Assembly: GCF_017347085.1 (NCBI RefSeq)
Contig: NZ_JADPSA010000019.1
Location: forward strand, 1-64,000
Length of the DNA: 64,000 nucleotides
Origin: Nesterenkonia sp. E16_10
GTDB taxonomy: Bacteria > Actinomycetota > Actinomycetes > Actinomycetales > Micrococcaceae
Direction: 5' to 3'
Below are positions 1-64,000 of the stretch, in pieces. A program made the translations under genes and the position numbers. The notes under the pieces were generated by a model, which worked only from the letters and a program-made list of their open reading frames with translations, ran no database searches and had not been told where the DNA came from. Each line of letters opens with the position of its first letter. Position 1 is the stretch's first letter.

Positions 1-87
1 CCGATGGGCTATGCCGGGGCGATGGCCGCGCTGGTCTACGGCATCTGGTTCTTCCTGGCGATCGAGGGCGTCCCGCTGGCCGCCGAG
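1..87 (+). pseudogene. Amino-acid/ethanolamine permease fragment (APC family)
   Basis: Read on the plus strand from base 1, the first 29 codons give a hydrophobic stretch containing YGIWFFLAIEGVPLAAE. This is typical of one transmembrane segment plus the following conserved loop in APC-superfamily permeases of the ethanolamine permease type. After AAE the expected continuation (another Glu and a charged loop) is missing, and the sequence becomes antisense to lysA. It is therefore a fragment joined to lysA in opposite orientation around bases 79-87. Either the permease extends to the left of the window and is truncated here, or the join is an assembly chimera. Permease identity rests on one motif only. 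Confidence 0.5.
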
Positions 88-1005
88 GTCGAGCTCCGGC
101 AGCTCCACGCCGTAGGCCGCATGCAGGCTGGCCAGGAAGCTGATGAGCTTCTGCGCCGCCAGCTCGAAACCGGCGGGTTCGAAGATCTGCGAGCCGATAT
201 GGGCGTGGATGCCGCGCAGCTCGACCCCGGGAAGCTCAAGGGCGCGCGATGCCGCGGTCCAGGCTGGGGATCCGAGGTAGGGGTTGGCCGGCGTCGAGTG
301 GGCGCCGTCTGCGTCTGGGCCGGGCGCAGCGTCTGGGCTCGGCGCACCGTCTGGGCCGGGCGCGCTCGGGGTCAGCGAGAGGCCGAACTTCTGATCCTCG
401 TGCGCGGTGGCGATGTATTCGTGGGTGGAGGCGTGCACGCCGGGGGTCAGCCGCAGCATGACCGGAGCGCGGGTGCCGGCCGCCACGGCGAGCCTGGAGA
501 TCCGTTCCAGCTCATCCAGGGAATCGGCGATGATCCGACCGATCCCGGCGTCCAGGGCGCGCTGGATCTCGCCGTCGGACTTGTTGTTCCCGTGCAGCCC
601 GATCTTCTCCGGCGGAACCCCACCGGCCAGGGCGAGGGCGAGCTCGCCGCCGGAAGCGGTGTCCACGCAGAGGCCCTCCTGCACGGCCCAACCGGCGACA
701 TGGGTGCTCAGGAAGGCCTTGCCGGCATAGAACACGTCCACCTCGGCCTCTGGGGCGAAGGCGGCGCTGAAGGCCTCGCGGAAGCTGCGGGCTCGGGCCC
801 GGAAGTCCGCCTCGGAGAGCACATAGAGCGGAGTGCCATGCTGGGCGGCGAGGGTCTCCACGTCGACTCCGCCGATGACCAGACGACCCTCGGCGTCGCG
901 GTGCGCGTCGGCCGGAAGCAGCGCGGCCTCGAGATCGTCGGTGTCCCGGCGGGCGGTCAGCCACTCCGGGGCCAGCGGGTGCGCGTGCAGGGTGGGGTTC
1001 TCCAG
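1..1005 (-). CDS. lysA: Diaminopimelate decarboxylase, partial and apparently disrupted
   Basis: LysA makes L-lysine from meso-diaminopimelate with PLP. The frame shows the PLP-lysine motif FYAGKAF, then GLHGNNKSDGEI, HEDQKFGLS and HAHIGSQIF, all typical of the N-terminal barrel. Homology stops after ELDLGG at about base 88, where a GYGIAY-like motif should follow; the rest of the open frame to base 1 does not resemble LysA. A Pro/Asp/Gly/Ala-rich insert lies at about bases 245-365. The start is unclear: the frame is that of the argS stop (1063-1065), and no ATG, GTG or TTG occurs before GTG 859-861, which would cut off conserved residues. I used CTG 1003-1005 because a GGGGA lies about 8 bases upstream; this is a guess. 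The argS-lysA order is normal for Actinobacteria. If the join is real, the gene is a pseudogene. Confidence 0.7.
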   Translation of the reverse strand, partial: MENPTLHAHPLAPEWLTARRDTDDLEAALLPADAHRDAEGRLVIGGVDVETLAAQHGTPLYVLSEADFRARARSFREAFSAAFAPEAEVDVFYAGKAFLSTHVAGWAVQEGLCVDTASGGELALALAGGVPPEKIGLHGNNKSDGEIQRALDAGIGRIIADSLDELERISRLAVAAGTRAPVMLRLTPGVHASTHEYIATAHEDQKFGLSLTPSAPGPDGAPSPDAAPGPDADGAHSTPANPYLGSPAWTAASRALELPGVELRGIHAHIGSQIFEPAGFELAAQKLISFLASLHAAYGVELPELDLGGQRDALDRQEEPDAVDQRGHRPGIAHR

Positions 1006-1062
1006 TGCGGAGTTCCCCGAAGTGGGGTGGGACGTGGGTGAGCCGGGAGTCGTGATGAGGGT

Positions 1063-2718
1063 TCACATCCTTTCGGGTGCGGTGACGCCGAGCAGCGCCA
1101 GTCCGTTGCGCAGCACCTGAGCGGTGGCGTCGTTGAGCCAGAGCCGGGTGCGGTTGAGGTCGGTGACCGGGTCCTGGACGCCGTCGGGGCTGACGCTGGG
1201 CGCCATCCGACACACGGCGTACCAGCCGTGGTAGGCGCTGGCCAGGGATTCCAGGTAGCGCGCCACCCGGTGAGGTTCGCGCAGCTCGGCGGCCGAGGCG
1301 ACCACGGAGGTGAAGCGCCCCAGCTGGGAGAGCAGCTCCTCCTCGGTCTCATGGGTCAGCAGGCCGGCGTCGAAGCCGTCCCGCTGGACCCCGGCGGCCT
1401 CGGCGTTGCGCGCGGCGTTGCGGGATCGGGCGTGGGCGTACTGGACGTAGAAGACCGGGTTGTCATTGGTCCGGGACTGCAGCAGCTCCGGGTCCACGTC
1501 GATCGGGGAGTTCGCGGGGAACCGGGCCAGGGTGTAGCGCAGCGCATCGGTGCCGAGCCATTCGATGAGGTCGGTGAGCGCGATGATGTTGCCGGCTCGC
1601 TTGGAGAGCTTTGCTCCGCGGATCGACATCAGCTGCCCGATGAGCACCTCGATGTTGCGCTGCGGATCGTCTCCGGCGCAGGCGGCGATGGCCTTGAGCC
1701 GGGAGACGTAGCCGTGGTGGTCCGCGCCGAGCAGGTAGATCTTCTCGGTGAAGCCGCGCTCGCGCTTGGAGAGGTAGTAGGCGGCGTCGGCGGCGAAGTA
1801 GGTGGGCTCGCCGTCGGCCTTGAAGAGCACCCGGTCCTTGTCGTCGCCGAAGTCGGTGGTGCGCAGCCAGACGGCGCCGTCGCGGTCCTCGATGTGGCCC
1901 TGCTCGCGCAGCGTCTCCACGGCGGCGGCGACCTTGCCCTCGGCGTGCAGCGCCTGCTCGGAGTAGAACACGTCGAAGTGCACGCCGAAGGCGGTCAGCG
2001 TGTCCTTGATCTGACCCATCTGCGCCTGGTAGCCCAGTTCGCGCACGATCGGCAGCGCCTCGTCCCGGGGCAGGTCCTTGACGTCGGGGCGGGCGGCCAG
2101 GATCTCCTGGGCGAGCTCGATGATGTAGTCACCGGGGTAGCCGCCCTCGGGGACGGCTTCGCCGTGGATCCGGGAGAGCACCGAGTGGCCGAAGACGTTC
2201 ATCTGGTTGCCGGCGTCGTTGACGTAGTACTCGTTGGTGACCGTGGCGCCGGAGGCCCGCAGCAGCCTGCCGATCGCGTCGCCGAGGGCGGCCCATCGGG
2301 TGTGCCCGATGTGCAGCGGCCCGGTCGGGTTCGCGGAGACGAATTCGACGTTGACGCTGCGCCCGGCCAGCGCGGTGTTGTGCCCGAAGGTGTCGCCGGC
2401 TTCGACGATGGTGCGGGCCAGCTCGCCGGCCGCGGCGGAGTCCACGGTGATGTTGATGAATCCGGGGCCGGCGATCTCGATGCGCTCGATGCCAGGCGCC
2501 TGCTCCAGCCGGGCGCCGAGGATCTCGGCGAACCCACGCGGGGGCATTCCGGCCTTCTTGGCCAGCTGCAGGGCGACGGTGGTGGCCCAGTCGCCGTGCT
2601 CGCGATTCTTGGGGCGTTCGATGACGACGTTCTCGGGGAGATCGACGCTCAGCTCACCGGCTTCGACAGCCTCGGCGAGCACGCTCTTGACAACGGTGGA
2701 GAGTTCTTCGGGAGTCAC
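1063..2718 (-). CDS. argS: Arginyl-tRNA synthetase
   Basis: Cytoplasmic class I aminoacyl-tRNA synthetase that charges tRNA-Arg. The 551-aa product has the N-terminal additional domain (about residues 1-110), the HIGH motif in GPLHIGHTR (about 135), the KMSKS-like KLSKRAGN (about 370) and the C-terminal DALR anticodon-binding domain ending in GLALLGVTAPERM. Length is normal. The ATG start MTPEELSTVV matches the family N-terminus. It is followed directly by lysA, the usual actinobacterial order, and the stop codon overlaps the zone where lysA should start. No sign of damage in argS itself. Confidence 0.97.
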   Translation of the reverse strand: MTPEELSTVVKSVLAEAVEAGELSVDLPENVVIERPKNREHGDWATTVALQLAKKAGMPPRGFAEILGARLEQAPGIERIEIAGPGFINITVDSAAAGELARTIVEAGDTFGHNTALAGRSVNVEFVSANPTGPLHIGHTRWAALGDAIGRLLRASGATVTNEYYVNDAGNQMNVFGHSVLSRIHGEAVPEGGYPGDYIIELAQEILAARPDVKDLPRDEALPIVRELGYQAQMGQIKDTLTAFGVHFDVFYSEQALHAEGKVAAAVETLREQGHIEDRDGAVWLRTTDFGDDKDRVLFKADGEPTYFAADAAYYLSKRERGFTEKIYLLGADHHGYVSRLKAIAACAGDDPQRNIEVLIGQLMSIRGAKLSKRAGNIIALTDLIEWLGTDALRYTLARFPANSPIDVDPELLQSRTNDNPVFYVQYAHARSRNAARNAEAAGVQRDGFDAGLLTHETEEELLSQLGRFTSVVASAAELREPHRVARYLESLASAYHGWYAVCRMAPSVSPDGVQDPVTDLNRTRLWLNDATAQVLRNGLALLGVTAPERM

Positions 2719-2793
2719 CGGAACAGTCTACGGGGTCGACCCCGGGAGCCGGGTCTCGCCCGGCATGTGCCTTGAGGCCGATCGCTGGGCGCT

Positions 2794-3528
2794 TCAGCCC
2801 AGCAGTCCGAGCACGCCGGTGACGCTGAGGTAGACGCCGAGCCCGGCGAGGGTCAGGCCGCTGCCCATCTCGAGGCGACCGGTGACCACCGGGTTGGAGA
2901 GCCAGGTGTTCGCCGCGTCCACGAGCAGGACGACGCCGATCAGGTAGAGCCACATGCTGGCGGCCACCGTGCCGCCGAGCACGCCGATCGCGAAGGCTGG
3001 GGATGCCCCGACCGGCGTGAACTGCGGGAACAGTGCCAGGAAGAACAGGCCGACCTTCGGGTTGGTCATGCAGCTTGCCAGCCCGATCAGGAAGGTGCCG
3101 CGAAAGCTGGTGATGGCACGGCGCGGCCGCCGTCCCGCGGACCGTGGCGCAGCGGGCGCAGCAGGCGGCTTGGGATCATAGGGCCCACCGACCAGGGCGG
3201 GAACCCCGATCTCAGACCGGGCCAGCCGGTGAGCCCGCAAGGTGATCCGCGCGCTGCGCACCGCGCGGACGCCGAGGAAGATCACGTAGAGCCCACCGAT
3301 CAGGCTCAGCAGCTCATATGCCACCGGGGAGGCCTGGAACAGCGCCGCCAGGCCGGTGGCGGCCAGTGCCGCCCAGATCAGCGCCGCCACGGAGGATCCC
3401 GTCGCGGCACCGAGGCCGGCCCGGCGCGAGAGCAGCGCGTTGCGCAGCGACAGCATCGTGTCCTGTCCCGGGGTGATGGCCAGGACGGCAGAGACGGCGA
3501 GGAGACCGAGGTAGCTGGAAAGTGTCAC
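2794..3528 (-). CDS. LysE-family amino-acid exporter
   Basis: Predicted inner-membrane exporter of the LysE/RhtB superfamily, about 244 aa with six hydrophobic segments. The N-terminal signature ITPGQDTMLSLRN and the later CMTNPKVGLFFLALFPQF are diagnostic. A basic, Pro/Ala-rich cytoplasmic loop (about residues 115-145) is longer than usual. The frame runs open upstream to 3810, but that extension is Arg/Ser/Cys-rich and unlike any transporter. GTG at 3526-3528 has an AGGA seven bases upstream and places the hydrophobic N-terminus correctly. It is divergent from the LysR gene at 3618, the classic LysG-LysE arrangement, so export of a basic or other amino acid is likely. The substrate is not shown by sequence. 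Confidence 0.88.
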   Translation of the reverse strand: MTLSSYLGLLAVSAVLAITPGQDTMLSLRNALLSRRAGLGAATGSSVAALIWAALAATGLAALFQASPVAYELLSLIGGLYVIFLGVRAVRSARITLRAHRLARSEIGVPALVGGPYDPKPPAAPAAPRSAGRRPRRAITSFRGTFLIGLASCMTNPKVGLFFLALFPQFTPVGASPAFAIGVLGGTVAASMWLYLIGVVLLVDAANTWLSNPVVTGRLEMGSGLTLAGLGVYLSVTGVLGLLG

Positions 3529-3617
3529 AGCACCATCCTGGGACACCGCATCAATCAGGACAAGCAGATAAAAACATAGAACTGTTCGGCATCGACGAAT
3601 CGGGAGATACTGGTGCC

Positions 3618-4535
3618 ATGTTGAATCCCCACAGGCTGCGCGTGCTGCAATCGGTGATCGCCACCGGCTCGATCCAGGGAGCCGCGCGCAGTCTGCACTA
3701 CTCCCCCGCCACGGTGAGTCAACATATGAGCATCCTCGCGCAAGAGACCGGGCTGAAGCTCTTTGAGCGCAGCGGTCGAGGACTGACGCCGACCTCCTCC
3801 GCTCTGACACTGGCCCAGGGAAGCACCACCGTGCTGCGGGAGTTCGATGAGCTGGACCGCCTGGTGGAGGCTCTGCGCCGGGGGCGGTCCAGCCATCTGA
3901 CGCTGGCCAGCTTCACCTCCGCCGCGAAGGAATGGCTTCCTCAGGTGGTGGCCACCCTGCGTGCCAGGGACCCGGAGCTCACCGTGCAGATCAGCCTCAA
4001 TGAGCCCTACGCGGAGAAGACCGGGCACCCGGTGGACATCGACATCCGCAATGAATCCCCGCTGGAGCCCGAAGAGCATTTCAAGGGCTATCTGCGTCAC
4101 CTGCTGCGGCACGAGGATTTCGCCGTCGTCCTGCCTGAAGACCACCCGCTGGCGGACTCGGAGACCGTGGAGGTCCACGAGCTCAGCGATCAGATGTGGG
4201 TGGACCATGACATCAAGGACAGCCCCAATGGGCGGATGATCCGCACCGCCGCTCAGGCTGCGGGGTTCGTGCCCCAGTTCGCCGCCAGACTGGATGATCA
4301 CAATGCCGCCCTCTCCCTGGTGGCCGCCGGACTGGGGATCACGGTGCTCCCCCACCTCGCGCTGCGCGATCTTCCGCGCGGCACCGTGGTGCGGGCCCTG
4401 CGCAATCCCACCGTGCAGCGTCGGATCGTGGCTCATGTGAGACAGGACCGCGCAGGTGAGGAGCTGGTCGCCGCGGCACTGCAGGTGCTGCGGGAGGAAT
4501 CGGAGAAATCACACGGTGCAGAACCCTTGACCTGA
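3618..4535 (+). CDS. LysR-family transcriptional regulator, divergent to the exporter
   Basis: 305-aa DNA-binding regulator. The N-terminal winged HTH starts at LNPHRLRVLQSVIATGSIQG (residues 2-21) and contains SPATVSQHMSILA, the recognition-helix region. The remainder is a LysR effector-binding domain of two periplasmic-binding-like lobes ending near residue 295. ATG 3618 is chosen because the HTH begins right after it; the frame is open 32 codons further upstream without family resemblance. The 89-bp shared promoter region with the LysE-family gene suggests control of that exporter by an amino-acid ligand. Family placement is firm; the target and ligand are inference. Confidence 0.9.
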   Translation: MLNPHRLRVLQSVIATGSIQGAARSLHYSPATVSQHMSILAQETGLKLFERSGRGLTPTSSALTLAQGSTTVLREFDELDRLVEALRRGRSSHLTLASFTSAAKEWLPQVVATLRARDPELTVQISLNEPYAEKTGHPVDIDIRNESPLEPEEHFKGYLRHLLRHEDFAVVLPEDHPLADSETVEVHELSDQMWVDHDIKDSPNGRMIRTAAQAAGFVPQFAARLDDHNAALSLVAAGLGITVLPHLALRDLPRGTVVRALRNPTVQRRIVAHVRQDRAGEELVAAALQVLREESEKSHGAEPLT

Positions 4536-4557
4536 GCATCGGCCAGTCCTAATCTAC

Positions 4558-4569
4558 AACCAAATGGTT
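4558..4569. promoter_or_regulatory. Palindromic operator across the arsR start codon
   Basis: AACCAAATGGTT is an inverted repeat with 5-bp arms (AACCA/TGGTT) and a 2-bp spacer. The ATG of the ArsR-type gene lies inside it (4564). Outside the core, TA steps on both sides extend the symmetry. ArsR/SdpR-type repressors commonly bind short dyads at their own promoter, so this is a good candidate for autorepression of the operon. It also suggests a leaderless or nearly leaderless transcript, since no Shine-Dalgarno is apparent. Confidence 0.5.
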
Positions 4570-4938
4570 ATACGTCCTGAGTCTTCAACGCCCCCCGGTG
4601 ACGCCCAGGTGGACCGGGTCTTCCGGGCCCTGGCAGACGCCACTCGCAGGGACATCGTCCGTCGCACCCTCGGCGAGGAGGCCTCCGTCTCCGCGCTGGC
4701 CGCGCTCTACGAGATGTCCTTCGCTGCCGTACAGAAGCACATCAGCGTCCTGGAAAACGCCGATCTGGTGACCAAGCGCCAGCAGGGGCGCGAACGCCTG
4801 GTCCGCGGCAACCCCCACACCATCCGTGAAGCCCAGGCACTGCTCGATGAGTACGCGCTCATCTGGCAGGGCCGCATCTCCCGCCTCGACACCGTGCTGG
4901 CGGAGACACCCACCGAAGAGAGCAGCAAGAAGCACTGA
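4564..4938 (+). CDS. ArsR/SdpR-family winged-helix repressor
   Basis: 124-aa transcriptional repressor with one winged HTH. It begins VDRVFRALADATRRDIVRRT, continues through the recognition helix MSFAAVQKHISVLENADLV and ends with the wing KRQQGRERLVRGNP. No metal-binding CxC pair is seen, so it is closer to the SdpR/YczG type that accompanies AHSA1-domain genes than to metal sensors. It is 17 bp upstream of, and co-directional with, the AHSA1 gene, a very common pairing. Likely autorepressed through the dyad at its start codon. Confidence 0.88.
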   Translation: MVIRPESSTPPGDAQVDRVFRALADATRRDIVRRTLGEEASVSALAALYEMSFAAVQKHISVLENADLVTKRQQGRERLVRGNPHTIREAQALLDEYALIWQGRISRLDTVLAETPTEESSKKH

Positions 4939-4955
4939 CAGCAGAAAGGCTCGTC

Positions 4956-5942
4956 ATGCCTATCACCTCGATCACCAAGGACACCGATGCATTGACCATG
5001 ACCGTGGTCGCGGACTTCCCCGTGCCGGTCCAACGACTCTGGGACGCGCACGCCGACCCCCGCCAGCTCGAGCGGTTCTGGGGGCCCACCGACTGGCCAG
5101 CCACCTTCACCCGCCACGACTTCCACCCCGGGGGACGTTCGCATTATTGGATGACCGGACCCGACGGCACCCGAGCCGCCGGCTACTGGGAGTGCCTCGC
5201 GATGGATCCCGGGCGCTCCTTCGAGGTCACCGACGGCTTCGCCGATGAGTTCGGCACTCCGGATCCTGCGATGCCGGCGATGCGCCTGCGCCTGGTCTTC
5301 GAGGAGACCCACCAGGGGTCCAGGCTCATCTCGAAGACCTGGTTCAACTCCGCTGCGGACTATCAGCAGCTGCTCGAGATGGGCATGGAGGAGGGCATGA
5401 CCTCCGCTCTGGGCCAGATGGACGCGGTCCTGCAGGACCTGACCTCCTTCGCCGCCGGCAGCGGCGTCAAGACCCAGGTGCTCACCGACACCAAGGTGCG
5501 CATCAGCCGGGTCATCCGCGGCACCCCGGCGCAGGTCCGGCATGCACACCTCGATCCCGATCTGCTGCGCCGCTGGCTGCTCGGACCCGACGGCTGGCGG
5601 ATGTCGGACTGCCAGGTCGCGACCACGGTGGGAGACAGCTACCGCTTCGCCTGGGAGAAGGAGGAGGACGGCTCCGGGGGATTCGCGCTCTACGGTGAGC
5701 TCCTCGAGCTGGAGGAGCCCTACCGCGAGGTCACCACCGAATCCATGGAAGGCGTCCCCGGGGAACCCAACATCAATGAACAGACGCTGACGCCGATCGA
5801 GGGCGGCACGCTGCTCACTCTGATCATCACCTATCCCAGCGCGGAGGTCCGGGACATGGTGCTCGGGACCGGCCTGACCGACGGGATAGAGAGCAGCTAT
5901 GCACGGCTGGAGGAGGTGCTGCCGGCCTCCGCTCGGGCCTGA
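4956..5942 (+). CDS. Tandem AHSA1/SRPBCC-domain protein
   Basis: 328 aa made of two START-like AHSA1 domains, about residues 10-165 and 178-325. Each begins with a strand typical of the family (VVADFPVPVQRLWDAHADP; VRISRVIRGTPAQVRHAHLD) and has the aromatic-rich middle (ERFWGPTDWPATF; LLRRWLLGPDGWRMSDC). The domains form ligand-binding cavities; the true ligand is unknown. Most ArsR-linked AHSA1 proteins have one domain, so this is a fusion or internal duplication. It lies in an operon with the ArsR gene upstream and a glyoxalase-fold gene 48 bp downstream. Confidence 0.85.
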   Translation: MPITSITKDTDALTMTVVADFPVPVQRLWDAHADPRQLERFWGPTDWPATFTRHDFHPGGRSHYWMTGPDGTRAAGYWECLAMDPGRSFEVTDGFADEFGTPDPAMPAMRLRLVFEETHQGSRLISKTWFNSAADYQQLLEMGMEEGMTSALGQMDAVLQDLTSFAAGSGVKTQVLTDTKVRISRVIRGTPAQVRHAHLDPDLLRRWLLGPDGWRMSDCQVATTVGDSYRFAWEKEEDGSGGFALYGELLELEEPYREVTTESMEGVPGEPNINEQTLTPIEGGTLLTLIITYPSAEVRDMVLGTGLTDGIESSYARLEEVLPASARA

Positions 5943-5990
5943 CCCCGCAGTCCCGACAGCACATCTGCCAAGCAGGAAGGATCCCTACCC

Positions 5991-6386
5991 ATGCCGTCAC
6001 CGTTCACCATCACCCTGCCGATCGCCGACCGAGGCCGCTCCCACCGGTTCTACCGGGAGGGTCTTGGTCTCGACCCTGTGGGCGAGGCGGCACAGGACGG
6101 CCTCCCCGAGCCGCTGCAGTTTCGGCTGTCCGGGGAGGCTTACCTCTGCCTGGTCCCCACGGAGGGACTCGACTGGGTCCTCGGTGACCGCGGACTCTCC
6201 CCCGCCGGGCTCAGCGAATGCCTCTTGGGGATCGCACTCACCGACGCCGATCAGGTCAGCACGATGACCGACCGCCTCCAGGCAGCCGGAGGCACGCAGC
6301 TGAGCGCGCCCACCCACCAACCCTGGGGCTTCGAATCGATCGTGGCGGATCCGGATGGTCACGCCTGGCAGCTCTACGTGGGCTGA
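5991..6386 (+). CDS. VOC (glyoxalase/bleomycin-resistance) family protein
   Basis: 131-aa single-chain vicinal oxygen chelate fold with two beta-alpha-beta-beta-beta modules. It starts with ITLPIADRGRSHRFYREGLG, the usual strand followed by the xxFYxxxLG motif, and ends FESIVADPDGHAWQLYVG, the usual PDGxxxxL tail. A GGAAGGATC-type Shine-Dalgarno lies upstream. It is the third gene of the ArsR-AHSA1 operon, so co-regulation is likely. Substrate unknown; lactoylglutathione lyase is unlikely at this length and context. Confidence 0.85.
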   Translation: MPSPFTITLPIADRGRSHRFYREGLGLDPVGEAAQDGLPEPLQFRLSGEAYLCLVPTEGLDWVLGDRGLSPAGLSECLLGIALTDADQVSTMTDRLQAAGGTQLSAPTHQPWGFESIVADPDGHAWQLYVG

Positions 6387-6444
6387 GCTCGTCCGACGAA
6401 CAGCGCCGCTGGAGACGCTGGCGGGCCCGGCTGCCGGGGCCCGT

Positions 6445-6690
6445 CTACCCTGCCCACCAACCGAAGGTCCGGTGCGCCGCGTAGAAGAGGAAGAAGACAC
6501 CCATGGGTGGAGCCATGATGGCGGGCAGTATCAGGAAGGAGCCCTCCGGGGGCAGAATCTCTTTGTCTCCCACGAAGGGGGTACTGCGACGGATGAGCTT
6601 TGCCGCGCGATCGCGGTGGATGAACAACACAATGCCACCGACAATCAGAAATAGACCTGCGGCCCAAAGCATCCAAAGCGGCTCATCCAT
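6445..6690 (-). CDS. Small two-TM membrane protein
   Basis: 81-aa predicted membrane protein of unknown function. Two hydrophobic helices (about residues 6-24 and 52-70) flank a basic cytoplasmic segment HRDRAAKLIRRSTPFVGDKE. The clear positive-inside pattern and codon use like the neighbours argue that it is a real gene. It reads towards the VOC gene on the other strand. Not recognised as any named family. Confidence 0.6.
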   Translation of the reverse strand: MDEPLWMLWAAGLFLIVGGIVLFIHRDRAAKLIRRSTPFVGDKEILPPEGSFLILPAIMAPPMGVFFLFYAAHRTFGWWAG

Positions 6691-6766
6691 AGCTTCACGC
6701 TACTCGGATACCCGACGGTCTGTCTTATCAAAGCACCACTGCTCTTGATGTGGATGATTTGGCCTT

Positions 6767-6970
6767 CTAGGACGTGCCCTCGGGATTCTCGTCCTTATTC
6801 CTTTTCTTGCTGTCCTCGCTGAAGCCCGCCGCGAGGGCGATACCGATGGCCAGACCGAAAGCAACGCCGATGCCGATATTGTCGAAGACGACCATCCCGA
6901 TGATCGCGCCAAACGGGACGCCAAAGGCGACGCCATAAGCGATGTGGTTCGAACTCACGTCTTCGGCCAT
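6767..6970 (-). CDS. Small glycine-zipper membrane protein
   Basis: 67 aa with two closely spaced hydrophobic segments rich in Gly/Ala (AYGVAFGVPFGAIIGMVVF and GVAFGLAIGIALAAGF), resembling glycine-zipper hairpins. The C-terminal tail is charged (SKKRNKDENPEGTS). Similar small proteins are annotated as hypothetical membrane proteins in Micrococcales. Function unknown. The start ATG at 6968-6970 gives a soluble N-terminus before the first helix. Confidence 0.6.
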   Translation of the reverse strand: MAEDVSSNHIAYGVAFGVPFGAIIGMVVFDNIGIGVAFGLAIGIALAAGFSEDSKKRNKDENPEGTS

Positions 6971-7004
6971 ATTGCCAGCCTAGACGTTGCGTGATGCAGA
7001 ATCT

Positions 7005-7775
7005 TCACGTCCTGCCCCCGCGCTGCGCAGTGGTGACGGCGGCGCGACCATGATCATTGTTCTCGTCATCCTCGCCGCGGGGCCGACGCACCAGGAGGTA
7101 GGTCGCACCGAAGAGCAGCAGGCCGGCGCCGATGGCGGCGGGGATGGCCCACTCCTCGCCGACCAGGTCATCCAAGAACGACCGTGCCGGGGACTCAGGA
7201 TCCACGAGCGCCACCACGACGAAGGCGGTCACCACGAATGTGGCCAGGATCGTGCCCAGGCGCCGCCACCACCGCGATGCTCCCACGTTCTGCAGCGAGT
7301 GGCCCGCCTTGGCCACCTGCTTGGCGCGCAGCACCCGCAGCGCACCGACGCTGCGCAGCAGACGAAGCAGCTGCATCGGGCCGATGCTGAAGACCACCCC
7401 GACGATGACGAGCAGGCTCAGCCCCACGAGCCACCAGTTGCGGAGCAGCCAGTCGATCTTCTTCGGCGAGACCAGGAACAGCACGATGGTCTCGAAGATC
7501 AGGACCACGCTGGTGACCCAGAGCCCCACGTGCCCGATCATCTCGAACGGCTCATCCAGCAGCGTGAGGAAGACGGCGGGCACCGAGATCACGGCGGCGA
7601 TGAGCACCGGCCAGGCCAGCCGGTCTTCCCAGCGCTCCTCCAGCTCACGGGCCCGTTCCTCGGATGCTCTGCCGCTGGCCGTCTCGGCGAGCTCGCCGGC
7701 GGCGGCCGAGGTGCGCCGCCGCTTGGATCTGGATCCGCGCTCGTCGTCTTCGGTGGACGGGGATGCGGAAGTCAT
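7005..7775 (-). CDS. Voltage-sensor-like membrane protein lacking a K+ pore signature
   Basis: 256 aa. Residues 1-50 are hydrophilic and highly charged. Four helices follow that look like S1-S4: WPVLIAAVISVPAVFLTLL, GLWVTSVVLIFETIVLFLV, LVGLSLLVIVGVVFSI, and an S4-like stretch LLRLLRSVGALRVLRAK with Arg at regular spacing. Two more hydrophobic helices come after (about 175-200 and 210-228), in the place of S5/S6, but no TVGYGD-type selectivity filter lies between them. It resembles proteins annotated as ion-transport or potassium-channel family. Whether it conducts ions or is only a sensor cannot be told from sequence. Confidence 0.6.
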   Translation of the reverse strand: MTSASPSTEDDERGSRSKRRRTSAAAGELAETASGRASEERARELEERWEDRLAWPVLIAAVISVPAVFLTLLDEPFEMIGHVGLWVTSVVLIFETIVLFLVSPKKIDWLLRNWWLVGLSLLVIVGVVFSIGPMQLLRLLRSVGALRVLRAKQVAKAGHSLQNVGASRWWRRLGTILATFVVTAFVVVALVDPESPARSFLDDLVGEEWAIPAAIGAGLLLFGATYLLVRRPRGEDDENNDHGRAAVTTAQRGGRT

Positions 7776-7784
7776 GGTTCCAGC

Positions 7785-8279
7785 CTAGAGGGGTTCTGAA
7801 TCCCCCGAGCGGAGCTTCGGTCCGCCCAGGTGCGTCACGGCGCTGGCGTACTTTGCGGTGAGCCGCTGCTGTGTCGCCGAGTACAGCGCGGCGAGCCGCT
7901 CCGCAGAGGTGTTGTCCTGGATGTCGGCATGCTTGACCACCAGGGACACCTCGCTGAGCAGGACCCGGGCGTAGTAGTCCTCGGGGGCCTCCGCTTCTCG
8001 GCGGGTCAGGTTGTCCACGGGCTCGCTGACGGTGGGGCCGAAGACGGCTCGCAGGTCCGCCAGCGTCACCTCGGTGTCCTCGACGACGTCGTGCAGCAGC
8101 GCGACGGTGCTGTACGGGGGTCCATAGCCATGGGCTCGCACGATCCCGGCCACGCGCCGAGGGTGGTCGATGTAGGGATTGCCCGCCTTGTCCACCTGAT
8201 CCCGGTGAGCGAGTTGGGCGATCAGGTCTGCGGCGGCGTCTTCCGCTGTTCCCGGTGCGGAGGAGTTCTCGATGCTCAT
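7785..8279 (-). CDS. HD-domain phosphohydrolase, SpoT-like, single domain
   Basis: 164 aa. GNPYIDHPRRVAG followed by ALLHDVVEDTEVTLADLRAVFG matches the HD-domain metal-binding core (H...HD...D) of small RelA/SpoT-like hydrolases. These either degrade (p)ppGpp (MESH1-like) or act on unknown nucleotides. No synthetase domain is present. ATG 8279 is chosen because the conserved fold starts shortly after it; the frame is open upstream to 8489, with another ATG at 8399. It lies just upstream of tRNA-Arg on the same strand, separated by the tRNA terminator. Confidence 0.75.
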   Translation of the reverse strand: MSIENSSAPGTAEDAAADLIAQLAHRDQVDKAGNPYIDHPRRVAGIVRAHGYGPPYSTVALLHDVVEDTEVTLADLRAVFGPTVSEPVDNLTRREAEAPEDYYARVLLSEVSLVVKHADIQDNTSAERLAALYSATQQRLTAKYASAVTHLGGPKLRSGDSEPL

Positions 8280-8461
8280 AGCAATCGGTGTCCGATCTGT
8301 TGGGAGACTGGGGCTCAGATCAGGGGCCGCGGGTGGCAGCAGCGGCGTCCCGCCCGCGTTCTTCCTGACAGTCCTGAGACTCTCATGACCCTCTGACATG
8401 CCGGCCACGTGGCCGAGGTGGTGGCAGCGAGTCGATTCCAGCTCCGCTGTCCACAGGCACG

Positions 8462-8500
8462 AAAAAGGCCCGCATCCTTGTCGTGACAAGAATGCGGGCC
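8462..8500 (-). terminator. Rho-independent terminator of tRNA-Arg
   Basis: An almost perfect 16-bp stem (GGCCCGCAT...ATGCGGGCC, one mismatch, 2-nt tip at 8483-8484) spans 8467-8500. On the minus strand it is followed by five T (8466-8462). It lies 13 bases downstream of the tRNA-Arg 3' end and separates it from the HD-domain gene. Confidence 0.85.
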
Positions 8501-8513
8501 TGATTTCTCTCTG

Positions 8514-8586
8514 TGCCCCCGGCGGGAATCGAACCCACGACTTTTGGTACCGGAAACCAACGCTCTATCCCCTGAGCTACGGAGGC
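8514..8586 (-). tRNA. tRNA-Arg (anticodon CCG)
   Basis: Full cloverleaf on the minus strand: acceptor GCCTCCG pairing with CGGGGGC (one G-U), D arm AGCTCAGGGGATAGAGC, anticodon stem TTGGT/ACCAA with loop TTCCGGT (anticodon CCG, reading CGG), and T arm GTGGGTTCGATTCCC. 73 nt with discriminator A; CCA is not encoded. It decodes a frequent Arg codon of this high-GC genome. Confidence 0.96.
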
Positions 8587-8665
8587 CCGCCAGCTGTGCA
8601 ATTCGAGGAACCGAGTTCCTCGAGCAACTGACCGATTTAGATTACCAGCATCCCACCGGTTCCAC

Positions 8666-8986
8666 CTAGCCGGTCACCGAGGTCGTGTAGCTCCAGAGCT
8701 CTGCGGACATGCCCACGGGCTTCTTCGGCGCCTCACCTGCAGACGCCTCGGCACCGCTGTGCGACCTCTGGAAGTCCTGCGAGGTGCGCCAGTTCTCGAA
8801 GGCCTCCTCGCTGGCCCATCGGGTGATGACCAGCCAGGTGGTGCGGTCATCGGTGGGCTCGAGCAGTTCAAACCCTTCGAAGCCTTCGGTGCCCTCCATG
8901 GAGTCGCGGCGGGCGGCGAACCGCTTGCCAAGCTCGTCGCCGGAGTCGGCAGGGACGGTGATGGCGTTGATCTTGATGATGCTCAT
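8666..8986 (-). CDS. Heme-degrading monooxygenase, MhuD/IsdG-like (ABM domain)
   Basis: 106-aa ABM-fold protein beginning MSIIKINAITVPADSG, very close in style to mycobacterial MhuD. The residues expected for heme degradation are in place: Asn7, Trp66 (AFENWR) and a His at 76 (RSHSG). Such dimers open heme to release iron. An insert of about ten Ala/Glu/Pro residues follows the His. Its own promoter presumably lies in the gap before the gamma-glutamyltransferase. An ABM protein with another substrate is the alternative. Confidence 0.8.
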   Translation of the reverse strand: MSIIKINAITVPADSGDELGKRFAARRDSMEGTEGFEGFELLEPTDDRTTWLVITRWASEEAFENWRTSQDFQRSHSGAEASAGEAPKKPVGMSAELWSYTTSVTG

Positions 8987-9047
8987 GGGGTCATCCTGTC
9001 AAAGTCCGCGGCCTCCGCACCAGGGGCCCGCGTGTCCGCCGCCATCG

Positions 9048-10844
9048 TCATCGTCCCGCCGCGTAGCCCTGGGCGCCGCGCGCGTTGGCGGCGGCGCGCA
9101 GCTGCCCGGTCTCAGGGTCCCGCGTGACGCAGGAGAGCCGACCCAGCGCCCAGTCTCCGGCCGCGGTCACCTGGTGTCCGCGTCGGCGCAGCCCCTCGAT
9201 GAGCTCTGCTCCGAGTCGGTCCTCCACCACGGCCCCGCCGGGTTCCCAGGCGCGTGGCCAGAAGGAACCGGGCATCGACGTCGTATGCAGGGTTGGAGCA
9301 TCGATGGCCTGCTGGGCGGTGTGCCCGCCGATGAGCATGCGCAGCAGCATCGGCAGCTGCCACTGATCCTGCTGGTCTCCGCCGGGGGTGCCCAGGGCGA
9401 TCAGCGGGGCGCCGTCCTTGATCACCAGCGTGGGCGTGAGCGTGGTGCGCGGACGCCTGCCCGGTTCCAGCCGTGAGGCGGAGCGCTCGTCCAGCCAGGT
9501 CATCTGCAGCCGGGTGCCCAGGCAGAAGCCGAGCCCTTCGATCACCGGCGAGGACTGGAGCCATCCGCCGGAGGGGGTCGCCGAGACGATGTTGCCCCAG
9601 CGGTCCACCACGTCCAGATGGCAGGTATCACCCTTGGTCTCCCCTGACCTGGACACCGTCGGCTCTCCGACTCCGGCGCCCGTGGCCGCATCGGAGATGT
9701 GCACCAGGGCCGGCAGCACCTGCTCCACCCCGGGAACCTCGCCCGGGCGGAACTCAGCAGAGGCCCGCTCGCTGATCAAGCCGCGGCGCTGGGCGGCGTA
9801 GTCCTCGGAGAGCAGGTGCTCCAGGTCCACCGGGACATCTCCGTAGTAGGTGTCACGGTCGGCCAGGGCCAGCTTCTGCGCCTCCAGGATCAGGTGGGCG
9901 CCGGCCTCGGTGCCGGGATCCAGCTGCTCGTCCGGGTAGCCCTCGAGGATCTTCAGCGCCTGCAGCAGCGCGGGCCCCTGGCCCCAGGGGCCGGACTTCG
10001 CGATGGTGTATCCGCGGAATTCGATGGACACCGGGTCTTCGTAGCCGGCGCTGTGCGAGGCGAAGTCCTCGGCGGTGATCACCCCGGAGTAGTCCCCGCC
10101 GTCGGAGTGCCGGTGCGGGGTCTTGACGAACTCCGCCGCCGCCTGGGCGACCCGTCCGGTCTTCCACTCCCGCCGTGCCGCCTCGATCTGCGCGACCCGC
10201 CCCGAGGCGCCCTCACCGGCGGCGACGAGTTCGCGCAGCACCAGCGCGTACTCGGGGTTGCGCACGATCTGCCCCGGCTCGGGGACCTTGCCCTCAGGCA
10301 TCCACAGCGCCGCCGAGGTGGGCCAGTGCTCCTGGAAGAGCTCGGCGACGGCGCGGATCGCTCGCGCCGCACCGGGCAGGATCGGGTGCCCCTGCTCCGC
10401 GTAGCCGATGGCGAAGTCGAGCACCTCGGCGAGGTCCCAGGTCCCGTGATCGCGCAGCAGCACCAACCAGGCGTCGACGGCGGCCGGGACGGCGGCTGCG
10501 AGCGCACCGGCGCCGGGGACGTTCTCGAGTCCGAGCGCCCGGTAGTGCTGGATCAGGGCTCCGGCAGGCGCCGGCCCCTGACCCATGAGCACCTGCGGGC
10601 TCGAAGGCTCCCCCGCGGTGGCGAAGATCCCGACCATGTCACCGCCTGGGCCATTGAGGTGCGGCTCCACCACGTGCAGCACGAAGGCCCCGGCTACCGA
10701 CGCGTCGAAGGCGTTGCCGCCGCGTTCCAACACCGCCTGCGAGGAGGCGGTGGCGAGCCAGTGCGTGGACGCCGTCATCCCGAAGTGGCCCTCCAGCGTG
10801 GGCCGGGTGGTGAAGGTCTCGGCGTGGGTGAACGTCATGGGCAC
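9048..10844 (-). CDS. Gamma-glutamyltransferase family protein
   Basis: 598-aa Ntn hydrolase made as a precursor that cleaves itself before a catalytic Thr. The candidate nucleophile is Thr407 in KGDTCHLDVVDRWGN, followed by SATPSGGW and, later, LGTPGGDQQDQWQ, the GGT glycine-rich loop. The large-subunit start has GGNAFDASVAGAFVLHVVEP, also diagnostic. No signal peptide is evident, so it may be cytoplasmic, like many actinobacterial YwrD-type relatives. It may act on gamma-glutamyl compounds or acylated substrates; the exact substrate is open. ATG 10844 is preceded by a GGAGTGCC stretch. No operon partner. Confidence 0.92.
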   Translation of the reverse strand: MPMTFTHAETFTTRPTLEGHFGMTASTHWLATASSQAVLERGGNAFDASVAGAFVLHVVEPHLNGPGGDMVGIFATAGEPSSPQVLMGQGPAPAGALIQHYRALGLENVPGAGALAAAVPAAVDAWLVLLRDHGTWDLAEVLDFAIGYAEQGHPILPGAARAIRAVAELFQEHWPTSAALWMPEGKVPEPGQIVRNPEYALVLRELVAAGEGASGRVAQIEAARREWKTGRVAQAAAEFVKTPHRHSDGGDYSGVITAEDFASHSAGYEDPVSIEFRGYTIAKSGPWGQGPALLQALKILEGYPDEQLDPGTEAGAHLILEAQKLALADRDTYYGDVPVDLEHLLSEDYAAQRRGLISERASAEFRPGEVPGVEQVLPALVHISDAATGAGVGEPTVSRSGETKGDTCHLDVVDRWGNIVSATPSGGWLQSSPVIEGLGFCLGTRLQMTWLDERSASRLEPGRRPRTTLTPTLVIKDGAPLIALGTPGGDQQDQWQLPMLLRMLIGGHTAQQAIDAPTLHTTSMPGSFWPRAWEPGGAVVEDRLGAELIEGLRRRGHQVTAAGDWALGRLSCVTRDPETGQLRAAANARGAQGYAAGR

Positions 10845-10929
10845 TCCTGAGGCGTCGGTGCGAGGATCGAGCAGACACCCATCCGTCGCTTTAGTTGCTT
10901 ATGCAAACCAGACTACGGGATAGGGGCCG

Positions 10930-12525
10930 TCAGAAGAGCGCCGGCTGACTCGGCGCCGCGGCGGCGGTGGTCAGCGCCCCCTGGTGGGGCACCCGCTGGT
11001 TGGACGCCGCCTGATTCGTCGCCGCCCCACTGGGCGCCGGGGAGTCCGGGTCCTTGCGCTCGCGCCACATCAGGTCTGCGGGCTTGTCGAAGCCGTGACG
11101 ACCCCGGGCGGCGCGCGCGGAGTCGGCCAGCCAGTGCCGGTATTCCTTCGACGCGTAGGAGCCTCCGCCGTAGATCCGGCGGTACTTCGCCACCAGGGCG
11201 GGATACTCTCGGGCCAGCCACGCCATGAACCACTCGCGGGCGCCGGGACGCAGGTGCAGCGCGCCGGTGGTGACATAGCTGGCGCCGGCCTCGGCAAGTG
11301 CCGCATGCAGGGTGTCGATGCGCTCCTCGCCGTCGGTGAGCCAGGGCAGGATCGGCATGGCCAGCACGGAACAGTCCAGCCCGGCATCGGTGATGGAGCG
11401 GATCAGGTTCAATCGCGCCCGCGGGTCAGGCGTTCCCGGCTCCACCTTCTGCTGAAGCTCCGGGTCCATGACTGCCAGGGAGACTGCCACAGAGACCGGC
11501 ACCTGCTTGGCCGCCTCCTGGAGCAGCGGAAGGTCGCGCTTGAGCAGCGGCCCCTTGGTCAGAATGGAGAACGGCGTCCCGGAATCGGCGAGCGCCCGGA
11601 TGATTCCGGGCATCAGCCGGTAGCGGCCCTCGGCGCGCTGATATGGATCGGTATTGGTCCCCAGCGCCACGTGCTCGCGCTTCCACGAGGGCCGATTCAC
11701 CTCGGCGCGGAGGACCTCGGCGACGTTGGTCTTCACGATGATCTGCGTGTCGAAGTCCCGGCCCGCGTCGAGGTCGAGATACTCGTGGGTCTTCCGCGCG
11801 AAGCAGTTGTGACTGATCACCCCGTTGGCGATGAAGTCGCCGGTGCTGGTCGTCATGTCGATCAGAGGCTCACTTCGGCCCAATGCTTCGATCCCAGTGA
11901 TGCCCAGGGCCTCACTGGTTTCCACGAGACTTCCCCACAGCCTCGCCTCGACCGCTGTCGGCTCCGGCGCTGAATACAGCTCGGGAGACATGCCAAGGCC
12001 GAATCCCATAAGTCGGTTGTTGACAGTCAGAGTGGGGCGCTGCGACCCATCCTCTGGCCGAGCCACGTACTTCCACCCACGCTCTGTCAGGAACCGATGA
12101 TCCCCGCTGGCCACGATCTCCGTCCCATCACGGAGCGTGACGCGGAACGCAGGCTTCTCCGTCCCCCATTTCGCAGACACCTCAGAGCGGACGAACCGGC
12201 GGTACTTGCCGTCAAACTCGGTGCCGACGACGGTGTCGCCCACCAGGACGTTGCGCAGCAGCTTCTGACGGCCGTCCGCCATGAGAATCAGAGTCTCTGG
12301 GCTCAGGCAGTAGACGCACTGGTGGAGGCATCCCCGGGTGGGGTTCACGGTCCAGGAGAACGGCATGTTCGACTGACCAGGCACCTTGTTGAGCGCGGTC
12401 TTCGCTGCCACCTCGTGGAAGGTCACGCCTTCGAACTCCGGGGTGCGCACCGAGCGCATCAGCCCCTTGAGCGGGATGAGAGCCGCGCCCTCACCCTCTT
12501 GCACTGCCTGTCCCTGCCACCTCAT
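10930..12525 (-). CDS. Rv2578c-family radical SAM protein with an in-frame intein
   Basis: 531-aa precursor. The host protein (363 aa after splicing) is an SplB-like radical SAM enzyme. Its CxxxCxxC [4Fe-4S] motif is split: GCLHQCVY (to residue 72), the intein (73-240), then CFARKTHEY. Splicing rejoins GCLHQCVYCFARKTH and restores the third cluster Cys. Downstream are ALGTNTDPYQRAEGRYRLM and SILTKGPLLKRDL, typical of this family. Mycobacterial Rv2578c is, from memory, a LexA-regulon gene, and a LexA-like box precedes this one, so a role in DNA damage response is likely. The enzymatic reaction is unknown. The C-terminal 35 residues are Ala/Gln/Pro rich. Confidence 0.93.
   Translation of the reverse strand: MRWQGQAVQEGEGAALIPLKGLMRSVRTPEFEGVTFHEVAAKTALNKVPGQSNMPFSWTVNPTRGCLHQCVYCLSPETLILMADGRQKLLRNVLVGDTVVGTEFDGKYRRFVRSEVSAKWGTEKPAFRVTLRDGTEIVASGDHRFLTERGWKYVARPEDGSQRPTLTVNNRLMGFGLGMSPELYSAPEPTAVEARLWGSLVETSEALGITGIEALGRSEPLIDMTTSTGDFIANGVISHNCFARKTHEYLDLDAGRDFDTQIIVKTNVAEVLRAEVNRPSWKREHVALGTNTDPYQRAEGRYRLMPGIIRALADSGTPFSILTKGPLLKRDLPLLQEAAKQVPVSVAVSLAVMDPELQQKVEPGTPDPRARLNLIRSITDAGLDCSVLAMPILPWLTDGEERIDTLHAALAEAGASYVTTGALHLRPGAREWFMAWLAREYPALVAKYRRIYGGGSYASKEYRHWLADSARAARGRHGFDKPADLMWRERKDPDSPAPSGAATNQAASNQRVPHQGALTTAAAAPSQPALF
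11806..12309 (-). other. Mini-intein (168 aa) in the radical SAM gene
   Basis: The intein starts at Cys1 (CLSPETLILMADG, splicing block A) and ends VISHN with penultimate His167 and Asn168 (block G), followed by Cys+1 of the C-extein. Block B is VASGDHRFLT, with Ser where most inteins have Thr, and block F is DMTTSTGDFIANG. With 168 residues and no LAGLIDADG motifs it lacks a homing endonuclease. The insertion point is the third Cys of the radical SAM cluster motif, so the host enzyme cannot assemble its cluster until splicing. GC looks slightly lower than the flanks (about 60% in one sampled line). Confidence 0.93.
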
Positions 12526-12532
12526 GAAGCTA

Positions 12533-12550
12533 TTCGAACATAGTTTCGAA
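12533..12550. promoter_or_regulatory. LexA/SOS-box-like operator
   Basis: TTCGAACATAGTTTCGAA lies 8 bp upstream of the radical SAM start codon. It matches the Gram-positive/actinobacterial SOS box (TCGAACNNNNGTTCGA) with one mismatch and forms a 7-bp-arm inverted repeat when one flanking A/T on each side is included. The position so near the start codon would block transcription initiation. Inference from motif only. Confidence 0.7.
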
Positions 12551-12562
12551 TGAGTGTCGAGA

Positions 12563-13645
12563 TCAGCTCACCAGCAGCAGCACCGAACCCAGCCCGGTCC
12601 CCACCGCCAGGACCGTGCCGCCGGCGCCGAGCAGCAGCGCGGGACCACCCTCACGCAGCAGTCGTCGCAGGTCCACCGAGGCCCCGACGCCGACCATTGC
12701 GGTGGTCAGCAGCATCGTGGTCACGTCCGCTGCGAAGTCCAGGGTGGGTGCGGGCAGCTCGGTCACCGAGCGCAGCAGCATCATCGCCAGGAATCCGAGC
12801 ACGAAGAGCGGGATCAGCGGTGGCCGGTTCCCGGCGCCCTGATGGTCGGCGGTGATGCGACGACGACGCCCGGCCAGGCTGATCCCGGCCACCACCGGCG
12901 CCAGCAGCACCACCCGGGCCAGCTTGACCAGGGTCGCGGTGGCCAGGGCCGCGGCACCGACGACTCCCCCGGCGGCGACCACCTGCCCCACCTCGTGGAT
13001 GCTGGCGCCGATCCAGACACCGAGCTGTTCCTCACCGAGGCCCAGCAGAGCTCCCAGCGCGGGCAGGGCGAGCAGCGCCAGGGTGCCGTAGAGGGTGACC
13101 ACGGCGACCGCGGCCGCGGCCGCGGACTGCACCGGGGCGCCGTCGTCGTCCTTGCCGTCGCCGCGGTCGATCGCGGCTGCGGCGGCGGCCACCGCCGAGG
13201 CGCCGCAGATCGCCGTGCCGGTGGCCAGCAGCGTGGTCATTCCCCGCGGGGCGCCCAGCAGCCGCCCCAGACCGAGCATGCCGAAGAAGGTCACCCCGAC
13301 GGTGACCACGACGACGGCGAGCACCTGCCAGCCCAGGCCGAGCAGGTCTCCCAGCGCGAGCTGGAGCCCGAGCAGCACGATGCCCGCGCGGAGCAGCTTC
13401 TTGGCTCCCCAGCCGAGGCCCCGCTCCGCCCAGGCCGGCACCCAGCCCAGGCTGCGCAGCGCGATCCCGGCCAGGACGGCGATCAGCAGTCCGGAGACCA
13501 CTGGGATCAGCTCGGCGATCAGCCGATGGGCGGCGATCGCGATGATCAGCGCCAGCGCGATCCCGGGGAGGATCAGCGCGGCTTCGCGCCAGACGCGCGC
13601 GAGCCTCGAGGTCAGGGCGGTGGTCAGGGCGGAGAGAGCAGGCAC
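12563..13645 (-). CDS. YeiH family putative sulfate exporter
   Basis: About 360-aa integral membrane protein with roughly ten hydrophobic segments. The family signature GASIHEVGQVVAAGGVVG and ATGTAICGASAVAAAAAAI are clear. YeiH/UPF0324 proteins are annotated as putative sulfate exporters; the function is weakly established. GTG 13645 is chosen because it begins shortly before the first helix and is 35 bp from the divergent tgt start. The open frame continues upstream into tgt on the opposite strand without homology. Confidence 0.88.
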   Translation of the reverse strand: MPALSALTTALTSRLARVWREAALILPGIALALIIAIAAHRLIAELIPVVSGLLIAVLAGIALRSLGWVPAWAERGLGWGAKKLLRAGIVLLGLQLALGDLLGLGWQVLAVVVVTVGVTFFGMLGLGRLLGAPRGMTTLLATGTAICGASAVAAAAAAIDRGDGKDDDGAPVQSAAAAAVAVVTLYGTLALLALPALGALLGLGEEQLGVWIGASIHEVGQVVAAGGVVGAAALATATLVKLARVVLLAPVVAGISLAGRRRRITADHQGAGNRPPLIPLFVLGFLAMMLLRSVTELPAPTLDFAADVTTMLLTTAMVGVGASVDLRRLLREGGPALLLGAGGTVLAVGTGLGSVLLLVS

Positions 13646-13671
13646 CGGATAAGCATAGGACCCTGGCCTAG

Positions 13672-15027
<1,356 letters not shown>

Positions 15028-15089
15028 CCAGCGGGCCGACAGACAGACTCGGCACCCTGCGGGCCAGGTCAGTTCTCTGGTCTGGCTGA

Positions 15090-15124
15090 GCGCTGAGGAG
15101 GAGTCACTCATTCCTGCTCAGCGC
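15090..15124. terminator. Hairpin downstream of tgt
   Basis: GCGCTGAG...CTCAGCGC forms a stem of 8 bp that extends by AGGA/TCCT after one mismatch, with a short loop. There is no T-run on either strand, so termination would be factor-assisted; the position after tgt supports a terminator role. Confidence 0.4.
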
Positions 15125-15213
15125 GTCATGCGACCATCGGCCTGAAGTTGCACAATCGAACCACTTGAGGTGCACTAAGTCACAGCTCTTGGGCCTGGTG
15201 ACCCTTGCGGCCA

Positions 15214-17337
15214 ATGCCTCAGCACCTCAGGATCGATCCAGGCAGGACCATTGTGCGCCAACCCCCACCCGCGAGCGGTCACGCTCCGACCGCTGACCGC
15301 CACTCCGCCTGGGCGGGTCCGGAACGCCGCTACCGACCCGAGATCCACGGTCTGCGCGGCCTCGCGATCCTCGGAGTGGTGCTCTTCCACCTCTTCGGCG
15401 CGGGCAGAGTCTCCGGCGGCATCGATATCTTCCTGGCGATCTCCGGGTTCCTGTTCACCGCCATGCTGCTGCGCGAAGCAGTCGAGAGCGGCGGCACGAT
15501 CCGCGTGGGCCGGTACCTGGCACGGCTCGCGAGACGGCTGCTTCCGCCGGCGGCGCTGGTCATCCTGGTCACCACCCTGGCCGGGCTGCTCCTCTTCCCA
15601 GAGACTCGGCATGCTCAGCTTCTGGCCGAGGCCCGAGCCTCCCTGCTCTACTTCGAGAACCTCGAGCTGATCCGCTCGCAGCTGACCTACGGGGCCGCCG
15701 GTCCAGAGACGAGTCCCTTCCAGCACTTCTGGTCGCTCTCCGTGCAGGGCCAGTTCTACCTCCTCTGGCCCCTGGTCGCGCTGGCAGCAGTGCTCCTGGC
15801 CAGACGGGCTGGACGCAGTCCGATCCTGGTCATGGGGGTGATGACCGGTCTCATCGTCCTGGCCTCGTTCGGCTACGCCGTCTACATGGGCGGGGCCAGT
15901 CAGGACGACGCGTATCTGATGACGCGGACCCGCTTCTGGGAACTCGGCTTCGGCGGGCTGCTGGCGCTGCTGGGCTCCACCCTGACGCTGCCGCGCCGCT
16001 GGCGCCGACCGGCCGGCTGGGGCGGCGTCGCCCTCATCATCACCACCGGATTCGTGCTCGACGGCGCGGCGCTGTTCCCCGGCCCGTGGGCGCTATGGCC
16101 GCTGCTGGGCCTGTCGCTGGTCCTGGCCGCCGCAGGTCCCGAGGGCGGAGCGAAGGACTCCGCCACGACGGCGACCCGAGCGCTCTCGGCGCCCCTCTTC
16201 ACCTGGCTCGGGGATCGCGCGTACGCCCTCTACCTCTGGCACTGGCCGCTGCTGATCTTCTACCTCGAGATCAGGGACCGGCCTGCACTCGGGGTCCGTG
16301 GGGCTCTGATCGTTCTGGCCGCCTCTCTGATGCTGGCGGTGCTGACCCACCGGTGGGTCGAGCGCCCGGTGACCCGCGTCTCCGCCCGCATCTCCCCGCG
16401 AGTGCCCCTGGCGATGGCGGCGACGGTGCTGCTGATCGGCGGCTCCGCGAGCAGCTACGCCATCCACCAGATCGACCTCCAGCGCAGCGAGGCCCCCTCC
16501 CTGGCCGAGCTTGATCATCGGGACTATCCGGGAGCACTGGCCACGCTGGCCGGCACCGAAGCCCCGAGGAACGTGGACTTCGTCCCCGATCCGCAGACAC
16601 TGGCGCAGAGCCGGCCGGACTACTACGGCTGGGGATGCCGACAGGAAATCGGCGACGGGCCCGGCCGCGGTGAGGTTCTGGTCTGCGAAGACCCCGACAG
16701 ACCCGCTGACCCGGACCTGACCGTGATGGTCACCGGAGGCTCACATGCGGGGCAGTGGCACCACGCCTGGAGGATGTTGGCGGCGCAGAACAACTGGGAG
16801 CTGCTGATCGCCGATAAGTCGGCCTGCATCTTCACGGAGGCCTCGGACCCCGAGAACGACCAGTGCCACGAATGGAACCTCAACCTGCTCGACGTGGTCT
16901 CCGAACGTGAACCGGACCTGGTGTTCACCGCCGGCACCCGGGTGCCCAACGACGACAGCCCGGAGAGCATCCCGCCGGGGGCCCCGCAGAAATGGCAACA
17001 GATCATGGACCGCGGCTCCGAGGTGCTGGTGATGCGCGGGACCCCACGGCGTGAGGACTCGGTGGCGGAGTGTCTCGCCCAGGAGGCGGACGCCGAGGCC
17101 TGCGGGATGGACCCGATCAGCTACCGGGACACCAACCCGCTCACCGAAACCAACCTGCCCGAGGACTTGTTCACCGTGGACATGACCGAGCACCTGTGTT
17201 TCGAGCAGATCTGCCCCGCGGTGATCGGCAACATCGCGGTCTACTACGACAAGAGTCACCTTTCAAACCACTACGTGGAATCCATGGCGCCGCTGCTGGA
17301 GGAGAAGCTCCGTCAGGAGATGCCACACCTGTTCTGA
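15214..17337 (+). CDS. OafA/YrhL-type acyltransferase with C-terminal SGNH domain
   Basis: About 707-aa membrane protein that likely O-acetylates a surface polysaccharide or peptidoglycan. Residues about 45-420 form an acyltransferase-3 domain with ten or so helices, starting with the motif HGLRGLAILGVVLFHLFGAG and GGIDIFLAISGFL (the conserved H-x-x and IF-x-x-SG-F pattern). After the last helix, residues about 460-705 form an extracytoplasmic SGNH hydrolase-like domain with GGSHAGQW and a C-terminal DKSHLSNHYV (Asp-x-x-His). The frame also allows a TTG start at 15205; ATG 15214 is preferred. It stands alone, with no glycan cluster around it. Confidence 0.9.
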   Translation: MPQHLRIDPGRTIVRQPPPASGHAPTADRHSAWAGPERRYRPEIHGLRGLAILGVVLFHLFGAGRVSGGIDIFLAISGFLFTAMLLREAVESGGTIRVGRYLARLARRLLPPAALVILVTTLAGLLLFPETRHAQLLAEARASLLYFENLELIRSQLTYGAAGPETSPFQHFWSLSVQGQFYLLWPLVALAAVLLARRAGRSPILVMGVMTGLIVLASFGYAVYMGGASQDDAYLMTRTRFWELGFGGLLALLGSTLTLPRRWRRPAGWGGVALIITTGFVLDGAALFPGPWALWPLLGLSLVLAAAGPEGGAKDSATTATRALSAPLFTWLGDRAYALYLWHWPLLIFYLEIRDRPALGVRGALIVLAASLMLAVLTHRWVERPVTRVSARISPRVPLAMAATVLLIGGSASSYAIHQIDLQRSEAPSLAELDHRDYPGALATLAGTEAPRNVDFVPDPQTLAQSRPDYYGWGCRQEIGDGPGRGEVLVCEDPDRPADPDLTVMVTGGSHAGQWHHAWRMLAAQNNWELLIADKSACIFTEASDPENDQCHEWNLNLLDVVSEREPDLVFTAGTRVPNDDSPESIPPGAPQKWQQIMDRGSEVLVMRGTPRREDSVAECLAQEADAEACGMDPISYRDTNPLTETNLPEDLFTVDMTEHLCFEQICPAVIGNIAVYYDKSHLSNHYVESMAPLLEEKLRQEMPHLF

Positions 17338-17436
17338 GTCGCGCACACCCTCGTCGTCCTCCGCCGGACTGCATCTCTGCTCCGCCTCCTCGGTTTGCAT
17401 CTTCCTGGGCCAACCCCTAAGTTGCAGCACAGAACG

Positions 17437-17526
17437 CATCATCCAGAGCGACTGAGAGACCTGGCTCCATGACGTCGCAGCAACCCCATCCTTCGGGATG
17501 AGCAGGTGCTACCGCCAGGATCGATG
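17437..17526 (+). ncRNA. SAM-I (S-box) riboswitch
   Basis: The leader shows the S-box core in order: CCAGAG, GAGAGACCTGGCTC, TGACGTCGCAGCAACC, a small GGGATG hairpin, then AGGTGCTACCGCCAGGA. P1 closes by CATC-ATCC (17437-17444) with GGAT-C-GATG (17518-17526), leaving one bulged C. The Shine-Dalgarno AAAGG follows directly (17527 on), so SAM binding probably hides the ribosome site (translational control). The downstream gene is the OsmC-like protein, co-transcribed with a symporter. Confidence 0.88.
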
Positions 17527-17542
17527 AAAGGTGAGATGTCCC

Positions 17543-18196
17543 ATGCCCGAAGCGTCCTCTCGTGAACCACAGATCCGACAGAATCCGCGGTACACCGAGG
17601 CACCGTTGCGCACCTCGTCCAAGACGCTGCGGGTCGCCGGCAGATGGTCAGGCCCGGTGCAGACCGAACTGACCGTCCGCAGCTTCGGCTTCGTCTCAGA
17701 CCAGCCCGAGGTGCGAGGCGGCAGCGATCAGGGCCCCTCGCCGATGGAGTACCTCGTCGCAGGTGTGAACAGCTGCATCGCTGTGGCGGTGGAACAGCTG
17801 GCCCGCAGGCTCGACCTTCCCCTCACCGACATCTCCACCTATACCCTCGCACGCCAGGACACCCGAGGTCTGGCCGGCCAGGCGGACGTCCAGCCCTACT
17901 TCTACGTGTACCGACTCCAGGTCGTCGTGGAGACCGCCGAGAAGGATCCCGCCGTCCTGACGGATTTCGCCCGCCGCGCCGAACACATCTGCCCCGCGAT
18001 CAACCTGCTGCGCGACGCTCACATCGACCTTGACGTGGCGTGGGCGTTCGTCCGCAGAAACTCCCCTGACATGGCGGAAGCACTGGCCAACCGGGCCTGG
18101 GGATACGAGGTCCACGGACACCTCGATCCCGGGGACCTGGTCCTTGAGGTCATCAACGCCGATGCCCCGGCGGCGCAGATCGGGGTGAGCGCGTGA
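17543..18196 (+). CDS. OsmC/Ohr-family protein under S-box control
   Basis: 217 aa with the OsmC fold: SDQGPSPMEYLVAGVNSCIA carries the first redox Cys, and AEHICPAINLLRDA the second. Most OsmC/Ohr proteins are about 140 aa thiol peroxidases; this one has an N-terminal tail of about 40 residues and a C-terminal extension of about 40. ATG 17543 has AAGGTGAG seven bases upstream. SAM-riboswitch control and 4-bp overlap with a transporter suggest a role in sulfur acquisition (for example handling a sulfur compound brought in by the symporter) rather than peroxide defence. That is inference. Confidence 0.82.
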   Translation: MPEASSREPQIRQNPRYTEAPLRTSSKTLRVAGRWSGPVQTELTVRSFGFVSDQPEVRGGSDQGPSPMEYLVAGVNSCIAVAVEQLARRLDLPLTDISTYTLARQDTRGLAGQADVQPYFYVYRLQVVVETAEKDPAVLTDFARRAEHICPAINLLRDAHIDLDVAWAFVRRNSPDMAEALANRAWGYEVHGHLDPGDLVLEVINADAPAAQIGVSA

Positions 18197-19842
18197 CGAC
18201 GGTCGGACTCTGGACCATCGGCCTGGCACTCGCCTACACGGCATGGCTCATACTGGGCAGCCGCATGGCGGTGGGCCGCTCAGGGCGCGGAGGATTCTTC
18301 GTCAGCGGTCGCAGCTTCACCCCGTGGACCGTGGCCTTCTGCATCACAGGACTGTTCTCCGGCTCCTCCTACATCGCCATCGTGGAACTGAGCTACCGGA
18401 CAGGAATTTCTGCGGTCTGGTACGGCGTGGCCGAGACGGTACAGGTGTTGCTGATCGCCCTTCTGCTGGTCAAGCCGCTGCGCGAGAAGCTCGTGGTGAC
18501 GGTCACCGGGATCATCGGGGACCGTTTCGGCCGGGGCGCCCAGGCCATCAGCTCGGTGATCACCGGATTGACCTTCCCGATGTATTCGGTGGCGACCAGC
18601 ATCGCCTTCGCCTCCGCCCTCTTCGCGGTCACCGAGATCCCTCTGTGGCAGTGCATCGCGCTCACCGCGATCATCCTGCTGGCGTTCCTCACCTTCGGCG
18701 GGATGCGCTCCGTGGCGTTCAGCCAGACCATGAACGTCGCGATGATCTTCGTGATGTTCCTCGTCGGAATCTGGGCCTTCTTGGTCTCACCAGGTCCCAG
18801 CGGCCTCGAGACCCTGGCAGAGGAACGGCCCCAGATGTTCGACATCTCCAACGCGGGAGTCTCGCTGATCGTCGCCTGGTTCGGCACCTTCATCGTCAAT
18901 GTCCCGCTCGCCCAGGCCGCCTTCCAGATGTCCATGTCGGCCCGCACCCCGGAGGATGGCCAGAAGGGCCTGTTCCTCGCGGCGATCATCGGTCTGCCCC
19001 TGATCCTGCTCGGAATCGTCGTCGGCGTCGCCGCCTCGATCGTGGTCCCGGATGCTGCGCTGCCGCTGGTCGCCATCGCGGAGTACATCTCCGGGGCGCT
19101 GCCCGCGTGGGCAGCAGCCGTCTTCTTCGTGGGCCTGTGGGCCTGCGCCCTGGGCTGGGCGGGGCCCTGCCAGTTCTCCGGAGCGACGTCGCTGGGCCGG
19201 GACCTCGGCAGCGCGCTGCGTCCCGCAGCGACCCAGGTGGAGCTGGTGCGCTACACCCGGATCGCGCTGGTGGGGCTAACCGTCGTCATGGTGCTCTTCG
19301 CGCTCATGCGTGCCGAGGAGTCTGCTTGGTGGAACGTGATGGCCTGGACGCTGCGCAACGGCGCCACCTTCGCTCCGGTGCTCGCGGCGTTCTTCTGGCC
19401 GCTCGCCACCCGATCTGCGGCCCTGACCGCGCTGCTCGCCGGCTTCAGCGCGGGACTCGGCTGGTACGCCCTATCAGGGTTCAGCGCCACAGACTTCTTC
19501 CTCGGCACCCACCCGGTCTGGGTCGCAATGATCGCCAACCTGGGCGGCATCGTGCTGGTCACCCTCGCCCAGGGCGGTTGGCGCCTGACCCTCCATGGCG
19601 CGCGGCGCAGGAACGGCGTTCTGGTGCTGCTGGCCACGGCCGCCGCGGCCGTGTTCACCGTGAACATCTCAGCATGGCTCAGCACCTATGGCCTGATCGG
19701 ACTGGCGCTCTTCCTGGTCACCCTGGGGGTCTTCGCCGGCGCGGTACTGCTCGCCGAGTCGCCGACAGCGACCTACACGAGGACCCAGCTCTGGGGCGCC
19801 CAGACCGCACGCTCCACCACACAGAACATGTCGCCTCGCTGA
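18193..19842 (+). CDS. Sodium:solute symporter (SSS family) in the S-box operon
   Basis: 549-aa secondary transporter with about 13 hydrophobic helices. SSS features: the N-terminal FFVSGRSFTPWTVAFCITGL, GFSGSSYIAIVE-like TM1-2 region, and YGVAETVQVLLIAL. GTG 18193 overlaps the OsmC stop by 4 bp (GTGA), so translation is coupled. Family members carry sugars, amino acids, proline, pantothenate or organic acids. Because the operon starts with a SAM riboswitch, methionine or another organosulfur compound is the likely substrate (inference). No terminator was seen directly after the stop. Confidence 0.88.
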   Translation: MTTVGLWTIGLALAYTAWLILGSRMAVGRSGRGGFFVSGRSFTPWTVAFCITGLFSGSSYIAIVELSYRTGISAVWYGVAETVQVLLIALLLVKPLREKLVVTVTGIIGDRFGRGAQAISSVITGLTFPMYSVATSIAFASALFAVTEIPLWQCIALTAIILLAFLTFGGMRSVAFSQTMNVAMIFVMFLVGIWAFLVSPGPSGLETLAEERPQMFDISNAGVSLIVAWFGTFIVNVPLAQAAFQMSMSARTPEDGQKGLFLAAIIGLPLILLGIVVGVAASIVVPDAALPLVAIAEYISGALPAWAAAVFFVGLWACALGWAGPCQFSGATSLGRDLGSALRPAATQVELVRYTRIALVGLTVVMVLFALMRAEESAWWNVMAWTLRNGATFAPVLAAFFWPLATRSAALTALLAGFSAGLGWYALSGFSATDFFLGTHPVWVAMIANLGGIVLVTLAQGGWRLTLHGARRRNGVLVLLATAAAAVFTVNISAWLSTYGLIGLALFLVTLGVFAGAVLLAESPTATYTRTQLWGAQTARSTTQNMSPR

Positions 19843-19901
19843 GGCTGCCGGCGTCCTCCGCCGCTGGTGTTCGAGGATCGGGGACTGGTGAAGCGCCAGA
19901 T

Positions 19902-20447
19902 CTAGAGCTGCGCCAGCAGCTCCCGCCAGACCGCCTTCCAGCGCTCGACCTCCTCGGGCGAACCCAGTTTGGTGTGCCCGACCCCCACCGAGGACTTCGT
20001 CACAGACTTCTGCGAGATGGTCACCGCGACCCGGGAGCCATCGGCCAGCCCGGCGCGCCAGTATCGCCAGCGCTCCGTGACTGAGGTGCCGGGCTCGCCC
20101 TGGACCGTGACGCCGCCGAAGGAGTCGCGTCCCTCGACCAGAGCGACCCAGGCCTCGAGCGCGGCATCCATGTCCCCTGGATAGGTCTTGGAGACCGAAG
20201 CCTGGAACTCCCCGGCCCGGGACTCCCCCGGCCGGCGCAGCGCATGGTGCTGTTCGTAGGCGACCGCCACGCTCTGGGCCCACCAGCCGCGATTCTCCAC
20301 GTCCTCGGGCATATGGTCATAGACGATCCCGACGATCTCGCGGTGCGGCAGGGCCGCGGCTCCGGCGTCGTCGAGGTCGGTGACCCACTGCGCCCAGGCG
20401 CGTCGGGTGGTGCGTTCGATGGCTGCGGTGCTGTGACTCCGGACCAT
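19902..20447 (-). CDS. Hypothetical protein, DUF4287-like N-terminus
   Basis: 181 aa. The N-terminal half has EIVGIVYDHMPEDVENRGWWAQ and SVAVAYEQHHALRRPGESRAGEF, a pattern I associate with small actinobacterial DUF4287-type proteins. The C-terminal half (TSVTERWRYWRAGLADGSRVAVTISQKSV) resembles an SRPBCC-like beta-rich segment. No catalytic motif. It stands alone, converging on the symporter gene. Function unknown. Confidence 0.7.
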   Translation of the reverse strand: MVRSHSTAAIERTTRRAWAQWVTDLDDAGAAALPHREIVGIVYDHMPEDVENRGWWAQSVAVAYEQHHALRRPGESRAGEFQASVSKTYPGDMDAALEAWVALVEGRDSFGGVTVQGEPGTSVTERWRYWRAGLADGSRVAVTISQKSVTKSSVGVGHTKLGSPEEVERWKAVWRELLAQL

Positions 20448-20537
20448 GGAATCGAGCCTACGCCGCTGGTGCCGGCCTGCCAGCCCCTGGCCGCCATCGA
20501 ACCTGCCCCGGCGGCTCAGGCACCTCGGCCTGGGTCC

Positions 20538-20768
20538 TCAGCTGGCGTCGATCGCGTTGACCGGCATGTGGGGGAAGTACTCCCAGAGCTCGCGGAGTCT
20601 GCGGAACTGCAGGTCTTCATCGAGGCCTGCAAGCACGGTGACCACCGCGGGCCGCGCTCCGGACGCGGTGGCGGCTTGCACGAGGTCCCTGGGGACGGTG
20701 GGCTGAGCGGTGAGCGTGAATGCGGTCTTGACAGCTTCGACGACTTCTACTCGGGTGACAGCGTGCAT
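20538..20768 (-). CDS. Small DUF2795-like protein
   Basis: 76 aa, helical. VPRDLVQAATASGARPAVV...LRELWEYFPHMPV resembles the actinobacterial DUF2795 pattern, in which a short helical protein has a conserved D/E-L-V-x-x-A core. ATG 20768 is chosen because AAGGA precedes it by five bases; the frame opens nine codons further upstream. It follows prfC on the same strand with a gap of 54 bp and may be co-transcribed. Function unknown. Confidence 0.6.
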   Translation of the reverse strand: MHAVTRVEVVEAVKTAFTLTAQPTVPRDLVQAATASGARPAVVTVLAGLDEDLQFRRLRELWEYFPHMPVNAIDAS

Positions 20769-20822
20769 GGTGTTCCTTCCAAGAGGGTTCTGCATGGGTT
20801 GCCCGCAGCCCTCGGCGATCGG

Positions 20823-22433
20823 TCACATCCGTGCGGAGACCGATGCGTTGATGCTTCCCGGAGGATCCGGGAGCAGGTTCGGATGGTCGCGCTGGACGGT
20901 GCGCAACCTCCACGGGTCTCTGAACAGCGCCACGGGGGCGCCGTCGCTGCGGTAGAGGACTTCGCAGTCCTGGCGACCGTTGAGGATCTCGGCGGCCGCG
21001 GCGTCGATGTCGCGGGCGACCGAGTAGTCCAGCGCGTCGAAGGACACCGAGGCGCCGAAGTCTGACTCCATCCGGGCCGAGACGACCTCGAACTGCATCG
21101 GACCCACGGCGCCCAGGACCGGGCGCTGCTGGCCGCGGCGCTCGGAGTAGAAGACCTGGATGACGCCCTCGCGGTCCAGCTGCTCGATGCCCTTGCGGAA
21201 CTGCTTGTGCTTGGAGGCGTCCCCGGTCTTGCCGACCCGGAAGTGCTCCGGGGCGAAGGGTTTGAACGGCGGGAACATCACGGACTGACCGGCGAAGAGC
21301 GTGTCCCCGGGGCGCAGCGTGGAGGCGTTGACCAGGCCGACGACGTCGCCGGGCCAGGCGGTGTCCACGGTGGTGCGGTCTCGGCCGAAGACCTGCTGGG
21401 AGTACTTGGTCGGGAAGGGCTTCCCGGACTGGGCGTGGGTGGCGACCATGCCGCGTTCGAAGACCCCGGAGCAGATGCGCATGAACGCGATCCGGTCGCG
21501 GTGGGCCTTGTCCATGCCGGTCTGGACCTTGAAGACGTAGCCGCTGAAGTCAGAGGTCAGCTCGTAGGGGGTGCCTTCGGCGTCCGGGCGGGCCTGCGGC
21601 GGCGGGCCCTGCTCCATGATGAACTGCAGCAGCTCTTCGACGCCGATGTTCTGCACGGCCGAGGCGAAGAACAGCGGGGTGGCCTCCTGGGCGAGGAAGG
21701 CCTCGCGGTCGTAGAACTGGTCGTCGAGCTCCAGCAGCGAGGACTCTTCCACCGCGGTCTGGAACTCGTCGGGGTACTCGGCCTCGGCGGTCTCTGCGGA
21801 GAGCTTCTCGGCGAGGACCTTCTTCGCGCCGCCGGGGGCGCGGGTGTAGCGGTTCATGGTCATGGCATCGGGGTGCAGCAGCCCGAGCATGTGTCCGGAG
21901 TCGCCGACGGGCCAGTTGCGCGGCATCGAGCGCATCCCGGTGCGGGTGAGGATCTCATCGACCAGCTCCAGGGCGTCCTGGCCCGGGCGGTCCCATTTGT
22001 TGATCACGGTGATCACCGGCAGGCCGCGCGCCTTGCAGACCTCGAAGAGCTTCATGGTCTGGGCTTCCATGCCCTTGGCCGCGTCGATGAGCATGATCAC
22101 CGCGTCCACGGCTGCCAGCACACGGAAGGTGTCCTCGGAGAAGTCGGCGTGCCCGGGGGTGTCCACCAGGTTCACGATCGCCTCGCCGACGGAGAACTGC
22201 AGCACCGCGGAGCTCACCGAGATTCCGCGGGCCTTCTCCATCTCCATCCAGTCCGAGACGGTGCCGCGGCGTCCGGCCTTGCCGTGGATCGCGCCTGCCT
22301 CGGTGATGGCATTGGAGTGAAGCAGCAGGGCCTCACTCAATGTGGACTTGCCCGCATCGGGATGCGAGATCACCGCGATGGTGCGGCGAGACAAGGCCTC
22401 CTCCAGGATCTGCTTGGTATCTGCTTCCTTCAC
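20823..22433 (-). CDS. prfC: Peptide chain release factor 3
   Basis: GTPase that recycles RF1/RF2 from the ribosome. 536 aa from GTG 22433. G1 is SHPDAGKST, then RGISVSSAVLQF, G3 DTPGHADF, G4 NKWDRPGQDALEL, followed by domains II and III with GPMQFEVVSARMESDFGA typical of RF3. The open frame extends to 22499, but the residues before VKEADTKQ are basic and not family-like. Length matches RF3 (about 530 aa). It is followed by a small helical gene on the same strand. Confidence 0.95.
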   Translation of the reverse strand: MKEADTKQILEEALSRRTIAVISHPDAGKSTLSEALLLHSNAITEAGAIHGKAGRRGTVSDWMEMEKARGISVSSAVLQFSVGEAIVNLVDTPGHADFSEDTFRVLAAVDAVIMLIDAAKGMEAQTMKLFEVCKARGLPVITVINKWDRPGQDALELVDEILTRTGMRSMPRNWPVGDSGHMLGLLHPDAMTMNRYTRAPGGAKKVLAEKLSAETAEAEYPDEFQTAVEESSLLELDDQFYDREAFLAQEATPLFFASAVQNIGVEELLQFIMEQGPPPQARPDAEGTPYELTSDFSGYVFKVQTGMDKAHRDRIAFMRICSGVFERGMVATHAQSGKPFPTKYSQQVFGRDRTTVDTAWPGDVVGLVNASTLRPGDTLFAGQSVMFPPFKPFAPEHFRVGKTGDASKHKQFRKGIEQLDREGVIQVFYSERRGQQRPVLGAVGPMQFEVVSARMESDFGASVSFDALDYSVARDIDAAAAEILNGRQDCEVLYRSDGAPVALFRDPWRLRTVQRDHPNLLPDPPGSINASVSARM

Positions 22434-22581
22434 ACCTCTGACTCTACGCTTCCGCGGGGAGAGAGTTGAATTCTCCCCGGACCATGAGGGCCCCGTCACA
22501 GGCCCACGTGCCGATCAGCGTGGGAGTAGCGTGATGACCAGTACGTCGTCGTTATGACGTCCCTCGAAGAAGGAGAACCCT

Positions 22582-23682
22582 GTGAAGACCCACGCAGCAG
22601 TCGCCGTCGCCCCCGAGACAGACCTGGAGTTCCAGGAGCTCGCCCTCGATGAGCCCCGAGCCGATGAGCTGCGGATCAAGGTGGTCGCCTCCGGCGTGTG
22701 CCACACCGACGCAATCATCCGCGACCAGTGGTACCCGGTGCCCCAGCCAGTGGTCCTGGGTCACGAGGGGGCCGGAATCGTCGAGCAGGTCGGCGCTGCG
22801 GTGACTGGATTCTCCGTCGGTGACAAGGTCGTCCTGGGCCCGTCCTTCTGCAGCGAGTGCAAGCAGTGCCTGTCCGGGCATCCGATGTACTGCGAGGTCT
22901 TCTACGACAGGAACTTCGGGGCCCGGCGCAATGACGGTTCCACGGCCTTCAACACCGAGTCCGGCGAGGCCGTCGGCTCGCACTTCTTCGGCCAGTCCTC
23001 CTTCGCTCAGCACACCAATGTGCCGGCCCAAGGCGTCGTCAAGGTCCAGGACGATGCGCCGCTGGAGCTGCTCGGTCCGCTGGGCTGCGGGATCATGACC
23101 GGCGCCGGCGCGGTGCTCAACGTGCTGCGCCCCAAGCCAGGCTCCTCGATCGTGATCTTCGGGACCGGCGCGGTCGGCATGGCCGGGATGCTCGCCGCCA
23201 AGGCCGCCGGTGCCACGACGATCATCATGGTCGACATCGTCGCCGAGCGGCTCGAGTTCGCCAAGGAGCTTGGCGCCACCCACACGGTGAACTCCAAGGA
23301 GACCGATCCCGTGGAGGCGGTCCAGGAGATCACCGCCGGAGGCGCCGAGTACGCCCTGGACACCACGGGAGTGCCACCGGTCTTCTCTCAGATGACCAAG
23401 TCCCTCGGCGTGCAGGGCCATGGCGCTCTCGTCGGTGCTGCGAAGCTGGGCACCGAGGCTGCCTTCGACATCGGCACGCTGCTGGTCTCAGGGATCACCA
23501 TCAGCATGGTGATCGAGGGCGACGCCGTGCCCAAAGAGTTCATCCCGCGCCTGATCGCGCTGTACCAAGACGGCACGTTCCCCTTCGACAAGCTCACCAA
23601 GAGCTACCCCTTTGCGGAGATCAACACGGCCTTCGCCGACTCTGCCGCTGGGACCACGCTGAAGCCGATCGTGGTGTTCTAG
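22582..23682 (+). CDS. Zinc-dependent aryl-alcohol-type dehydrogenase
   Basis: 366-aa medium-chain dehydrogenase. Catalytic zinc ligands Cys40 (SGVCHTD), His61-Glu62 (LGHEGAG) and Cys169 (GPLGCGIMTGAG). Structural zinc Cys90, 93, 96 and 104 in FCSECKQCLSGHPMYC. Rossmann motif FGTGAVGMAG, followed by Asp (MVDI), predicts NAD+ use. The order and the CGIMTGAG motif resemble benzyl/aryl-alcohol dehydrogenases (XylB-like); the substrate is not proven. AAGGAG-type ribosome site precedes ATG 22582. Monocistronic, divergent from prfC. Confidence 0.92.
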   Translation: MKTHAAVAVAPETDLEFQELALDEPRADELRIKVVASGVCHTDAIIRDQWYPVPQPVVLGHEGAGIVEQVGAAVTGFSVGDKVVLGPSFCSECKQCLSGHPMYCEVFYDRNFGARRNDGSTAFNTESGEAVGSHFFGQSSFAQHTNVPAQGVVKVQDDAPLELLGPLGCGIMTGAGAVLNVLRPKPGSSIVIFGTGAVGMAGMLAAKAAGATTIIMVDIVAERLEFAKELGATHTVNSKETDPVEAVQEITAGGAEYALDTTGVPPVFSQMTKSLGVQGHGALVGAAKLGTEAAFDIGTLLVSGITISMVIEGDAVPKEFIPRLIALYQDGTFPFDKLTKSYPFAEINTAFADSAAGTTLKPIVVF

Positions 23683-23742
23683 GACCGCGCAGGGAGCCCG
23701 ATCATCGAGAGGAAGCGAAGCAGCTGACCCGAACTGGGACCG

Positions 23743-24639
23743 CTAGGCGAACGCCGTCCTGACCGATTCAACGATCTTTTCGTACACCGGCTCGACGACG
23801 TCGCGCCCGGCGCCGCCCATGTTGAACGCGTGGCCCACCCCGTGGAGATCGAGATGGTCGATCAAGGCGCCCTCCGTGCGCAGGCGCTGCGCGTATCTGG
23901 CGGCCTCGTCGCGAAGGATGTCGTGCTCGGCTGAGATCACGAGCGCGGGCGCAATGCCCGCCAGCGGCGCGGTGTCCTTGGCCCCGGCCGGAGACGCGAG
24001 CCGGTCGGCTCGCAGCCTGACATCGGGGCAGTAGGCAGAGTTGAACACCGGTCCCATCCGCACCAGGAACTTCTCCTGGCCCGGAGACCATTTCCGCGCT
24101 GCGGGGATGCTCAGGTCCAGAGCCGGGTACATCAAGACCTGCAGCAAGACCTCCGGGCGTCCTCCCTCTTCGAACGCCAGCCGGACCGCCGCCGCGGCCA
24201 GTGCGCCGCCCGCAGACTGACCTCCGAGAGCAAGCCTGCTTCCGTCCCAGGGCCGCTCCGGTGAGGCCACCCAGGTGGCGACGTCGTACACCTGCTCCAC
24301 CGGGCCGGGGAACCGCGACTGCGGCGCGGGGACGTAGTCGAGGTTGATCACCGTGACGCCTGCATGAAAGGCGATGAACCGGCAGAGGGCGTCATCCTGC
24401 TCGGGGTGGCGGATCACGAACCCTCCGCCATGCAGGTTCAGGTAGACCCCGCGCCCGGCTGCACCGGACGGTGGGGAGTATCGGATCGCGCGCAACGTTC
24501 CATGCCGGGTCGGGACGTCGATCTCCTCGGTGGTGGAGGGAAGCTCGGCGAACGCGACCTCTGGGGGCAGACGAGCACCGCGGGGCGCTCGCTGAAGCAA
24601 CTTGGCGACGCCGTCGGCGAGCCATCCGGGTAACACCAT
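23743..24639 (-). CDS. Alpha/beta hydrolase, hormone-sensitive-lipase type
   Basis: 298-aa esterase-like enzyme. Oxyanion motif LNLHGGGFV, nucleophile elbow GGQSAGGALA (Ser), acid in SAEHDILRDEA, and His in HGVGHAFNMGG. These define family IV (HSL-like) carboxylesterases. ATG 24639 has GGAGAG seven bases upstream; the frame opens further into the GNAT promoter but without homology. It is divergent from the GNAT gene at 24683, the two starts being only 43 bp apart, so they share a promoter region. Confidence 0.9.
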   Translation of the reverse strand: MVLPGWLADGVAKLLQRAPRGARLPPEVAFAELPSTTEEIDVPTRHGTLRAIRYSPPSGAAGRGVYLNLHGGGFVIRHPEQDDALCRFIAFHAGVTVINLDYVPAPQSRFPGPVEQVYDVATWVASPERPWDGSRLALGGQSAGGALAAAAVRLAFEEGGRPEVLLQVLMYPALDLSIPAARKWSPGQEKFLVRMGPVFNSAYCPDVRLRADRLASPAGAKDTAPLAGIAPALVISAEHDILRDEAARYAQRLRTEGALIDHLDLHGVGHAFNMGGAGRDVVEPVYEKIVESVRTAFA

Positions 24640-24682
24640 CTGCAGTCTCTCCTTTGACAGTTCTCCGCCTATTCTTGCCCCT

Positions 24683-25186
24683 ATGCCTGTTCCTCCGCAC
24701 ACCGCCCGACTCAGGTTCCGGGTCATGACCGACGCTGACCTCGATGAGATGGCCGCGCTGCTCGGCGACCCGGTGGTGATGCACTACTACGCGGCGCCGA
24801 AATCGCGGGCGGAGGCTGCACAGTGGATCGAGCGGAACAAACTCCGCTGCGCCGAGCACGGCTACGGCCTCTGGATCATCGAGACGCTCGACGGTGAGTT
24901 CCTCGGAGATTGTGGGCTGACCTGGCAGTCCGTGAACGGGACCCCCAAGCTCGAGGTCGGCTTCCGAGTGCGGGCGCAGCAGCAGAACCGTGGCTACGCC
25001 ACCGAGGCCGCGATCGCCTGTCTGAACTTCGCCCGCGAGCGCACCGAGGAGACCGAGCTGGTGGCGATCCTGCACCCGGAGAATCGCGCTTCGGAGCGGG
25101 TCGCCCAGAAGCTCGGGATGCACCGGGTGGCGGACGACCTCGCCGGGCCCATCCCTGTGCGCACCGTGTACAGCATGTCTCTCTGA
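24683..25186 (+). CDS. GNAT acetyltransferase (RimJ/RimL type)
   Basis: 167 aa. TARLRFRVMTDADLDEMAAL begins the RimJ/RimL-like GNAT fold, and VRAQQQNRGYATEAAIA is the acetyl-CoA pyrophosphate loop (Q-x-x-G-Y/A). The end NRASERVAQKLGMHRV is the usual C-terminal motif. It may acetylate ribosomal or other protein N-termini or a small amine. Divergent from the hydrolase. Confidence 0.9.
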   Translation: MPVPPHTARLRFRVMTDADLDEMAALLGDPVVMHYYAAPKSRAEAAQWIERNKLRCAEHGYGLWIIETLDGEFLGDCGLTWQSVNGTPKLEVGFRVRAQQQNRGYATEAAIACLNFARERTEETELVAILHPENRASERVAQKLGMHRVADDLAGPIPVRTVYSMSL

Positions 25187-25240
25187 CGGGGGCGGCCCAG
25201 AGCGGCGCGGACACCCTCACTCGGTCCCCGAAGACTGGGG

Positions 25241-25897
25241 CTAGTTGCGGCGGGCGGCCCTGAGGACGACGTCGTGGATGGTGATCTGGGCGCCTCCGAG
25301 GCCTTCCATGGTGCGGCGTGACTCTTCGGCGGTCAGGATCTCCCAAAGCGCCGGATCGAGGCGTGCGGTCATGGTGGCTGCCGTGGCGCTGGCGGAGGCG
25401 GGCGGCTGGTCAGACTCATGTCCGTGGGCGCCTCCCCGCTTCCGATCATCGGCGGATTCCTCGCGATGCAGGTGTCCGACTATCAGGAGAGTGCCCCTGG
25501 GGGCCACCCATTCCGCGAGGCGGTCGTAGAACTCCAGCTGCGGCATCGCGGGGTGAGCGTAGTGGGTGGTGACGAGGTCGTAGCGCATCTGTGGCTCCCA
25601 GGTCGACAGATCGGCCGGCACCCACCGCACCTGCTCGGCCACGCCGGCGACGATGGCGCGCTCAGCGGCGCGGTCGAGTGCCGCGACGGCGACGTCGGCC
25701 CCGGTGACCTGCCAGCCGCGCAGCGCGAGCCAGATTGCCTCCGCTCCCGCGCCGCACCCAGCGTCGAGTGCCGTCCCAGGCTTCAGGCCTTTTGTCTCGC
25801 GCACCAGGTGAGGATTGGGCGGACTTGATCCCATGGCTGCCGCGCGGTCGCCGCCCCAGATCTGGTCCCAGTACTCGTGGTCGAACGTGTGCTCCAT
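25241..25897 (-). CDS. SAM-dependent class I methyltransferase
   Basis: 218 aa. It begins MEHTFDHEYWDQIWGG, followed by motif I in ALDAGCGAGAEAIWLALRGW, then VTGADVAVAALDRAAER, and YDLVTTHYAHPAM for motif IV. The middle has a charged, His/Ala-rich insert (about residues 150-175). ATG 25897 has AGGAGAAG upstream. Related proteins modify small molecules such as tellurite or thiols; the substrate is unknown. It is divergent from the cupin regulator at 26018. Confidence 0.88.
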   Translation of the reverse strand: MEHTFDHEYWDQIWGGDRAAAMGSSPPNPHLVRETKGLKPGTALDAGCGAGAEAIWLALRGWQVTGADVAVAALDRAAERAIVAGVAEQVRWVPADLSTWEPQMRYDLVTTHYAHPAMPQLEFYDRLAEWVAPRGTLLIVGHLHREESADDRKRGGAHGHESDQPPASASATAATMTARLDPALWEILTAEESRRTMEGLGGAQITIHDVVLRAARRN

Positions 25898-26017
25898 TGA
25901 AGCTTCTCCTTCAGGGCTTGATCCCGTGGCTGCCGCCGAGACGGCAGCAACGTGCTTTGACAGTGACTCCCAGCGCGCTGAGTTGCAAGCGGCGTTGCTG
26001 AATGGCAATCTCGAGTC

Positions 26018-26620
26018 ATGGACAGCCCTGTTGATCGAACCCTCGACGCCGTCGGGCCCCGGCTGAAGCAGCTGCGACAACGGCGTGATATCACCCTGAG
26101 CGAGCTCGCAGAGGAGACCGGGGTCTCGACCAGCACACTGTCCAGGCTCGAGGCAGGACTCCGGCGACCCACGCTGGAACAGCTGCTGCCGCTTGCTCGG
26201 GCATACGCCGTCACCCTCGATGAGCTTGTTGACGCCCCACCGACCGGGGACCCACGGATCAACCTGCGCCCGATACCCACGAGCGACGGTCGAGTCATCC
26301 TGCCGCTCAGCCGCAGACCCGGGGGCATCCAGGCCTATAAGTTCATCCTCCCGACCGGACGCGACGACGCCGAGCCCGACCTGCGCGTCCACGAGGGGTA
26401 CGACTGGGCCTTCGTCCTCAACGGCAAGCTCAGACTCGTCCTCGGTGAGCACGATCTGATTCTGAAACCTGGAGAAGCTGCCGAATTCGACACCCGCACC
26501 CCACACTGGTTCGGCGCCACCAGCTCAGGACCCGTCGAGTTCCTCAGCCTCGTCGGCAAGCAGGGGGAGCGCGCGCACGTGCGCGCCGGCCCCCGCAGCG
26601 CGACGCCCTCATCTGTCTGA
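26018..26620 (+). CDS. XRE-family regulator with cupin domain
   Basis: 200 aa. HTH_3-type domain at residues 14-70 (LKQLRQRRDITLSELAEETG, STLSRLEAGLRRPTLEQLL) and a C-terminal cupin (about 100-180) with HEGYDWAFVLNGKLRLVLG and FDTRTPHWFGA. This architecture usually senses a small metabolite. ATG 26018; the methyltransferase starts 121 bp away on the other strand, so that gene is a likely target (inference). Confidence 0.9.
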   Translation: MDSPVDRTLDAVGPRLKQLRQRRDITLSELAEETGVSTSTLSRLEAGLRRPTLEQLLPLARAYAVTLDELVDAPPTGDPRINLRPIPTSDGRVILPLSRRPGGIQAYKFILPTGRDDAEPDLRVHEGYDWAFVLNGKLRLVLGEHDLILKPGEAAEFDTRTPHWFGATSSGPVEFLSLVGKQGERAHVRAGPRSATPSSV

Positions 26621-26727
26621 ATCGAGCGGCTCCAAAGTCATTGGCCCTGGACCCTCAAGCACCTCCCTGCACGCCGCAAGGCCTCAGGTCCTGACGAAAA
26701 CCGTTTCTTATATGCGATAGTTGCACG

Positions 26728-27144
26728 GTGAATATCCGTCACCAGTTGCCTGTTCTGATCATTGCCATCACCGCACTCATCGGCATATCTGGCTGTTCCA
26801 GCCCAGCGGATCAGTATTCAGATCTGACCGAAGATCGCGACAGCAATAAACCCCTTCCTGACACGATCCGTGGCCAAGCCGTCGACACCCTCGATCCCGA
26901 GTCCACCCGGTGGGTGGGAGAGCACGAGGGCACCGAGTTATGGCTGGGCGTGGAACTCGAGGGTGCGGGCACGTGCCTGGTCGTCTATCCGGATGACGAG
27001 CGGTGGGTGACCGGCTGCTCCTCGGGCAATGAGGTCAGTCTCAGCAACGGCGACGGATGGGACTACCGCGTCCGCCCGGACAGCGCCGAACTTCCCGAAG
27101 GAGCCATCCAGGTCTCGCACAACGTCTTCGTCACCAAACGTTAG
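26728..27144 (+). CDS. Small predicted lipoprotein
   Basis: 138 aa from GTG 26728. A signal peptide (hydrophobic LIIAITALIGISG) ends in the lipobox ISGC at Cys23. The mature part is acidic with two Cys (CLVVYP and GCSSGN), perhaps a disulfide, and no named domain. AT-rich DNA with a possible -10 (TATGCGATAG region) lies just upstream. Function unknown. Confidence 0.7.
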   Translation: MNIRHQLPVLIIAITALIGISGCSSPADQYSDLTEDRDSNKPLPDTIRGQAVDTLDPESTRWVGEHEGTELWLGVELEGAGTCLVVYPDDERWVTGCSSGNEVSLSNGDGWDYRVRPDSAELPEGAIQVSHNVFVTKR

Positions 27145-27193
27145 ACCGAGACTCACCGGAGGCATACGACCGGGTAGACCTCGCCACCCCAGG

Positions 27194-27463
27194 TCAGCGT
27201 GCGCGCTTGGCGAGGTGCTCCGGGAAGTCCTCCTCGCCTATGCCTCCGGGCTCGTAGAACGAGGCGGCGAACCCGCGTCCTGCCTCCACCAGTTCCTCCC
27301 GCGTCATTCGCGCACCGAGAGGGGAACATCCCACGGTGAACCCGTAGGTGCCATCGGCGGGACCGTTGAGCCAGGCGAAGTCGTAGCTCATCCGCCCGTC
27401 AGGCTGAAACCTCTCGCTCACGCGGAAGACCTCGCCGTCCACGGCGAATTCAAAGGGACCCAT
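27194..27463 (-). CDS. Hypothetical protein, 89 aa
   Basis: MGPFEFAVDGEVFRVSERF starts a compact beta-rich protein with Tyr/Phe/Gly-rich core (MSYDFAWLNGPADGTYGF). The start chosen is ATG 27463; the frame opens seven codons upstream. Codon use fits the genome. It resembles short actinobacterial hypothetical proteins but I cannot name a family. Confidence 0.55.
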   Translation of the reverse strand: MGPFEFAVDGEVFRVSERFQPDGRMSYDFAWLNGPADGTYGFTVGCSPLGARMTREELVEAGRGFAASFYEPGGIGEEDFPEHLAKRAR

Positions 27464-27568
27464 GCCCTCAGTCAAGCACGGCACACCGGGGGTTGAACAG
27501 GCTGCCTCCCGACAGGATCACGAGCCGGAGCCGCGACGGCGGTGTCAGGTGCTTGCTAGCCTGAGCCC

Positions 27569-28699
27569 ATGCCCGGTCGTCGAGCCGTCCTCGTGGGCGT
27601 TGCCCTGTTGTTGGTGCTCTCAGCCTGCACCAGCGAGGCACCGCAGGAGGACACCTTCCCCACCGTCCGGTTCCACCAGCCCTTGACCGCTGATGTCACG
27701 GCGGCGCAGCTGGAGGACTGGACGGCGCAGGGCCGACTGCCCGTGGCGCCGGCCCATGGCGGCGCCTTCGAAACGATGACCAGCGCCCTGCGTGCCGCCG
27801 ACCCGGCGCCCGACGTGGTCATCTTCGGGGACTCCATGACTCAACAGGGTCTCGATCCGACCAAACTGGGGCATCTGCTCTCTGACGCGACTGGCGATGA
27901 AGTCTCGGTGTTCAACGGGGCGAGCAGCAGGGCTCGTTGGGGCATGAACCTGCTGTTCGCGCACTACGTGGTCGGCCTCGAGGACCCACCCTCGGTGGCG
28001 CTGATGGGCATCTCGACCCGCGCGGCCGAGCGAGACGACTTCTACACCACAGAGGGCGCGAAGTCGCCGTTCTCCTCGATGGTGGAGGGATGCGACCGGC
28101 CCCGCAGCGACTCCTGGGGTGACGCCGACGCCGCGAGGTGCGAGCGCGACGTGGCTGATCCACTGTTCCGATTCCGCACCGGCGGCGGCCAGATCGCGCG
28201 GGCTCAGGACGGTCAGGCGGCGCAGACCAGCCTTCGCATCGACGAGGACAGCCGGCTTCGTTCCGACGGATTCATGGTCCATCCAGGGGTCAGCGCGGCC
28301 GAGGCCGAAGAGATCAGCGACACCCGGATGGAGCGGGGCTTCCCGGGCTTCCCGACCGTGCACGATGAGGCTGTCGCCGACTTCGGCGAGGCCGCTGATC
28401 TGTTGCGCAGCCATGGCGTGACGGTCCTGGCCTTCGAGATTCCATACACGCCGGTCCACCAGGCGAACCTGGAAGAGGCAGGGCGAGACTACGACGCTCG
28501 TAGGCAGGAGGCGGCGCAGGCGCTGATCGCCCCGCACGATGTCCGGCTGTTCCCCGTCGACGAGTTCGGCGACTGGTGGGGAGACGGCGACAGCCGAGAC
28601 GCCATCCATCTGGCCCCTCAGGGGGCGATGAAGTTCGCGCGCCAGCTCACGGAGGCCCCAGGGTTTCTCGAAGAGGTGGAAGCCGGACTCGCCGACTGA
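27569..28699 (+). CDS. SGNH/GDSL-like lipoprotein
   Basis: 376 aa. N-terminal signal peptide with lipobox LSAC (Cys20). The SGNH block I is VVIFGDSMTQQG (Ser nucleophile), and the end has RDAIHLAPQG, matching the Asp-x-x-His pair of block V. The central region has ISTRAAERDDFY and a Cys-containing loop. DltD/AlgX-like secreted hydrolases or acyltransferases have this pattern, so it may act on cell-wall polymers. No acyltransferase partner is adjacent. Confidence 0.8.
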   Translation: MPGRRAVLVGVALLLVLSACTSEAPQEDTFPTVRFHQPLTADVTAAQLEDWTAQGRLPVAPAHGGAFETMTSALRAADPAPDVVIFGDSMTQQGLDPTKLGHLLSDATGDEVSVFNGASSRARWGMNLLFAHYVVGLEDPPSVALMGISTRAAERDDFYTTEGAKSPFSSMVEGCDRPRSDSWGDADAARCERDVADPLFRFRTGGGQIARAQDGQAAQTSLRIDEDSRLRSDGFMVHPGVSAAEAEEISDTRMERGFPGFPTVHDEAVADFGEAADLLRSHGVTVLAFEIPYTPVHQANLEEAGRDYDARRQEAAQALIAPHDVRLFPVDEFGDWWGDGDSRDAIHLAPQGAMKFARQLTEAPGFLEEVEAGLAD

Positions 28700-28721
28700 A
28701 GGATCAGTGCGAGAAACGGAC

Positions 28722-28943
28722 CTATCTGAGCGACTCCGGAGACTCTCCAGGCGCGGCAGAGGCCCCTTGTGTGCGCGCCGCCGTCCAGCGCGAGAGCACC
28801 ACGGTCACGACCATCGCGACCCCGATGGCCACCGCCCAGCGCAGAAGCATCGGCATATCGGTAGAGAGGTCGATGACGATATTGACGGCCAGGGCCACGA
28901 CCGCACTGCAGGCAACCACCACATACTGACGCATAGACGCCAT
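28722..28943 (-). CDS. Small two-TM membrane protein
   Basis: 73 aa. Two hydrophobic helices (YVVVACSAVVALAVNIVI and RWAVAIGVAMVVTVVLS) are followed by a short polar tail. ATG 28943 (MASMRQY) is chosen because the helix follows; the frame is open further upstream but rich in Cys/Gly without sense. Unknown function. Confidence 0.5.
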   Translation of the reverse strand: MASMRQYVVVACSAVVALAVNIVIDLSTDMPMLLRWAVAIGVAMVVTVVLSRWTAARTQGASAAPGESPESLR

Positions 28944-29071
28944 CGTTCCAGCCCAGCAACCTCCTGTACAGAACCGTGGCGACCCTGCCACAGGACACCC
29001 AGGCCCCTTCAGGTTGACGTGACCATATGACCTGCACCATAGTGTCAGAGTCACCTTAAGGAGGCCGTACC

Positions 29072-29779
29072 ATGGCCGCGCCGTCGAACCTGCAGACCGA
29101 GCTCGCCGTGAGCACGGTGGTCTTCGCGCTGCGCCCGCACCCGGAGACCGGGGAGCTCACGCTCTGGCTGCCGCTGGTGCGCCGGATCCGTGAACCCTTC
29201 CTCGGCCAGTGGGCGCTGCCCGGCGGCCCCCTGGAACCCGAGCAGGACCTGGTCAGCTCGGCCCGGGCCACCCTGCTGGAGACCACCGGGCTGGCACCGC
29301 GGCACCTGGAGCAGCTCTACGCCTTCGGCAATGTCGACCGCTCCCCCGCCAGCACCCGGGTGGTTTCCATCGTCTACTGGGCCCTGGTGCGCCAGGACGA
29401 GGACACCGACGCCGTGGAGGGCGAGAACCTGGAATGGTTCCCCGCCGATGACATCGCCGAGGAGGCCGGGGTGCTGGCCTTCGATCACGGCGTGATCCTG
29501 GCCTACGCGCTGGACCGGCTGCGCGCGAAGGTCGCCTACTCCCCCATCGCCCATGCCTTCCTGCCCGAGAAGTTCCCGCTCGCCGAGTTGCGCCGGGTCT
29601 ACGAGGCGATCCTGAACCGGGCGCTGGACCCTTCGAACTTCCGCCGCCAGATCCTCGCGCAGGACACCGTGGAAGACACCGGCGAGCGCATGACCGGCAC
29701 CGCGCACCGCCCGCCGCGGCTCTACCGCTCCAACCCCCACCGCACCCGCTACACCCTCACCATCCAGGAGACACCATGA
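29072..29779 (+). CDS. NrtR-like Nudix-related regulator of NAD synthesis
   Basis: 235 aa. An N-terminal Nudix fold (residues 10-150) has GQWALPGGPLEPEQDL, but the Nudix box is degenerate: the REUxEE core reads ARATLLET, so hydrolysis is unlikely. The C-terminal winged helix (about 160-225, HAFLPEKFPLAELRRVYEAIL) is typical of NrtR/NdnR regulators. It overlaps nadA by 4 bp (ATGA), placing it as first gene of the NAD operon. A partial dyad GTGTCAGAGTCAC just upstream (29042-29054) could be its operator. ADP-ribose or NAD-related ligands control this family. Confidence 0.88.
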   Translation: MAAPSNLQTELAVSTVVFALRPHPETGELTLWLPLVRRIREPFLGQWALPGGPLEPEQDLVSSARATLLETTGLAPRHLEQLYAFGNVDRSPASTRVVSIVYWALVRQDEDTDAVEGENLEWFPADDIAEEAGVLAFDHGVILAYALDRLRAKVAYSPIAHAFLPEKFPLAELRRVYEAILNRALDPSNFRRQILAQDTVEDTGERMTGTAHRPPRLYRSNPHRTRYTLTIQETP

Positions 29780-31053
29780 CCGCCTCGGTCCATGATCTGA
29801 TCAGCCTGACCCCGAAGGACAGCTGCAACACGAAGCTGGCCGACGGGCCCTGGGACTTCGACAACGTGCCGGGCTACGGGCCCGGCTCCTCACAGGCCGA
29901 CCGGCTGCCGGACCCGGTCTCGCGCCCCGGGCAGCTGCCCGAGCGCTACCAGCTGATGCCGGAGCCCGAGCTGCATGAGCGGATCCTCGCCGCGAAGGCG
30001 ACGCTGGGTGAGGAGCTGGTCATCCTGGGGCACTTCTACCAGCGCGACGAGGTCATCCAGCATGCCGATTTCGTCGGGGACTCCTTCCAGCTGGCCAATG
30101 CCGCGCTGAGCAAGCCGGAGGCGAAGACCATCGTCTTCTGCGGGGTCCACTTCATGGCGGAGACCGCGGACATCCTCTCCGCCCCCGAGCAGTCGGTGAT
30201 CCTGCCCAACCTAGCCGCCGGCTGTTCGATGGCCGACATGGCTGATGAGTCCTCGGTGGAGACCGCCTGGGAGGAGATCTGCGAGACCTATGGTGTGGAC
30301 CCGGAGGGCACCATCCCCGACGCCGCGGGCAAGGTCCCGATCATCCCGGTGACCTATATGAACTCCTCCGCCGCACTGAAGGCCTTCTGCGGCCGGCACA
30401 GCGGGATCGTCTGCACCTCGTCCAACGCCGCGACCGTCCTGGAATGGGCGTTCGAGCGCGCGCACCGGGTGTTGTTCTTCCCGGACCAGCACCTGGGCCG
30501 CAACACCGCCAAGGCCATGGGGGTGCCGCTGGAGCAGATGCCGCTGTGGAACCCGCGCAAGGCCCTCGGCGGGAACACCGCAGAGCAGCTGCGCGAGGCC
30601 AAGGTCCTGCTCTGGCACGGCTTCTGCTCGGTGCACCGGCGATTCACCGTGGACCAGATCACCGCGGCCCGCGCCGCGGACCCGAAGGTGAAGATCATCG
30701 TGCACCCCGAGTGCCCGATGGAGGTGGTCGACGCCGCCGACGCGGCAGGCTCCACCGATGCGATCCAGAAGTTCATCGCCGCCTCCGCTCCCGGGGACAC
30801 GATCGGGATCGGCACCGAGATCAACATGGTCAACCGGCTCGCCGCACAGTTCCCGGACCGGACCATCTTCTGCCTGGACCCGGTGATCTGCCCCTGCTCC
30901 ACCATGTACCGGATCCACCCGGGCTACCTGGCCTGGGTGCTGGAGGAACTGGTGGCCGGACGGGTGAACAACCAGATCAGCGTCGAGCCCGAGGTCGCCG
31001 TGCCCGCGAAGATCGCGCTGGACCGGATGCTCGCCGCGAAGCCGAAAGCTTGA
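29776..31053 (+). CDS. nadA: Quinolinate synthase
   Basis: 425-aa [4Fe-4S] enzyme that condenses iminoaspartate with dihydroxyacetone phosphate. Visible features: ILGHFYQRDEVIQHADFVGD, Cys122 in FCGVHFMAETADI, the second cluster Cys in SGIVCTSSNA, DQHLGRNTA, and the third in VICPCSTMYRIHP. It starts 4 bp inside the NrtR-like gene. Normally followed by nadB, but here nadC follows after 9 bp. NadA needs iminoaspartate from NadB or aspartate dehydrogenase encoded elsewhere. Confidence 0.97.
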   Translation: MTASVHDLISLTPKDSCNTKLADGPWDFDNVPGYGPGSSQADRLPDPVSRPGQLPERYQLMPEPELHERILAAKATLGEELVILGHFYQRDEVIQHADFVGDSFQLANAALSKPEAKTIVFCGVHFMAETADILSAPEQSVILPNLAAGCSMADMADESSVETAWEEICETYGVDPEGTIPDAAGKVPIIPVTYMNSSAALKAFCGRHSGIVCTSSNAATVLEWAFERAHRVLFFPDQHLGRNTAKAMGVPLEQMPLWNPRKALGGNTAEQLREAKVLLWHGFCSVHRRFTVDQITAARAADPKVKIIVHPECPMEVVDAADAAGSTDAIQKFIAASAPGDTIGIGTEINMVNRLAAQFPDRTIFCLDPVICPCSTMYRIHPGYLAWVLEELVAGRVNNQISVEPEVAVPAKIALDRMLAAKPKA

Positions 31054-31062
31054 AAGGACCCT

Positions 31063-31977
31063 GTGGACACCCAGCTCTCCACCCGTGAGATCGACGCGGT
31101 CATCACCCTGGCCCTGGCTGAAGACCTCCCGTTCGGGGATCTCACCAGCACCGCCTTCGTCCCGGCCGAGGCCACCGCGCGGGCCCAGCTGGTGGCGCGG
31201 GAGCCCGGCGTGCTGGCGGGCGGTGAGATCTTCGCCCGCAGCTTCGCCGCGCTGGATCCCGACATCCTCGTGCATCTCAACGCCGACGACGGCGCACGGT
31301 TCGCCCCGGGGGATGTCCTGGCCAGCGTGCAGGGCCCTGCCCGGGGGATCCTCGGCGCCGAGCGGGTGGCGCTGAACCTGATCCAGCGGCTCTCCGGGGT
31401 GGCCACCCTGACCAGTCAGTATGTGGCTGCCGTGGCGGGGACCGGGGTGCGGGTCACCGATACCCGCAAGACCACCCCGGGGCTGCGCGCGCTGGAGCGC
31501 TATGCCGTGCGCTGCGGAGGTGGGCACAACCACCGGTTCTCGCTCTCCGACGCAGTGATGGCCAAGGACAACCACCTGGCGCTGCTGGGCGACTCCCCTG
31601 AGGCGCTGCGCCAGGCGATCCTGAGCGCCCGCGAGCGCCTGCCCCACACCACCCATATCGAGGTGGAGGTGGACCGGATCGAACAGATCGCTCCGGTGCT
31701 GGCGGGTGGGGCCGACACGATCATGTTGGACAACTTCACCCTGGAGGACCTGCGCCGCGGCGTGGGGCTCATCGACGGCGCCGCTCTGGTGGAGGCCTCC
31801 GGCGGGGTGAACCTGGAGAGCATCGCGGCGATCGCGACCACCGGGGTGGACCTGATCAGCGTCGGAGCGCTCACGCATGGCGCTCGCGCTCTGGACCTGG
31901 GACTGGACATGGATCTGACCAAGGGTCTGGACACGGCTCTCGACACGGCACTGGATGGGCCGGAGACCTCGGGCTGA
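31063..31977 (+). CDS. nadC: Nicotinate-nucleotide diphosphorylase (quinolinate phosphoribosyltransferase)
   Basis: 304 aa from GTG. Makes nicotinate mononucleotide from quinolinate and PRPP. [43 protein letters not shown] and [12 protein letters not shown], then [20 protein letters not shown], are hallmark segments. The last 25 residues are a repeated D/L/T-rich tail after GALTHG that most NadC proteins lack. The stop overlaps the start of the cysteine desulfurase by 1 bp. Confidence 0.96.
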   Translation: [304 protein letters not shown]

Positions 31978-33074
31978 TGCTCTACCTGGACGAGTCCGCG
32001 GCCGCGCCGGTCCGGCGCGAGGTGCTCGAAGCGATGTGGCCACACCTGACCGGTTATGCGAACCCCTCCAGCGTCCACGAGCCAGGGGCCGCGGCGTCGA
32101 GGGCGCTGGAGGCCGCGCGCGCCGAGGTCGCCCGGCACCTGAACGCGCGACCGGCTGAGATCATCTTCACCTCCGGCGGCACCGAATCCGACAATGCGGC
32201 GATCAAGGGCATCGCGCTCGCCGATCCCCGGGGACGCCACGTGCTGATCTCCGCGCTGGAGCACCCGGCGGTGAGCGAATCGGCCGCCTGGCTGGGCCGG
32301 CTGGGCTACGAGGTGGAGACGGTTCCGGTGGACACCGACGGCGTGGTCACCCCGGCCGCACTGGCCGCGAGGCTGCGCCCCGACACGACCCTGGTGTCCA
32401 TCCATTACGCGAATAATGAGGTCGGCACCGTCCAAGACATCGCCGCCCTCGCCGCGGTCTGCGCCGACCATCGCGTGCCGTTCCACACCGACGCGGTCCA
32501 GGCGGCCGGGACCCTGCCACTGGATGTGCAGGCCCTCGGTGTCAGTGCGATGAGCCTTGCCGGGCACAAGCTCGGCACACCGAAGGGCACCGGGGTGCTC
32601 TACCTGCGCCGTCGGACGCCGTTCGAACCACTGATCCACGGCGGTGGCCAGCAGCGGGACCTGCGCTCGGGCACCGAGAACGTCGCCGGAGCCGTCGGGA
32701 TGGCCACGGCGCTGCGGCTGGCCGCCGAGACCGACGTGGCGGAGATCGCGCGACGTCGCGATGGGTTCATCGACGAGGTCCTCACCCGGGTGCCCGGCGC
32801 GCAGCTGACCGGTCACCGCACCCAGCGCCTGGCCGGACACGCGTCCTTCGTGCTGCCCGGACGCAGCGGAGAGTCGGTGCTGCTGGACCTGGAGAGGCAG
32901 GGGATCTTCTGCTCCTCCGGCTCGGCCTGCGCCGCGGGCTCCAGTGAGCCCAGCCCCGCCTTGAGGGCGATGGGGTACTCGAAGGAGATCGCCCAGACCG
33001 CCGTGCGGTTCAGCTTCGGGGGTTCTGTGACCTCCGAGGACCTGGCCCACGCCGCAGCGGCGCTGCCGAATTGA
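31977..33074 (+). CDS. Cysteine desulfurase (NifS/IscS-like) of the NAD operon
   Basis: 365-aa PLP enzyme. Lys in SLAGHKLGTPKGTG, SGGTESDNAAIKG at the N-terminus, HTDAVQAAGTLP, and the active Cys in IFCSSGSACAAGSSEPS. In many Actinobacteria this gene completes nadA-nadB-nadC, providing sulfur for the NadA cluster. Starts 1 bp overlapping nadC. A role limited to NadA maturation is inference from synteny. Confidence 0.92.
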   Translation: MLYLDESAAAPVRREVLEAMWPHLTGYANPSSVHEPGAAASRALEAARAEVARHLNARPAEIIFTSGGTESDNAAIKGIALADPRGRHVLISALEHPAVSESAAWLGRLGYEVETVPVDTDGVVTPAALAARLRPDTTLVSIHYANNEVGTVQDIAALAAVCADHRVPFHTDAVQAAGTLPLDVQALGVSAMSLAGHKLGTPKGTGVLYLRRRTPFEPLIHGGGQQRDLRSGTENVAGAVGMATALRLAAETDVAEIARRRDGFIDEVLTRVPGAQLTGHRTQRLAGHASFVLPGRSGESVLLDLERQGIFCSSGSACAAGSSEPSPALRAMGYSKEIAQTAVRFSFGGSVTSEDLAHAAAALPN

Positions 33075-33194
33075 AGAGCCCCCGCGCAGGCGTAAGGTGA
33101 TCAAGGGCCGACCTGCTGTCTTCACCGGCGGGCCTGCCAGATGTTTCAGCCCCAGATGTTCTAGCCACTGACACTTTGATCTCCAGGAGCCACC

Positions 33195-34232
33195 ATGTAC
33201 GTTCCCGCAGAAGACCGTTACGAGAACGCGGAGTACCGCCGCGTGGGCCGCTCCGGCCTGGTGCTGCCGCCGCTCTCACTGGGGCTCTGGCACAACTTCG
33301 GCGATGACTTCGCCCTGGAGAACCAGCGCGAGATCATCCACCTGGCCTTCGACCATGGGATCACCCACTTCGACCTGGCCAACAACTACGGGCCTCCCCC
33401 AGGATCGGCGGAGATCAACTTCGGACGGATCCTGCGCGAGGACTTCGCCGGTCTGCGCGATGAACTGGTGATCTCCACCAAGGCCGGCTGGACCATGTGG
33501 CCCGGCCCCTACGGCGGCCCCACCGGCAGCCGCAAGCACCTGCTCACCAGCCTGGACCAGTCGCTGAGCCGGATGGGCCTGGACTACGTGGACATCTTCT
33601 ACTCCCACCGTCCCGACGCCGACACTCCGCTGGAGGAGACGATGTCCGCCCTGGATGCGGCGGTGCGTTCCGGTAAGGCGCTCTACGCCGGGATCTCCTC
33701 CTACTCCGCGGAAGACACCATCAAGGCCGCCGCGATCCTGAAGGATCTGGGCACCCCGCTGCTGATCCACCAGCCCTCCTACTCGATGCTCAACCGCTGG
33801 ATCGAGACCGAGGGCCTGCTCGACGCCGTGGAAGAAGTCGGGGCAGGCGTCATCGGCTTCAGTGCACTGGCCCAGGGCATGCTGACCGATAAGTACCTCG
33901 ACGGAGTGCCCTCGGACTCGCGCGCCGCGACCAAGGGCTCGTTCCGCGATGACTTCCTCACCGAAGAGAACCTCGGACACATCCGGGCGCTCAACGAGAT
34001 CGCCTCGAACCGTGACCAGAGCCTGGCGCAGATGGCGCTGGCCTGGGCGCTGCGCGATGACCGGGTGAGCTCCCTGGTGATCGGCGCCAGCCGGCCCGAG
34101 CAGCTCAAGTCCAACCTGGCGGCGCTGGAGAAGCGCTCGTTCAGCGCCGAAGAGCTGAAGGCGATCGATGAGCACGCCGTCGACGGCGGCATCGACATCT
34201 GGGGCTCGGCTCGGAAGAGCACGAAGGGCTGA
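33195..34232 (+). CDS. Aldo/keto reductase (YghZ/Kv-beta type)
   Basis: 345 aa with a TIM-barrel AKR fold: YRRVGRSGLVLPPLSLGLW, DLANNYGPPPGSAEINFG (catalytic Asp-Tyr), KAGWTMWPGPYG (Lys), DIFYSHRPDADTPLEET (His) and LVIGASRPEQLKSNL for NADPH. The GPPPGSAE and WPGPYG motifs point to L-glyceraldehyde-3-phosphate reductase-like members (YghZ). Methylglyoxal detoxification is one likely role. It precedes tRNA-Pro. Confidence 0.92.
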   Translation: MYVPAEDRYENAEYRRVGRSGLVLPPLSLGLWHNFGDDFALENQREIIHLAFDHGITHFDLANNYGPPPGSAEINFGRILREDFAGLRDELVISTKAGWTMWPGPYGGPTGSRKHLLTSLDQSLSRMGLDYVDIFYSHRPDADTPLEETMSALDAAVRSGKALYAGISSYSAEDTIKAAAILKDLGTPLLIHQPSYSMLNRWIETEGLLDAVEEVGAGVIGFSALAQGMLTDKYLDGVPSDSRAATKGSFRDDFLTEENLGHIRALNEIASNRDQSLAQMALAWALRDDRVSSLVIGASRPEQLKSNLAALEKRSFSAEELKAIDEHAVDGGIDIWGSARKSTKG

Positions 34233-34424
34233 TCGCTCCATAAGAGTGAACCTGGCAGGTGGGGCGCAGATGCGTCCGCGCCCCACCCGCCAGAATCCGG
34301 CGTCGCAGGTCCCGCACCTGTTCTCGGACCTGATGCAGCATCGGCTGCTGAGCCCGATGCGCGCTTGAGCCGGATCATGCGGTAGACTTTCCTGGTGCTT
34401 CCGGCGAGTTTGCAGGAAACATTT

Positions 34425-34501
34425 CGGGCTATAGCGCAGCTTGGTAGCGCGTCCGTCTGGGGGACGGAAGGTCGTGGGTTCAAATCCCGCTAGCCCGACC
34501 A
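34425..34501 (+). tRNA. tRNA-Pro (anticodon GGG), island insertion site
   Basis: Cloverleaf: acceptor CGGGCTA/TAGCCCG, D arm GCGCAGCTTGGTAGCGC, anticodon stem TCCGT/ACGGA with loop CTGGGGG (anticodon GGG), T arm GTGGGTTCAAATCCC; discriminator A and CCA encoded at 34498-34501. Its 3' half from 34460 is repeated at 38538, marking an insertion site. The tRNA stays intact because the inserted DNA supplies a new 3' end. Confidence 0.97.
34460..34483 (+). repeat. Direct repeat copy 1 (att-like, in tRNA-Pro)
   Basis: 24-bp stretch of tRNA-Pro from the anticodon loop through the T loop, starting GGGGACGGAAGG and ending GGGTTCAA. Identical to 38538-38561. Confidence 0.85.
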
Positions 34502-34509
34502 ACACGAAG

Positions 34510-34550
34510 AGCCTCGGCTTCCTTCTAACCACAAGGGACCGGGGCTTTTC
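34510..34550 (+). terminator. Terminator after tRNA-Pro (carried by the island)
   Basis: AGCCTCGG (34510-34517) pairs with CCGGGGCT (34539-34546, one G-U), followed by TTTTC. It terminates the tRNA transcript. It lies on the island side of the repeat, while a stronger terminator, presumably the original one, lies beyond the right repeat at 38586. Confidence 0.7.
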
Positions 34551-34756
34551 TCATCGTCCAATGAGCTCGATCTTGGCGACTCGCAGACACTTACTAGTGA
34601 CTTTACAAGCGACTTAGGTCCGAAGTGTCAGAGGCCACATACGGCTACCTATGGCGCGCATACCTGCGGAATTTAGACACAGTCCGGGGCATATCCTAAG
34701 CAACTGACATCCTGGTCCCATGACCGCCCGCTCCCGGAACTTCTGATCTACGGTGA

Positions 34757-34864
34757 GCACTACATCACCCCGACGAGGCGCAGTCCACCCCGCACCGCCG
34801 CGAAACCTATATCCGTGGGGAGCTCCTGGACCTGGGCGCGGTCGACGCGAAGGCCACCCGTTGA
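34757..34864 (+). pseudogene. Remnant ORF without a start
   Basis: An open stretch of 35 codons after an in-frame TGA reads HHPDEAQSTPHRRETYIRGE followed by LLDLGAVDAKATR and a stop. It is hydrophilic and helix-like, more protein-like than the other frames, but has no start codon. It looks like the 3' end of a decayed mobile-element gene, followed 12 bp later by the small ORF at 34877. Not recognised. The region 34551-34756 holds nothing else I can support. Confidence 0.3.
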
Positions 34865-34876
34865 ACGGAGACCCGC

Positions 34877-34996
34877 GTGCTAATCCTGTGGGTGAATGCG
34901 GACCACGACAATCAGTCCGCATGGGTGCCGGCCGACTGGGTCAAGCGGATCGACCGGAGCGAGTCGCGATGGCAGGATCCGCATGATCTGGAGTAG
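34877..34996 (+). CDS. Small ORF, 39 aa, island
   Basis: GTG start with GGAG six bases upstream. The peptide contains WVPADWVKRIDRSESRWQDP and is Trp/Asp rich with normal residue balance. It follows the remnant ORF so closely that the two may have been translationally coupled. Could be a real small protein or the tail of a broken gene. No promoter is apparent in the remaining stretch to 35111. Confidence 0.4.
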   Translation: MLILWVNADHDNQSAWVPADWVKRIDRSESRWQDPHDLE

Positions 34997-35111
34997 CGCT
35001 CACACACGGAGCAGGGCTGCCTACTACTTGAGAAGCATCTTGAATCAGCATGTGATTCAAACGACACCGCTGTAGTATTGATCTCCAATTAGTAGATGAA
35101 GGGTCAACCTC

Positions 35112-35999
35112 TTGCCGCAATGGTCTCTCGCCGCATTCGGTGCGCGCTGGCTCCGCAATCGACGCCTCCTCTACGACATTGCCATCCGTTATGGACAAAG
35201 CCTTCAAGTGGATCCCCGCCGGAAAGTCACCGGCACTCTCATCGTGCTCGTGGTCACCGCGGGATGCGTAACGGGCATGGCCGCGACTCAGTTCGTCTGG
35301 AGTTATTGGTGGTTGTTCGCGGTCGGGGCGTTCATCGCCCAGATATGGGCCGCACTCCGAGAAGCCTGTGAAGCTTTCTACGAGATTGAAACTGAGGCGG
35401 ATGAGCGCGTAGTGCGTGTTGCATCACGGTCGCTCTCCGAAAACTTGAGACAAGTCCAGTCGAAAGTGGCCGAACTCTCTCAGAAGACTCCCGCCAAGAG
35501 GCCGGAGTTCAGCGTCGAGGTAGCAAACCTGGTTGTGGGTACGATCCTCGGCACTTACAAGGACCTAAGCGGCGCTCGAGTGACGGTTTTCCTGATGGAA
35601 GAGAACCACTGGAGAACCGAACCCCTCGTCTCGAGAGGACGCGCAGACCAACCGCGGCCTTTTCTGAACAACACGGACGCTCGAAGCGAAGCGTTTTATG
35701 AGTGGGCGCTAGGAAACGACAAGAGCCCGCGGTTCGAGTCCGATACCGAACTAAGCGGTGGGCATCCGGACAAGCACCAGGGTGGTCGATACAGGACCTA
35801 TGTGAGCGCGTTGATCTACAACAGCCTCGGCATCTATGGCATGCTGAGCGTAGACGCTGCAGCTCCGGCGTCTATCGATGAGGAAGATAAGCACCTCATA
35901 CAGGCATTCGCTGGTGAACTCGCAACCGCGTTCACCATCCAGCGGCCTGACGCACTGCCTGCCAACACCAAAAGTCCTATCTCAAAAAGAAATAGGTGA
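35112..35999 (+). CDS. Two-TM protein with GAF-like domain, island
   Basis: 295 aa from TTG 35112. Residues about 40-85 hold two adjacent hydrophobic segments (VTGTLIVLVVTAGCVTGMAA and WWLFAVGAFIAQIWAALREA). Residues 85-125 are a charged helix (SENLRQVQSKVAELSQK, likely coiled coil). The C-terminal 160 residues look like a GAF domain: FSVEVANLVVGTILGTYKDLS at the start and IYGMLSVDAAAP...DKHLIQAFAGELATAF at the end. No output domain follows. It is directly followed (5 bp) by a 48-aa basic ORF. Low GC. The start could also be internal. Function unknown; a membrane-bound sensor is inference. Confidence 0.6.
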   Translation: MPQWSLAAFGARWLRNRRLLYDIAIRYGQSLQVDPRRKVTGTLIVLVVTAGCVTGMAATQFVWSYWWLFAVGAFIAQIWAALREACEAFYEIETEADERVVRVASRSLSENLRQVQSKVAELSQKTPAKRPEFSVEVANLVVGTILGTYKDLSGARVTVFLMEENHWRTEPLVSRGRADQPRPFLNNTDARSEAFYEWALGNDKSPRFESDTELSGGHPDKHQGGRYRTYVSALIYNSLGIYGMLSVDAAAPASIDEEDKHLIQAFAGELATAFTIQRPDALPANTKSPISKRNR

Positions 36000-36004
36000 A
36001 CTCG

Positions 36005-36151
36005 ATGACCCCTCCGAGGAAGCTCTCGACCACTGAGCTCAAGAAGGCCAGCGAGCAGCAGAAGCGTATTCGTGAGCAGCTAAAAGCGGAGCAGAAACGT
36101 AGAGACGCCGCACGCTTGCAACGAATGTCTGCCCGTCGCTCGCACGCCTAG
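36005..36151 (+). CDS. Small basic helical ORF, 48 aa, island
   Basis: ATG 36005 with AGGTGA five bases upstream, 5 bp after the stop of the GAF-like gene. The peptide (LKKASEQQKRIREQLKAEQK, then RRDAARLQRM) is very basic and alpha-helical, with no hydrophobic core. Likely co-translated with the GAF-like protein. Could bind nucleic acid or that partner; unknown family. Confidence 0.5.
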   Translation: MTPPRKLSTTELKKASEQQKRIREQLKAEQKRRDAARLQRMSARRSHA

Positions 36152-36181
36152 CACCCCAATCTTTAGAGCACACGTGAACCG

Positions 36182-36206
36182 CCCCACCCTCAGTTGAGGA
36201 TGGGGC
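36182..36206. terminator. Hairpin after the GAF-like module
   Basis: CCCCACCCTCA and TGAGGATGGGG form an 11-bp stem with one mismatch and a GT tip. No T-run follows on the plus strand, so this is a possible but weak terminator. It separates the GAF-like module from the convergent pseudogene. Confidence 0.5.
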
Positions 36207-36228
36207 AGTTCTGTGTGGTGCGGTGGTG

Positions 36229-36580
36229 TCAGCCGACGAGCTCGGGCCCGGATGTGTAGCCGTCCGGCTGGTTAACGGTCTCGTCGTCAGTAAGGTTCAG
36301 CAGATTCACCGAGCCGTCCATCGTTGAGCATGAAGCATTCGTAACATTCGCCGCCTGTGGCACAGGTGAAGCGCTCACTGTCTGTGGGGTGGTACTGGCG
36401 GGCAGTCCGCCACAGTTCCGCCTTCCTGTCGGTGTAGACCAATGGCGGTCTTCTAGGGGTACCGGACTGGATTGGCCTGCGCTTCTTGGACCACTTCGAT
36501 CTACCCAGTGGGGCCCATATCCGGTGCGAATGATCCGCCGCACCCGGGGCATCCGCGATGATGGACGACGTGGAATCCAA
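36229..36580 (-). pseudogene. Frameshifted hypothetical gene, island
   Basis: The minus strand reads from 36580 in one frame through WRTARQYHPTDSERF, TCATGGECYECFMLNDG. From about 36320 the sensible reading moves to the neighbouring frame, VNLLNLTDDETVNQPDGYT, ending at 36229. Both halves are hydrophilic and look like parts of one small protein with two Cys pairs (CATGGECYEC). A single indel near 36315-36325 would join them. The rest of 36207-36683 shows no other gene. Family unknown. Confidence 0.4.
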
Positions 36581-36683
36581 GCGAAACGTCGGCCTGAAAT
36601 CTATGGAGAGCCTTCGAATCTATTTATCTTGCGCCATATCACCCGTAACGTAGGGATTCATTCTCATCGAAAGGATAAATCCC

Positions 36684-37709
36684 TTGCTGTATCACCCAAT
36701 AATGAACGGAAAATCCGGGGAACTCTTGGCCTGGAAGAACGCATCTCTTTCCTGCCGCGAAGTTACGGGGCCTCTCTTCGAGGTGCCGCTGACGGACGCC
36801 GGACCCGAAGAGAGCCTGACCAAGTTCGTGCGCAATCTAATGGACGCCAGTCGACCAGGCGACATAGTCGGGTTGGACACCAGCTTGTATTCCGACCCCA
36901 AAATTTCCAGCGCAGCCGAGTCTTTGAATGCTGCGGGCGTATCGGTTCGGTTCGTGATTCGTCCCGGTCAGGATCGTGACCTCGCCAGATCCCTGACGGA
37001 GTCATCGCAGGATGGACAGCCAATTCTTCGGATCGGAGGCAACGACTCTGACCCCGAATCTGATGAAGATGAGATCCAGGCCGTTCTTGAGGGTGTGGAA
37101 TTGGACCCACGGAACGTCCATCTACTGATCGACCTTGGAGCTATCCATGGCACTCCCGTGGCCCCCGTGCGCGCTATAACTCGAGCCCACTTAACTCGCG
37201 CAATGGAACACGGTTCGTGGGCGTCCGCGACGCTGGCTTTGGGCGCGTTCCCTCAACAGATAACGGATGTTCCGAAAGGGCAGGTCAACCCTATCGATAG
37301 AGCAGACGCTCTAGTGTGGAATCAAGTACATGGCGCGTACGGTTCTCTGGACTTAAGATTTGGGGACTACGGAATTCGCCATCCAGAACTGCCAGTGAGT
37401 AGTCCCTTCACACGGGGACCGTTGCCGAACCTTCGATACACCGCAGAAAATGAGTGGATGGTGTGGCGCGAAGCCAAGATTACCGGCTCCGAGACGCAAG
37501 GGCCGAATGAATCCTTCTACACTGTATGCGCCAACGTAGTGGCCCTACCGGAGTTCTCAGGCCGAAACTACTCCTGGGGCGACGAGCAGATTTACGCCCG
37601 CCGCGGCGGGAGCGGCGGCCAGGGCACTGCTGTCCAGTGGATCGCCTACGGAACTAGTCATCACCTGGAGTTCGTATCAAACCGCCTGACCACGACGGGC
37701 GCTGCTTGA
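36684..37709 (+). CDS. sce7725-like / beta-family protein, island
   Basis: 341 aa from TTG 36684, which has AAAGGA eight bases upstream. The start YHPIMNGKSGELLAWKN and the later GPLFEVPL match the Beta_protein family (T4 beta protein type), in which a short Y-x-P...GK-x-GE motif is followed by PLFE. The rest has a TIM-barrel-like rhythm of strands and helices (GDIVGLDTSLY, VHLLIDLGAIHG, GSWASATLALGAFP). Family proteins of sce7725 type pair with sce7726-type nuclease-like proteins. Here the partner is convergent and the 3' ends overlap by 56 bp. GC and codon use are island-like. Biochemical role unknown. Confidence 0.72.
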   Translation: MLYHPIMNGKSGELLAWKNASLSCREVTGPLFEVPLTDAGPEESLTKFVRNLMDASRPGDIVGLDTSLYSDPKISSAAESLNAAGVSVRFVIRPGQDRDLARSLTESSQDGQPILRIGGNDSDPESDEDEIQAVLEGVELDPRNVHLLIDLGAIHGTPVAPVRAITRAHLTRAMEHGSWASATLALGAFPQQITDVPKGQVNPIDRADALVWNQVHGAYGSLDLRFGDYGIRHPELPVSSPFTRGPLPNLRYTAENEWMVWREAKITGSETQGPNESFYTVCANVVALPEFSGRNYSWGDEQIYARRGGSGGQGTAVQWIAYGTSHHLEFVSNRLTTTGAA

Positions 37710-38253
37710 GGCGGTTGAGCACGACGCTGCGAAGCTCGTTCTTCGGGAGCTCACGCGAGAGTTCGGCCCACAAGCGATAGCGCGGTTTGGAACTCAGGCC
37801 GGCTTCCAGGCCGCGCAGCTTAAGCTCCTGCCATGTCTCATCTCTCCAAAGCAGCTGAGCGATGGCGAGTGGATCAGTGTTGCGGTTGACTCGTGGGCGT
37901 CGTCTTTGGGTTAGCTTGACGGAATCCGAGCTCGTGACCATTGCCGCCTCGACCACTCCCCATTCTTTGGGTAGCAGCTGTTCCACCCGAGCTAGGAACT
38001 TTGCGGTAGTGACGATAGTGAGGTAGTCCATCACCTTCCCGAATGCTTCCGCTTGGTCGCCAAGGCGCGCTAGCGTGTCGCGGTCACTCTTGATCTCCCA
38101 CCCGGCGAAGTGACCGTTGAGTACCGCGACATCCACCCGTCTTGCCCCGTTGTCAACGCCTAGTTCGTGACGGACAACAGCTCCAGGAACATCTCGATTG
38201 CTTCGGCGAAGTCGGGAATCGAGGGCTTGTCGAATTACGAGGTCATCGAGCAT
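37654..38253 (-). CDS. sce7726-like protein, PD-(D/E)XK nuclease-like, island
   Basis: 199 aa from ATG 38253 (GAGGA four bases upstream; a GTG 27 bases earlier is possible). It has the nuclease-like core: Glu30 (VRHELGV), Asp41 in RRVDVAVLNG, and Glu53-x-Lys55 in GWEIKSDRDTLARL, followed by QAEAFGKVMDYLTIV. That is the sce7726 family pattern. The C-terminal half (LAIAQLLWRDE, RLWAELSREL) is helical. Its 3' end overlaps the sce7725-like gene on the other strand. Likely DNA-acting; involvement in phage defence is inference from family and island setting. Confidence 0.75.
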   Translation of the reverse strand: MLDDLVIRQALDSRLRRSNRDVPGAVVRHELGVDNGARRVDVAVLNGHFAGWEIKSDRDTLARLGDQAEAFGKVMDYLTIVTTAKFLARVEQLLPKEWGVVEAAMVTSSDSVKLTQRRRPRVNRNTDPLAIAQLLWRDETWQELKLRGLEAGLSSKPRYRLWAELSRELPKNELRSVVLNRLKQRPSWSGGLIRTPGDD

Positions 38254-38537
38254 GGAGTCCTCACGAAAAGTCTCAGGCACTCAGACAGTATGCCACCGGC
38301 CCTCTTGCACGTGCGACAGTCTCCCGGGTGTTGCAGCGGTCAAGTGGTTGATGGCCCCCGTCAGGGTCGAAACGGCGAGATGGATCATGAATTGAAAGCT
38401 CGTTGTTCAACCAGGTGGCCGGGTGCGGGATGAACCGCCTCCCCCGGGAGATTGGGCCCCGAATAGGCCTTGGCCCCTGGACGATCCGCTCTGGGGCTGC
38501 GCGCTTCTCCTTGACTGTTTGCTTGAACGCCCCGCCC
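38254..38537. other. Island right flank without genes
   Basis: Between the sce7726-like start and the right repeat I see no supported gene. The first part must contain the promoter of the nuclease-like gene. From 38440 GC rises and no tRNA body precedes the repeat, so the right copy is a fragment only. Confidence 0.5.
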
Positions 38538-38561
38538 GGGGACGGAAGGTCGTGGGTTCAA
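38538..38561 (+). repeat. Direct repeat copy 2 (att-like, right end)
   Basis: Perfect copy of 34460-34483 (3' half of tRNA-Pro). The following bases (GTCACGCTAGCCGACCGAACAC) resemble the tRNA tail but carry several differences, so this copy has drifted since insertion and could not fold as a tRNA. Confidence 0.85.
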
Positions 38562-38585
38562 GTCACGCTAGCCGACCGAACACAA

Positions 38586-38622
38586 GGAAAGCCTCAAACC
38601 CTCTGATGGTTTGAGGCTTTCC
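38586..38622. terminator. Strong bidirectional terminator
   Basis: Perfect 15-bp stem (GGAAAGCCTCAAACC with GGTTTGAGGCTTTCC), 7-nt loop, followed by CCCTTTTC on the plus strand. It lies 30 bp from the convergent solute-binding protein stop. Its place just after the right tRNA repeat suggests it was the original tRNA-Pro terminator, displaced by the island. Confidence 0.85.
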
Positions 38623-38651
38623 CTTTTCGCCTGCTTAGCTACGCCCCGCTA

Positions 38652-40304
38652 TCACTGAGCCCGCTCATGGGCCTCATTGGCCAGGTCCACGAGCTGCTGC
38701 ATGTTCAGGTTCTCCAGCTCGGCGAGATACGCATCCCAGTCATCGAAGGACCGCTGACCCAGGATGAACTGCGAGGAGGCGGTCTGCACATGATCCGTCA
38801 GCGTCGTCTGCAGCAGGCCAGCCTGCTCCAGCTCGAGATCGGTGAACGGATACGGCGGGGTCACCGGGAGCTCCTCCTTGTCATGCATCTTCTCCTGCCA
38901 CTCGACCACGTGCGGGCGGAAGGTTGAGTGCACCAGCTCGGTGGTGGAACCCACCGCGTGGAGGAACGGCTGGTTGGAGAAGCCGTAGTCCCGCACCAGG
39001 TGCTCGTCGGCCTCGGGGTTCAGGCTGTTGAGGTCGATGTTCGAGTCCAGCTCGCGCTCGCCATCGGCGTTGAGCGTGTAGGTCTCTCCCTCCACGCCCC
39101 AGGTGGCGTACTCCAGGCCCTCGTCCGAGTAGTACAGCCAGTCGATGAACTGCAGCTTGGCGAGGAAGTCGTCATCCTCGGCGATGGAGGAAGAGATGGC
39201 GAGCCCGCTGTCGAAGCGTGCCCCGCTGTGTACGAAGTCCCCGTCCTCGCCGCCGGGGATCGGGATGAGCCGCGCCTCGGCACCCTCGGTGCCGAGCTCC
39301 TCGAATCCACGGGTGTAGATCTGGGTGGACTCGTCATTGCCCGCAATGGCCAGCGAGCTGCCCGAGGAGAACTTCTGCTCGGCCATGCGATCATCCTGAG
39401 TCAGTGTCTCTGAGTCCATCAGGCCCTCCTCGAGGAGGCCGGCGAAGAACTCCAGGAGTTCGCGGTACTCATCGGAGGCTCCGGCGTAGATGAACTCATC
39501 GGCCTCATGATCGAAGTAAATGCCATCCCCGTAGCCCCAGCCGGCAACGGTGTTGAAGTTGGCCGAGGCGAAGTTCAGCGTGCTCTGCAGCTCCCAGCGA
39601 TCGGAATACGGGACCGAATCCGGGTACTCCTCCTTGACCTCGCGCAGCTGATCCGCAAACTCCTCCCAGGTCTCGGGATCTTCGAAGCCCATCTCGTCCC
39701 AGATGTCGCCGCGGACCACCAGCGAGAAGTGCTGGAAGGGATCCTCCAGCAGACCGGGAAGGATGTAGGCGTTTCCGTCCTCCTGGTAGAGCGCCTCATA
39801 GTCCTCACGCAGATCCCAGGCGTCGAGCTTCTCGGTGAAGTTCGGCATGTGCTCCAGATAGTCACTGACCGGCAGCAGCGCCCCGCCAGAGATATAGGGC
39901 ACCTCCTGACCGGGATAGGTCACCGGAACGAAATCGGGCATGTCTCCTGCGCCGATCACCAGGGACCGCCGCTGCTCGAAGTCGCTCAGCGGCGCATCCA
40001 CGATCGAAAGCGACACATTGTGGTTCTCTTCGAGGTGTTCGAAGAACATCCACTCGTCGTCCAACCCATGGTCGGGGTTGTTGCGGTAGAGCACCGAAAG
40101 CTCCAGGGGCTCGGTGGCCACAAAGCTGTCTCCGGCCCCGAAGTCGGCCATGGCCGCCAGGTCACGCTCGCCGGCATCTACGCCCGCATCATCGCCGGCG
40201 TCACCCCCGCCGCAGCTGGTGGCCAGCAGCGAGCCGGCCGCGATCAGCCCCACCACACCGGTCCGGGACCTACGGTTTCGATTTTTAGCTGTCATAGTCT
40301 GCAC
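38652..40304 (-). CDS. Extracellular solute-binding lipoprotein (ABC, LipO-like)
   Basis: 550-aa binding protein. Signal peptide with lipobox ATSC (Cys31), then a D/G/A-rich linker. The fold is family 1 type: DFEQRRSLVIGAGDMPDFVPV, GALLPVSDYLEHMPNFTEKL, PETWEEFADQLREVKEEYP, QFIDWLYYSDEGLEYATWG. Size and motifs fit oligosaccharide-binding LipO/lacto-N-biose-type proteins. No permease or sugar kinase lies nearby, so it is an orphan here. ATG 40304 or the ATG nine bases later could start it. Upstream 40305-40572 is AT-rich and must hold promoters for this gene and the divergent ABC exporter. Confidence 0.9.
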   Translation of the reverse strand: MQTMTAKNRNRRSRTGVVGLIAAGSLLATSCGGGDAGDDAGVDAGERDLAAMADFGAGDSFVATEPLELSVLYRNNPDHGLDDEWMFFEHLEENHNVSLSIVDAPLSDFEQRRSLVIGAGDMPDFVPVTYPGQEVPYISGGALLPVSDYLEHMPNFTEKLDAWDLREDYEALYQEDGNAYILPGLLEDPFQHFSLVVRGDIWDEMGFEDPETWEEFADQLREVKEEYPDSVPYSDRWELQSTLNFASANFNTVAGWGYGDGIYFDHEADEFIYAGASDEYRELLEFFAGLLEEGLMDSETLTQDDRMAEQKFSSGSSLAIAGNDESTQIYTRGFEELGTEGAEARLIPIPGGEDGDFVHSGARFDSGLAISSSIAEDDDFLAKLQFIDWLYYSDEGLEYATWGVEGETYTLNADGERELDSNIDLNSLNPEADEHLVRDYGFSNQPFLHAVGSTTELVHSTFRPHVVEWQEKMHDKEELPVTPPYPFTDLELEQAGLLQTTLTDHVQTASSQFILGQRSFDDWDAYLAELENLNMQQLVDLANEAHERAQ

Positions 40305-40572
40305 GCCTTTTCCCTCATACAGCTCACATGATTTTGTATCTTCGTGATACAGATCACACTCAGTATAGGGTCACACCATGCAACTATTTCAAGGGCCATC
40401 TTCACACCGGCGATTTTCACCGGTTCCCCACGCCGGCCAGACCTCCAGATCCACGGGCCTTGCCGTGCCCTGCTCACGCTCCTATTCTGAGTCCACCCGG
40501 AGATCTGGGCGCCTGGCGCGGGTGTGAGCCACCGCTGGCACGATTTGCTTCACACCCTCCTAGGGAGCCGCC

Positions 40573-41577
40573 ATGTCGCAGAGTCAGATCGCTATCAGCG
40601 CGGAGGGTGTGGAGCGCCGGTTCGGAGACCTGCGTGCCGTCGATGGCGTCAGCCTCGAGGTCAAGACCGGCGAGATCTACGGGTTCCTCGGACCGAACGG
40701 GGCAGGCAAGTCCACGCTGACCCGGATCCTGTGCACCCTGCTCACCCCCTCGGCCGGTCGCGCCACCGTGGCCGGCTACGACGTCGCCGCCCAGCCCGGC
40801 GAGGTGCGGCTCCGCGCCGGGGTGGCCCTGCAGGAGGCCGCCCTGGACGATAAGCAGACCGGCTCCGAGATGCTCGCGCTGCAGGGCCGGTTCTATGGCC
40901 TCACTGCCAAGGCCACCAAGGCTCGCGTGGATCAGCTCACCAAGCTCGTCGACATCGGCTCCGCACTCGACCGCCGAATCGGCACCTACTCCGGGGGCAT
41001 GAAGCGACGGCTGGATCTCGCGCTCGCCCTGGTCCATGACCCGGAGGTCCTGTTCCTGGACGAACCCACCACCGGTCTGGACCCGGTGAGCCGGGCGAAG
41101 GTGTGGCAGGAGGTGCGCAGACTCAACCAGGAGCTGGGCATGACCGTCTTCCTCACCACCCAGTACCTGGAAGAGGCCGACGAGCTGGCGGACCGGGTGG
41201 GGATCATCAATAAGGGCAAGCTGGTCGCCGAAGGCACCCCGGCCCAGCTCAAACGCACCATCGGCACCGATGTCGTGATCGTCACCGTCACCGGGGACGC
41301 GACCGACGCCGCACGGGCCCTGGAGACGCTGGAACTCGTTGAACGCGTTGAGGTCAACGGGCCGACGCTCACACTGAGCGTCTCCGACGGCCCCTCGGCG
41401 ATCAGCCCGATCGCCGTCGCGCTGGCCCAGGTCCCCGACACGCAGGTCATCGAGCTGTCCCTGCGTCGACCCTCGCTCGATGACGTCTTCCTCTCCGTGA
41501 CCGGGGAGCACATCACCGACCCCAGCGCGTTCATGGCCAGCGCCTCGGCAGCACAGAATCCCCAGGAGCCCCAGTGA
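40573..41577 (+). CDS. ABC transporter ATP-binding protein, DrrA type
   Basis: 334 aa. Walker A GPNGAGKSTLTR, signature YSGGMKRRLDLA, Walker B VLFLDEPTTGLDPVS and H-loop region TTQYLEEAD. The C-terminal 90 residues are a DrrA-type extension (domain DUF4162-like). Daunorubicin-resistance-type exporters move hydrophobic drugs or lipids. The stop overlaps the permease GTG by 4 bp. Confidence 0.95.
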   Translation: MSQSQIAISAEGVERRFGDLRAVDGVSLEVKTGEIYGFLGPNGAGKSTLTRILCTLLTPSAGRATVAGYDVAAQPGEVRLRAGVALQEAALDDKQTGSEMLALQGRFYGLTAKATKARVDQLTKLVDIGSALDRRIGTYSGGMKRRLDLALALVHDPEVLFLDEPTTGLDPVSRAKVWQEVRRLNQELGMTVFLTTQYLEEADELADRVGIINKGKLVAEGTPAQLKRTIGTDVVIVTVTGDATDAARALETLELVERVEVNGPTLTLSVSDGPSAISPIAVALAQVPDTQVIELSLRRPSLDDVFLSVTGEHITDPSAFMASASAAQNPQEPQ

Positions 41578-42389
41578 ACTCGTCCACCAGCACGATCACG
41601 CCCCCAGCCACCCGGATCGAAACCAAGAGTGCCGGGTTCCTGCGAGACCTCAGCTCCGTCTCCTACAGAGCGCTGCGCGCCATCCCCCGGGACCCCGCCG
41701 CGGTGATCCCGGCGCTGATCATCCCGCTGTTCTTCTTCGTGGTGAACATCGGCGCCCTGGAATCGGTGGCGGAAGGCATCGGCGTGGCCGACTTCCGAGC
41801 GTTCCAGCTCCCGGTGGCCATCGTCTTCGCCGTCACCGGCGTCTCCCGGGCCAGTGACCTGGTGACCGATATCAGCAGCGGCTACTTCGACCGGCTGCTG
41901 CTGACACCGATGAGCCGCACCGCCCTGCTGCTGGGCCTGATGGTCGCGGACCTGGTGCTGGTGATGGCCCTGTGTGTGCCGGTGCTGATCCTGGGCTTCT
42001 TCGTCGGCGTCGAGTTCGCCACGGGAGTCTCCGGCGTCCTGGCCTTCGTGCTCATCGGAGGTCTCTGGGGCCTGGCATTCACCGGGTTCCCCTACGCCAT
42101 CGCACTGCGCACCGGAAGTCCGGCCGCGGTAAACTCCTCCTTCCTGCTGTTCTTCCCCTTCGCCTTCCTGACCACCTCCTTCCTGCCCCAGGAGGCGCTG
42201 ACCGGCTGGCTCGCGACCATCGCGGACTACAACCCGATCACCTATCTGCTGGCAACGCTGCGTTCGCTGCTCTCCGAGGGCTGGGTCTGGGAGGACCTAT
42301 GGCCAGGGCTCCTGGCGATCCTCATCGTGGGCTCGGTGAGCTTCACGATGGCATTCGGGGCGCTGCGCGGCCGAGTCTCCCGCGGATGA
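41574..42389 (+). CDS. ABC-2 type permease, DrrB type
   Basis: 271 aa with six hydrophobic segments: PAVIPALIIPLFFFVVNIGA, FQLPVAIVFAVTGVSRA, LLGLMVADLVLVMALCVPVL, GVLAFVLIGGLWGLAFTG, FLLFFPFAFLTTSFLP and LLAILIVGSVSFTMAFGA. Contains LTGWLATIADYNPITYLLA, the usual conserved loop. GTG start overlaps the ATPase stop. Forms a predicted efflux pair with it; substrate unknown. Confidence 0.92.
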   Translation: MNSSTSTITPPATRIETKSAGFLRDLSSVSYRALRAIPRDPAAVIPALIIPLFFFVVNIGALESVAEGIGVADFRAFQLPVAIVFAVTGVSRASDLVTDISSGYFDRLLLTPMSRTALLLGLMVADLVLVMALCVPVLILGFFVGVEFATGVSGVLAFVLIGGLWGLAFTGFPYAIALRTGSPAAVNSSFLLFFPFAFLTTSFLPQEALTGWLATIADYNPITYLLATLRSLLSEGWVWEDLWPGLLAILIVGSVSFTMAFGALRGRVSRG

Positions 42390-42436
42390 GACGCACGCCG
42401 CTCCCCCGGTGACACGCTCGGGTTAGGCTGGCGGGC

Positions 42437-42928
42437 ATGACCGCGCCTGCTCTCGATGACACCGGCCCGCGGCTGCGCACCCAGGTGCCGCTGCGCTGGG
42501 GCGATATGGACGCCTATGGCCACATCAACAATGTCGAGGTGCTGCGGCTCCTCGAAGAGGCGCGCATCCGCGCCTTCGGAGCACCGGCGCATACCGGCAG
42601 CCCCGTGGGGGAACCGCTGGCGCCGCTGTTCAACGAGCTCCCCCGCGAGGCCCAGGCGCTCGTCGTCGAACACCGGGTGCGCTACCTGGCCAGCCTGGAG
42701 TATCGAGATGTCCCCGCACAGATCGATGTCTGGGTGACCCAGCTCAAGGGTGCCGGGCTGACCCTGGCTTATGAGATCCGCGACGGGGTGGACGGCAGCC
42801 GGTGCGTGATCGCAGAGACCCAGCTGGCCTTCTTCGACACCGGCACGAAGAGGCTGCTGCGACTGACGGCGCACCAGCGAGAACAAGCCTCGGCACACCG
42901 CGCAGCATCGCCGTTCCGCGCGACCTGA
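42437..42928 (+). CDS. Acyl-CoA thioesterase (4-HBT fold)
   Basis: 163 aa hot-dog fold. LRWGDMDAYGHINNVEVLRLLEEAR holds the Asp-x-x-x-His-x-N active-site motif of 4-hydroxybenzoyl-CoA-thioesterase-like enzymes. VVEHRVRYLASLEYRDVPAQI forms the central strands. Starts 47 bp after the ABC permease and may be in the same transcript. Substrate unknown. Confidence 0.9.
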   Translation: MTAPALDDTGPRLRTQVPLRWGDMDAYGHINNVEVLRLLEEARIRAFGAPAHTGSPVGEPLAPLFNELPREAQALVVEHRVRYLASLEYRDVPAQIDVWVTQLKGAGLTLAYEIRDGVDGSRCVIAETQLAFFDTGTKRLLRLTAHQREQASAHRAASPFRAT

Positions 42929-43056
42929 ACTGGGTCACGGACTCGGTCACGGACTCGGTCACGGCCCGGGCTCGCTGCGCCGGTTGCCGAACCGTGACCC
43001 GAGGACCACCACGGAAATCCCAGATCAGACGATGATGCGTGGATACGATCGGCCTC

Positions 43057-44412
43057 ATGCTTCCCCGCGAACACCTTCCCCGCCGTGCCCAGGGAGGCAG
43101 TCCCACTCGACGCCGCCTCGGGCACCGAGCCCTCGGGCTTGTCACTGCCACGCTCCTGATGACCGCCTGCAGCCCTGCCGTCTTCCACCCTGCGCCGGCT
43201 CATGAGACCGCCGGGCAGGCCGAACAGACCCAGCAGACCGAGCAGCCTGAGCCGACCAAGCATGCAGACCAGCACGGGGAGGATACGGAGGATGCGGCCC
43301 CGCTGCCGGCGCTCGCCGCAGAGGTGCAGAGCGCCAGGGAGTCCCAGCGCGAAGCGGCGGCCGAGGGCGCGTCTGCCCTGGAGGCCGCGCACCAGCAGCA
43401 CCAGGCGGAGCTTGCCGCCGAAGAGGCGCGGCTTGCAGCGGAACAGGCCGAGGCCGAGGCGGAGATCGAGCGGCAGCGCCTGCAGGATCAGGCCGCTCAG
43501 GAGGAATCTCAGGATCAGGACGGGTCGAGCGAGGAGCCCGAGGACGACGCCGAGGCTGAGGCACCGACGGATGGGAGCACGCCCGCCGAGCCCGCCCCTG
43601 ACGATACCGAAGAAGCAGACACCGCCGAGGAGGATGCTGGCGAAGAGGGTTCCAGCCCGAGCACGCCCTCCGCCGAAGAACCCTCCCCCGATGAGTCCGA
43701 GCCGGTCCGGCCCGAGGCTCCCACCGATGCCCCCAGCTTCACCGGTGATCTCGACGACTACCTGGAGCAGCTCGCCGCCCACTACCCTGGCGACATCTCG
43801 ATCAGCGTGGCAGAGCTCGGCGGCGAGGGCCGCACCGGTTCCACCGCAGGCGGAGAATCCCGGGTCAGCGCCAGCACCTATAAGGTCTTCGTCGCGTACG
43901 GGATCCTTGATCGGGTCGAATCAGGCGAGATGGACTGGGATGACCCGATCGACGGCGGTCGCGATCGCGCCACCTGCTTCGCCGATATGATCTCGGTCAG
44001 CGACAATCCCTGCGCGGATGTCTTCCGCGAGGAGCTCGGCTGGGAAGCGCTGCGTGACATCGCCGCGGAGACCGGCGGCCCGGCCACGGACTTCATCCCG
44101 GCCTATGCTCGCACCTCCGTCAACGACCTCACCGCGTTCATGACCCGGCTGGAGTCCGGTGCGCTGGGCATCAGCGAAGCCAGCCGGTCGCGCCTGCTGG
44201 GCGCGCTGGAGTCCAACATCTTCCGCGAGGGCATCGCCGCCGGCAGCACCGGAGCGGTGCTGAACAAGGTGGGCTTCATCGATGGCTACTTCAACGACAC
44301 CGCGATCGTGCGACACCCACAGGGCCGCTACGTCATGAGCATCATGTCCGAGGGATCGGACTGGAACGCGATCGCCAGCATCACCCGTGACATCGAGGCC
44401 GCCCTCTACTGA
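43057..44412 (+). CDS. Beta-lactamase-fold serine hydrolase lipoprotein with coiled linker
   Basis: About 451 aa. Lipoprotein signal ending LLMTACSP (Cys at the lipobox). Residues about 40-220 are Glu/Ala/Gln-rich repeats (EAAAEGASALEAAHQQHQAE) forming a long helical linker that becomes Pro/Glu/Asp-rich. The C-terminal domain (about 230-450) is class A beta-lactamase-like: SASTYK (Ser273, Lys276), SVSDN as SDN, and NKVGF in place of KTG. The KTG box is altered, so lactam hydrolysis is doubtful; a carboxypeptidase or transpeptidase-like role is possible. GTG 43039 is an alternative start. Confidence 0.75.
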   Translation: MLPREHLPRRAQGGSPTRRRLGHRALGLVTATLLMTACSPAVFHPAPAHETAGQAEQTQQTEQPEPTKHADQHGEDTEDAAPLPALAAEVQSARESQREAAAEGASALEAAHQQHQAELAAEEARLAAEQAEAEAEIERQRLQDQAAQEESQDQDGSSEEPEDDAEAEAPTDGSTPAEPAPDDTEEADTAEEDAGEEGSSPSTPSAEEPSPDESEPVRPEAPTDAPSFTGDLDDYLEQLAAHYPGDISISVAELGGEGRTGSTAGGESRVSASTYKVFVAYGILDRVESGEMDWDDPIDGGRDRATCFADMISVSDNPCADVFREELGWEALRDIAAETGGPATDFIPAYARTSVNDLTAFMTRLESGALGISEASRSRLLGALESNIFREGIAAGSTGAVLNKVGFIDGYFNDTAIVRHPQGRYVMSIMSEGSDWNAIASITRDIEAALY

Positions 44413-44502
44413 CTGCTCCAGCAACACTGAATGATCCAGCAGCGGGCGACCTCGTCCTAGGACCGATGCGTCCCGCAGGCTAGGCTTGCGAAACCCTGTG
44501 GC

Positions 44503-46044
44503 CTACTTGCGCTTGCGCTTCTCGCGCACGCGCATGGACACCTCGATCGGTGAGCCGGTGAAGTCGAAGGTCTCACGCAGCCGACGGGTGATGTAGCGCC
44601 GGTAGCCCGGATCCAGGAAGCCGGTGGTGAAGAGCACGAAGCGCGGGGGCTTCGTGGAGGGCTGGGTGGCGAAGAGGATCCGGGGCTGCTTGCCGCCGCG
44701 GACCGGGTGCGGATGGGCCGCGACCAGTTCACCGAGGAAGGCGTTGAGCCGTCCGGTGGAGATGCGTCGGCCCCAGCTGGTCAGCGCGGTGTCCAGCGCC
44801 GGGGCGAGCTTGTCCTTATGCCATCCGGTCAGCGCGGACACGTTGACCCGCGGGGCCCAGGCGATATGCGCCAGGTCTCGGGTGACCTCACGTTCGAGGT
44901 AGTAGCGGCGCTCCTCGTCCATCAGGTCCCATTTGTTGTAGGCCACCACCAGGGCGCGGCCGGAGTCCACGGCCATCTGGATGATGCGCACATCCTGCTC
45001 GGAGACCGGCTCCTCCACCGAGAGCAGCACCACCGCGACCTCGGCCTTGTCCAGCGCGCGCTGGGTGCGCAGCATCGCGTAGTACTCGGAGCCTGAGGCC
45101 ATGTGCTGACGACGCCGGATGCCGGCGGTGTCCACGAAGCGCCAGGTCTCTCCGCCGAGTTCGATGAACTCATCCACCGGGTCCATGGTGGTGCCGGCCA
45201 CGGAGTCCACGACCACGCGCTCGGAGCCTGCCAGCTTGTTCAACAGCGAGGACTTGCCCACATTGGGCCGTCCCACCAGCGCCACGCGGCGCGGACCGCC
45301 GGTGGGGATCATCCCGCCATGCTCGGCGAACTCCGGCAGGGCCTTCACGGCGGCGTCGAGCAGGTCACCGGTGCCGGTGCCGTGCAGCGCCGAGACCGGG
45401 TAGGGCTCGCCGAGTCCGAGGTTCCAGAGCGCGTAGACCTCGCTCATGTGTGAGGGAGCGTCGACCTTATTGGCGACCAGAAGCACCGGCTTCTTCTTGC
45501 GCCGCAGCATCCGCACCACGGCTTCGTCCACGGCGGTGGCCCCGACGAGCCCGTCGACCACGAAGATCACGGCGTCGGCCTCGTCCACGGCCATCTCGGC
45601 CTGTTCGGCGACTCGCTTGTGCATTCCGCGGGCGTCCTGCTCCCAGCCGCCGGTGTCGACCAGGGTGAAGTCCTTGCCGTTCCACTCCGCGTCATAGGAG
45701 ACCCGGTCGCGGGTCACGCCGGGCACGTCTTCGACCACGGCCTCCTTGGAGCGGGTGATCCGGTTGACCAGCGTGGACTTGCCCACGTTGGGGCGCCCGA
45801 TCACGGCCAGGGCCGGCGGGGCCGCGACGTAGGGCTCGTAGTCCTCGTCGTCCTCGTCGTAGTCCAGGACCGCGGCGTCTTCCTCGGCCAGCTCATAGTC
45901 GGAGAGTCCGGCGCGCAGCGCGACGGCGCGCGCCTCGGCCTCCTCCTCGGTGATGGAGGCCAGCCGTTCGGCCAACCGGTCGTCCTCGACGGCCGGAATG
46001 TATTCCGGGGACTCGGAGGTGTTGTTCTCAGCGTGATTCGCCAC
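44503..46044 (-). CDS. der: Ribosome-associated GTPase Der (EngA)
   Basis: 513 aa from GTG, with GGAG six bases upstream. Tandem GTPase domains: G1 [14 protein letters not shown] (about 90) and [14 protein letters not shown] (about 262), each with DTGGWE/DTAGIRR switch regions and [16 protein letters not shown], then a KH-like C-domain ending REKRKRK. The N-terminal 75 residues form an acidic tail ([13 protein letters not shown]), longer than in most Der proteins. Overlaps cmk by 17 bp. Confidence 0.97.
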
Positions 46045-46747
46045 GGGATGCTCCTGCAGATGGGATCGAGAGTGGTTCGGCGGAGGCCTGTTCCACGCGC
46101 TGGATCAGCGCGTCGATGGTCTCCTGAAAGGTCAGGTCCGAGGAGTCCAGCACGGCGACGCCGTCGGCCGCCTCGGTGAAGTTCGATGCGGTGGAATCCC
46201 GGGCGTCGCGGGCGATCACCTGGCGGTGCAGCGCCTCGGCGGTCTCGGTGCCGCCCAGCTGCAGGCCGCGGCGACGCAGCCGGGCCTCGGCGGAGGCGGT
46301 GAGCAGCACGCGCACCTGCGCGTCGGGGGCCACCACGGTGGTGATGTCACGACCCTCGGCCACGATGAAGCCGGAGTCGTCGATGATCCGGCGCTGGGCC
46401 GCGATCAGCAGCGCACGGGCCGCGCGGTTGGTCGCGATCTCGGAGACCCGCTCGGAGATCCGGGTCTCGCGGATCGCCGCGGTGACGTCGCTCTGCCCGA
46501 CGGTGATGGTCTGGTGCTCGGGGTCGGTGGAGATGGTCAGCGGCAGCTCCCCCACGGCCACGGCCACCGCTCGCTCGTCGGCCAGGTCGATCCCCTGGGA
46601 CAGGGCGTACCAGGTGGCGGCGCGGTACATCGCCCCGGTGTCCAGGTAGGCCGCACCGAGCTGGCTGGCCACCGCACGGCAGACGCTGGACTTCCCGGAC
46701 CCCGAGGGTCCGTCCACTGCAATGATCAGGCGCTGTCTTGAATTCAC
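46028..46747 (-). CDS. cmk: Cytidylate kinase
   Basis: About 239 aa. P-loop [20 protein letters not shown], then [18 protein letters not shown] and the NMP-binding [24 protein letters not shown] is the DGRD-like region. It phosphorylates CMP/dCMP. GTG 46747 follows the tyrA stop by 2 bp, with GGAAGG ten bases upstream; an in-frame ATG at 46765 is possible. Confidence 0.95.
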
Positions 46748-47910
46748 GAGAGCACTACCTTCCATCCAAATTCCGTCATGGCCTCGGCGAGCTCATCGCG
46801 CCGGCCAGGCAGCACGGAGAGCTCGACCATGCCGACCTGGTGGCCGGCGGAGTGCTCCATGCGCAGGTCTTCGACGTTGACCCCGACGGTGGCCACATCA
46901 TTGAGCACCGCGGCGATCTGTCCGGGCTTGTCGTCGACGATCACGGTGAGCACCGCGAAGGACTGCGGCGGGGCGCCGTGCTTGCCGGGCACCCGGGTGA
47001 CCCCGGAGTTGCCCTCGGCGATCAGCTGGGCGATGTCGGCCTGCCCGCCTGGGGCCCGCGGAGCTTCCAGGGTGTTGATCAGGCGTTCCATGTCGGCGCG
47101 GAGTCCGTAGAGGATCTCCACCACCGGCCGGGCGTTGGAGGAGAGGATCTGCACCCACAGCCCTGGGTCGGAGGCCGCGATCCGGGTGACGTCGCGCAGC
47201 CCGTTGCCGGCCAGTGCGAGCGCCGAGACCGGCGCATCCTGCAGCCGGGAGGCCACCAGGGAGGCGGCGATCTGCGGCAGGTGAGAGATCAGGGCCACGG
47301 ATTCGTCATGCCGGGCAGGGTCCATCTGGTGCACCGTGGCGCCGAGCCGGCGTCCGACCTCACCGGCCCATTCCACGGCCTCGGGGGCGGAGAGCTGGTC
47401 TCCGGTATCCGGGTCCACCGCGGGGCAGATCACCCAGGGCATGGAGGTGAAGAGCTCGCCGCGGGCGGCCACGGGTCCGGACTTCTCCCGGCCCGCCATC
47501 GGGTGGGTGCCGACATAACGGCTCAGATCGGCCCGGGTCAGCGAGCCGGAATCCTCCCGGGTGCGGTCCAGCAGCAGGCTGAGGATCTCGGACTTGGTGG
47601 AGGCGATGTCGAGCACGACGGCCTCGGGGAACCGGATCAGGGCGGCGGCGACCTCGGCAGCGGTGGCCTCCGGGGGCGCGGCGACGATGACGATCTCCGG
47701 GTCGCTCCCCTCAGGGGCCTGCTCCTGGATGATCCCGGCGCCGATGTCGGCAGCGATGGCCTGGGCGGTGGCCGAGGGGTCCGAGAGCAGCACCTGATGC
47801 CCGTCCGCGCGCAGGCCGAGCCCGATGCTGGTGCCGAGCAGACCGGTGCCACGGATCAGCACCGTGGGAGTCTGGCGCACACTGGCCGGTGTGGCGGTGA
47901 GCAGGTTCAT
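46744..47910 (-). CDS. tyrA: Prephenate dehydrogenase
   Basis: 388 aa. NAD-binding IRGTGLLGTSIGLGLRADGH, then VLDIASTKSEI, VGTHPMAGREKSG, which is the substrate-binding motif, and a C-terminal ACT domain (about residues 305-388, VIVDDKPGQIAAVLND) that would allow feedback by tyrosine. ATG 47910 overlaps the rluB stop by 4 bp. Converts prephenate to hydroxyphenylpyruvate in tyrosine synthesis. Confidence 0.94.
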   Translation of the reverse strand: MNLLTATPASVRQTPTVLIRGTGLLGTSIGLGLRADGHQVLLSDPSATAQAIAADIGAGIIQEQAPEGSDPEIVIVAAPPEATAAEVAAALIRFPEAVVLDIASTKSEILSLLLDRTREDSGSLTRADLSRYVGTHPMAGREKSGPVAARGELFTSMPWVICPAVDPDTGDQLSAPEAVEWAGEVGRRLGATVHQMDPARHDESVALISHLPQIAASLVASRLQDAPVSALALAGNGLRDVTRIAASDPGLWVQILSSNARPVVEILYGLRADMERLINTLEAPRAPGGQADIAQLIAEGNSGVTRVPGKHGAPPQSFAVLTVIVDDKPGQIAAVLNDVATVGVNVEDLRMEHSAGHQVGMVELSVLPGRRDELAEAMTEFGWKVVLS

Positions 47911-48914
47911 CGCGGGCCGTCCCCGGTGTCGCTGCTGCTGGAGTCATTGCTGCCATCGCTGCCGCCGGTGTCGCGGCTGGTCAGCTCGAGCAGGTGGCCG
48001 AGCTCGAGCCGGCCCAGCGGGCGCACGGTGCCCTGCTGCTGGTTGCCGATCGTGATCTCGCCCAGCGCGGTGCGCACCAGGCGCAGCACCGGGTGCCCGA
48101 CGTGATCGAAGATCCGGCGCACGATCCGGTTGCGTCCGGAGTGCAGGGTCACCTGGATCATGGTGCGTCGGCCGTCGCTGCCCAGCTGCCGGTAGTCGTC
48201 CACCGCGATGGGCCCGTCCTCCAGCTCGATCCCGGCGCGCAGCTTCTTGCCGACCTCCTTGTACACCGGTCCGGCGACCTCGACTACGTAGGTCTTGGGC
48301 ACCTCGTAGGAGGGGTGGGTGAGCCTATTGGCCAGCTCGCCGTCGTTGGTCAGCAGCAGCAGGCCCTCGGTCTCGGCGTCGAGCCGTCCGACGTGGAAGA
48401 GCCGGGCGGCCTGCATCTCCTCGGTGAGGTAGTCGTTGATGCAGGGGCGGCCGTGCGGGTCGGACATGGTGGTGACCACGCCGGTGGGCTTGTTGAACAT
48501 CACGTACTGGTGTTCGACGCTGAGCTGGATCCGCACGCCGTCGACGTGGATGGTCACGTCCTCGGGCTGCACGCGGATGCCCGGTTCGATGATGACCTTG
48601 CCGTCCACCGCGACCCGACCCTCGGAGATCAGGGCCTCGCAGACCCGCCGGGAGGCGACGCCGGCCTGGGCCAGGACCTTCTGCAGCCGGACGCCTTCGG
48701 GGTCGTGGACCGCGGTGAAGTTCTCCTCGGCCTCGTCGCGGCGGGGCTTGGCCCGGCTGGGACCGGTGGAGATCATCCGCTGCGGGTCCTCGGAGGAGAA
48801 CGGTCCCCCGGACTGACCGGCCTTCGGGGTGCGGGCTGCCGTGGCAGCGCGTGGCTCCCGCCGCTGCGCCTCGCGCGCGCGGCGGTCTGGGCCCGAAGAA
48901 TTCATGGTCTCCAT
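47907..48914 (-). CDS. rluB: 23S rRNA pseudouridine synthase (RluB/RsuA family)
   Basis: 335 aa from ATG 48914 (or the ATG nine bases later). The first 75 residues are a basic, disordered tail. An S4-like domain (VRLQKVLAQAGVASRRVCEALI) precedes the synthase core with HVGRLDAETEGLLLLTNDG, which carries the catalytic Asp, and SGRNRIVRRIFDHVGHPV. It modifies 23S rRNA U2605-equivalent. The open frame upstream of 48914 overlaps scpB and is not family-like. The C-terminus ends in a Ser/Asp/Gly repeat tail. Confidence 0.93.
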   Translation of the reverse strand: METMNSSGPDRRAREAQRREPRAATAARTPKAGQSGGPFSSEDPQRMISTGPSRAKPRRDEAEENFTAVHDPEGVRLQKVLAQAGVASRRVCEALISEGRVAVDGKVIIEPGIRVQPEDVTIHVDGVRIQLSVEHQYVMFNKPTGVVTTMSDPHGRPCINDYLTEEMQAARLFHVGRLDAETEGLLLLTNDGELANRLTHPSYEVPKTYVVEVAGPVYKEVGKKLRAGIELEDGPIAVDDYRQLGSDGRRTMIQVTLHSGRNRIVRRIFDHVGHPVLRLVRTALGEITIGNQQQGTVRPLGRLELGHLLELTSRDTGGSDGSNDSSSSDTGDGPR

Positions 48915-48945
48915 TCTATGGGGAGTGTCCAATCGGTTCGGCCAC

Positions 48946-49521
48946 TCAGCCCTGCGGGCCCAGCTCCTCGGCGGCTTCGATGCCGGGCAGGTGTGGGGAG
49001 AGCTGGGGAAGCTCCTGCACGGAGTTGATCCCGAGGCGTTCCAGCAGGTCAGCGGTGGTGATATACAGGGTCGCTCCGGTGAGCGGATCGGTCCCGGCGG
49101 TGTCCACCAGGCCGCGGGTGACCAGAGTGCGCACCACCCCGTCGACATTGACCCCGCGGATCGCGGCGACCTGGGAGCGGGCCACCGGCTGCCGGTAGGC
49201 GATCACGGCCAGGGTCTCGAGCGCGGCCTGGGAGAGCCGGGTGGTGGCTCCGCCGAGGACGAAGGCGGAGACCTGATCGGCGTGCTCGGCGCGGGAGTAG
49301 TACCGGTATCCCCCGGCGATCTCGCGCAGCTCATAGCCGCGCCGCCGGGAGCCCTCGCTGATCCCGTCGAGGTCCAGTCGGAGCGCGTCGAGCACCGCGA
49401 CGACCTGGTGTTCGGGGATCTCGAGCACCTGGGCCAGCTCCCCGGCGGTGACCGGGTCCTCGGTGATCATCAGCACCGCCTCCGCGGCGGCGAGCAGGTC
49501 CTCGCTGATCGGCTCAGCCAT
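48946..49521 (-). CDS. scpB: Segregation and condensation protein B
   Basis: 191 aa. Two winged helices: residues 1-80 with EDLLAAAEAVLMITEDPVTAGELA and LQVLE..VVAVLDALRLD, and 90-180 with SQAALETLAVIAYRQPVARSQVAAIRGVN, the ScpB signature. ATG 49521 overlaps the scpA stop by 8 bp. Works with ScpA and SMC in chromosome condensation. Confidence 0.96.
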   Translation of the reverse strand: MAEPISEDLLAAAEAVLMITEDPVTAGELAQVLEIPEHQVVAVLDALRLDLDGISEGSRRRGYELREIAGGYRYYSRAEHADQVSAFVLGGATTRLSQAALETLAVIAYRQPVARSQVAAIRGVNVDGVVRTLVTRGLVDTAGTDPLTGATLYITTADLLERLGINSVQELPQLSPHLPGIEAAEELGPQG

Positions 49522-50452
49522 GATCGGCGTCCTCCGTCTCGGGGGCTGGTCTCGGGGGCGTCGCGGGCTCCGGCTCGGCCCATTCTGCGGCCGCCCGGTC
49601 CAGCGCGGCGATCTCACCGCTGGCGGGCCCGGACCACAGGACGCGCAGCTCGCCCAGCGGCGCGTCCTGTTCGAACTCGACGTCGCGGTCGCGGTAGAGC
49701 TCCAGCAGCCCCAGGAACCGCACGACGACGACGAGCCGGCTCTCGGACTCGCGGATCAGCTCGGTGAAGCTGGCCGCCCCGGCCTCGCGCAGCAGCGCGG
49801 TCATCACCGCCATCTCGGCCCGGATGTCCACCGTCTGGGAGTGCAGGTGCTCGAACCGGATATGGTCCGGCTCCAGGGCCGGACGGGCGAAGGCGCGCTC
49901 GGCGATGGTCTTCAGGTCCTCCGGGGTGGTCTTGAAGACCAGCTCCGGGAGCAGCTGGGCCAGCTCGGGGTGGGTCCCGGGCCGGCGTGGGAAGCGGTCC
50001 GAGTGCGCCCGGATCTGCTCGGCGATGTGTCCGGCGATGTGTTTGAACGCCCGGTACTGCAGCAGGCGGGCGAAGAGCAGGTCGCGGGCCTCCAGGGCGG
50101 CGATGTCCTCCTGGGACTCGACCTCCCCGCCGGGCAGCAGCTGGGCCGCCTTGAGGTCCAGCAGCGTGGCGGCGATCAGGATGAAGTTCGAGGACTCATC
50201 CAGCGCCTGATGGTGTGAGAGACCGCGCACATAGCCGATGAACTCGTCGGTCACCGCGGCGAGCGCCACCGCGGTGACGTCCATCTCGCGCTTGGCGATC
50301 AGGCCCAGCAGCAAATCGAAGGGGCCGTCGAAGTTCGTCAGGGAGACGGTGAATCCGGGGGAATCGCGCCGGGAATCGGTCCCGAGCTGCTCCAGGCCCC
50401 CGGCTGCGTCGGCATCTGGACGCGCCGCGGCGCCCGCTGCCGGCTGCGCCAC
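49514..50452 (-). CDS. scpA: Segregation and condensation protein A
   Basis: 312 aa kleisin. FTVSLTNFDGPFDLLLGLIAKREMDV is the N-terminal ScpA motif; LLFARLLQYRAFKHIA and the C-terminal winged helix (about 210-290) follow. GTG 50452 overlaps the parA stop by 1 bp (TAGTG). The first 30 residues are an Ala-rich tail, the last 40 are Pro/Ala/Glu-rich. Part of the SMC complex. Confidence 0.96.
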   Translation of the reverse strand: MAQPAAGAAARPDADAAGGLEQLGTDSRRDSPGFTVSLTNFDGPFDLLLGLIAKREMDVTAVALAAVTDEFIGYVRGLSHHQALDESSNFILIAATLLDLKAAQLLPGGEVESQEDIAALEARDLLFARLLQYRAFKHIAGHIAEQIRAHSDRFPRRPGTHPELAQLLPELVFKTTPEDLKTIAERAFARPALEPDHIRFEHLHSQTVDIRAEMAVMTALLREAGAASFTELIRESESRLVVVVRFLGLLELYRDRDVEFEQDAPLGELRVLWSGPASGEIAALDRAAAEWAEPEPATPPRPAPETEDADHG

Positions 50453-51405
50453 TAGGGCGATCCACCTCGAAGGATCAGCTCGCGGGCCAGCTGCCGGTAG
50501 GCCTTGGCGCCCTCGTGCTTATGCGCGTAGGCGGTGATCGGCTCCGCGGCCACGGTGGCGTCGGGGAACTTCACCGAGCGTTTGATGACGGTCTCGAAGA
50601 CCTTCTCGCCGAAGGCCTCGACGATCCTGGCGATGACCTCCCGGGCATGCAGGGTGCGCAGGTCCACCATGGTGACCACCACGCCGTCGATCTCCAGGTC
50701 CGGGTTCAGCCGGTCCTGGACCTTCTCGATGGTGTCCACCAGCAGCGCCACGGCGCGCAGCGCGAAGTACTCGGCCTCCAGCGGGATGACCACGCCGTGG
50801 GCGGCGGTCAGCGCGTTGACGGTGAGCAGACCCAGCGAGGGCTGGCAGTCGATGATGATGACGTCGTAGTCGTTGCGGACCTGGCGCAGCGCACGATCCA
50901 GGACCTGTTCGCGGGCCACCTCGTTGACCAGCTGCACCTCGGCGGCGGAGAGGTCAATGTTGGCCGGGAGCAGGTCGATGTTCTCCACGTGGGTGGACAC
51001 GATCGCGTCGCGGGTCTTGACCTCGCGCTCCATGAGCACGTTGTAGACCGTCGTCTCCAGCTCATGCGGGCTGGTGCCGAAGCCGGCGGAGAGTGCGCCC
51101 TGCGGGTCGAAGTCCACCATCAGCACGCGGCGGCCGTATTCGGCCAGCGCGGCGCCCAGGTTGATCGCGGAGGTGGTCTTGCCGACTCCGCCCTTCTGGT
51201 TGACCATCGCGATGACGCGCGCGGGCCCATGGCTGCTCAGCGGGGCGGGCTCGGCGAAGTCATGCTTCGGCCGACCGGTGGGGCCCATGATCGCGTCGCC
51301 GTAGATGGTGAAGAGTTCGGTCGGCTGGTCGGCCTGCGACGCGTTGACCTCCCGGTCAGGCGTTTCGCCCATCCGGGCACCCGGCTCGCTCACGTGATCC
51401 CTCAT
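50452..51405 (-). CDS. parA: ParA/Soj-like ATPase
   Basis: 317 aa. Deviant Walker A MVNQKGGVGKTTSAINLGAAL (about residue 68), then MVDFDPQGALSAGFG, DVIIIDCQPSLGLLTVNAL. It lies directly before scpA, as in many Actinobacteria where this gene is distinct from the oriC-proximal parA; a role in segregation or in ScpAB loading is inferred. The N-terminal 65 residues are an acidic tail. ATG 51405 is near a GGAAG ribosome site. Confidence 0.93.
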   Translation of the reverse strand: MRDHVSEPGARMGETPDREVNASQADQPTELFTIYGDAIMGPTGRPKHDFAEPAPLSSHGPARVIAMVNQKGGVGKTTSAINLGAALAEYGRRVLMVDFDPQGALSAGFGTSPHELETTVYNVLMEREVKTRDAIVSTHVENIDLLPANIDLSAAEVQLVNEVAREQVLDRALRQVRNDYDVIIIDCQPSLGLLTVNALTAAHGVVIPLEAEYFALRAVALLVDTIEKVQDRLNPDLEIDGVVVTMVDLRTLHAREVIARIVEAFGEKVFETVIKRSVKFPDATVAAEPITAYAHKHEGAKAYRQLARELILRGGSP

Positions 51406-51561
51406 CTTCCTCCTGCGGACAACAACTTATCCAGGTTACCCCGTGTCCTGAGCCAGGCAAGATGCGCGGGCGAAGTAGCACTCGAAGGTTCACCGCACGG
51501 CCGGCTCAGGCGTCGGGACACGCCGCGGGACAGGCCTTCGGGCAGACGCCGGGTCAGGCGC

Positions 51562-52194
51562 TCAGGCCGCGCCGCCTCCGGAGCGGCGTCCGGCCAGCGG
51601 CACCCGCCAGCCGCGCCTGAGCGAGATCATCCGCAGCGTGAAGACCAGGCTGGAGACCACCAGTCCGGCCCAGATCAGCGGCAGCTCGTAGCTGAGCACG
51701 ATCACCATGAGCCCGGCTCCGAACATGGCCGGCACGGCGTAGACCCCGCGCGGGTTGAAGATCTGCGGGGTCTCATTGGCCACCACGTCGCGCATCGCGC
51801 CGCCGCCGACCGCGGTGGTCACCCCCAGCAGCACGCAGGCGATCTCGTTGAGCCCGGCGTTGAACGCGATCACCGTTCCGGTGAGGCAGAACAGCGAGAG
51901 GCCGACGGCGTCGAAGACCAGCAGCGTCCGGCGCAGCCGGGTCTCGTGGAGCAGCCCGGTGAGCACCAGGATCACCGCGAGGAGCACCGGGGCCAGGTAG
52001 ATCGGCTGCAGGAAGGCGGCCGGGGGTCCCTGGCCGATGATGATGTCCCGGGTGACCCCGCCGCCGAGTCCGGCCATGGAGGCCAGCAGCAGCGAACCCA
52101 CGACGTCGAAGCCCTTGCGGGCGGCGAGCAGCGCCCCGGAGACCGCGAAGGCGAAGGTGCCCAGCAGCTCCACCGCCAACAGCGCCAGGTCCAT
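51562..52194 (-). CDS. Trimeric intracellular cation channel family protein (UPF0126)
   Basis: 210-aa membrane protein with seven hydrophobic segments in two repeats. Each repeat carries a glycine motif followed by RD: GLGGGVTRDIIIG and AVGGGAMRDVVANE. That is the prokaryotic TRIC/UPF0126 signature. Predicted K+ or small-molecule channel. Stands alone between parA and the prp module. Confidence 0.93.
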   Translation of the reverse strand: MDLALLAVELLGTFAFAVSGALLAARKGFDVVGSLLLASMAGLGGGVTRDIIIGQGPPAAFLQPIYLAPVLLAVILVLTGLLHETRLRRTLLVFDAVGLSLFCLTGTVIAFNAGLNEIACVLLGVTTAVGGGAMRDVVANETPQIFNPRGVYAVPAMFGAGLMVIVLSYELPLIWAGLVVSSLVFTLRMISLRRGWRVPLAGRRSGGGAA

Positions 52195-52297
52195 CGCTCT
52201 CCCTCTGCGTCAGCCGGTGAACAGCTGCGCGTGACACCTCCACGGCGCCCAGGCTGCGGAGACTCTCCCGGCGCGCGGTCACGCGCCGCCGACAAGC

Positions 52298-54295
52298 CTA
52301 CCGCCGGGGCCGCAGCACCGGGATCAGATCATCGAGCACCGAGGCGTCCTCGATGGTGGAGGGCACCCGGGCCTGCTCGCCGTCGGCGATCTGTCGCATG
52401 GTCTTGCGCAGAATCTTGCCGGAGCGGGTCTTCGGCAGCGCGGCGACCACCGCGACCGTCTTGAAATCGGCCACCGGACCGATGTCCCGGCGCACCAGGG
52501 CGGTCAGCTCGGCCTGCAGCGTCTTCGGATCATCGGTGCGTCCGGACTTGAGCACCACGAAGCCAGAGGCGCGCTGGCCCTTGAGCTCATCCTGCAGCCC
52601 GATCACGGCGCATTCGGCGACCGCCGGGTGGGAGGCGACCACGGCTTCTATCGCTCCGGCCGAGAGCCGATGCCCGGCCACGTTGATCACGTCATCGGTG
52701 CGCCCCATCACGAAGAGGTAGCCCTCGGAATCCAGGTAGCCGGAGTCCCCGGTGGCGTAGAACCCGGGGAACGCCGCCAGGTAGGAGTCGATATAGCGCT
52801 GGTCATCACCCCAGAGCGTGGGCAGGGTGCCCGGGGGCATCGGCAGCCGCAGCGCGATGTTGCCCTCCTCCCCCGGTGGCAGCTCCTCGCCGGTGGCGTC
52901 GAGGATCACCACGTCGTAGCCGGCCATCGGCAGGGTGGCCGAGCCCTCCTTGACCGCGAGCGCCTCGATCCCCACCGGGTTGGCCGCGATCGGCCAGCCG
53001 GTCTCGGTCTGCCACCAGTTGTCGATCACCGGGACCTGCAGGGCCTCGGTGATCCAGCGCTGGGTGACCGGGTCCAACCGTTCCCCGGCGGCGTAGAGGT
53101 GCCGCAGCGAGGAGATGTCGTAGTCGGCGACCAGCGCGGCCTCCGGGTCGGTCTTGCGGATCGCGCGCAGCGCCGTGGGAGCGGTGAACAGCGCGGTGAC
53201 CCGGTGCTGCTGGATCATCCTCCAGAACGCGCCGGCGTCCGGGGTGCCCACCGGTTTGCCCTCGTAGAGCACCGTGGTCGCCCCGACCAGCAGCGGCCCG
53301 TAGACGATGAAGGAATGCCCGACCACCCACCCGACGTCGGAGGCGGTGAACATGGTCTCCCCCGGGCCGACGTCGTAGATCGCCTGCATCGACCAGCTCA
53401 GCGCGACGGCGGTGCCGCCCTGGTCCCGGACCACACCCTTGGGTCGGCCGGTGGTCCCGGAGGTGTAGAGGATGTAGAGCGGGTCCGTGGCGCGCACCGT
53501 GACGGGGGCGGCGGGCTGCGCCTGGGCGGAGCGCGCGGCCCAGTCGTGCCATGCCGCGGTACGATCCGCACTCTCCGTGCTCGCCGCGCTCGCCTGGTCT
53601 GCCGCTGAATCTGCGGGAGCTGCGGAACCTGGGGCATCTGAGGCATCAGCGGAACCCGAGGCGAACTCCTGCAGGCCGTGGACGAAGCCCTCGCGCTCCT
53701 GGACCACCACGTGGCGGACCCGGTGTGTGGCCAGGCGCAGCGCCTCGGCCACGGTGGGCAGGTACTCGACCTTCCGGGTGGGCTCGATGCCTCCGGTGGC
53801 GGTGAGCAGCACATCCGGCGAGGCGTCGTCGATGCGGGAGGCGAGTTCCTTGGCGGCGAACCCGCCGAAGACCACCGAGTGCACCGCGCCGATCCGGGCA
53901 CAGGCGAGCATCGCGATGGGGGCCTGCGGGATCATCGGCAGGTAGATGATGACTCGGTCCCCGGCGCCCACGCCGAGCTCGGTGAGCATCCCGGCACACT
54001 GGGCCACCTCGGCGGTGAGCTCCGCGTAGCTGTAGCGGTGCACGGTCCCGGTCACGGCGGAGTCATAGATCAGCGCGGTCTGGTCCCCGCGTCCGGCCTC
54101 CACGTGGCGGTCCAGGCAGTTGTAGCTCAGATTCAGCCTCGCGTCGGGGAACCAGCGGTAGATCGGCGCCGCGGAGTCATCCAGCGCGCGCTCCGGGGCG
54201 CGGTCCCAGTGGATCTGGTCGGCGGCGTCGAGCCAGAACTCCTCGCGCTCGGCCAGCGATCGGGCGTGCAGCTCGCGATAGGACGGACCGGTCAT
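52298..54295 (-). CDS. prpE: Propionyl-CoA synthetase (acyl-CoA synthetase)
   Basis: 665 aa, acetyl-CoA-synthetase-type adenylating enzyme. A3 motif YTSGTTGRPKGVVR, WWQTETGWP, YATGDSGYLDSEGY, and the C-terminal KTRSGKILRK with catalytic Lys. The DVGWVVGHSFIVYGPLL and GGxAAKELASRIDD parts are typical of propionate enzymes (PrpE/ACSS3) rather than Acs. Context with prpDBC supports propionate activation. Ala/Ser/Asp insert at about residues 220-250. ATG 54295 has AGGAG seven bases before; an ATG six codons earlier is possible. Confidence 0.87.
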   Translation of the reverse strand: MTGPSYRELHARSLAEREEFWLDAADQIHWDRAPERALDDSAAPIYRWFPDARLNLSYNCLDRHVEAGRGDQTALIYDSAVTGTVHRYSYAELTAEVAQCAGMLTELGVGAGDRVIIYLPMIPQAPIAMLACARIGAVHSVVFGGFAAKELASRIDDASPDVLLTATGGIEPTRKVEYLPTVAEALRLATHRVRHVVVQEREGFVHGLQEFASGSADASDAPGSAAPADSAADQASAASTESADRTAAWHDWAARSAQAQPAAPVTVRATDPLYILYTSGTTGRPKGVVRDQGGTAVALSWSMQAIYDVGPGETMFTASDVGWVVGHSFIVYGPLLVGATTVLYEGKPVGTPDAGAFWRMIQQHRVTALFTAPTALRAIRKTDPEAALVADYDISSLRHLYAAGERLDPVTQRWITEALQVPVIDNWWQTETGWPIAANPVGIEALAVKEGSATLPMAGYDVVILDATGEELPPGEEGNIALRLPMPPGTLPTLWGDDQRYIDSYLAAFPGFYATGDSGYLDSEGYLFVMGRTDDVINVAGHRLSAGAIEAVVASHPAVAECAVIGLQDELKGQRASGFVVLKSGRTDDPKTLQAELTALVRRDIGPVADFKTVAVVAALPKTRSGKILRKTMRQIADGEQARVPSTIEDASVLDDLIPVLRPRR

Positions 54296-54372
54296 GGGAA
54301 TGCTCCTGCTCATCGACGGGGAGGCGTGACACCTCCAAGGGTATGACCTGCCTCACAGAAGGTAAAGACCTA

Positions 54373-54380
54373 TGTATACA
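54373..54380. promoter_or_regulatory. GntR-type operator half pair, copy 1 (TGTATACA)
   Basis: Perfect 8-bp palindrome TGTATACA in the prpE-gntR divergent region, in a TATGTATACAG context. An identical palindrome lies 63 bp away, about six helical turns, in inverted context CTGTATACAAT. TGTATACA-like cores are typical FCD-type GntR sites. Confidence 0.6.
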
Positions 54381-54435
54381 GTTCTCTCGCGTTCACCGGA
54401 TTTTCACCCGGATCACTGTCTGGAGTCCGCATCGC

Positions 54436-54443
54436 TGTATACA
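54436..54443. promoter_or_regulatory. GntR-type operator half pair, copy 2 (TGTATACA)
   Basis: Second TGTATACA palindrome, 8 bp upstream of the gntR start. Binding here would repress gntR itself; with copy 1 it could also control prpE by looping. Confidence 0.6.
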
Positions 54444-54451
54444 ATGAAGGG

Positions 54452-55177
54452 ATGCGTGCCAGTGATCGTGCCTACGACACCCTGCGTCAGGAGATCCTCG
54501 ACGGGGTGCTGACCCCGGGGTCCCTGCTCGGCGAGGTCGAGCAGGCCGAGCGGCTCGGCCTCTCTCGCACCCCGCTGCGTGAGGCGCTGTCCCGGCTGAT
54601 CGCCGACGGCCTCGCCAGCCAGACCCGAGGGCGCGGCACGGTGGTCAGCTCGATCTCGGTGGCAGACGTGGACCTGCTCTTCGAGCTCCGGCTTCCGCTG
54701 GAGGTCCAGTCGGCGCGGCTCGCGGCAGAACGCGGAGACCCGGCTCGGTTCACCGCGCTCGCGGACCGCTTCACCGCCGCGGAGCAGACGCTTCGCGCGC
54801 GGCAGCGCGAGCGGGATCCGGCCCAGGCTGACGAGCGCTACTACGCGCTCACCGAAGAGCTGGACGAGGCGGTCTCCGAGGCGGTGGCCAATCCCTACCT
54901 GAGTCTGGCCCTGCGCAGCATGCGCGCTCACCTGGTCCGGGCCCGCAGGCTGTCTCAGCACGCACCGGAACGGCTGGCGGCCTCGGCCCGGGAGCACCGC
55001 GAGGTGTGCGCCGCCATCGCCTCCGGGGACCCCGAGACCGCTGGCGCCGCGATGCTGATCCATCTGCGCCGCAGCCTCGCCTACATCACCGCCCAGCACG
55101 AGACCGCTCAGCACGAGACACCCCAGCACCAGACCGCCCAACACGCCACCGCACAACACAGCAGCACCGACGCCTGA
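54452..55177 (+). CDS. GntR-family regulator, FCD type
   Basis: 241 aa. Winged HTH at residues 1-70 ([39 protein letters not shown]) and an all-helical FCD ligand domain (about 80-215) with the metal/acid-binding residues Asp, His ([19 protein letters not shown]). The last 25 residues repeat a Q-H-E/Q-T-A unit. Divergent from prpE and 25 bp upstream of prpD, so likely the prp regulator, with a propionate-pathway ligand. Confidence 0.88.
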
Positions 55178-55202
55178 CACCGAATCGAGAGGAACCACCA
55201 GC

Positions 55203-56720
55203 ATGATCACGCATAACGTACGGGTCTACCGCAGCGACGAGAACCTTCCCCGGGCCGACCAGCTCGCCTGGAAGATCGCCCAGGTCGCCGTCGACCCTGT
55301 GGAGGTGGATGCGGAGGTCACCGAGATGGTGATCAACCGGATCATCGACAATGCCTCGGTGGCGGTGGCCTCGCTGAACCGGGCCCCGATCATCGCCGCG
55401 CGCGCCCAGGCGCTGGACCATTCGGTCTCCGCCAACGGTTCCGGTGCCTCCATCTTCGGCATCGAGACGAAGACCAGCCCCGAGTGGGCCGCCTGGGCCA
55501 ACGGTGTCGCGGTCCGCGAGCTGGATTATCACGACACCTTCCTGGCCGCCGAGTACTCCCACCCCGGGGACAACATCCCCGCCGTGCTGGCCGCGGCCCA
55601 GCACACCGGAGCCTCCGGTCCGGAGCTGATCCGCGGCATCGCCACCGGCTACGAGATCCAGGTGGACCTAGTCAAGGCGATCTCGCTGCACAAGCACAAG
55701 ATCGACCATGTGGCGCACCTCGGACCCTCCGCCGCGGCCGGCATCGGCACCCTGCTCGATCTCGACGCCGAGACGATCTTCCAGGCCGTGGGCCAGGCGC
55801 TGCACACCACCACCGCGACCCGGCAGTCCCGCAAGGGCGAGATCTCCACCTGGAAGGCCCACGCGCCGGCCTTTGCGGCGAAGATGGCCGTGGAATCCGT
55901 GGACCGCGCGATGCGCGGGCAGACCTCCCCGGTACCGATCTACGAAGGCGAAGACGGAGTCATCGCCTGGCTGCTCGACGGCCCGGAGGCCTCCTACGAG
56001 GTCCCGCTGCCCGAGCGCGGAGAGTCCAAGCGCGCGATCCTGGACACCTATACCAAGGAGCACTCCGCGGAGTACCAGGCGCAGGCCTGGATCGATCTGG
56101 CTCGCCGGCTGCATCACGCCCACCCGCAGGTCACCGACCCTGCGCAGGTGGACTCGGTGCTGATCCGCACCAGCCATCACACCCACTACGTGATCGGCTC
56201 CGGAGCGAACGACCCGCAGAAGTACGATCCCACCGCCTCCCGCGAGACGCTGGACCACTCCATCCCCTATATCTTCACCGTGGCGCTGCAGGACGGCGCC
56301 TGGCACCACGTGGACTCCTACACCCCGGAGCGCGCCCAGCGCGAAGACACCGTCGCGCTCTGGCACAAGGTCACCACCGAGGAGGACCCGGAGTGGACCC
56401 GGCGGTACCACTCCACCGATATCGCGGAGAAGGCCTTCGGCGGGTCCGTGGAGATCCGGCTGCACACCGGCGAGGTGATCACCGATGAGATCGCCGTCGC
56501 CGACGCCCACCCGCTGGGCGCCAGGCCCTTCGCCCGGGAGCAGTACATCGCGAAGTTCCGCACCCTGGCGGAGGGCGTGATCGCCGAGGCGGAGATCGAG
56601 CGCTTCCTCGGCGCGGCCGAGGGCCTGGAGACGATCCCGGCCGGTCAGCTCGATCAGCTCAACATCTTCGCGGCCACCGGGGTCATCGACCTCCACGCCG
56701 CACCGAAGGGACTGTTCTAA
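55203..56720 (+). CDS. prpD: 2-Methylcitrate dehydratase
   Basis: 505-aa MmgE/PrpD-family enzyme that converts 2-methylcitrate to 2-methyl-cis-aconitate. [22 protein letters not shown] and [20 protein letters not shown] are classic PrpD segments; the later [18 protein letters not shown] supports it. AGAGGAACC-type ribosome site before ATG. Followed after 3 bp by prpB. Confidence 0.95.
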
Positions 56721-56723
56721 GCC

Positions 56724-57641
56724 ATGCTGTATTCCACCATCACCCCCGCGCAGAAGCGGATCGATCTGCGCGCCATGCTCACCCCCGGGGCGGCGCGCCA
56801 GTTCCCGGGCACCTTCACCCCGCTCTCGGCCCCGCTGATCGAACAGAAGGGCTTCGACGGGATCTACATCTCCGGCGCGGTCCTGGCCAACGAGCTGGGC
56901 CTGCCCGATATCGGACTGACCACGCTCAGCGAGGTCGCCCAGCGGGCCGGGCAGATCGCCCGGGCCACAAATCTGCCGGCCCTGGTCGACGCCGATACCG
57001 GATTCGGCGAACCGATGAACGTGGCGCGCTCGGTCCAGGAGCTCGAGGACGCCGGACTCGCGGGCTGCCATATCGAGGACCAGTTCAACCCCAAGCGCTG
57101 CGGACACCTGGACGGGAAGAACCTGGTGGACCTGGAGACCGCCACCAAGCGGGTGGCTGCGGCCGCCCGCGGACGCCGTGATGAGAACTTCCTGATCATG
57201 GCGCGCACCGACCTGCGCGCCGTCGAAGGTCTCGACGCCGCGATCGAGCGGGCCAAGGCCCTGGTCGACGCCGGAGCCGACGCGATCTTCCCGGAGGCGA
57301 TGAAGGACCTCAGCGAGTTCGCCGCGGTCTGCGCCGCGGTGGATGTCCCTGTACTCGCGAACATGACCGAGTTCGGGAAGTCCCCGCTGTTCACCCGCGA
57401 TCAGCTCGCCGAGACCGGGGTCGCCATGGTGATCTATCCGGTGACCTCGCTTCGCTCGGCCATGGGCGCGATCGAACGCACGCTGGACACCCTGGCCGCT
57501 GAAGGTTCCCAGGAGGCCGCAGTGGATCAGATGATGACCCGAGCACGGCTCTACGATCTGGTCGACTATGAGGGGTACAACGCCTTCGACACCGGGATCT
57601 TCAATTTCGACGTCCCTGACGTGCACGAGCTGAACACCTAG
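56724..57641 (+). CDS. prpB: Methylisocitrate lyase
   Basis: 305-aa isocitrate-lyase superfamily enzyme; splits 2-methylisocitrate into pyruvate and succinate. DADTGFGEPMNVARSV (Mg2+ site), EDQFNPKRCGHLDGKNLV with the catalytic Cys in KRCGH, and RTDLRAVEGLDAAIERA. Operonic with prpD and prpC. Confidence 0.96.
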   Translation: MLYSTITPAQKRIDLRAMLTPGAARQFPGTFTPLSAPLIEQKGFDGIYISGAVLANELGLPDIGLTTLSEVAQRAGQIARATNLPALVDADTGFGEPMNVARSVQELEDAGLAGCHIEDQFNPKRCGHLDGKNLVDLETATKRVAAAARGRRDENFLIMARTDLRAVEGLDAAIERAKALVDAGADAIFPEAMKDLSEFAAVCAAVDVPVLANMTEFGKSPLFTRDQLAETGVAMVIYPVTSLRSAMGAIERTLDTLAAEGSQEAAVDQMMTRARLYDLVDYEGYNAFDTGIFNFDVPDVHELNT

Positions 57642-57671
57642 AGACCCCGCAATGACCCGAGGAGGTCACGC

Positions 57672-58805
57672 ATGACCGAGCAGATCTATAAGGGACTGGC
57701 CGGTGTGGTCGCAGATCACACCGCCGTCTCGAAGGTGAACCCGGAATCGAACTCGCTGCTCTACCGGGGCTACCCGGTGCAGGAGCTGGCCGCGGCACTG
57801 TCCTTCGAGGAGGTGGCGCTGCTGCTCTGGAACGGCGAGCTGCCCAGCTCTGCGGAGAAGCAGGAGTTCCTCGACTTCGAACGCTCCCACCGCGCGCTGG
57901 ACCCCCGGGTCCGCTCCGCGATCGACCTGCTGCCCCTGGACTGCCACCCGATGGACGTCGGGCGCACCGCGGTCTCGGTGCTCGGCGCGAACCACCCGCT
58001 CTCGGAGGACTCCTCACCAGAGGCGGAGCTGACCAAGGCCAAGGAGCTCTTCGCCGTCTTCCCGGCCGTGGTCGCCTATGACCAGCGTCGTCGGCGGGGC
58101 CTGGAGCTGGTCGAGCCGCGCCAGGATCTGGATTATTCACAGAACTTCCTCTGGATGACCTTCGGCGAGGAGGCCCCCGAGGAGGTGGTCGATGCCTTCC
58201 GGGTCTCGATGGTGCTCTACGCGGAGCACTCCTTCAACGCCTCCACCTTCACCGCCCGGGTGGTGACCTCCACCCTGGCGGACCTGCACTCGGCGGTCAC
58301 CGCGGCGATCGGCGCGCTCAAGGGCCCGCTGCATGGCGGCGCCAACGAGGCGGTGATGCACACCTTCGAGGAGATCGGCATCGATCCGGCCGAGACCCGA
58401 GAGGACGCCGCGGCCCGGGCCAAAGCCTGGATGGAGCAGGCGCTTGCGGAGAAGCGCAAGGTGATGGGCTTCGGCCACCGGGTCTATAAGTCCGGGGACT
58501 CCCGGGTGCCGACCATGAAGCAGGCGCTGGACGCGATGGTGGAGTACTACGGCCGCGGGGAACTGATGGGCCTCTACGACGGGCTCGAGTCCGCGATGGG
58601 TGAGGCCAAGAACATCCTGCCGAATCTGGACTACCCCGCCGGGCCGACCTATCACCTGATGGGCTTCGACACCGAGATGTTCACCCCGCTGTTCATCGCC
58701 GCGCGGATCACCGGCTGGACGGCGCATATCGCCGAACAGCGCGCGAACAACGCGCTGATCCGTCCGCTGAGCGCCTATAACGGACCGGACGAGCGCCACC
58801 TCTGA
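57672..58805 (+). CDS. prpC: 2-Methylcitrate synthase
   Basis: 377-aa citrate synthase family. IYKGLAGVVADHTAVSKVNP at the N-terminus, GPLHGGANEAVMHTFEEIG, GFGHRVYKSGDSRV and YHLMGFDTEMFTPLF with the catalytic His/Asp. The N-terminus and operon support methylcitrate rather than citrate synthase. AGGAGG ribosome site before ATG. Followed by a terminator hairpin. Confidence 0.94.
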   Translation: MTEQIYKGLAGVVADHTAVSKVNPESNSLLYRGYPVQELAAALSFEEVALLLWNGELPSSAEKQEFLDFERSHRALDPRVRSAIDLLPLDCHPMDVGRTAVSVLGANHPLSEDSSPEAELTKAKELFAVFPAVVAYDQRRRRGLELVEPRQDLDYSQNFLWMTFGEEAPEEVVDAFRVSMVLYAEHSFNASTFTARVVTSTLADLHSAVTAAIGALKGPLHGGANEAVMHTFEEIGIDPAETREDAAARAKAWMEQALAEKRKVMGFGHRVYKSGDSRVPTMKQALDAMVEYYGRGELMGLYDGLESAMGEAKNILPNLDYPAGPTYHLMGFDTEMFTPLFIAARITGWTAHIAEQRANNALIRPLSAYNGPDERHL

Positions 58806-58811
58806 GGGACC

Positions 58812-58834
58812 GCCTCGAGGAGCCCCCTCGAGGC
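58812..58834 (+). terminator. Terminator hairpin after prpC
   Basis: GCCTCGAGG and CCTCGAGGC make a perfect 9-bp stem with a 5-nt loop, seven bases after the prpC stop. No T-run follows, as is common in high-GC Actinobacteria. Confidence 0.6.
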
Positions 58835-58844
58835 ACCCCCGTCC

Positions 58845-58905
58845 TGGGGCGCTAACGGGTGGAACGGTGCGCGAAACAGGCGTCATTCCACCCGTTGTCG
58901 CCCCA
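58845..58905. repeat. Large inverted repeat between prpC and xerD
   Basis: Two 20-bp arms (58845-58864 and 58886-58905) pair with two mismatches: TGGGGCG..AACGGGTGGAA with TTCCACCCGTT..CGCCCCA. The 21-bp loop begins CGGTGCGCGAAAC. It lies after the prpC terminator and 25 bp from the xerD stop. Could be a bidirectional terminator for xerD or a small palindromic repeat element. Confidence 0.6.
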
Positions 58906-58930
58906 CAGACGCCGTTCGTCGGGCGCGCGT

Positions 58931-60019
58931 CTAGCGGGCGCGCGGGTGGGCGGTGGCGTAGCTCTCCTGCAGCGCCTCGGCGGTGACCTTCGTGTAGATC
59001 TGCGTGGTGGTCACCGAGGCGTGGCCCAGCATCTCCTGGACCAGTCGGATCCCGGCGCCGCCTTCGAGCAGGTGGGTGGCGCAGGAATGGCGCAGCGTGT
59101 GCGGGGAGACCTCCTGGGTGATCTCCGCGGCGGCGGCGTGGGTCTGCAGCACGGTCCAGGCCGACTGCCGGGAGAGCCTGCCGCCGAGTTTGTTCAGGAA
59201 CAGCCCGGGCGACGGCGCGCGGCCTCCGATCCGCGCGGCCAGGCCCGGCCGGCCGGCGGTGAGATAGTCGTTGATCGCCTGCTGGGCATAGCGCCCGACC
59301 GGGACCATCCGCTGCTTATCGCCCTTGCCGGTCACCCGCACGATCACCAGCCCATCTGTCCCGCCCGACCCATCCGTCCCGCCCGGCGCGGCTGGCGAGC
59401 CCGGCCCTGGGTCGGCGGCATCGACCGGTGCCGCGCGGATCTCGTGGATGTCATCGACGTCCAGGCTCACCGCCTCGGTGATCCGCGCGCCGGTGGCGTA
59501 GAGGAACTCCAGCAGCGCCCGATCCCGGCGGCCCAGCTCGGTGTCTCGGCTGGGCGCGTCGAGCAGGCGGGTCACCTCGTCCACGCTGAGCGCCTTGGGC
59601 AGGGACTGGCGCGGCTTGGGTGCGGCGACGTGTTTGGCCGGGTCGTGAGTGGTCCGGCCCTCCCCCGCCCAATACCGGTGTGCTCCGCGCACCGAGGCCA
59701 GCACTCGGGCCATCGAGCGCTGGGACAGGGCCGAGCCGCCGTCGTCGCCGGTGCTCAGCCGCTGCAGGAAGTCCGCGATCAGGGTCTCGTCGATTCCGCG
59801 CAGCGCGGTGATCTCGCGCTCGAGCAGGAAAGCCCCATAGCGCAGCAGGTCGTTGCGGTAGGACCTGAGCGTGTTCGCCGCAGACCCGCGCTCGATCCTC
59901 AGGTGGGTGAGGTAGTCCTCGATCTCGGCCCCCACAGACGAGGACGGCACCTCCGCGCGTCGTCGGAGGTGCCGTTCCCGTGCCGAATCAGGAGCGGCGG
60001 AACCGTCCTGGTCGGCCAT
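58931..60019 (-). CDS. xerD: Tyrosine recombinase XerD
   Basis: 362 aa. SAM-like N-domain (about 28-125), then the catalytic domain: Arg in [25 protein letters not shown] (His-x-x-Arg), [15 protein letters not shown] (His/Trp position and nucleophile Tyr). Resolves chromosome dimers. A Pro/Gly/Ala/Asp insert ([11 protein letters not shown]) lies in the strand region at about residues 205-230. ATG 60019 follows pyrG by 4 bp. Confidence 0.93.
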
Positions 60020-60023
60020 GGCT

Positions 60024-63639
<3,616 letters not shown>

Positions 63640-63643
<4 letters not shown>

Positions 63644-64000
63644 CGCTTCGCCACCTCTCCGCGGTGGAACGCGTCGGGGGTCTCGACCTGGTTGGCCGGG
63701 TCCACGGGTCCGCGCCAGCCGCTGGTGGGCAGGTTGAACTTGTCGACGAGGCGTTCGGAGAAGGGGGTCTGGTGCACCCTGGCCAGCAGCACCGGTTCGG
63801 CGGAGCGGGTGACCTCCACCCGGGAGCCTGGGGGCAGCTCCATGAAGCGGCGGCCGTCGCACCAGAGCACGCCTTGTTCGTCCTCGCGCTGCAGGACCTC
63901 CACGGCCATGATGGAGTCGGGATCGGTCACCAGCGGGCGGGCGAACAGCGCGTGGGCGGAGATCGGCACCATCACCAGGGCCTGGACCTCGGGCCAGACC
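63640..64000 (-). CDS. nadK: NAD kinase, C-terminal part
   Basis: The window ends inside the gene; 119 C-terminal residues are seen. VMVPISAHALFARPLVTDPDS is the conserved C-terminal block of ATP-NAD kinases (normally P-I-x-x-H-x-L-x-x-R-P-L/V-V). The following beta strands (VEVLQRED, WCDGRRFMELPPGSRVEVT) complete the fold. Makes NADP+. It precedes recN as in other Actinobacteria. Confidence 0.93.

What the first reader, a model, noticed from the sequence alone, without database searches (positions are those of the whole stretch)
36684..38253. Convergent sce7725/sce7726-like pair with overlapping 3' ends: candidate defence module
A beta-family protein (GK-x-GE, PLFEV) and a PD-(D/E)XK-like protein (E30, D41, E53-x-K55) lie tail-to-tail with 56 bp of overlap inside a mobile island. 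As far as I recall these two families occur together, and their function is not established. The overlap means neither gene can lose its end without harming the other, and antisense transcription may couple them. Placement in a tRNA island fits phage or plasmid defence.
Basis: partly seen in the sequence, partly recalled or inferred. Interest (0 to 1): 0.75.

Follow-up and report, generated by a model that had tools for sequence, protein, structure and literature searches.

The report
Back-to-back overlapping phage-defence gene pair
A fragment of an old virus in this bacterium carries two genes that run towards each other and share their last letters, the same lock-step arrangement found in relatives from many bacterial phyla and related to gene sets already shown to protect bacteria from viruses.

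Summary
In detail: two ORFs (36684-37709 +, 37654-38253 -) overlap tail-to-tail by 56 bp and the nuclease motif is there. The labels change. The + gene is PF14350 Beta_protein, not sce7725; the - gene is sce7726. Both belong to known defence systems, P4 gop-beta-cII (Rousset 2022) and PD-lambda-2 (Vassallo 2022), so association and function were partly established; here gop and PD-lambda-2 A/B are absent. The island is a 4.1-kb, integrase-less prophage remnant in tRNA-Pro, with a 42-bp repeat and an empty site in a relative. New here: the overlap is ancient. In 96 of 110 non-redundant loci the conserved beta His codon and the conserved cII Trp codon on the other strand are exactly 30 nt apart, at 28% median beta identity and across 13 phylum-level groups. 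In 80 of 105 assessable loci no ORF of 100 aa or more is tightly linked upstream of beta; others have different partners (XRE-peptidase, FRG, small membrane-type proteins, Gop). P4 is an outlier without the overlap. AlphaFold gives a PD-(D/E)XK nuclease (cII) and a TIM barrel (beta). Best reading: a gop-less variant of a known defence family. The mechanism and any role of the antisense overlap are inferred.

The parts
36684..37709 (+). beta-family protein (PF14350), predicted (beta/alpha)8 TIM barrel, 341 aa
37654..38253 (-). cII / sce7726-family protein, predicted PD-(D/E)XK nuclease, 199 aa from ATG 38253 (208 aa from GTG 38280)
37654..37709 (.). 56-bp antisense coding overlap of the two 3' ends; beta His codon 37662-37664, cII Trp codon 37690-37692
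   Evidence: first bases of the two codons 30 nt apart, as in 96 of 110 clusters
34425..34501 (+). tRNA-Pro(GGG), integration site (left end of the island)
   Evidence: ARAGORN
38538..38579 (+). right-end direct repeat: imperfect copy of the last 42 bp of tRNA-Pro
   Evidence: repeat search; in relative G012 the right flank joins the tRNA-Pro 3' end directly (L003 1660-1701)
34677..34993 (+). frame-broken remnant of a ~107-aa phage gene found shortly after the integrase in same-genus prophages
   Evidence: protein matches in several frames to L193, L194, L195; DNA match 74-80%; integrase in L194 and L195 by Pfam
35112..35999 (+). prophage cargo protein P0003: hydrophobic N-terminal segment, no family below E 0.01; probably separate from the pair
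   Evidence: Pfam: only sub-threshold hits, GAF 0.077; hydrophobic window 39-57; 45% homologue right after the integrase of a tRNA-Arg prophage in G009
36005..36151 (+). small basic ORF (48 aa) following P0003
   Evidence: 53% match to the ORF that follows the P0003 homologue in L198

Best explanation
The pair is a gop-less, two-gene member of the beta/cII defence family (P4 gop-beta-cII, PD-lambda-2), left behind as cargo of a decayed prophage in tRNA-Pro. Shown here: family membership, intact nuclease motif, predicted folds, prophage-remnant context, and an antisense overlap kept in one register across bacteria. From the literature: relatives protect E. coli from phages; Gop of P4 is toxic without beta, and PD-lambda-2C is needed for defence but not for toxin neutralisation. 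Inferred: cII is the effector, a PD-(D/E)XK nuclease that cuts phage or cell DNA; beta, a TIM barrel with conserved charged residues at the strand ends, is the ligand-sensing regulator that holds it (or, in other loci, a Gop, HigB/XRE-peptidase or FRG partner) in check until infection. The overlapping ends keep the two genes moving as one unit; whether the antisense transcripts also regulate each other is open.
For: Family hits; published defence activity of relatives (passages); P4 itself has beta and cII convergent; 153 of 160 collection loci have the convergent partner; register exactly 30 nt in 96 of 110 clusters, while the six loci with 35 nt form one supported group; nuclease fold and invariant E/D/E-x-K; TIM barrel; different upstream genes in different loci; empty site and prophage relatives.
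Against: No two-gene form is known to me to have been tested against phage. In PD-lambda-2 the published system is A+B+C and cII is not mentioned in the passages read, so cII may not be the effector. P0001 misses PADLOC's 'beta' model (it hits PD-Lambda-2_C). The pair is rare: beta is in 3 of 396 genomes of the phylum, own included, and in none of the other 29 same-genus genomes, four of which are under 90% complete. Of 23 beta places looked at, 20 have cII and 3 do not (several plasmid records are near-copies). Four cII loci with room for it lack beta (L015, L093, L139, L176). The island has lost its integrase and holds a broken gene, so the element itself is decaying.
Confidence: 0.6

Rival explanations
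1. Toxin-antitoxin-like addiction pair: cII is toxic alone and beta is its antitoxin; the main effect is maintenance of the phage or plasmid, with defence secondary.
For: Gop and beta are described as a likely toxin-antitoxin pair; the pair sits on phages and plasmids; an overlap prevents loss of one gene without damage to the other.
Against: Convergent genes with separate promoters are unusual for TA pairs (general knowledge); PD-lambda-2C is not needed to neutralise its toxin; cII occurs without beta in L015, L093, L139 and L176.
Confidence: 0.2
2. The overlap is a frozen accident: an ancestral overlap cannot be undone without duplicating the shared stretch, so the fixed register reflects a mutational ratchet and has no regulatory role.
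For: Overlap length varies from 19 to 159 bp although the register is fixed; only short conserved ends abut; a few lineages have no overlap: P4, L043/L148, L133.
Against: Pairs without overlap are rare (3 of 110 clusters) over great divergence; P4, which has none, has an annotated putative terminator between the genes, which may mean that transcription matters.
Confidence: 0.5
3. The convergent overlap is a selected excludon-like switch: beta (or toxin-beta) and cII transcripts silence each other by antisense pairing or polymerase collision.
For: All 153 collection pairs are convergent and 150 overlap; overlapping transcription of convergent genes is a described form of regulation (passages of PMC7154746); in the one sister sce7726-sce7725 set seen whole the genes are co-directional and do not overlap.
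Against: No RNA data; overlap length is not conserved; no promoter-like site and no more terminator-like sites than in shuffles were found in the island (that scan may not suit this organism).
Confidence: 0.25
4. Decayed prophage cargo with no present function.
For: Integrase lost, a neighbouring phage gene frame-broken, beta absent from 29 of 30 same-genus genomes.
Against: Both ORFs are full length with the conserved residues and the common register.
Confidence: 0.15

Closest known systems
gop-beta-cII of satellite phage P4 (Rousset et al. 2022, PMC9122126, passages read)
   Same: Both beta (PF14350) and cII (sce7726) homologues; convergent order cII-> <-beta; carriage on a phage-type element
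   Different: No gop here; P4 beta and cII do not overlap (27-bp gap with an annotated putative terminator); P4 beta is the longest branch of the tree, its place unsure; P0001 does not hit PADLOC's 'beta' model
PD-lambda-2 (Vassallo et al. 2022, PMC9519451, passages read)
   Same: P0001 matches the PD-Lambda-2_C model at 5e-36; the 12 loci with an XRE-peptidase-type gene just upstream of beta (one of them, L149, tested against PADLOC: PD-Lambda-2_B 3e-156) also have the convergent cII
   Different: A (HigB-like) and B (XRE-peptidase) are absent here; cII is not mentioned as a part in the passages read
sce7726-sce7725 gene sets (NCBIfam NF033832 / NF033831)
   Same: cII is a true sce7726 member; sce7725 resembles beta weakly, in its C-terminal part (hhalign probability 33%, P 4.6e-4)
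   Different: P0001 is not sce7725. In G097, the one complete set seen, sce7726 and sce7725 are co-directional with a RES-domain gene
SPO1766 (PDB 3dnx) and other PD-(D/E)XK proteins (PaqCI, Can2)
   Different: 18, 15 and 12% identity; the target is unknown and a shared fold shows no function

Membership tests
gop-beta-cII defence system | beta protein (PF14350) | tested here: met
   165.1 bits, cut-off 27; PADLOC's own 'beta' model not hit at E<=1, PD-Lambda-2_C hit instead
gop-beta-cII defence system | cII protein | tested here: met
   PADLOC 'cll' 7.4e-33; NF033832 149.2 bits
gop-beta-cII defence system | gop toxin gene upstream of beta | tested here: not met
   No same-strand ORF of 60 aa or more stops from 60 nt past to 250 nt before the beta start; phmmer with Gop at E<=1 finds only P4 among the ORFs of L001-L188, which include the window island (L002)
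PD-lambda-2 | HigB-like A and XRE-peptidase B in one operon with C | tested here: not met
   No such gene among the island ORFs and no ORF of 60 aa or more just upstream of beta
sce7726 family (NF033832) | curated score over cut-off | tested here: met
   149.2 bits against 70
sce7725 family (NF033831) | curated score over cut-off | tested here: not met
   No hit at E<=1; no match in the whole genome G000
PD-(D/E)XK nuclease superfamily | fold and E...D...E-x-K motif | tested here: met
   AlphaFold model whose best matches are PD-(D/E)XK proteins (superfamily of 3dnx recalled); motif invariant in 73 sequences
PD-(D/E)XK nuclease superfamily | nuclease activity | not testable with these tools
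   needs biochemistry
tRNA-integrated mobile island | tRNA 3'-end duplication and empty site | tested here: met
   Repeat; contiguous flanks sharing the tRNA-Pro 3' end in G012
tRNA-integrated mobile island | integrase gene | tested here: not met
   None among the island ORFs; present in the prophage at the same tRNA in G011 (L194)
anti-phage defence | protection against phage | not testable with these tools
   only relatives were tested, in print

The most novel reading that the evidence does not exclude
Beta and cII alone form a widespread, self-standing immune module whose ancient antisense overlap is itself a selected device: the two convergent transcripts set each other's level and so hold the nuclease in balance, while third-gene toxins (Gop, HigB/XRE-peptidase, FRG) are later, exchangeable add-ons. 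The studied P4 system would then be a derived outlier.
Probability: 0.25. Interest if true: 0.8.

Novelty: new variant of a known kind. Interest (0 to 1): 0.6.

Why it matters
It ties two separately described defence systems (gop-beta-cII and PD-lambda-2) to one two-gene core with a conserved convergent layout, suggests that surveys requiring gop or PD-lambda-2 A/B would miss most of the copies sampled here, and offers a clear case of a long antisense coding overlap kept in a single register across many phyla. That makes two questions directly testable: is beta-cII a complete system, and does the overlap regulate it?

Tried and rejected
Rejected: sce7725 as the identity of the + gene. P0003 as an obligate third component: it ends 685 nt upstream of beta; its homologue in G009 sits in a prophage stretch without beta or cII (L198; G009 has no PF14350 match); no homologue among the ORFs of the other beta loci in L001-L188. 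Gop in disguise: none found. A solved structure by sequence: nothing convincing for beta (3 hits, best E 0.045, a designed protein), none at E<=1 for cII. P0003 relatives in viral contigs: none (close relatives only). The fold searches gave no specific enzyme family for the barrel, only TIM barrels in general.

Limits. The scans keep the best 80 of 180 (viral) and 80 of 304 (genomes) loci, those closest to the cII alignment, so 78 of 80 and 75 of 80 with beta hold for this subfamily, not for all sce7726 proteins: of 5 sce7726 genomes in 392 (one under the cut-off), 2 have beta, 1 has sce7725, and 2 gave no beta hit in the short loci fetched. Some of the 153 beta ORFs are cut by a contig end or are broken or partial (for example L037, L049, L079, L104, L122, L129, L134, L145, L151). 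Dropped before the spacing count: of 118 clusters, 7 without beta and L049; 110 measured. The upstream test saw only ORFs of 100 aa or more, so short toxins (HigB-sized) could be missed; one search lists several ORFs of 60-99 aa close to beta, and beta starts are estimated from profile matches. A rough control, counted by eye from the tables: 19 other convergent gene pairs, 1 overlapping by 20 bp or more (L211, 34 bp, with a 68-aa hypothetical at most); small and not random. The tree is a quick one with 38 open forks and drawn with a midpoint root. GC does not set off the island on its right side.

Print. Searches listed no paper that I recognised as treating the beta/cII overlap; most listed papers were not opened, and subscription papers and preprints are largely not held. 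The 1990 P4 paper was not seen; its content is taken from the Rousset passages. Of PMC9122126, PMC9519451 and PMC7154746 passages were read, of PMC11291487 one passage; other papers only in listings.

Full report
OBSERVATION. Beta runs 36684-37709 (+, TTG start); cII ends at 37654 and starts at ATG 38253 (-), with an in-frame GTG at 38280. They share 56 bp.

IDENTITY. The + gene is Pfam Beta_protein (3.9e-48) and matches PADLOC's PD-Lambda-2_C (5e-36); it does not match NCBIfam's sce7725 family at E<=1. The - gene is sce7726 (149 bits, cut-off 70) and matches PADLOC's 'cll' (7e-33), the model that P4's own cII hits at 3e-113. In phage P4 the same two genes are also convergent, with gop upstream of beta. 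Rousset et al. report that gop-beta-cII protects against lambda and P1 and that Gop is toxic without beta (passages). Vassallo et al. report that PD-lambda-2C, related to the P4 antitoxin, is needed against lambda-vir but not for toxin neutralisation (passages).

SETTING. The pair lies in an island between tRNA-Pro (34425-34501) and an imperfect copy of its 3' end (38538-38579). In same-genus genome G012 the two flanks meet at one tRNA-Pro and share 42 bp: an empty site. No integrase is left. At 34677-34993 are remnants of a gene that lies shortly after the integrase in same-genus prophages L194 and L195 and in the tRNA-Ser element L193 of the own genome, where Pfam finds no integrase; P0003 and the small ORF behind it match, in order, the two ORFs after the integrase of a fourth (L198). 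L194 is an integrase-bearing prophage at the same tRNA-Pro in G011. GC falls from 64-72% over 32000-34499 to 56-61% between 34500 and 38499; on the right side the contrast is weak (60-64% over 38500-40499). So the island is a prophage remnant. In the actinophages Mycofy1, DumpsterDude and Powerball the pair also sits near the lysis or tail genes, in Powerball shortly before the integrase (the cII ORF is unannotated in the first two).

ASSOCIATION. A scan of viral contigs with a cII alignment kept the best 80 of 180 loci; 78 have a beta ORF next to cII, all convergent, 77 overlapping; of the 2 without, one contig ends at cII (L041). A scan of the genome collection kept the best 80 of 304; 75 have beta, all convergent, 73 overlapping; of the 5 without, 3 end at a contig edge. 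From the beta side, 16 of 18 plasmid records (by their annotation; several are near-copies), 2 of 2 phages and 2 of 3 genomes have cII: 20 of 23.

THE OVERLAP IS ANCIENT. With the phage and plasmid records added, 176 cII loci fall into 118 clusters at 80% cII identity; 111 have beta and 110 could be measured. From the beta His codon (His in 109 of 110 sequences) to the cII Trp codon (Trp in 114 of 118) on the other strand the distance is exactly 30 nt in 96 clusters, 35 in 6, 33 in 3, and 55, 69, 70, 74 and 341 (P4) in one each. Of the 110, 107 overlap, by 19 to 159 bp; the median of all 110 is 47; the length is 2 modulo 3 in 100 of the 107. Among the 96, median pairwise identity is 28% for beta and 40% for cII. 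The 56 genome-collection clusters with exact spacing carry 13 phylum-level labels in the tree: Actinomycetota, Acidobacteriota, Bacillota, Pseudomonadota, Myxococcota, Bacteroidota, Planctomycetota, Nitrospirota, Chloroflexota, Gemmatimonadota, Bdellovibrionota, Thermodesulfobacteriota and Candidatus Falkowiibacteriota. In the same tree the 35-nt spacing is a single supported group among the 30-nt ones, so 30 nt is probably ancestral. The coupling shows in the letters: beta residue His+9 is A, S or T in all 96, which fits, since the antisense of a Trp codon (94 of the 96) allows only A, S, T or P there; and beta ends at His+14 in 52 of 96, where its stop codon lies opposite the Leu-Lys that is common in cII (Leu 86, Lys 77 of 96) (the codon argument is mine).

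THIRD GENES. In 80 of the 105 assessable clusters (5 more lack room) no ORF of 100 aa or more stops within 40 nt upstream of the estimated beta start; 25 have one. Shorter toxins could be missed. Twelve of the 25 form one BLAST cluster; L149 of it matches PD-Lambda-2_B at 3e-156 and three others carry the M78 peptidase domain. Three are one FRG cluster (L188 tested). Others are small proteins with hydrophobic segments (L094, L123, L153) and P4 Gop; one (L022) is a transposase, and a few may be spurious ORFs. The XRE-peptidase gene, with HigB annotated in four cases, also occurs without beta or cII: 6 of 6 plasmid regions that I picked from the top of a list of 1031 records (two regions are cut at the record end), while other records in that list are the rhizobial ones with beta. 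The sister set sce7726-sce7725 in G097 is co-directional and followed by a RES-domain gene; sce7725 resembles beta only weakly by profile.

VERDICT. What is new, as far as the searches show, is the deep conservation of the antisense register and the picture of a two-gene core with optional toxins.

Noticed in passing
L201 557-3482; L200 1486-2424 and 465-1484: sce7726-sce7725-RES gene set on one strand in L201 (sce7725-RES in L200, cut upstream): a co-directional sister of the beta-cII pair with a RES toxin-type domain as third gene.
   Followed up: partly
L112, L155, L188: FRG-type genes directly upstream of beta in three Acidobacteriota loci, one supported beta clade: a further candidate effector.
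   Followed up: partly
L013 3450-4127 and L014 3372-4133: The cII ORF is missed in the Gordonia phage DumpsterDude record (gp32 is annotated on the other strand over it) and is called 'exonuclease' in Powerball.
   Followed up: partly
L023 2802-3290, L027 2886-3284: In two rhizobial plasmids the first gene of the PD-lambda-2-like operon is DUF6932 (PF22014), not a recognisable HigB: a possible new first component.
   Followed up: no
L024 4995-6104, L026 4720-5828: Two Rhizobium plasmids have beta behind an XRE-peptidase-type gene but no cII found in the stretch; in R. bangladeshense beta is split into two ORFs.
   Followed up: no
window 35112-35999; L198 3731-4624: P0003, an unnamed protein with a hydrophobic N-terminal part and only sub-threshold GAF similarity, is cargo right after the integrase in a same-genus prophage; function unknown.
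   Followed up: partly
L193, L194, L195, L198: Same-genus elements at tRNA-Ser, -Pro, -His and -Arg differ in the genes behind the integrase position (DUF3800 and FRG genes in L193): a likely cargo hotspot worth surveying for defence genes.
   Followed up: partly
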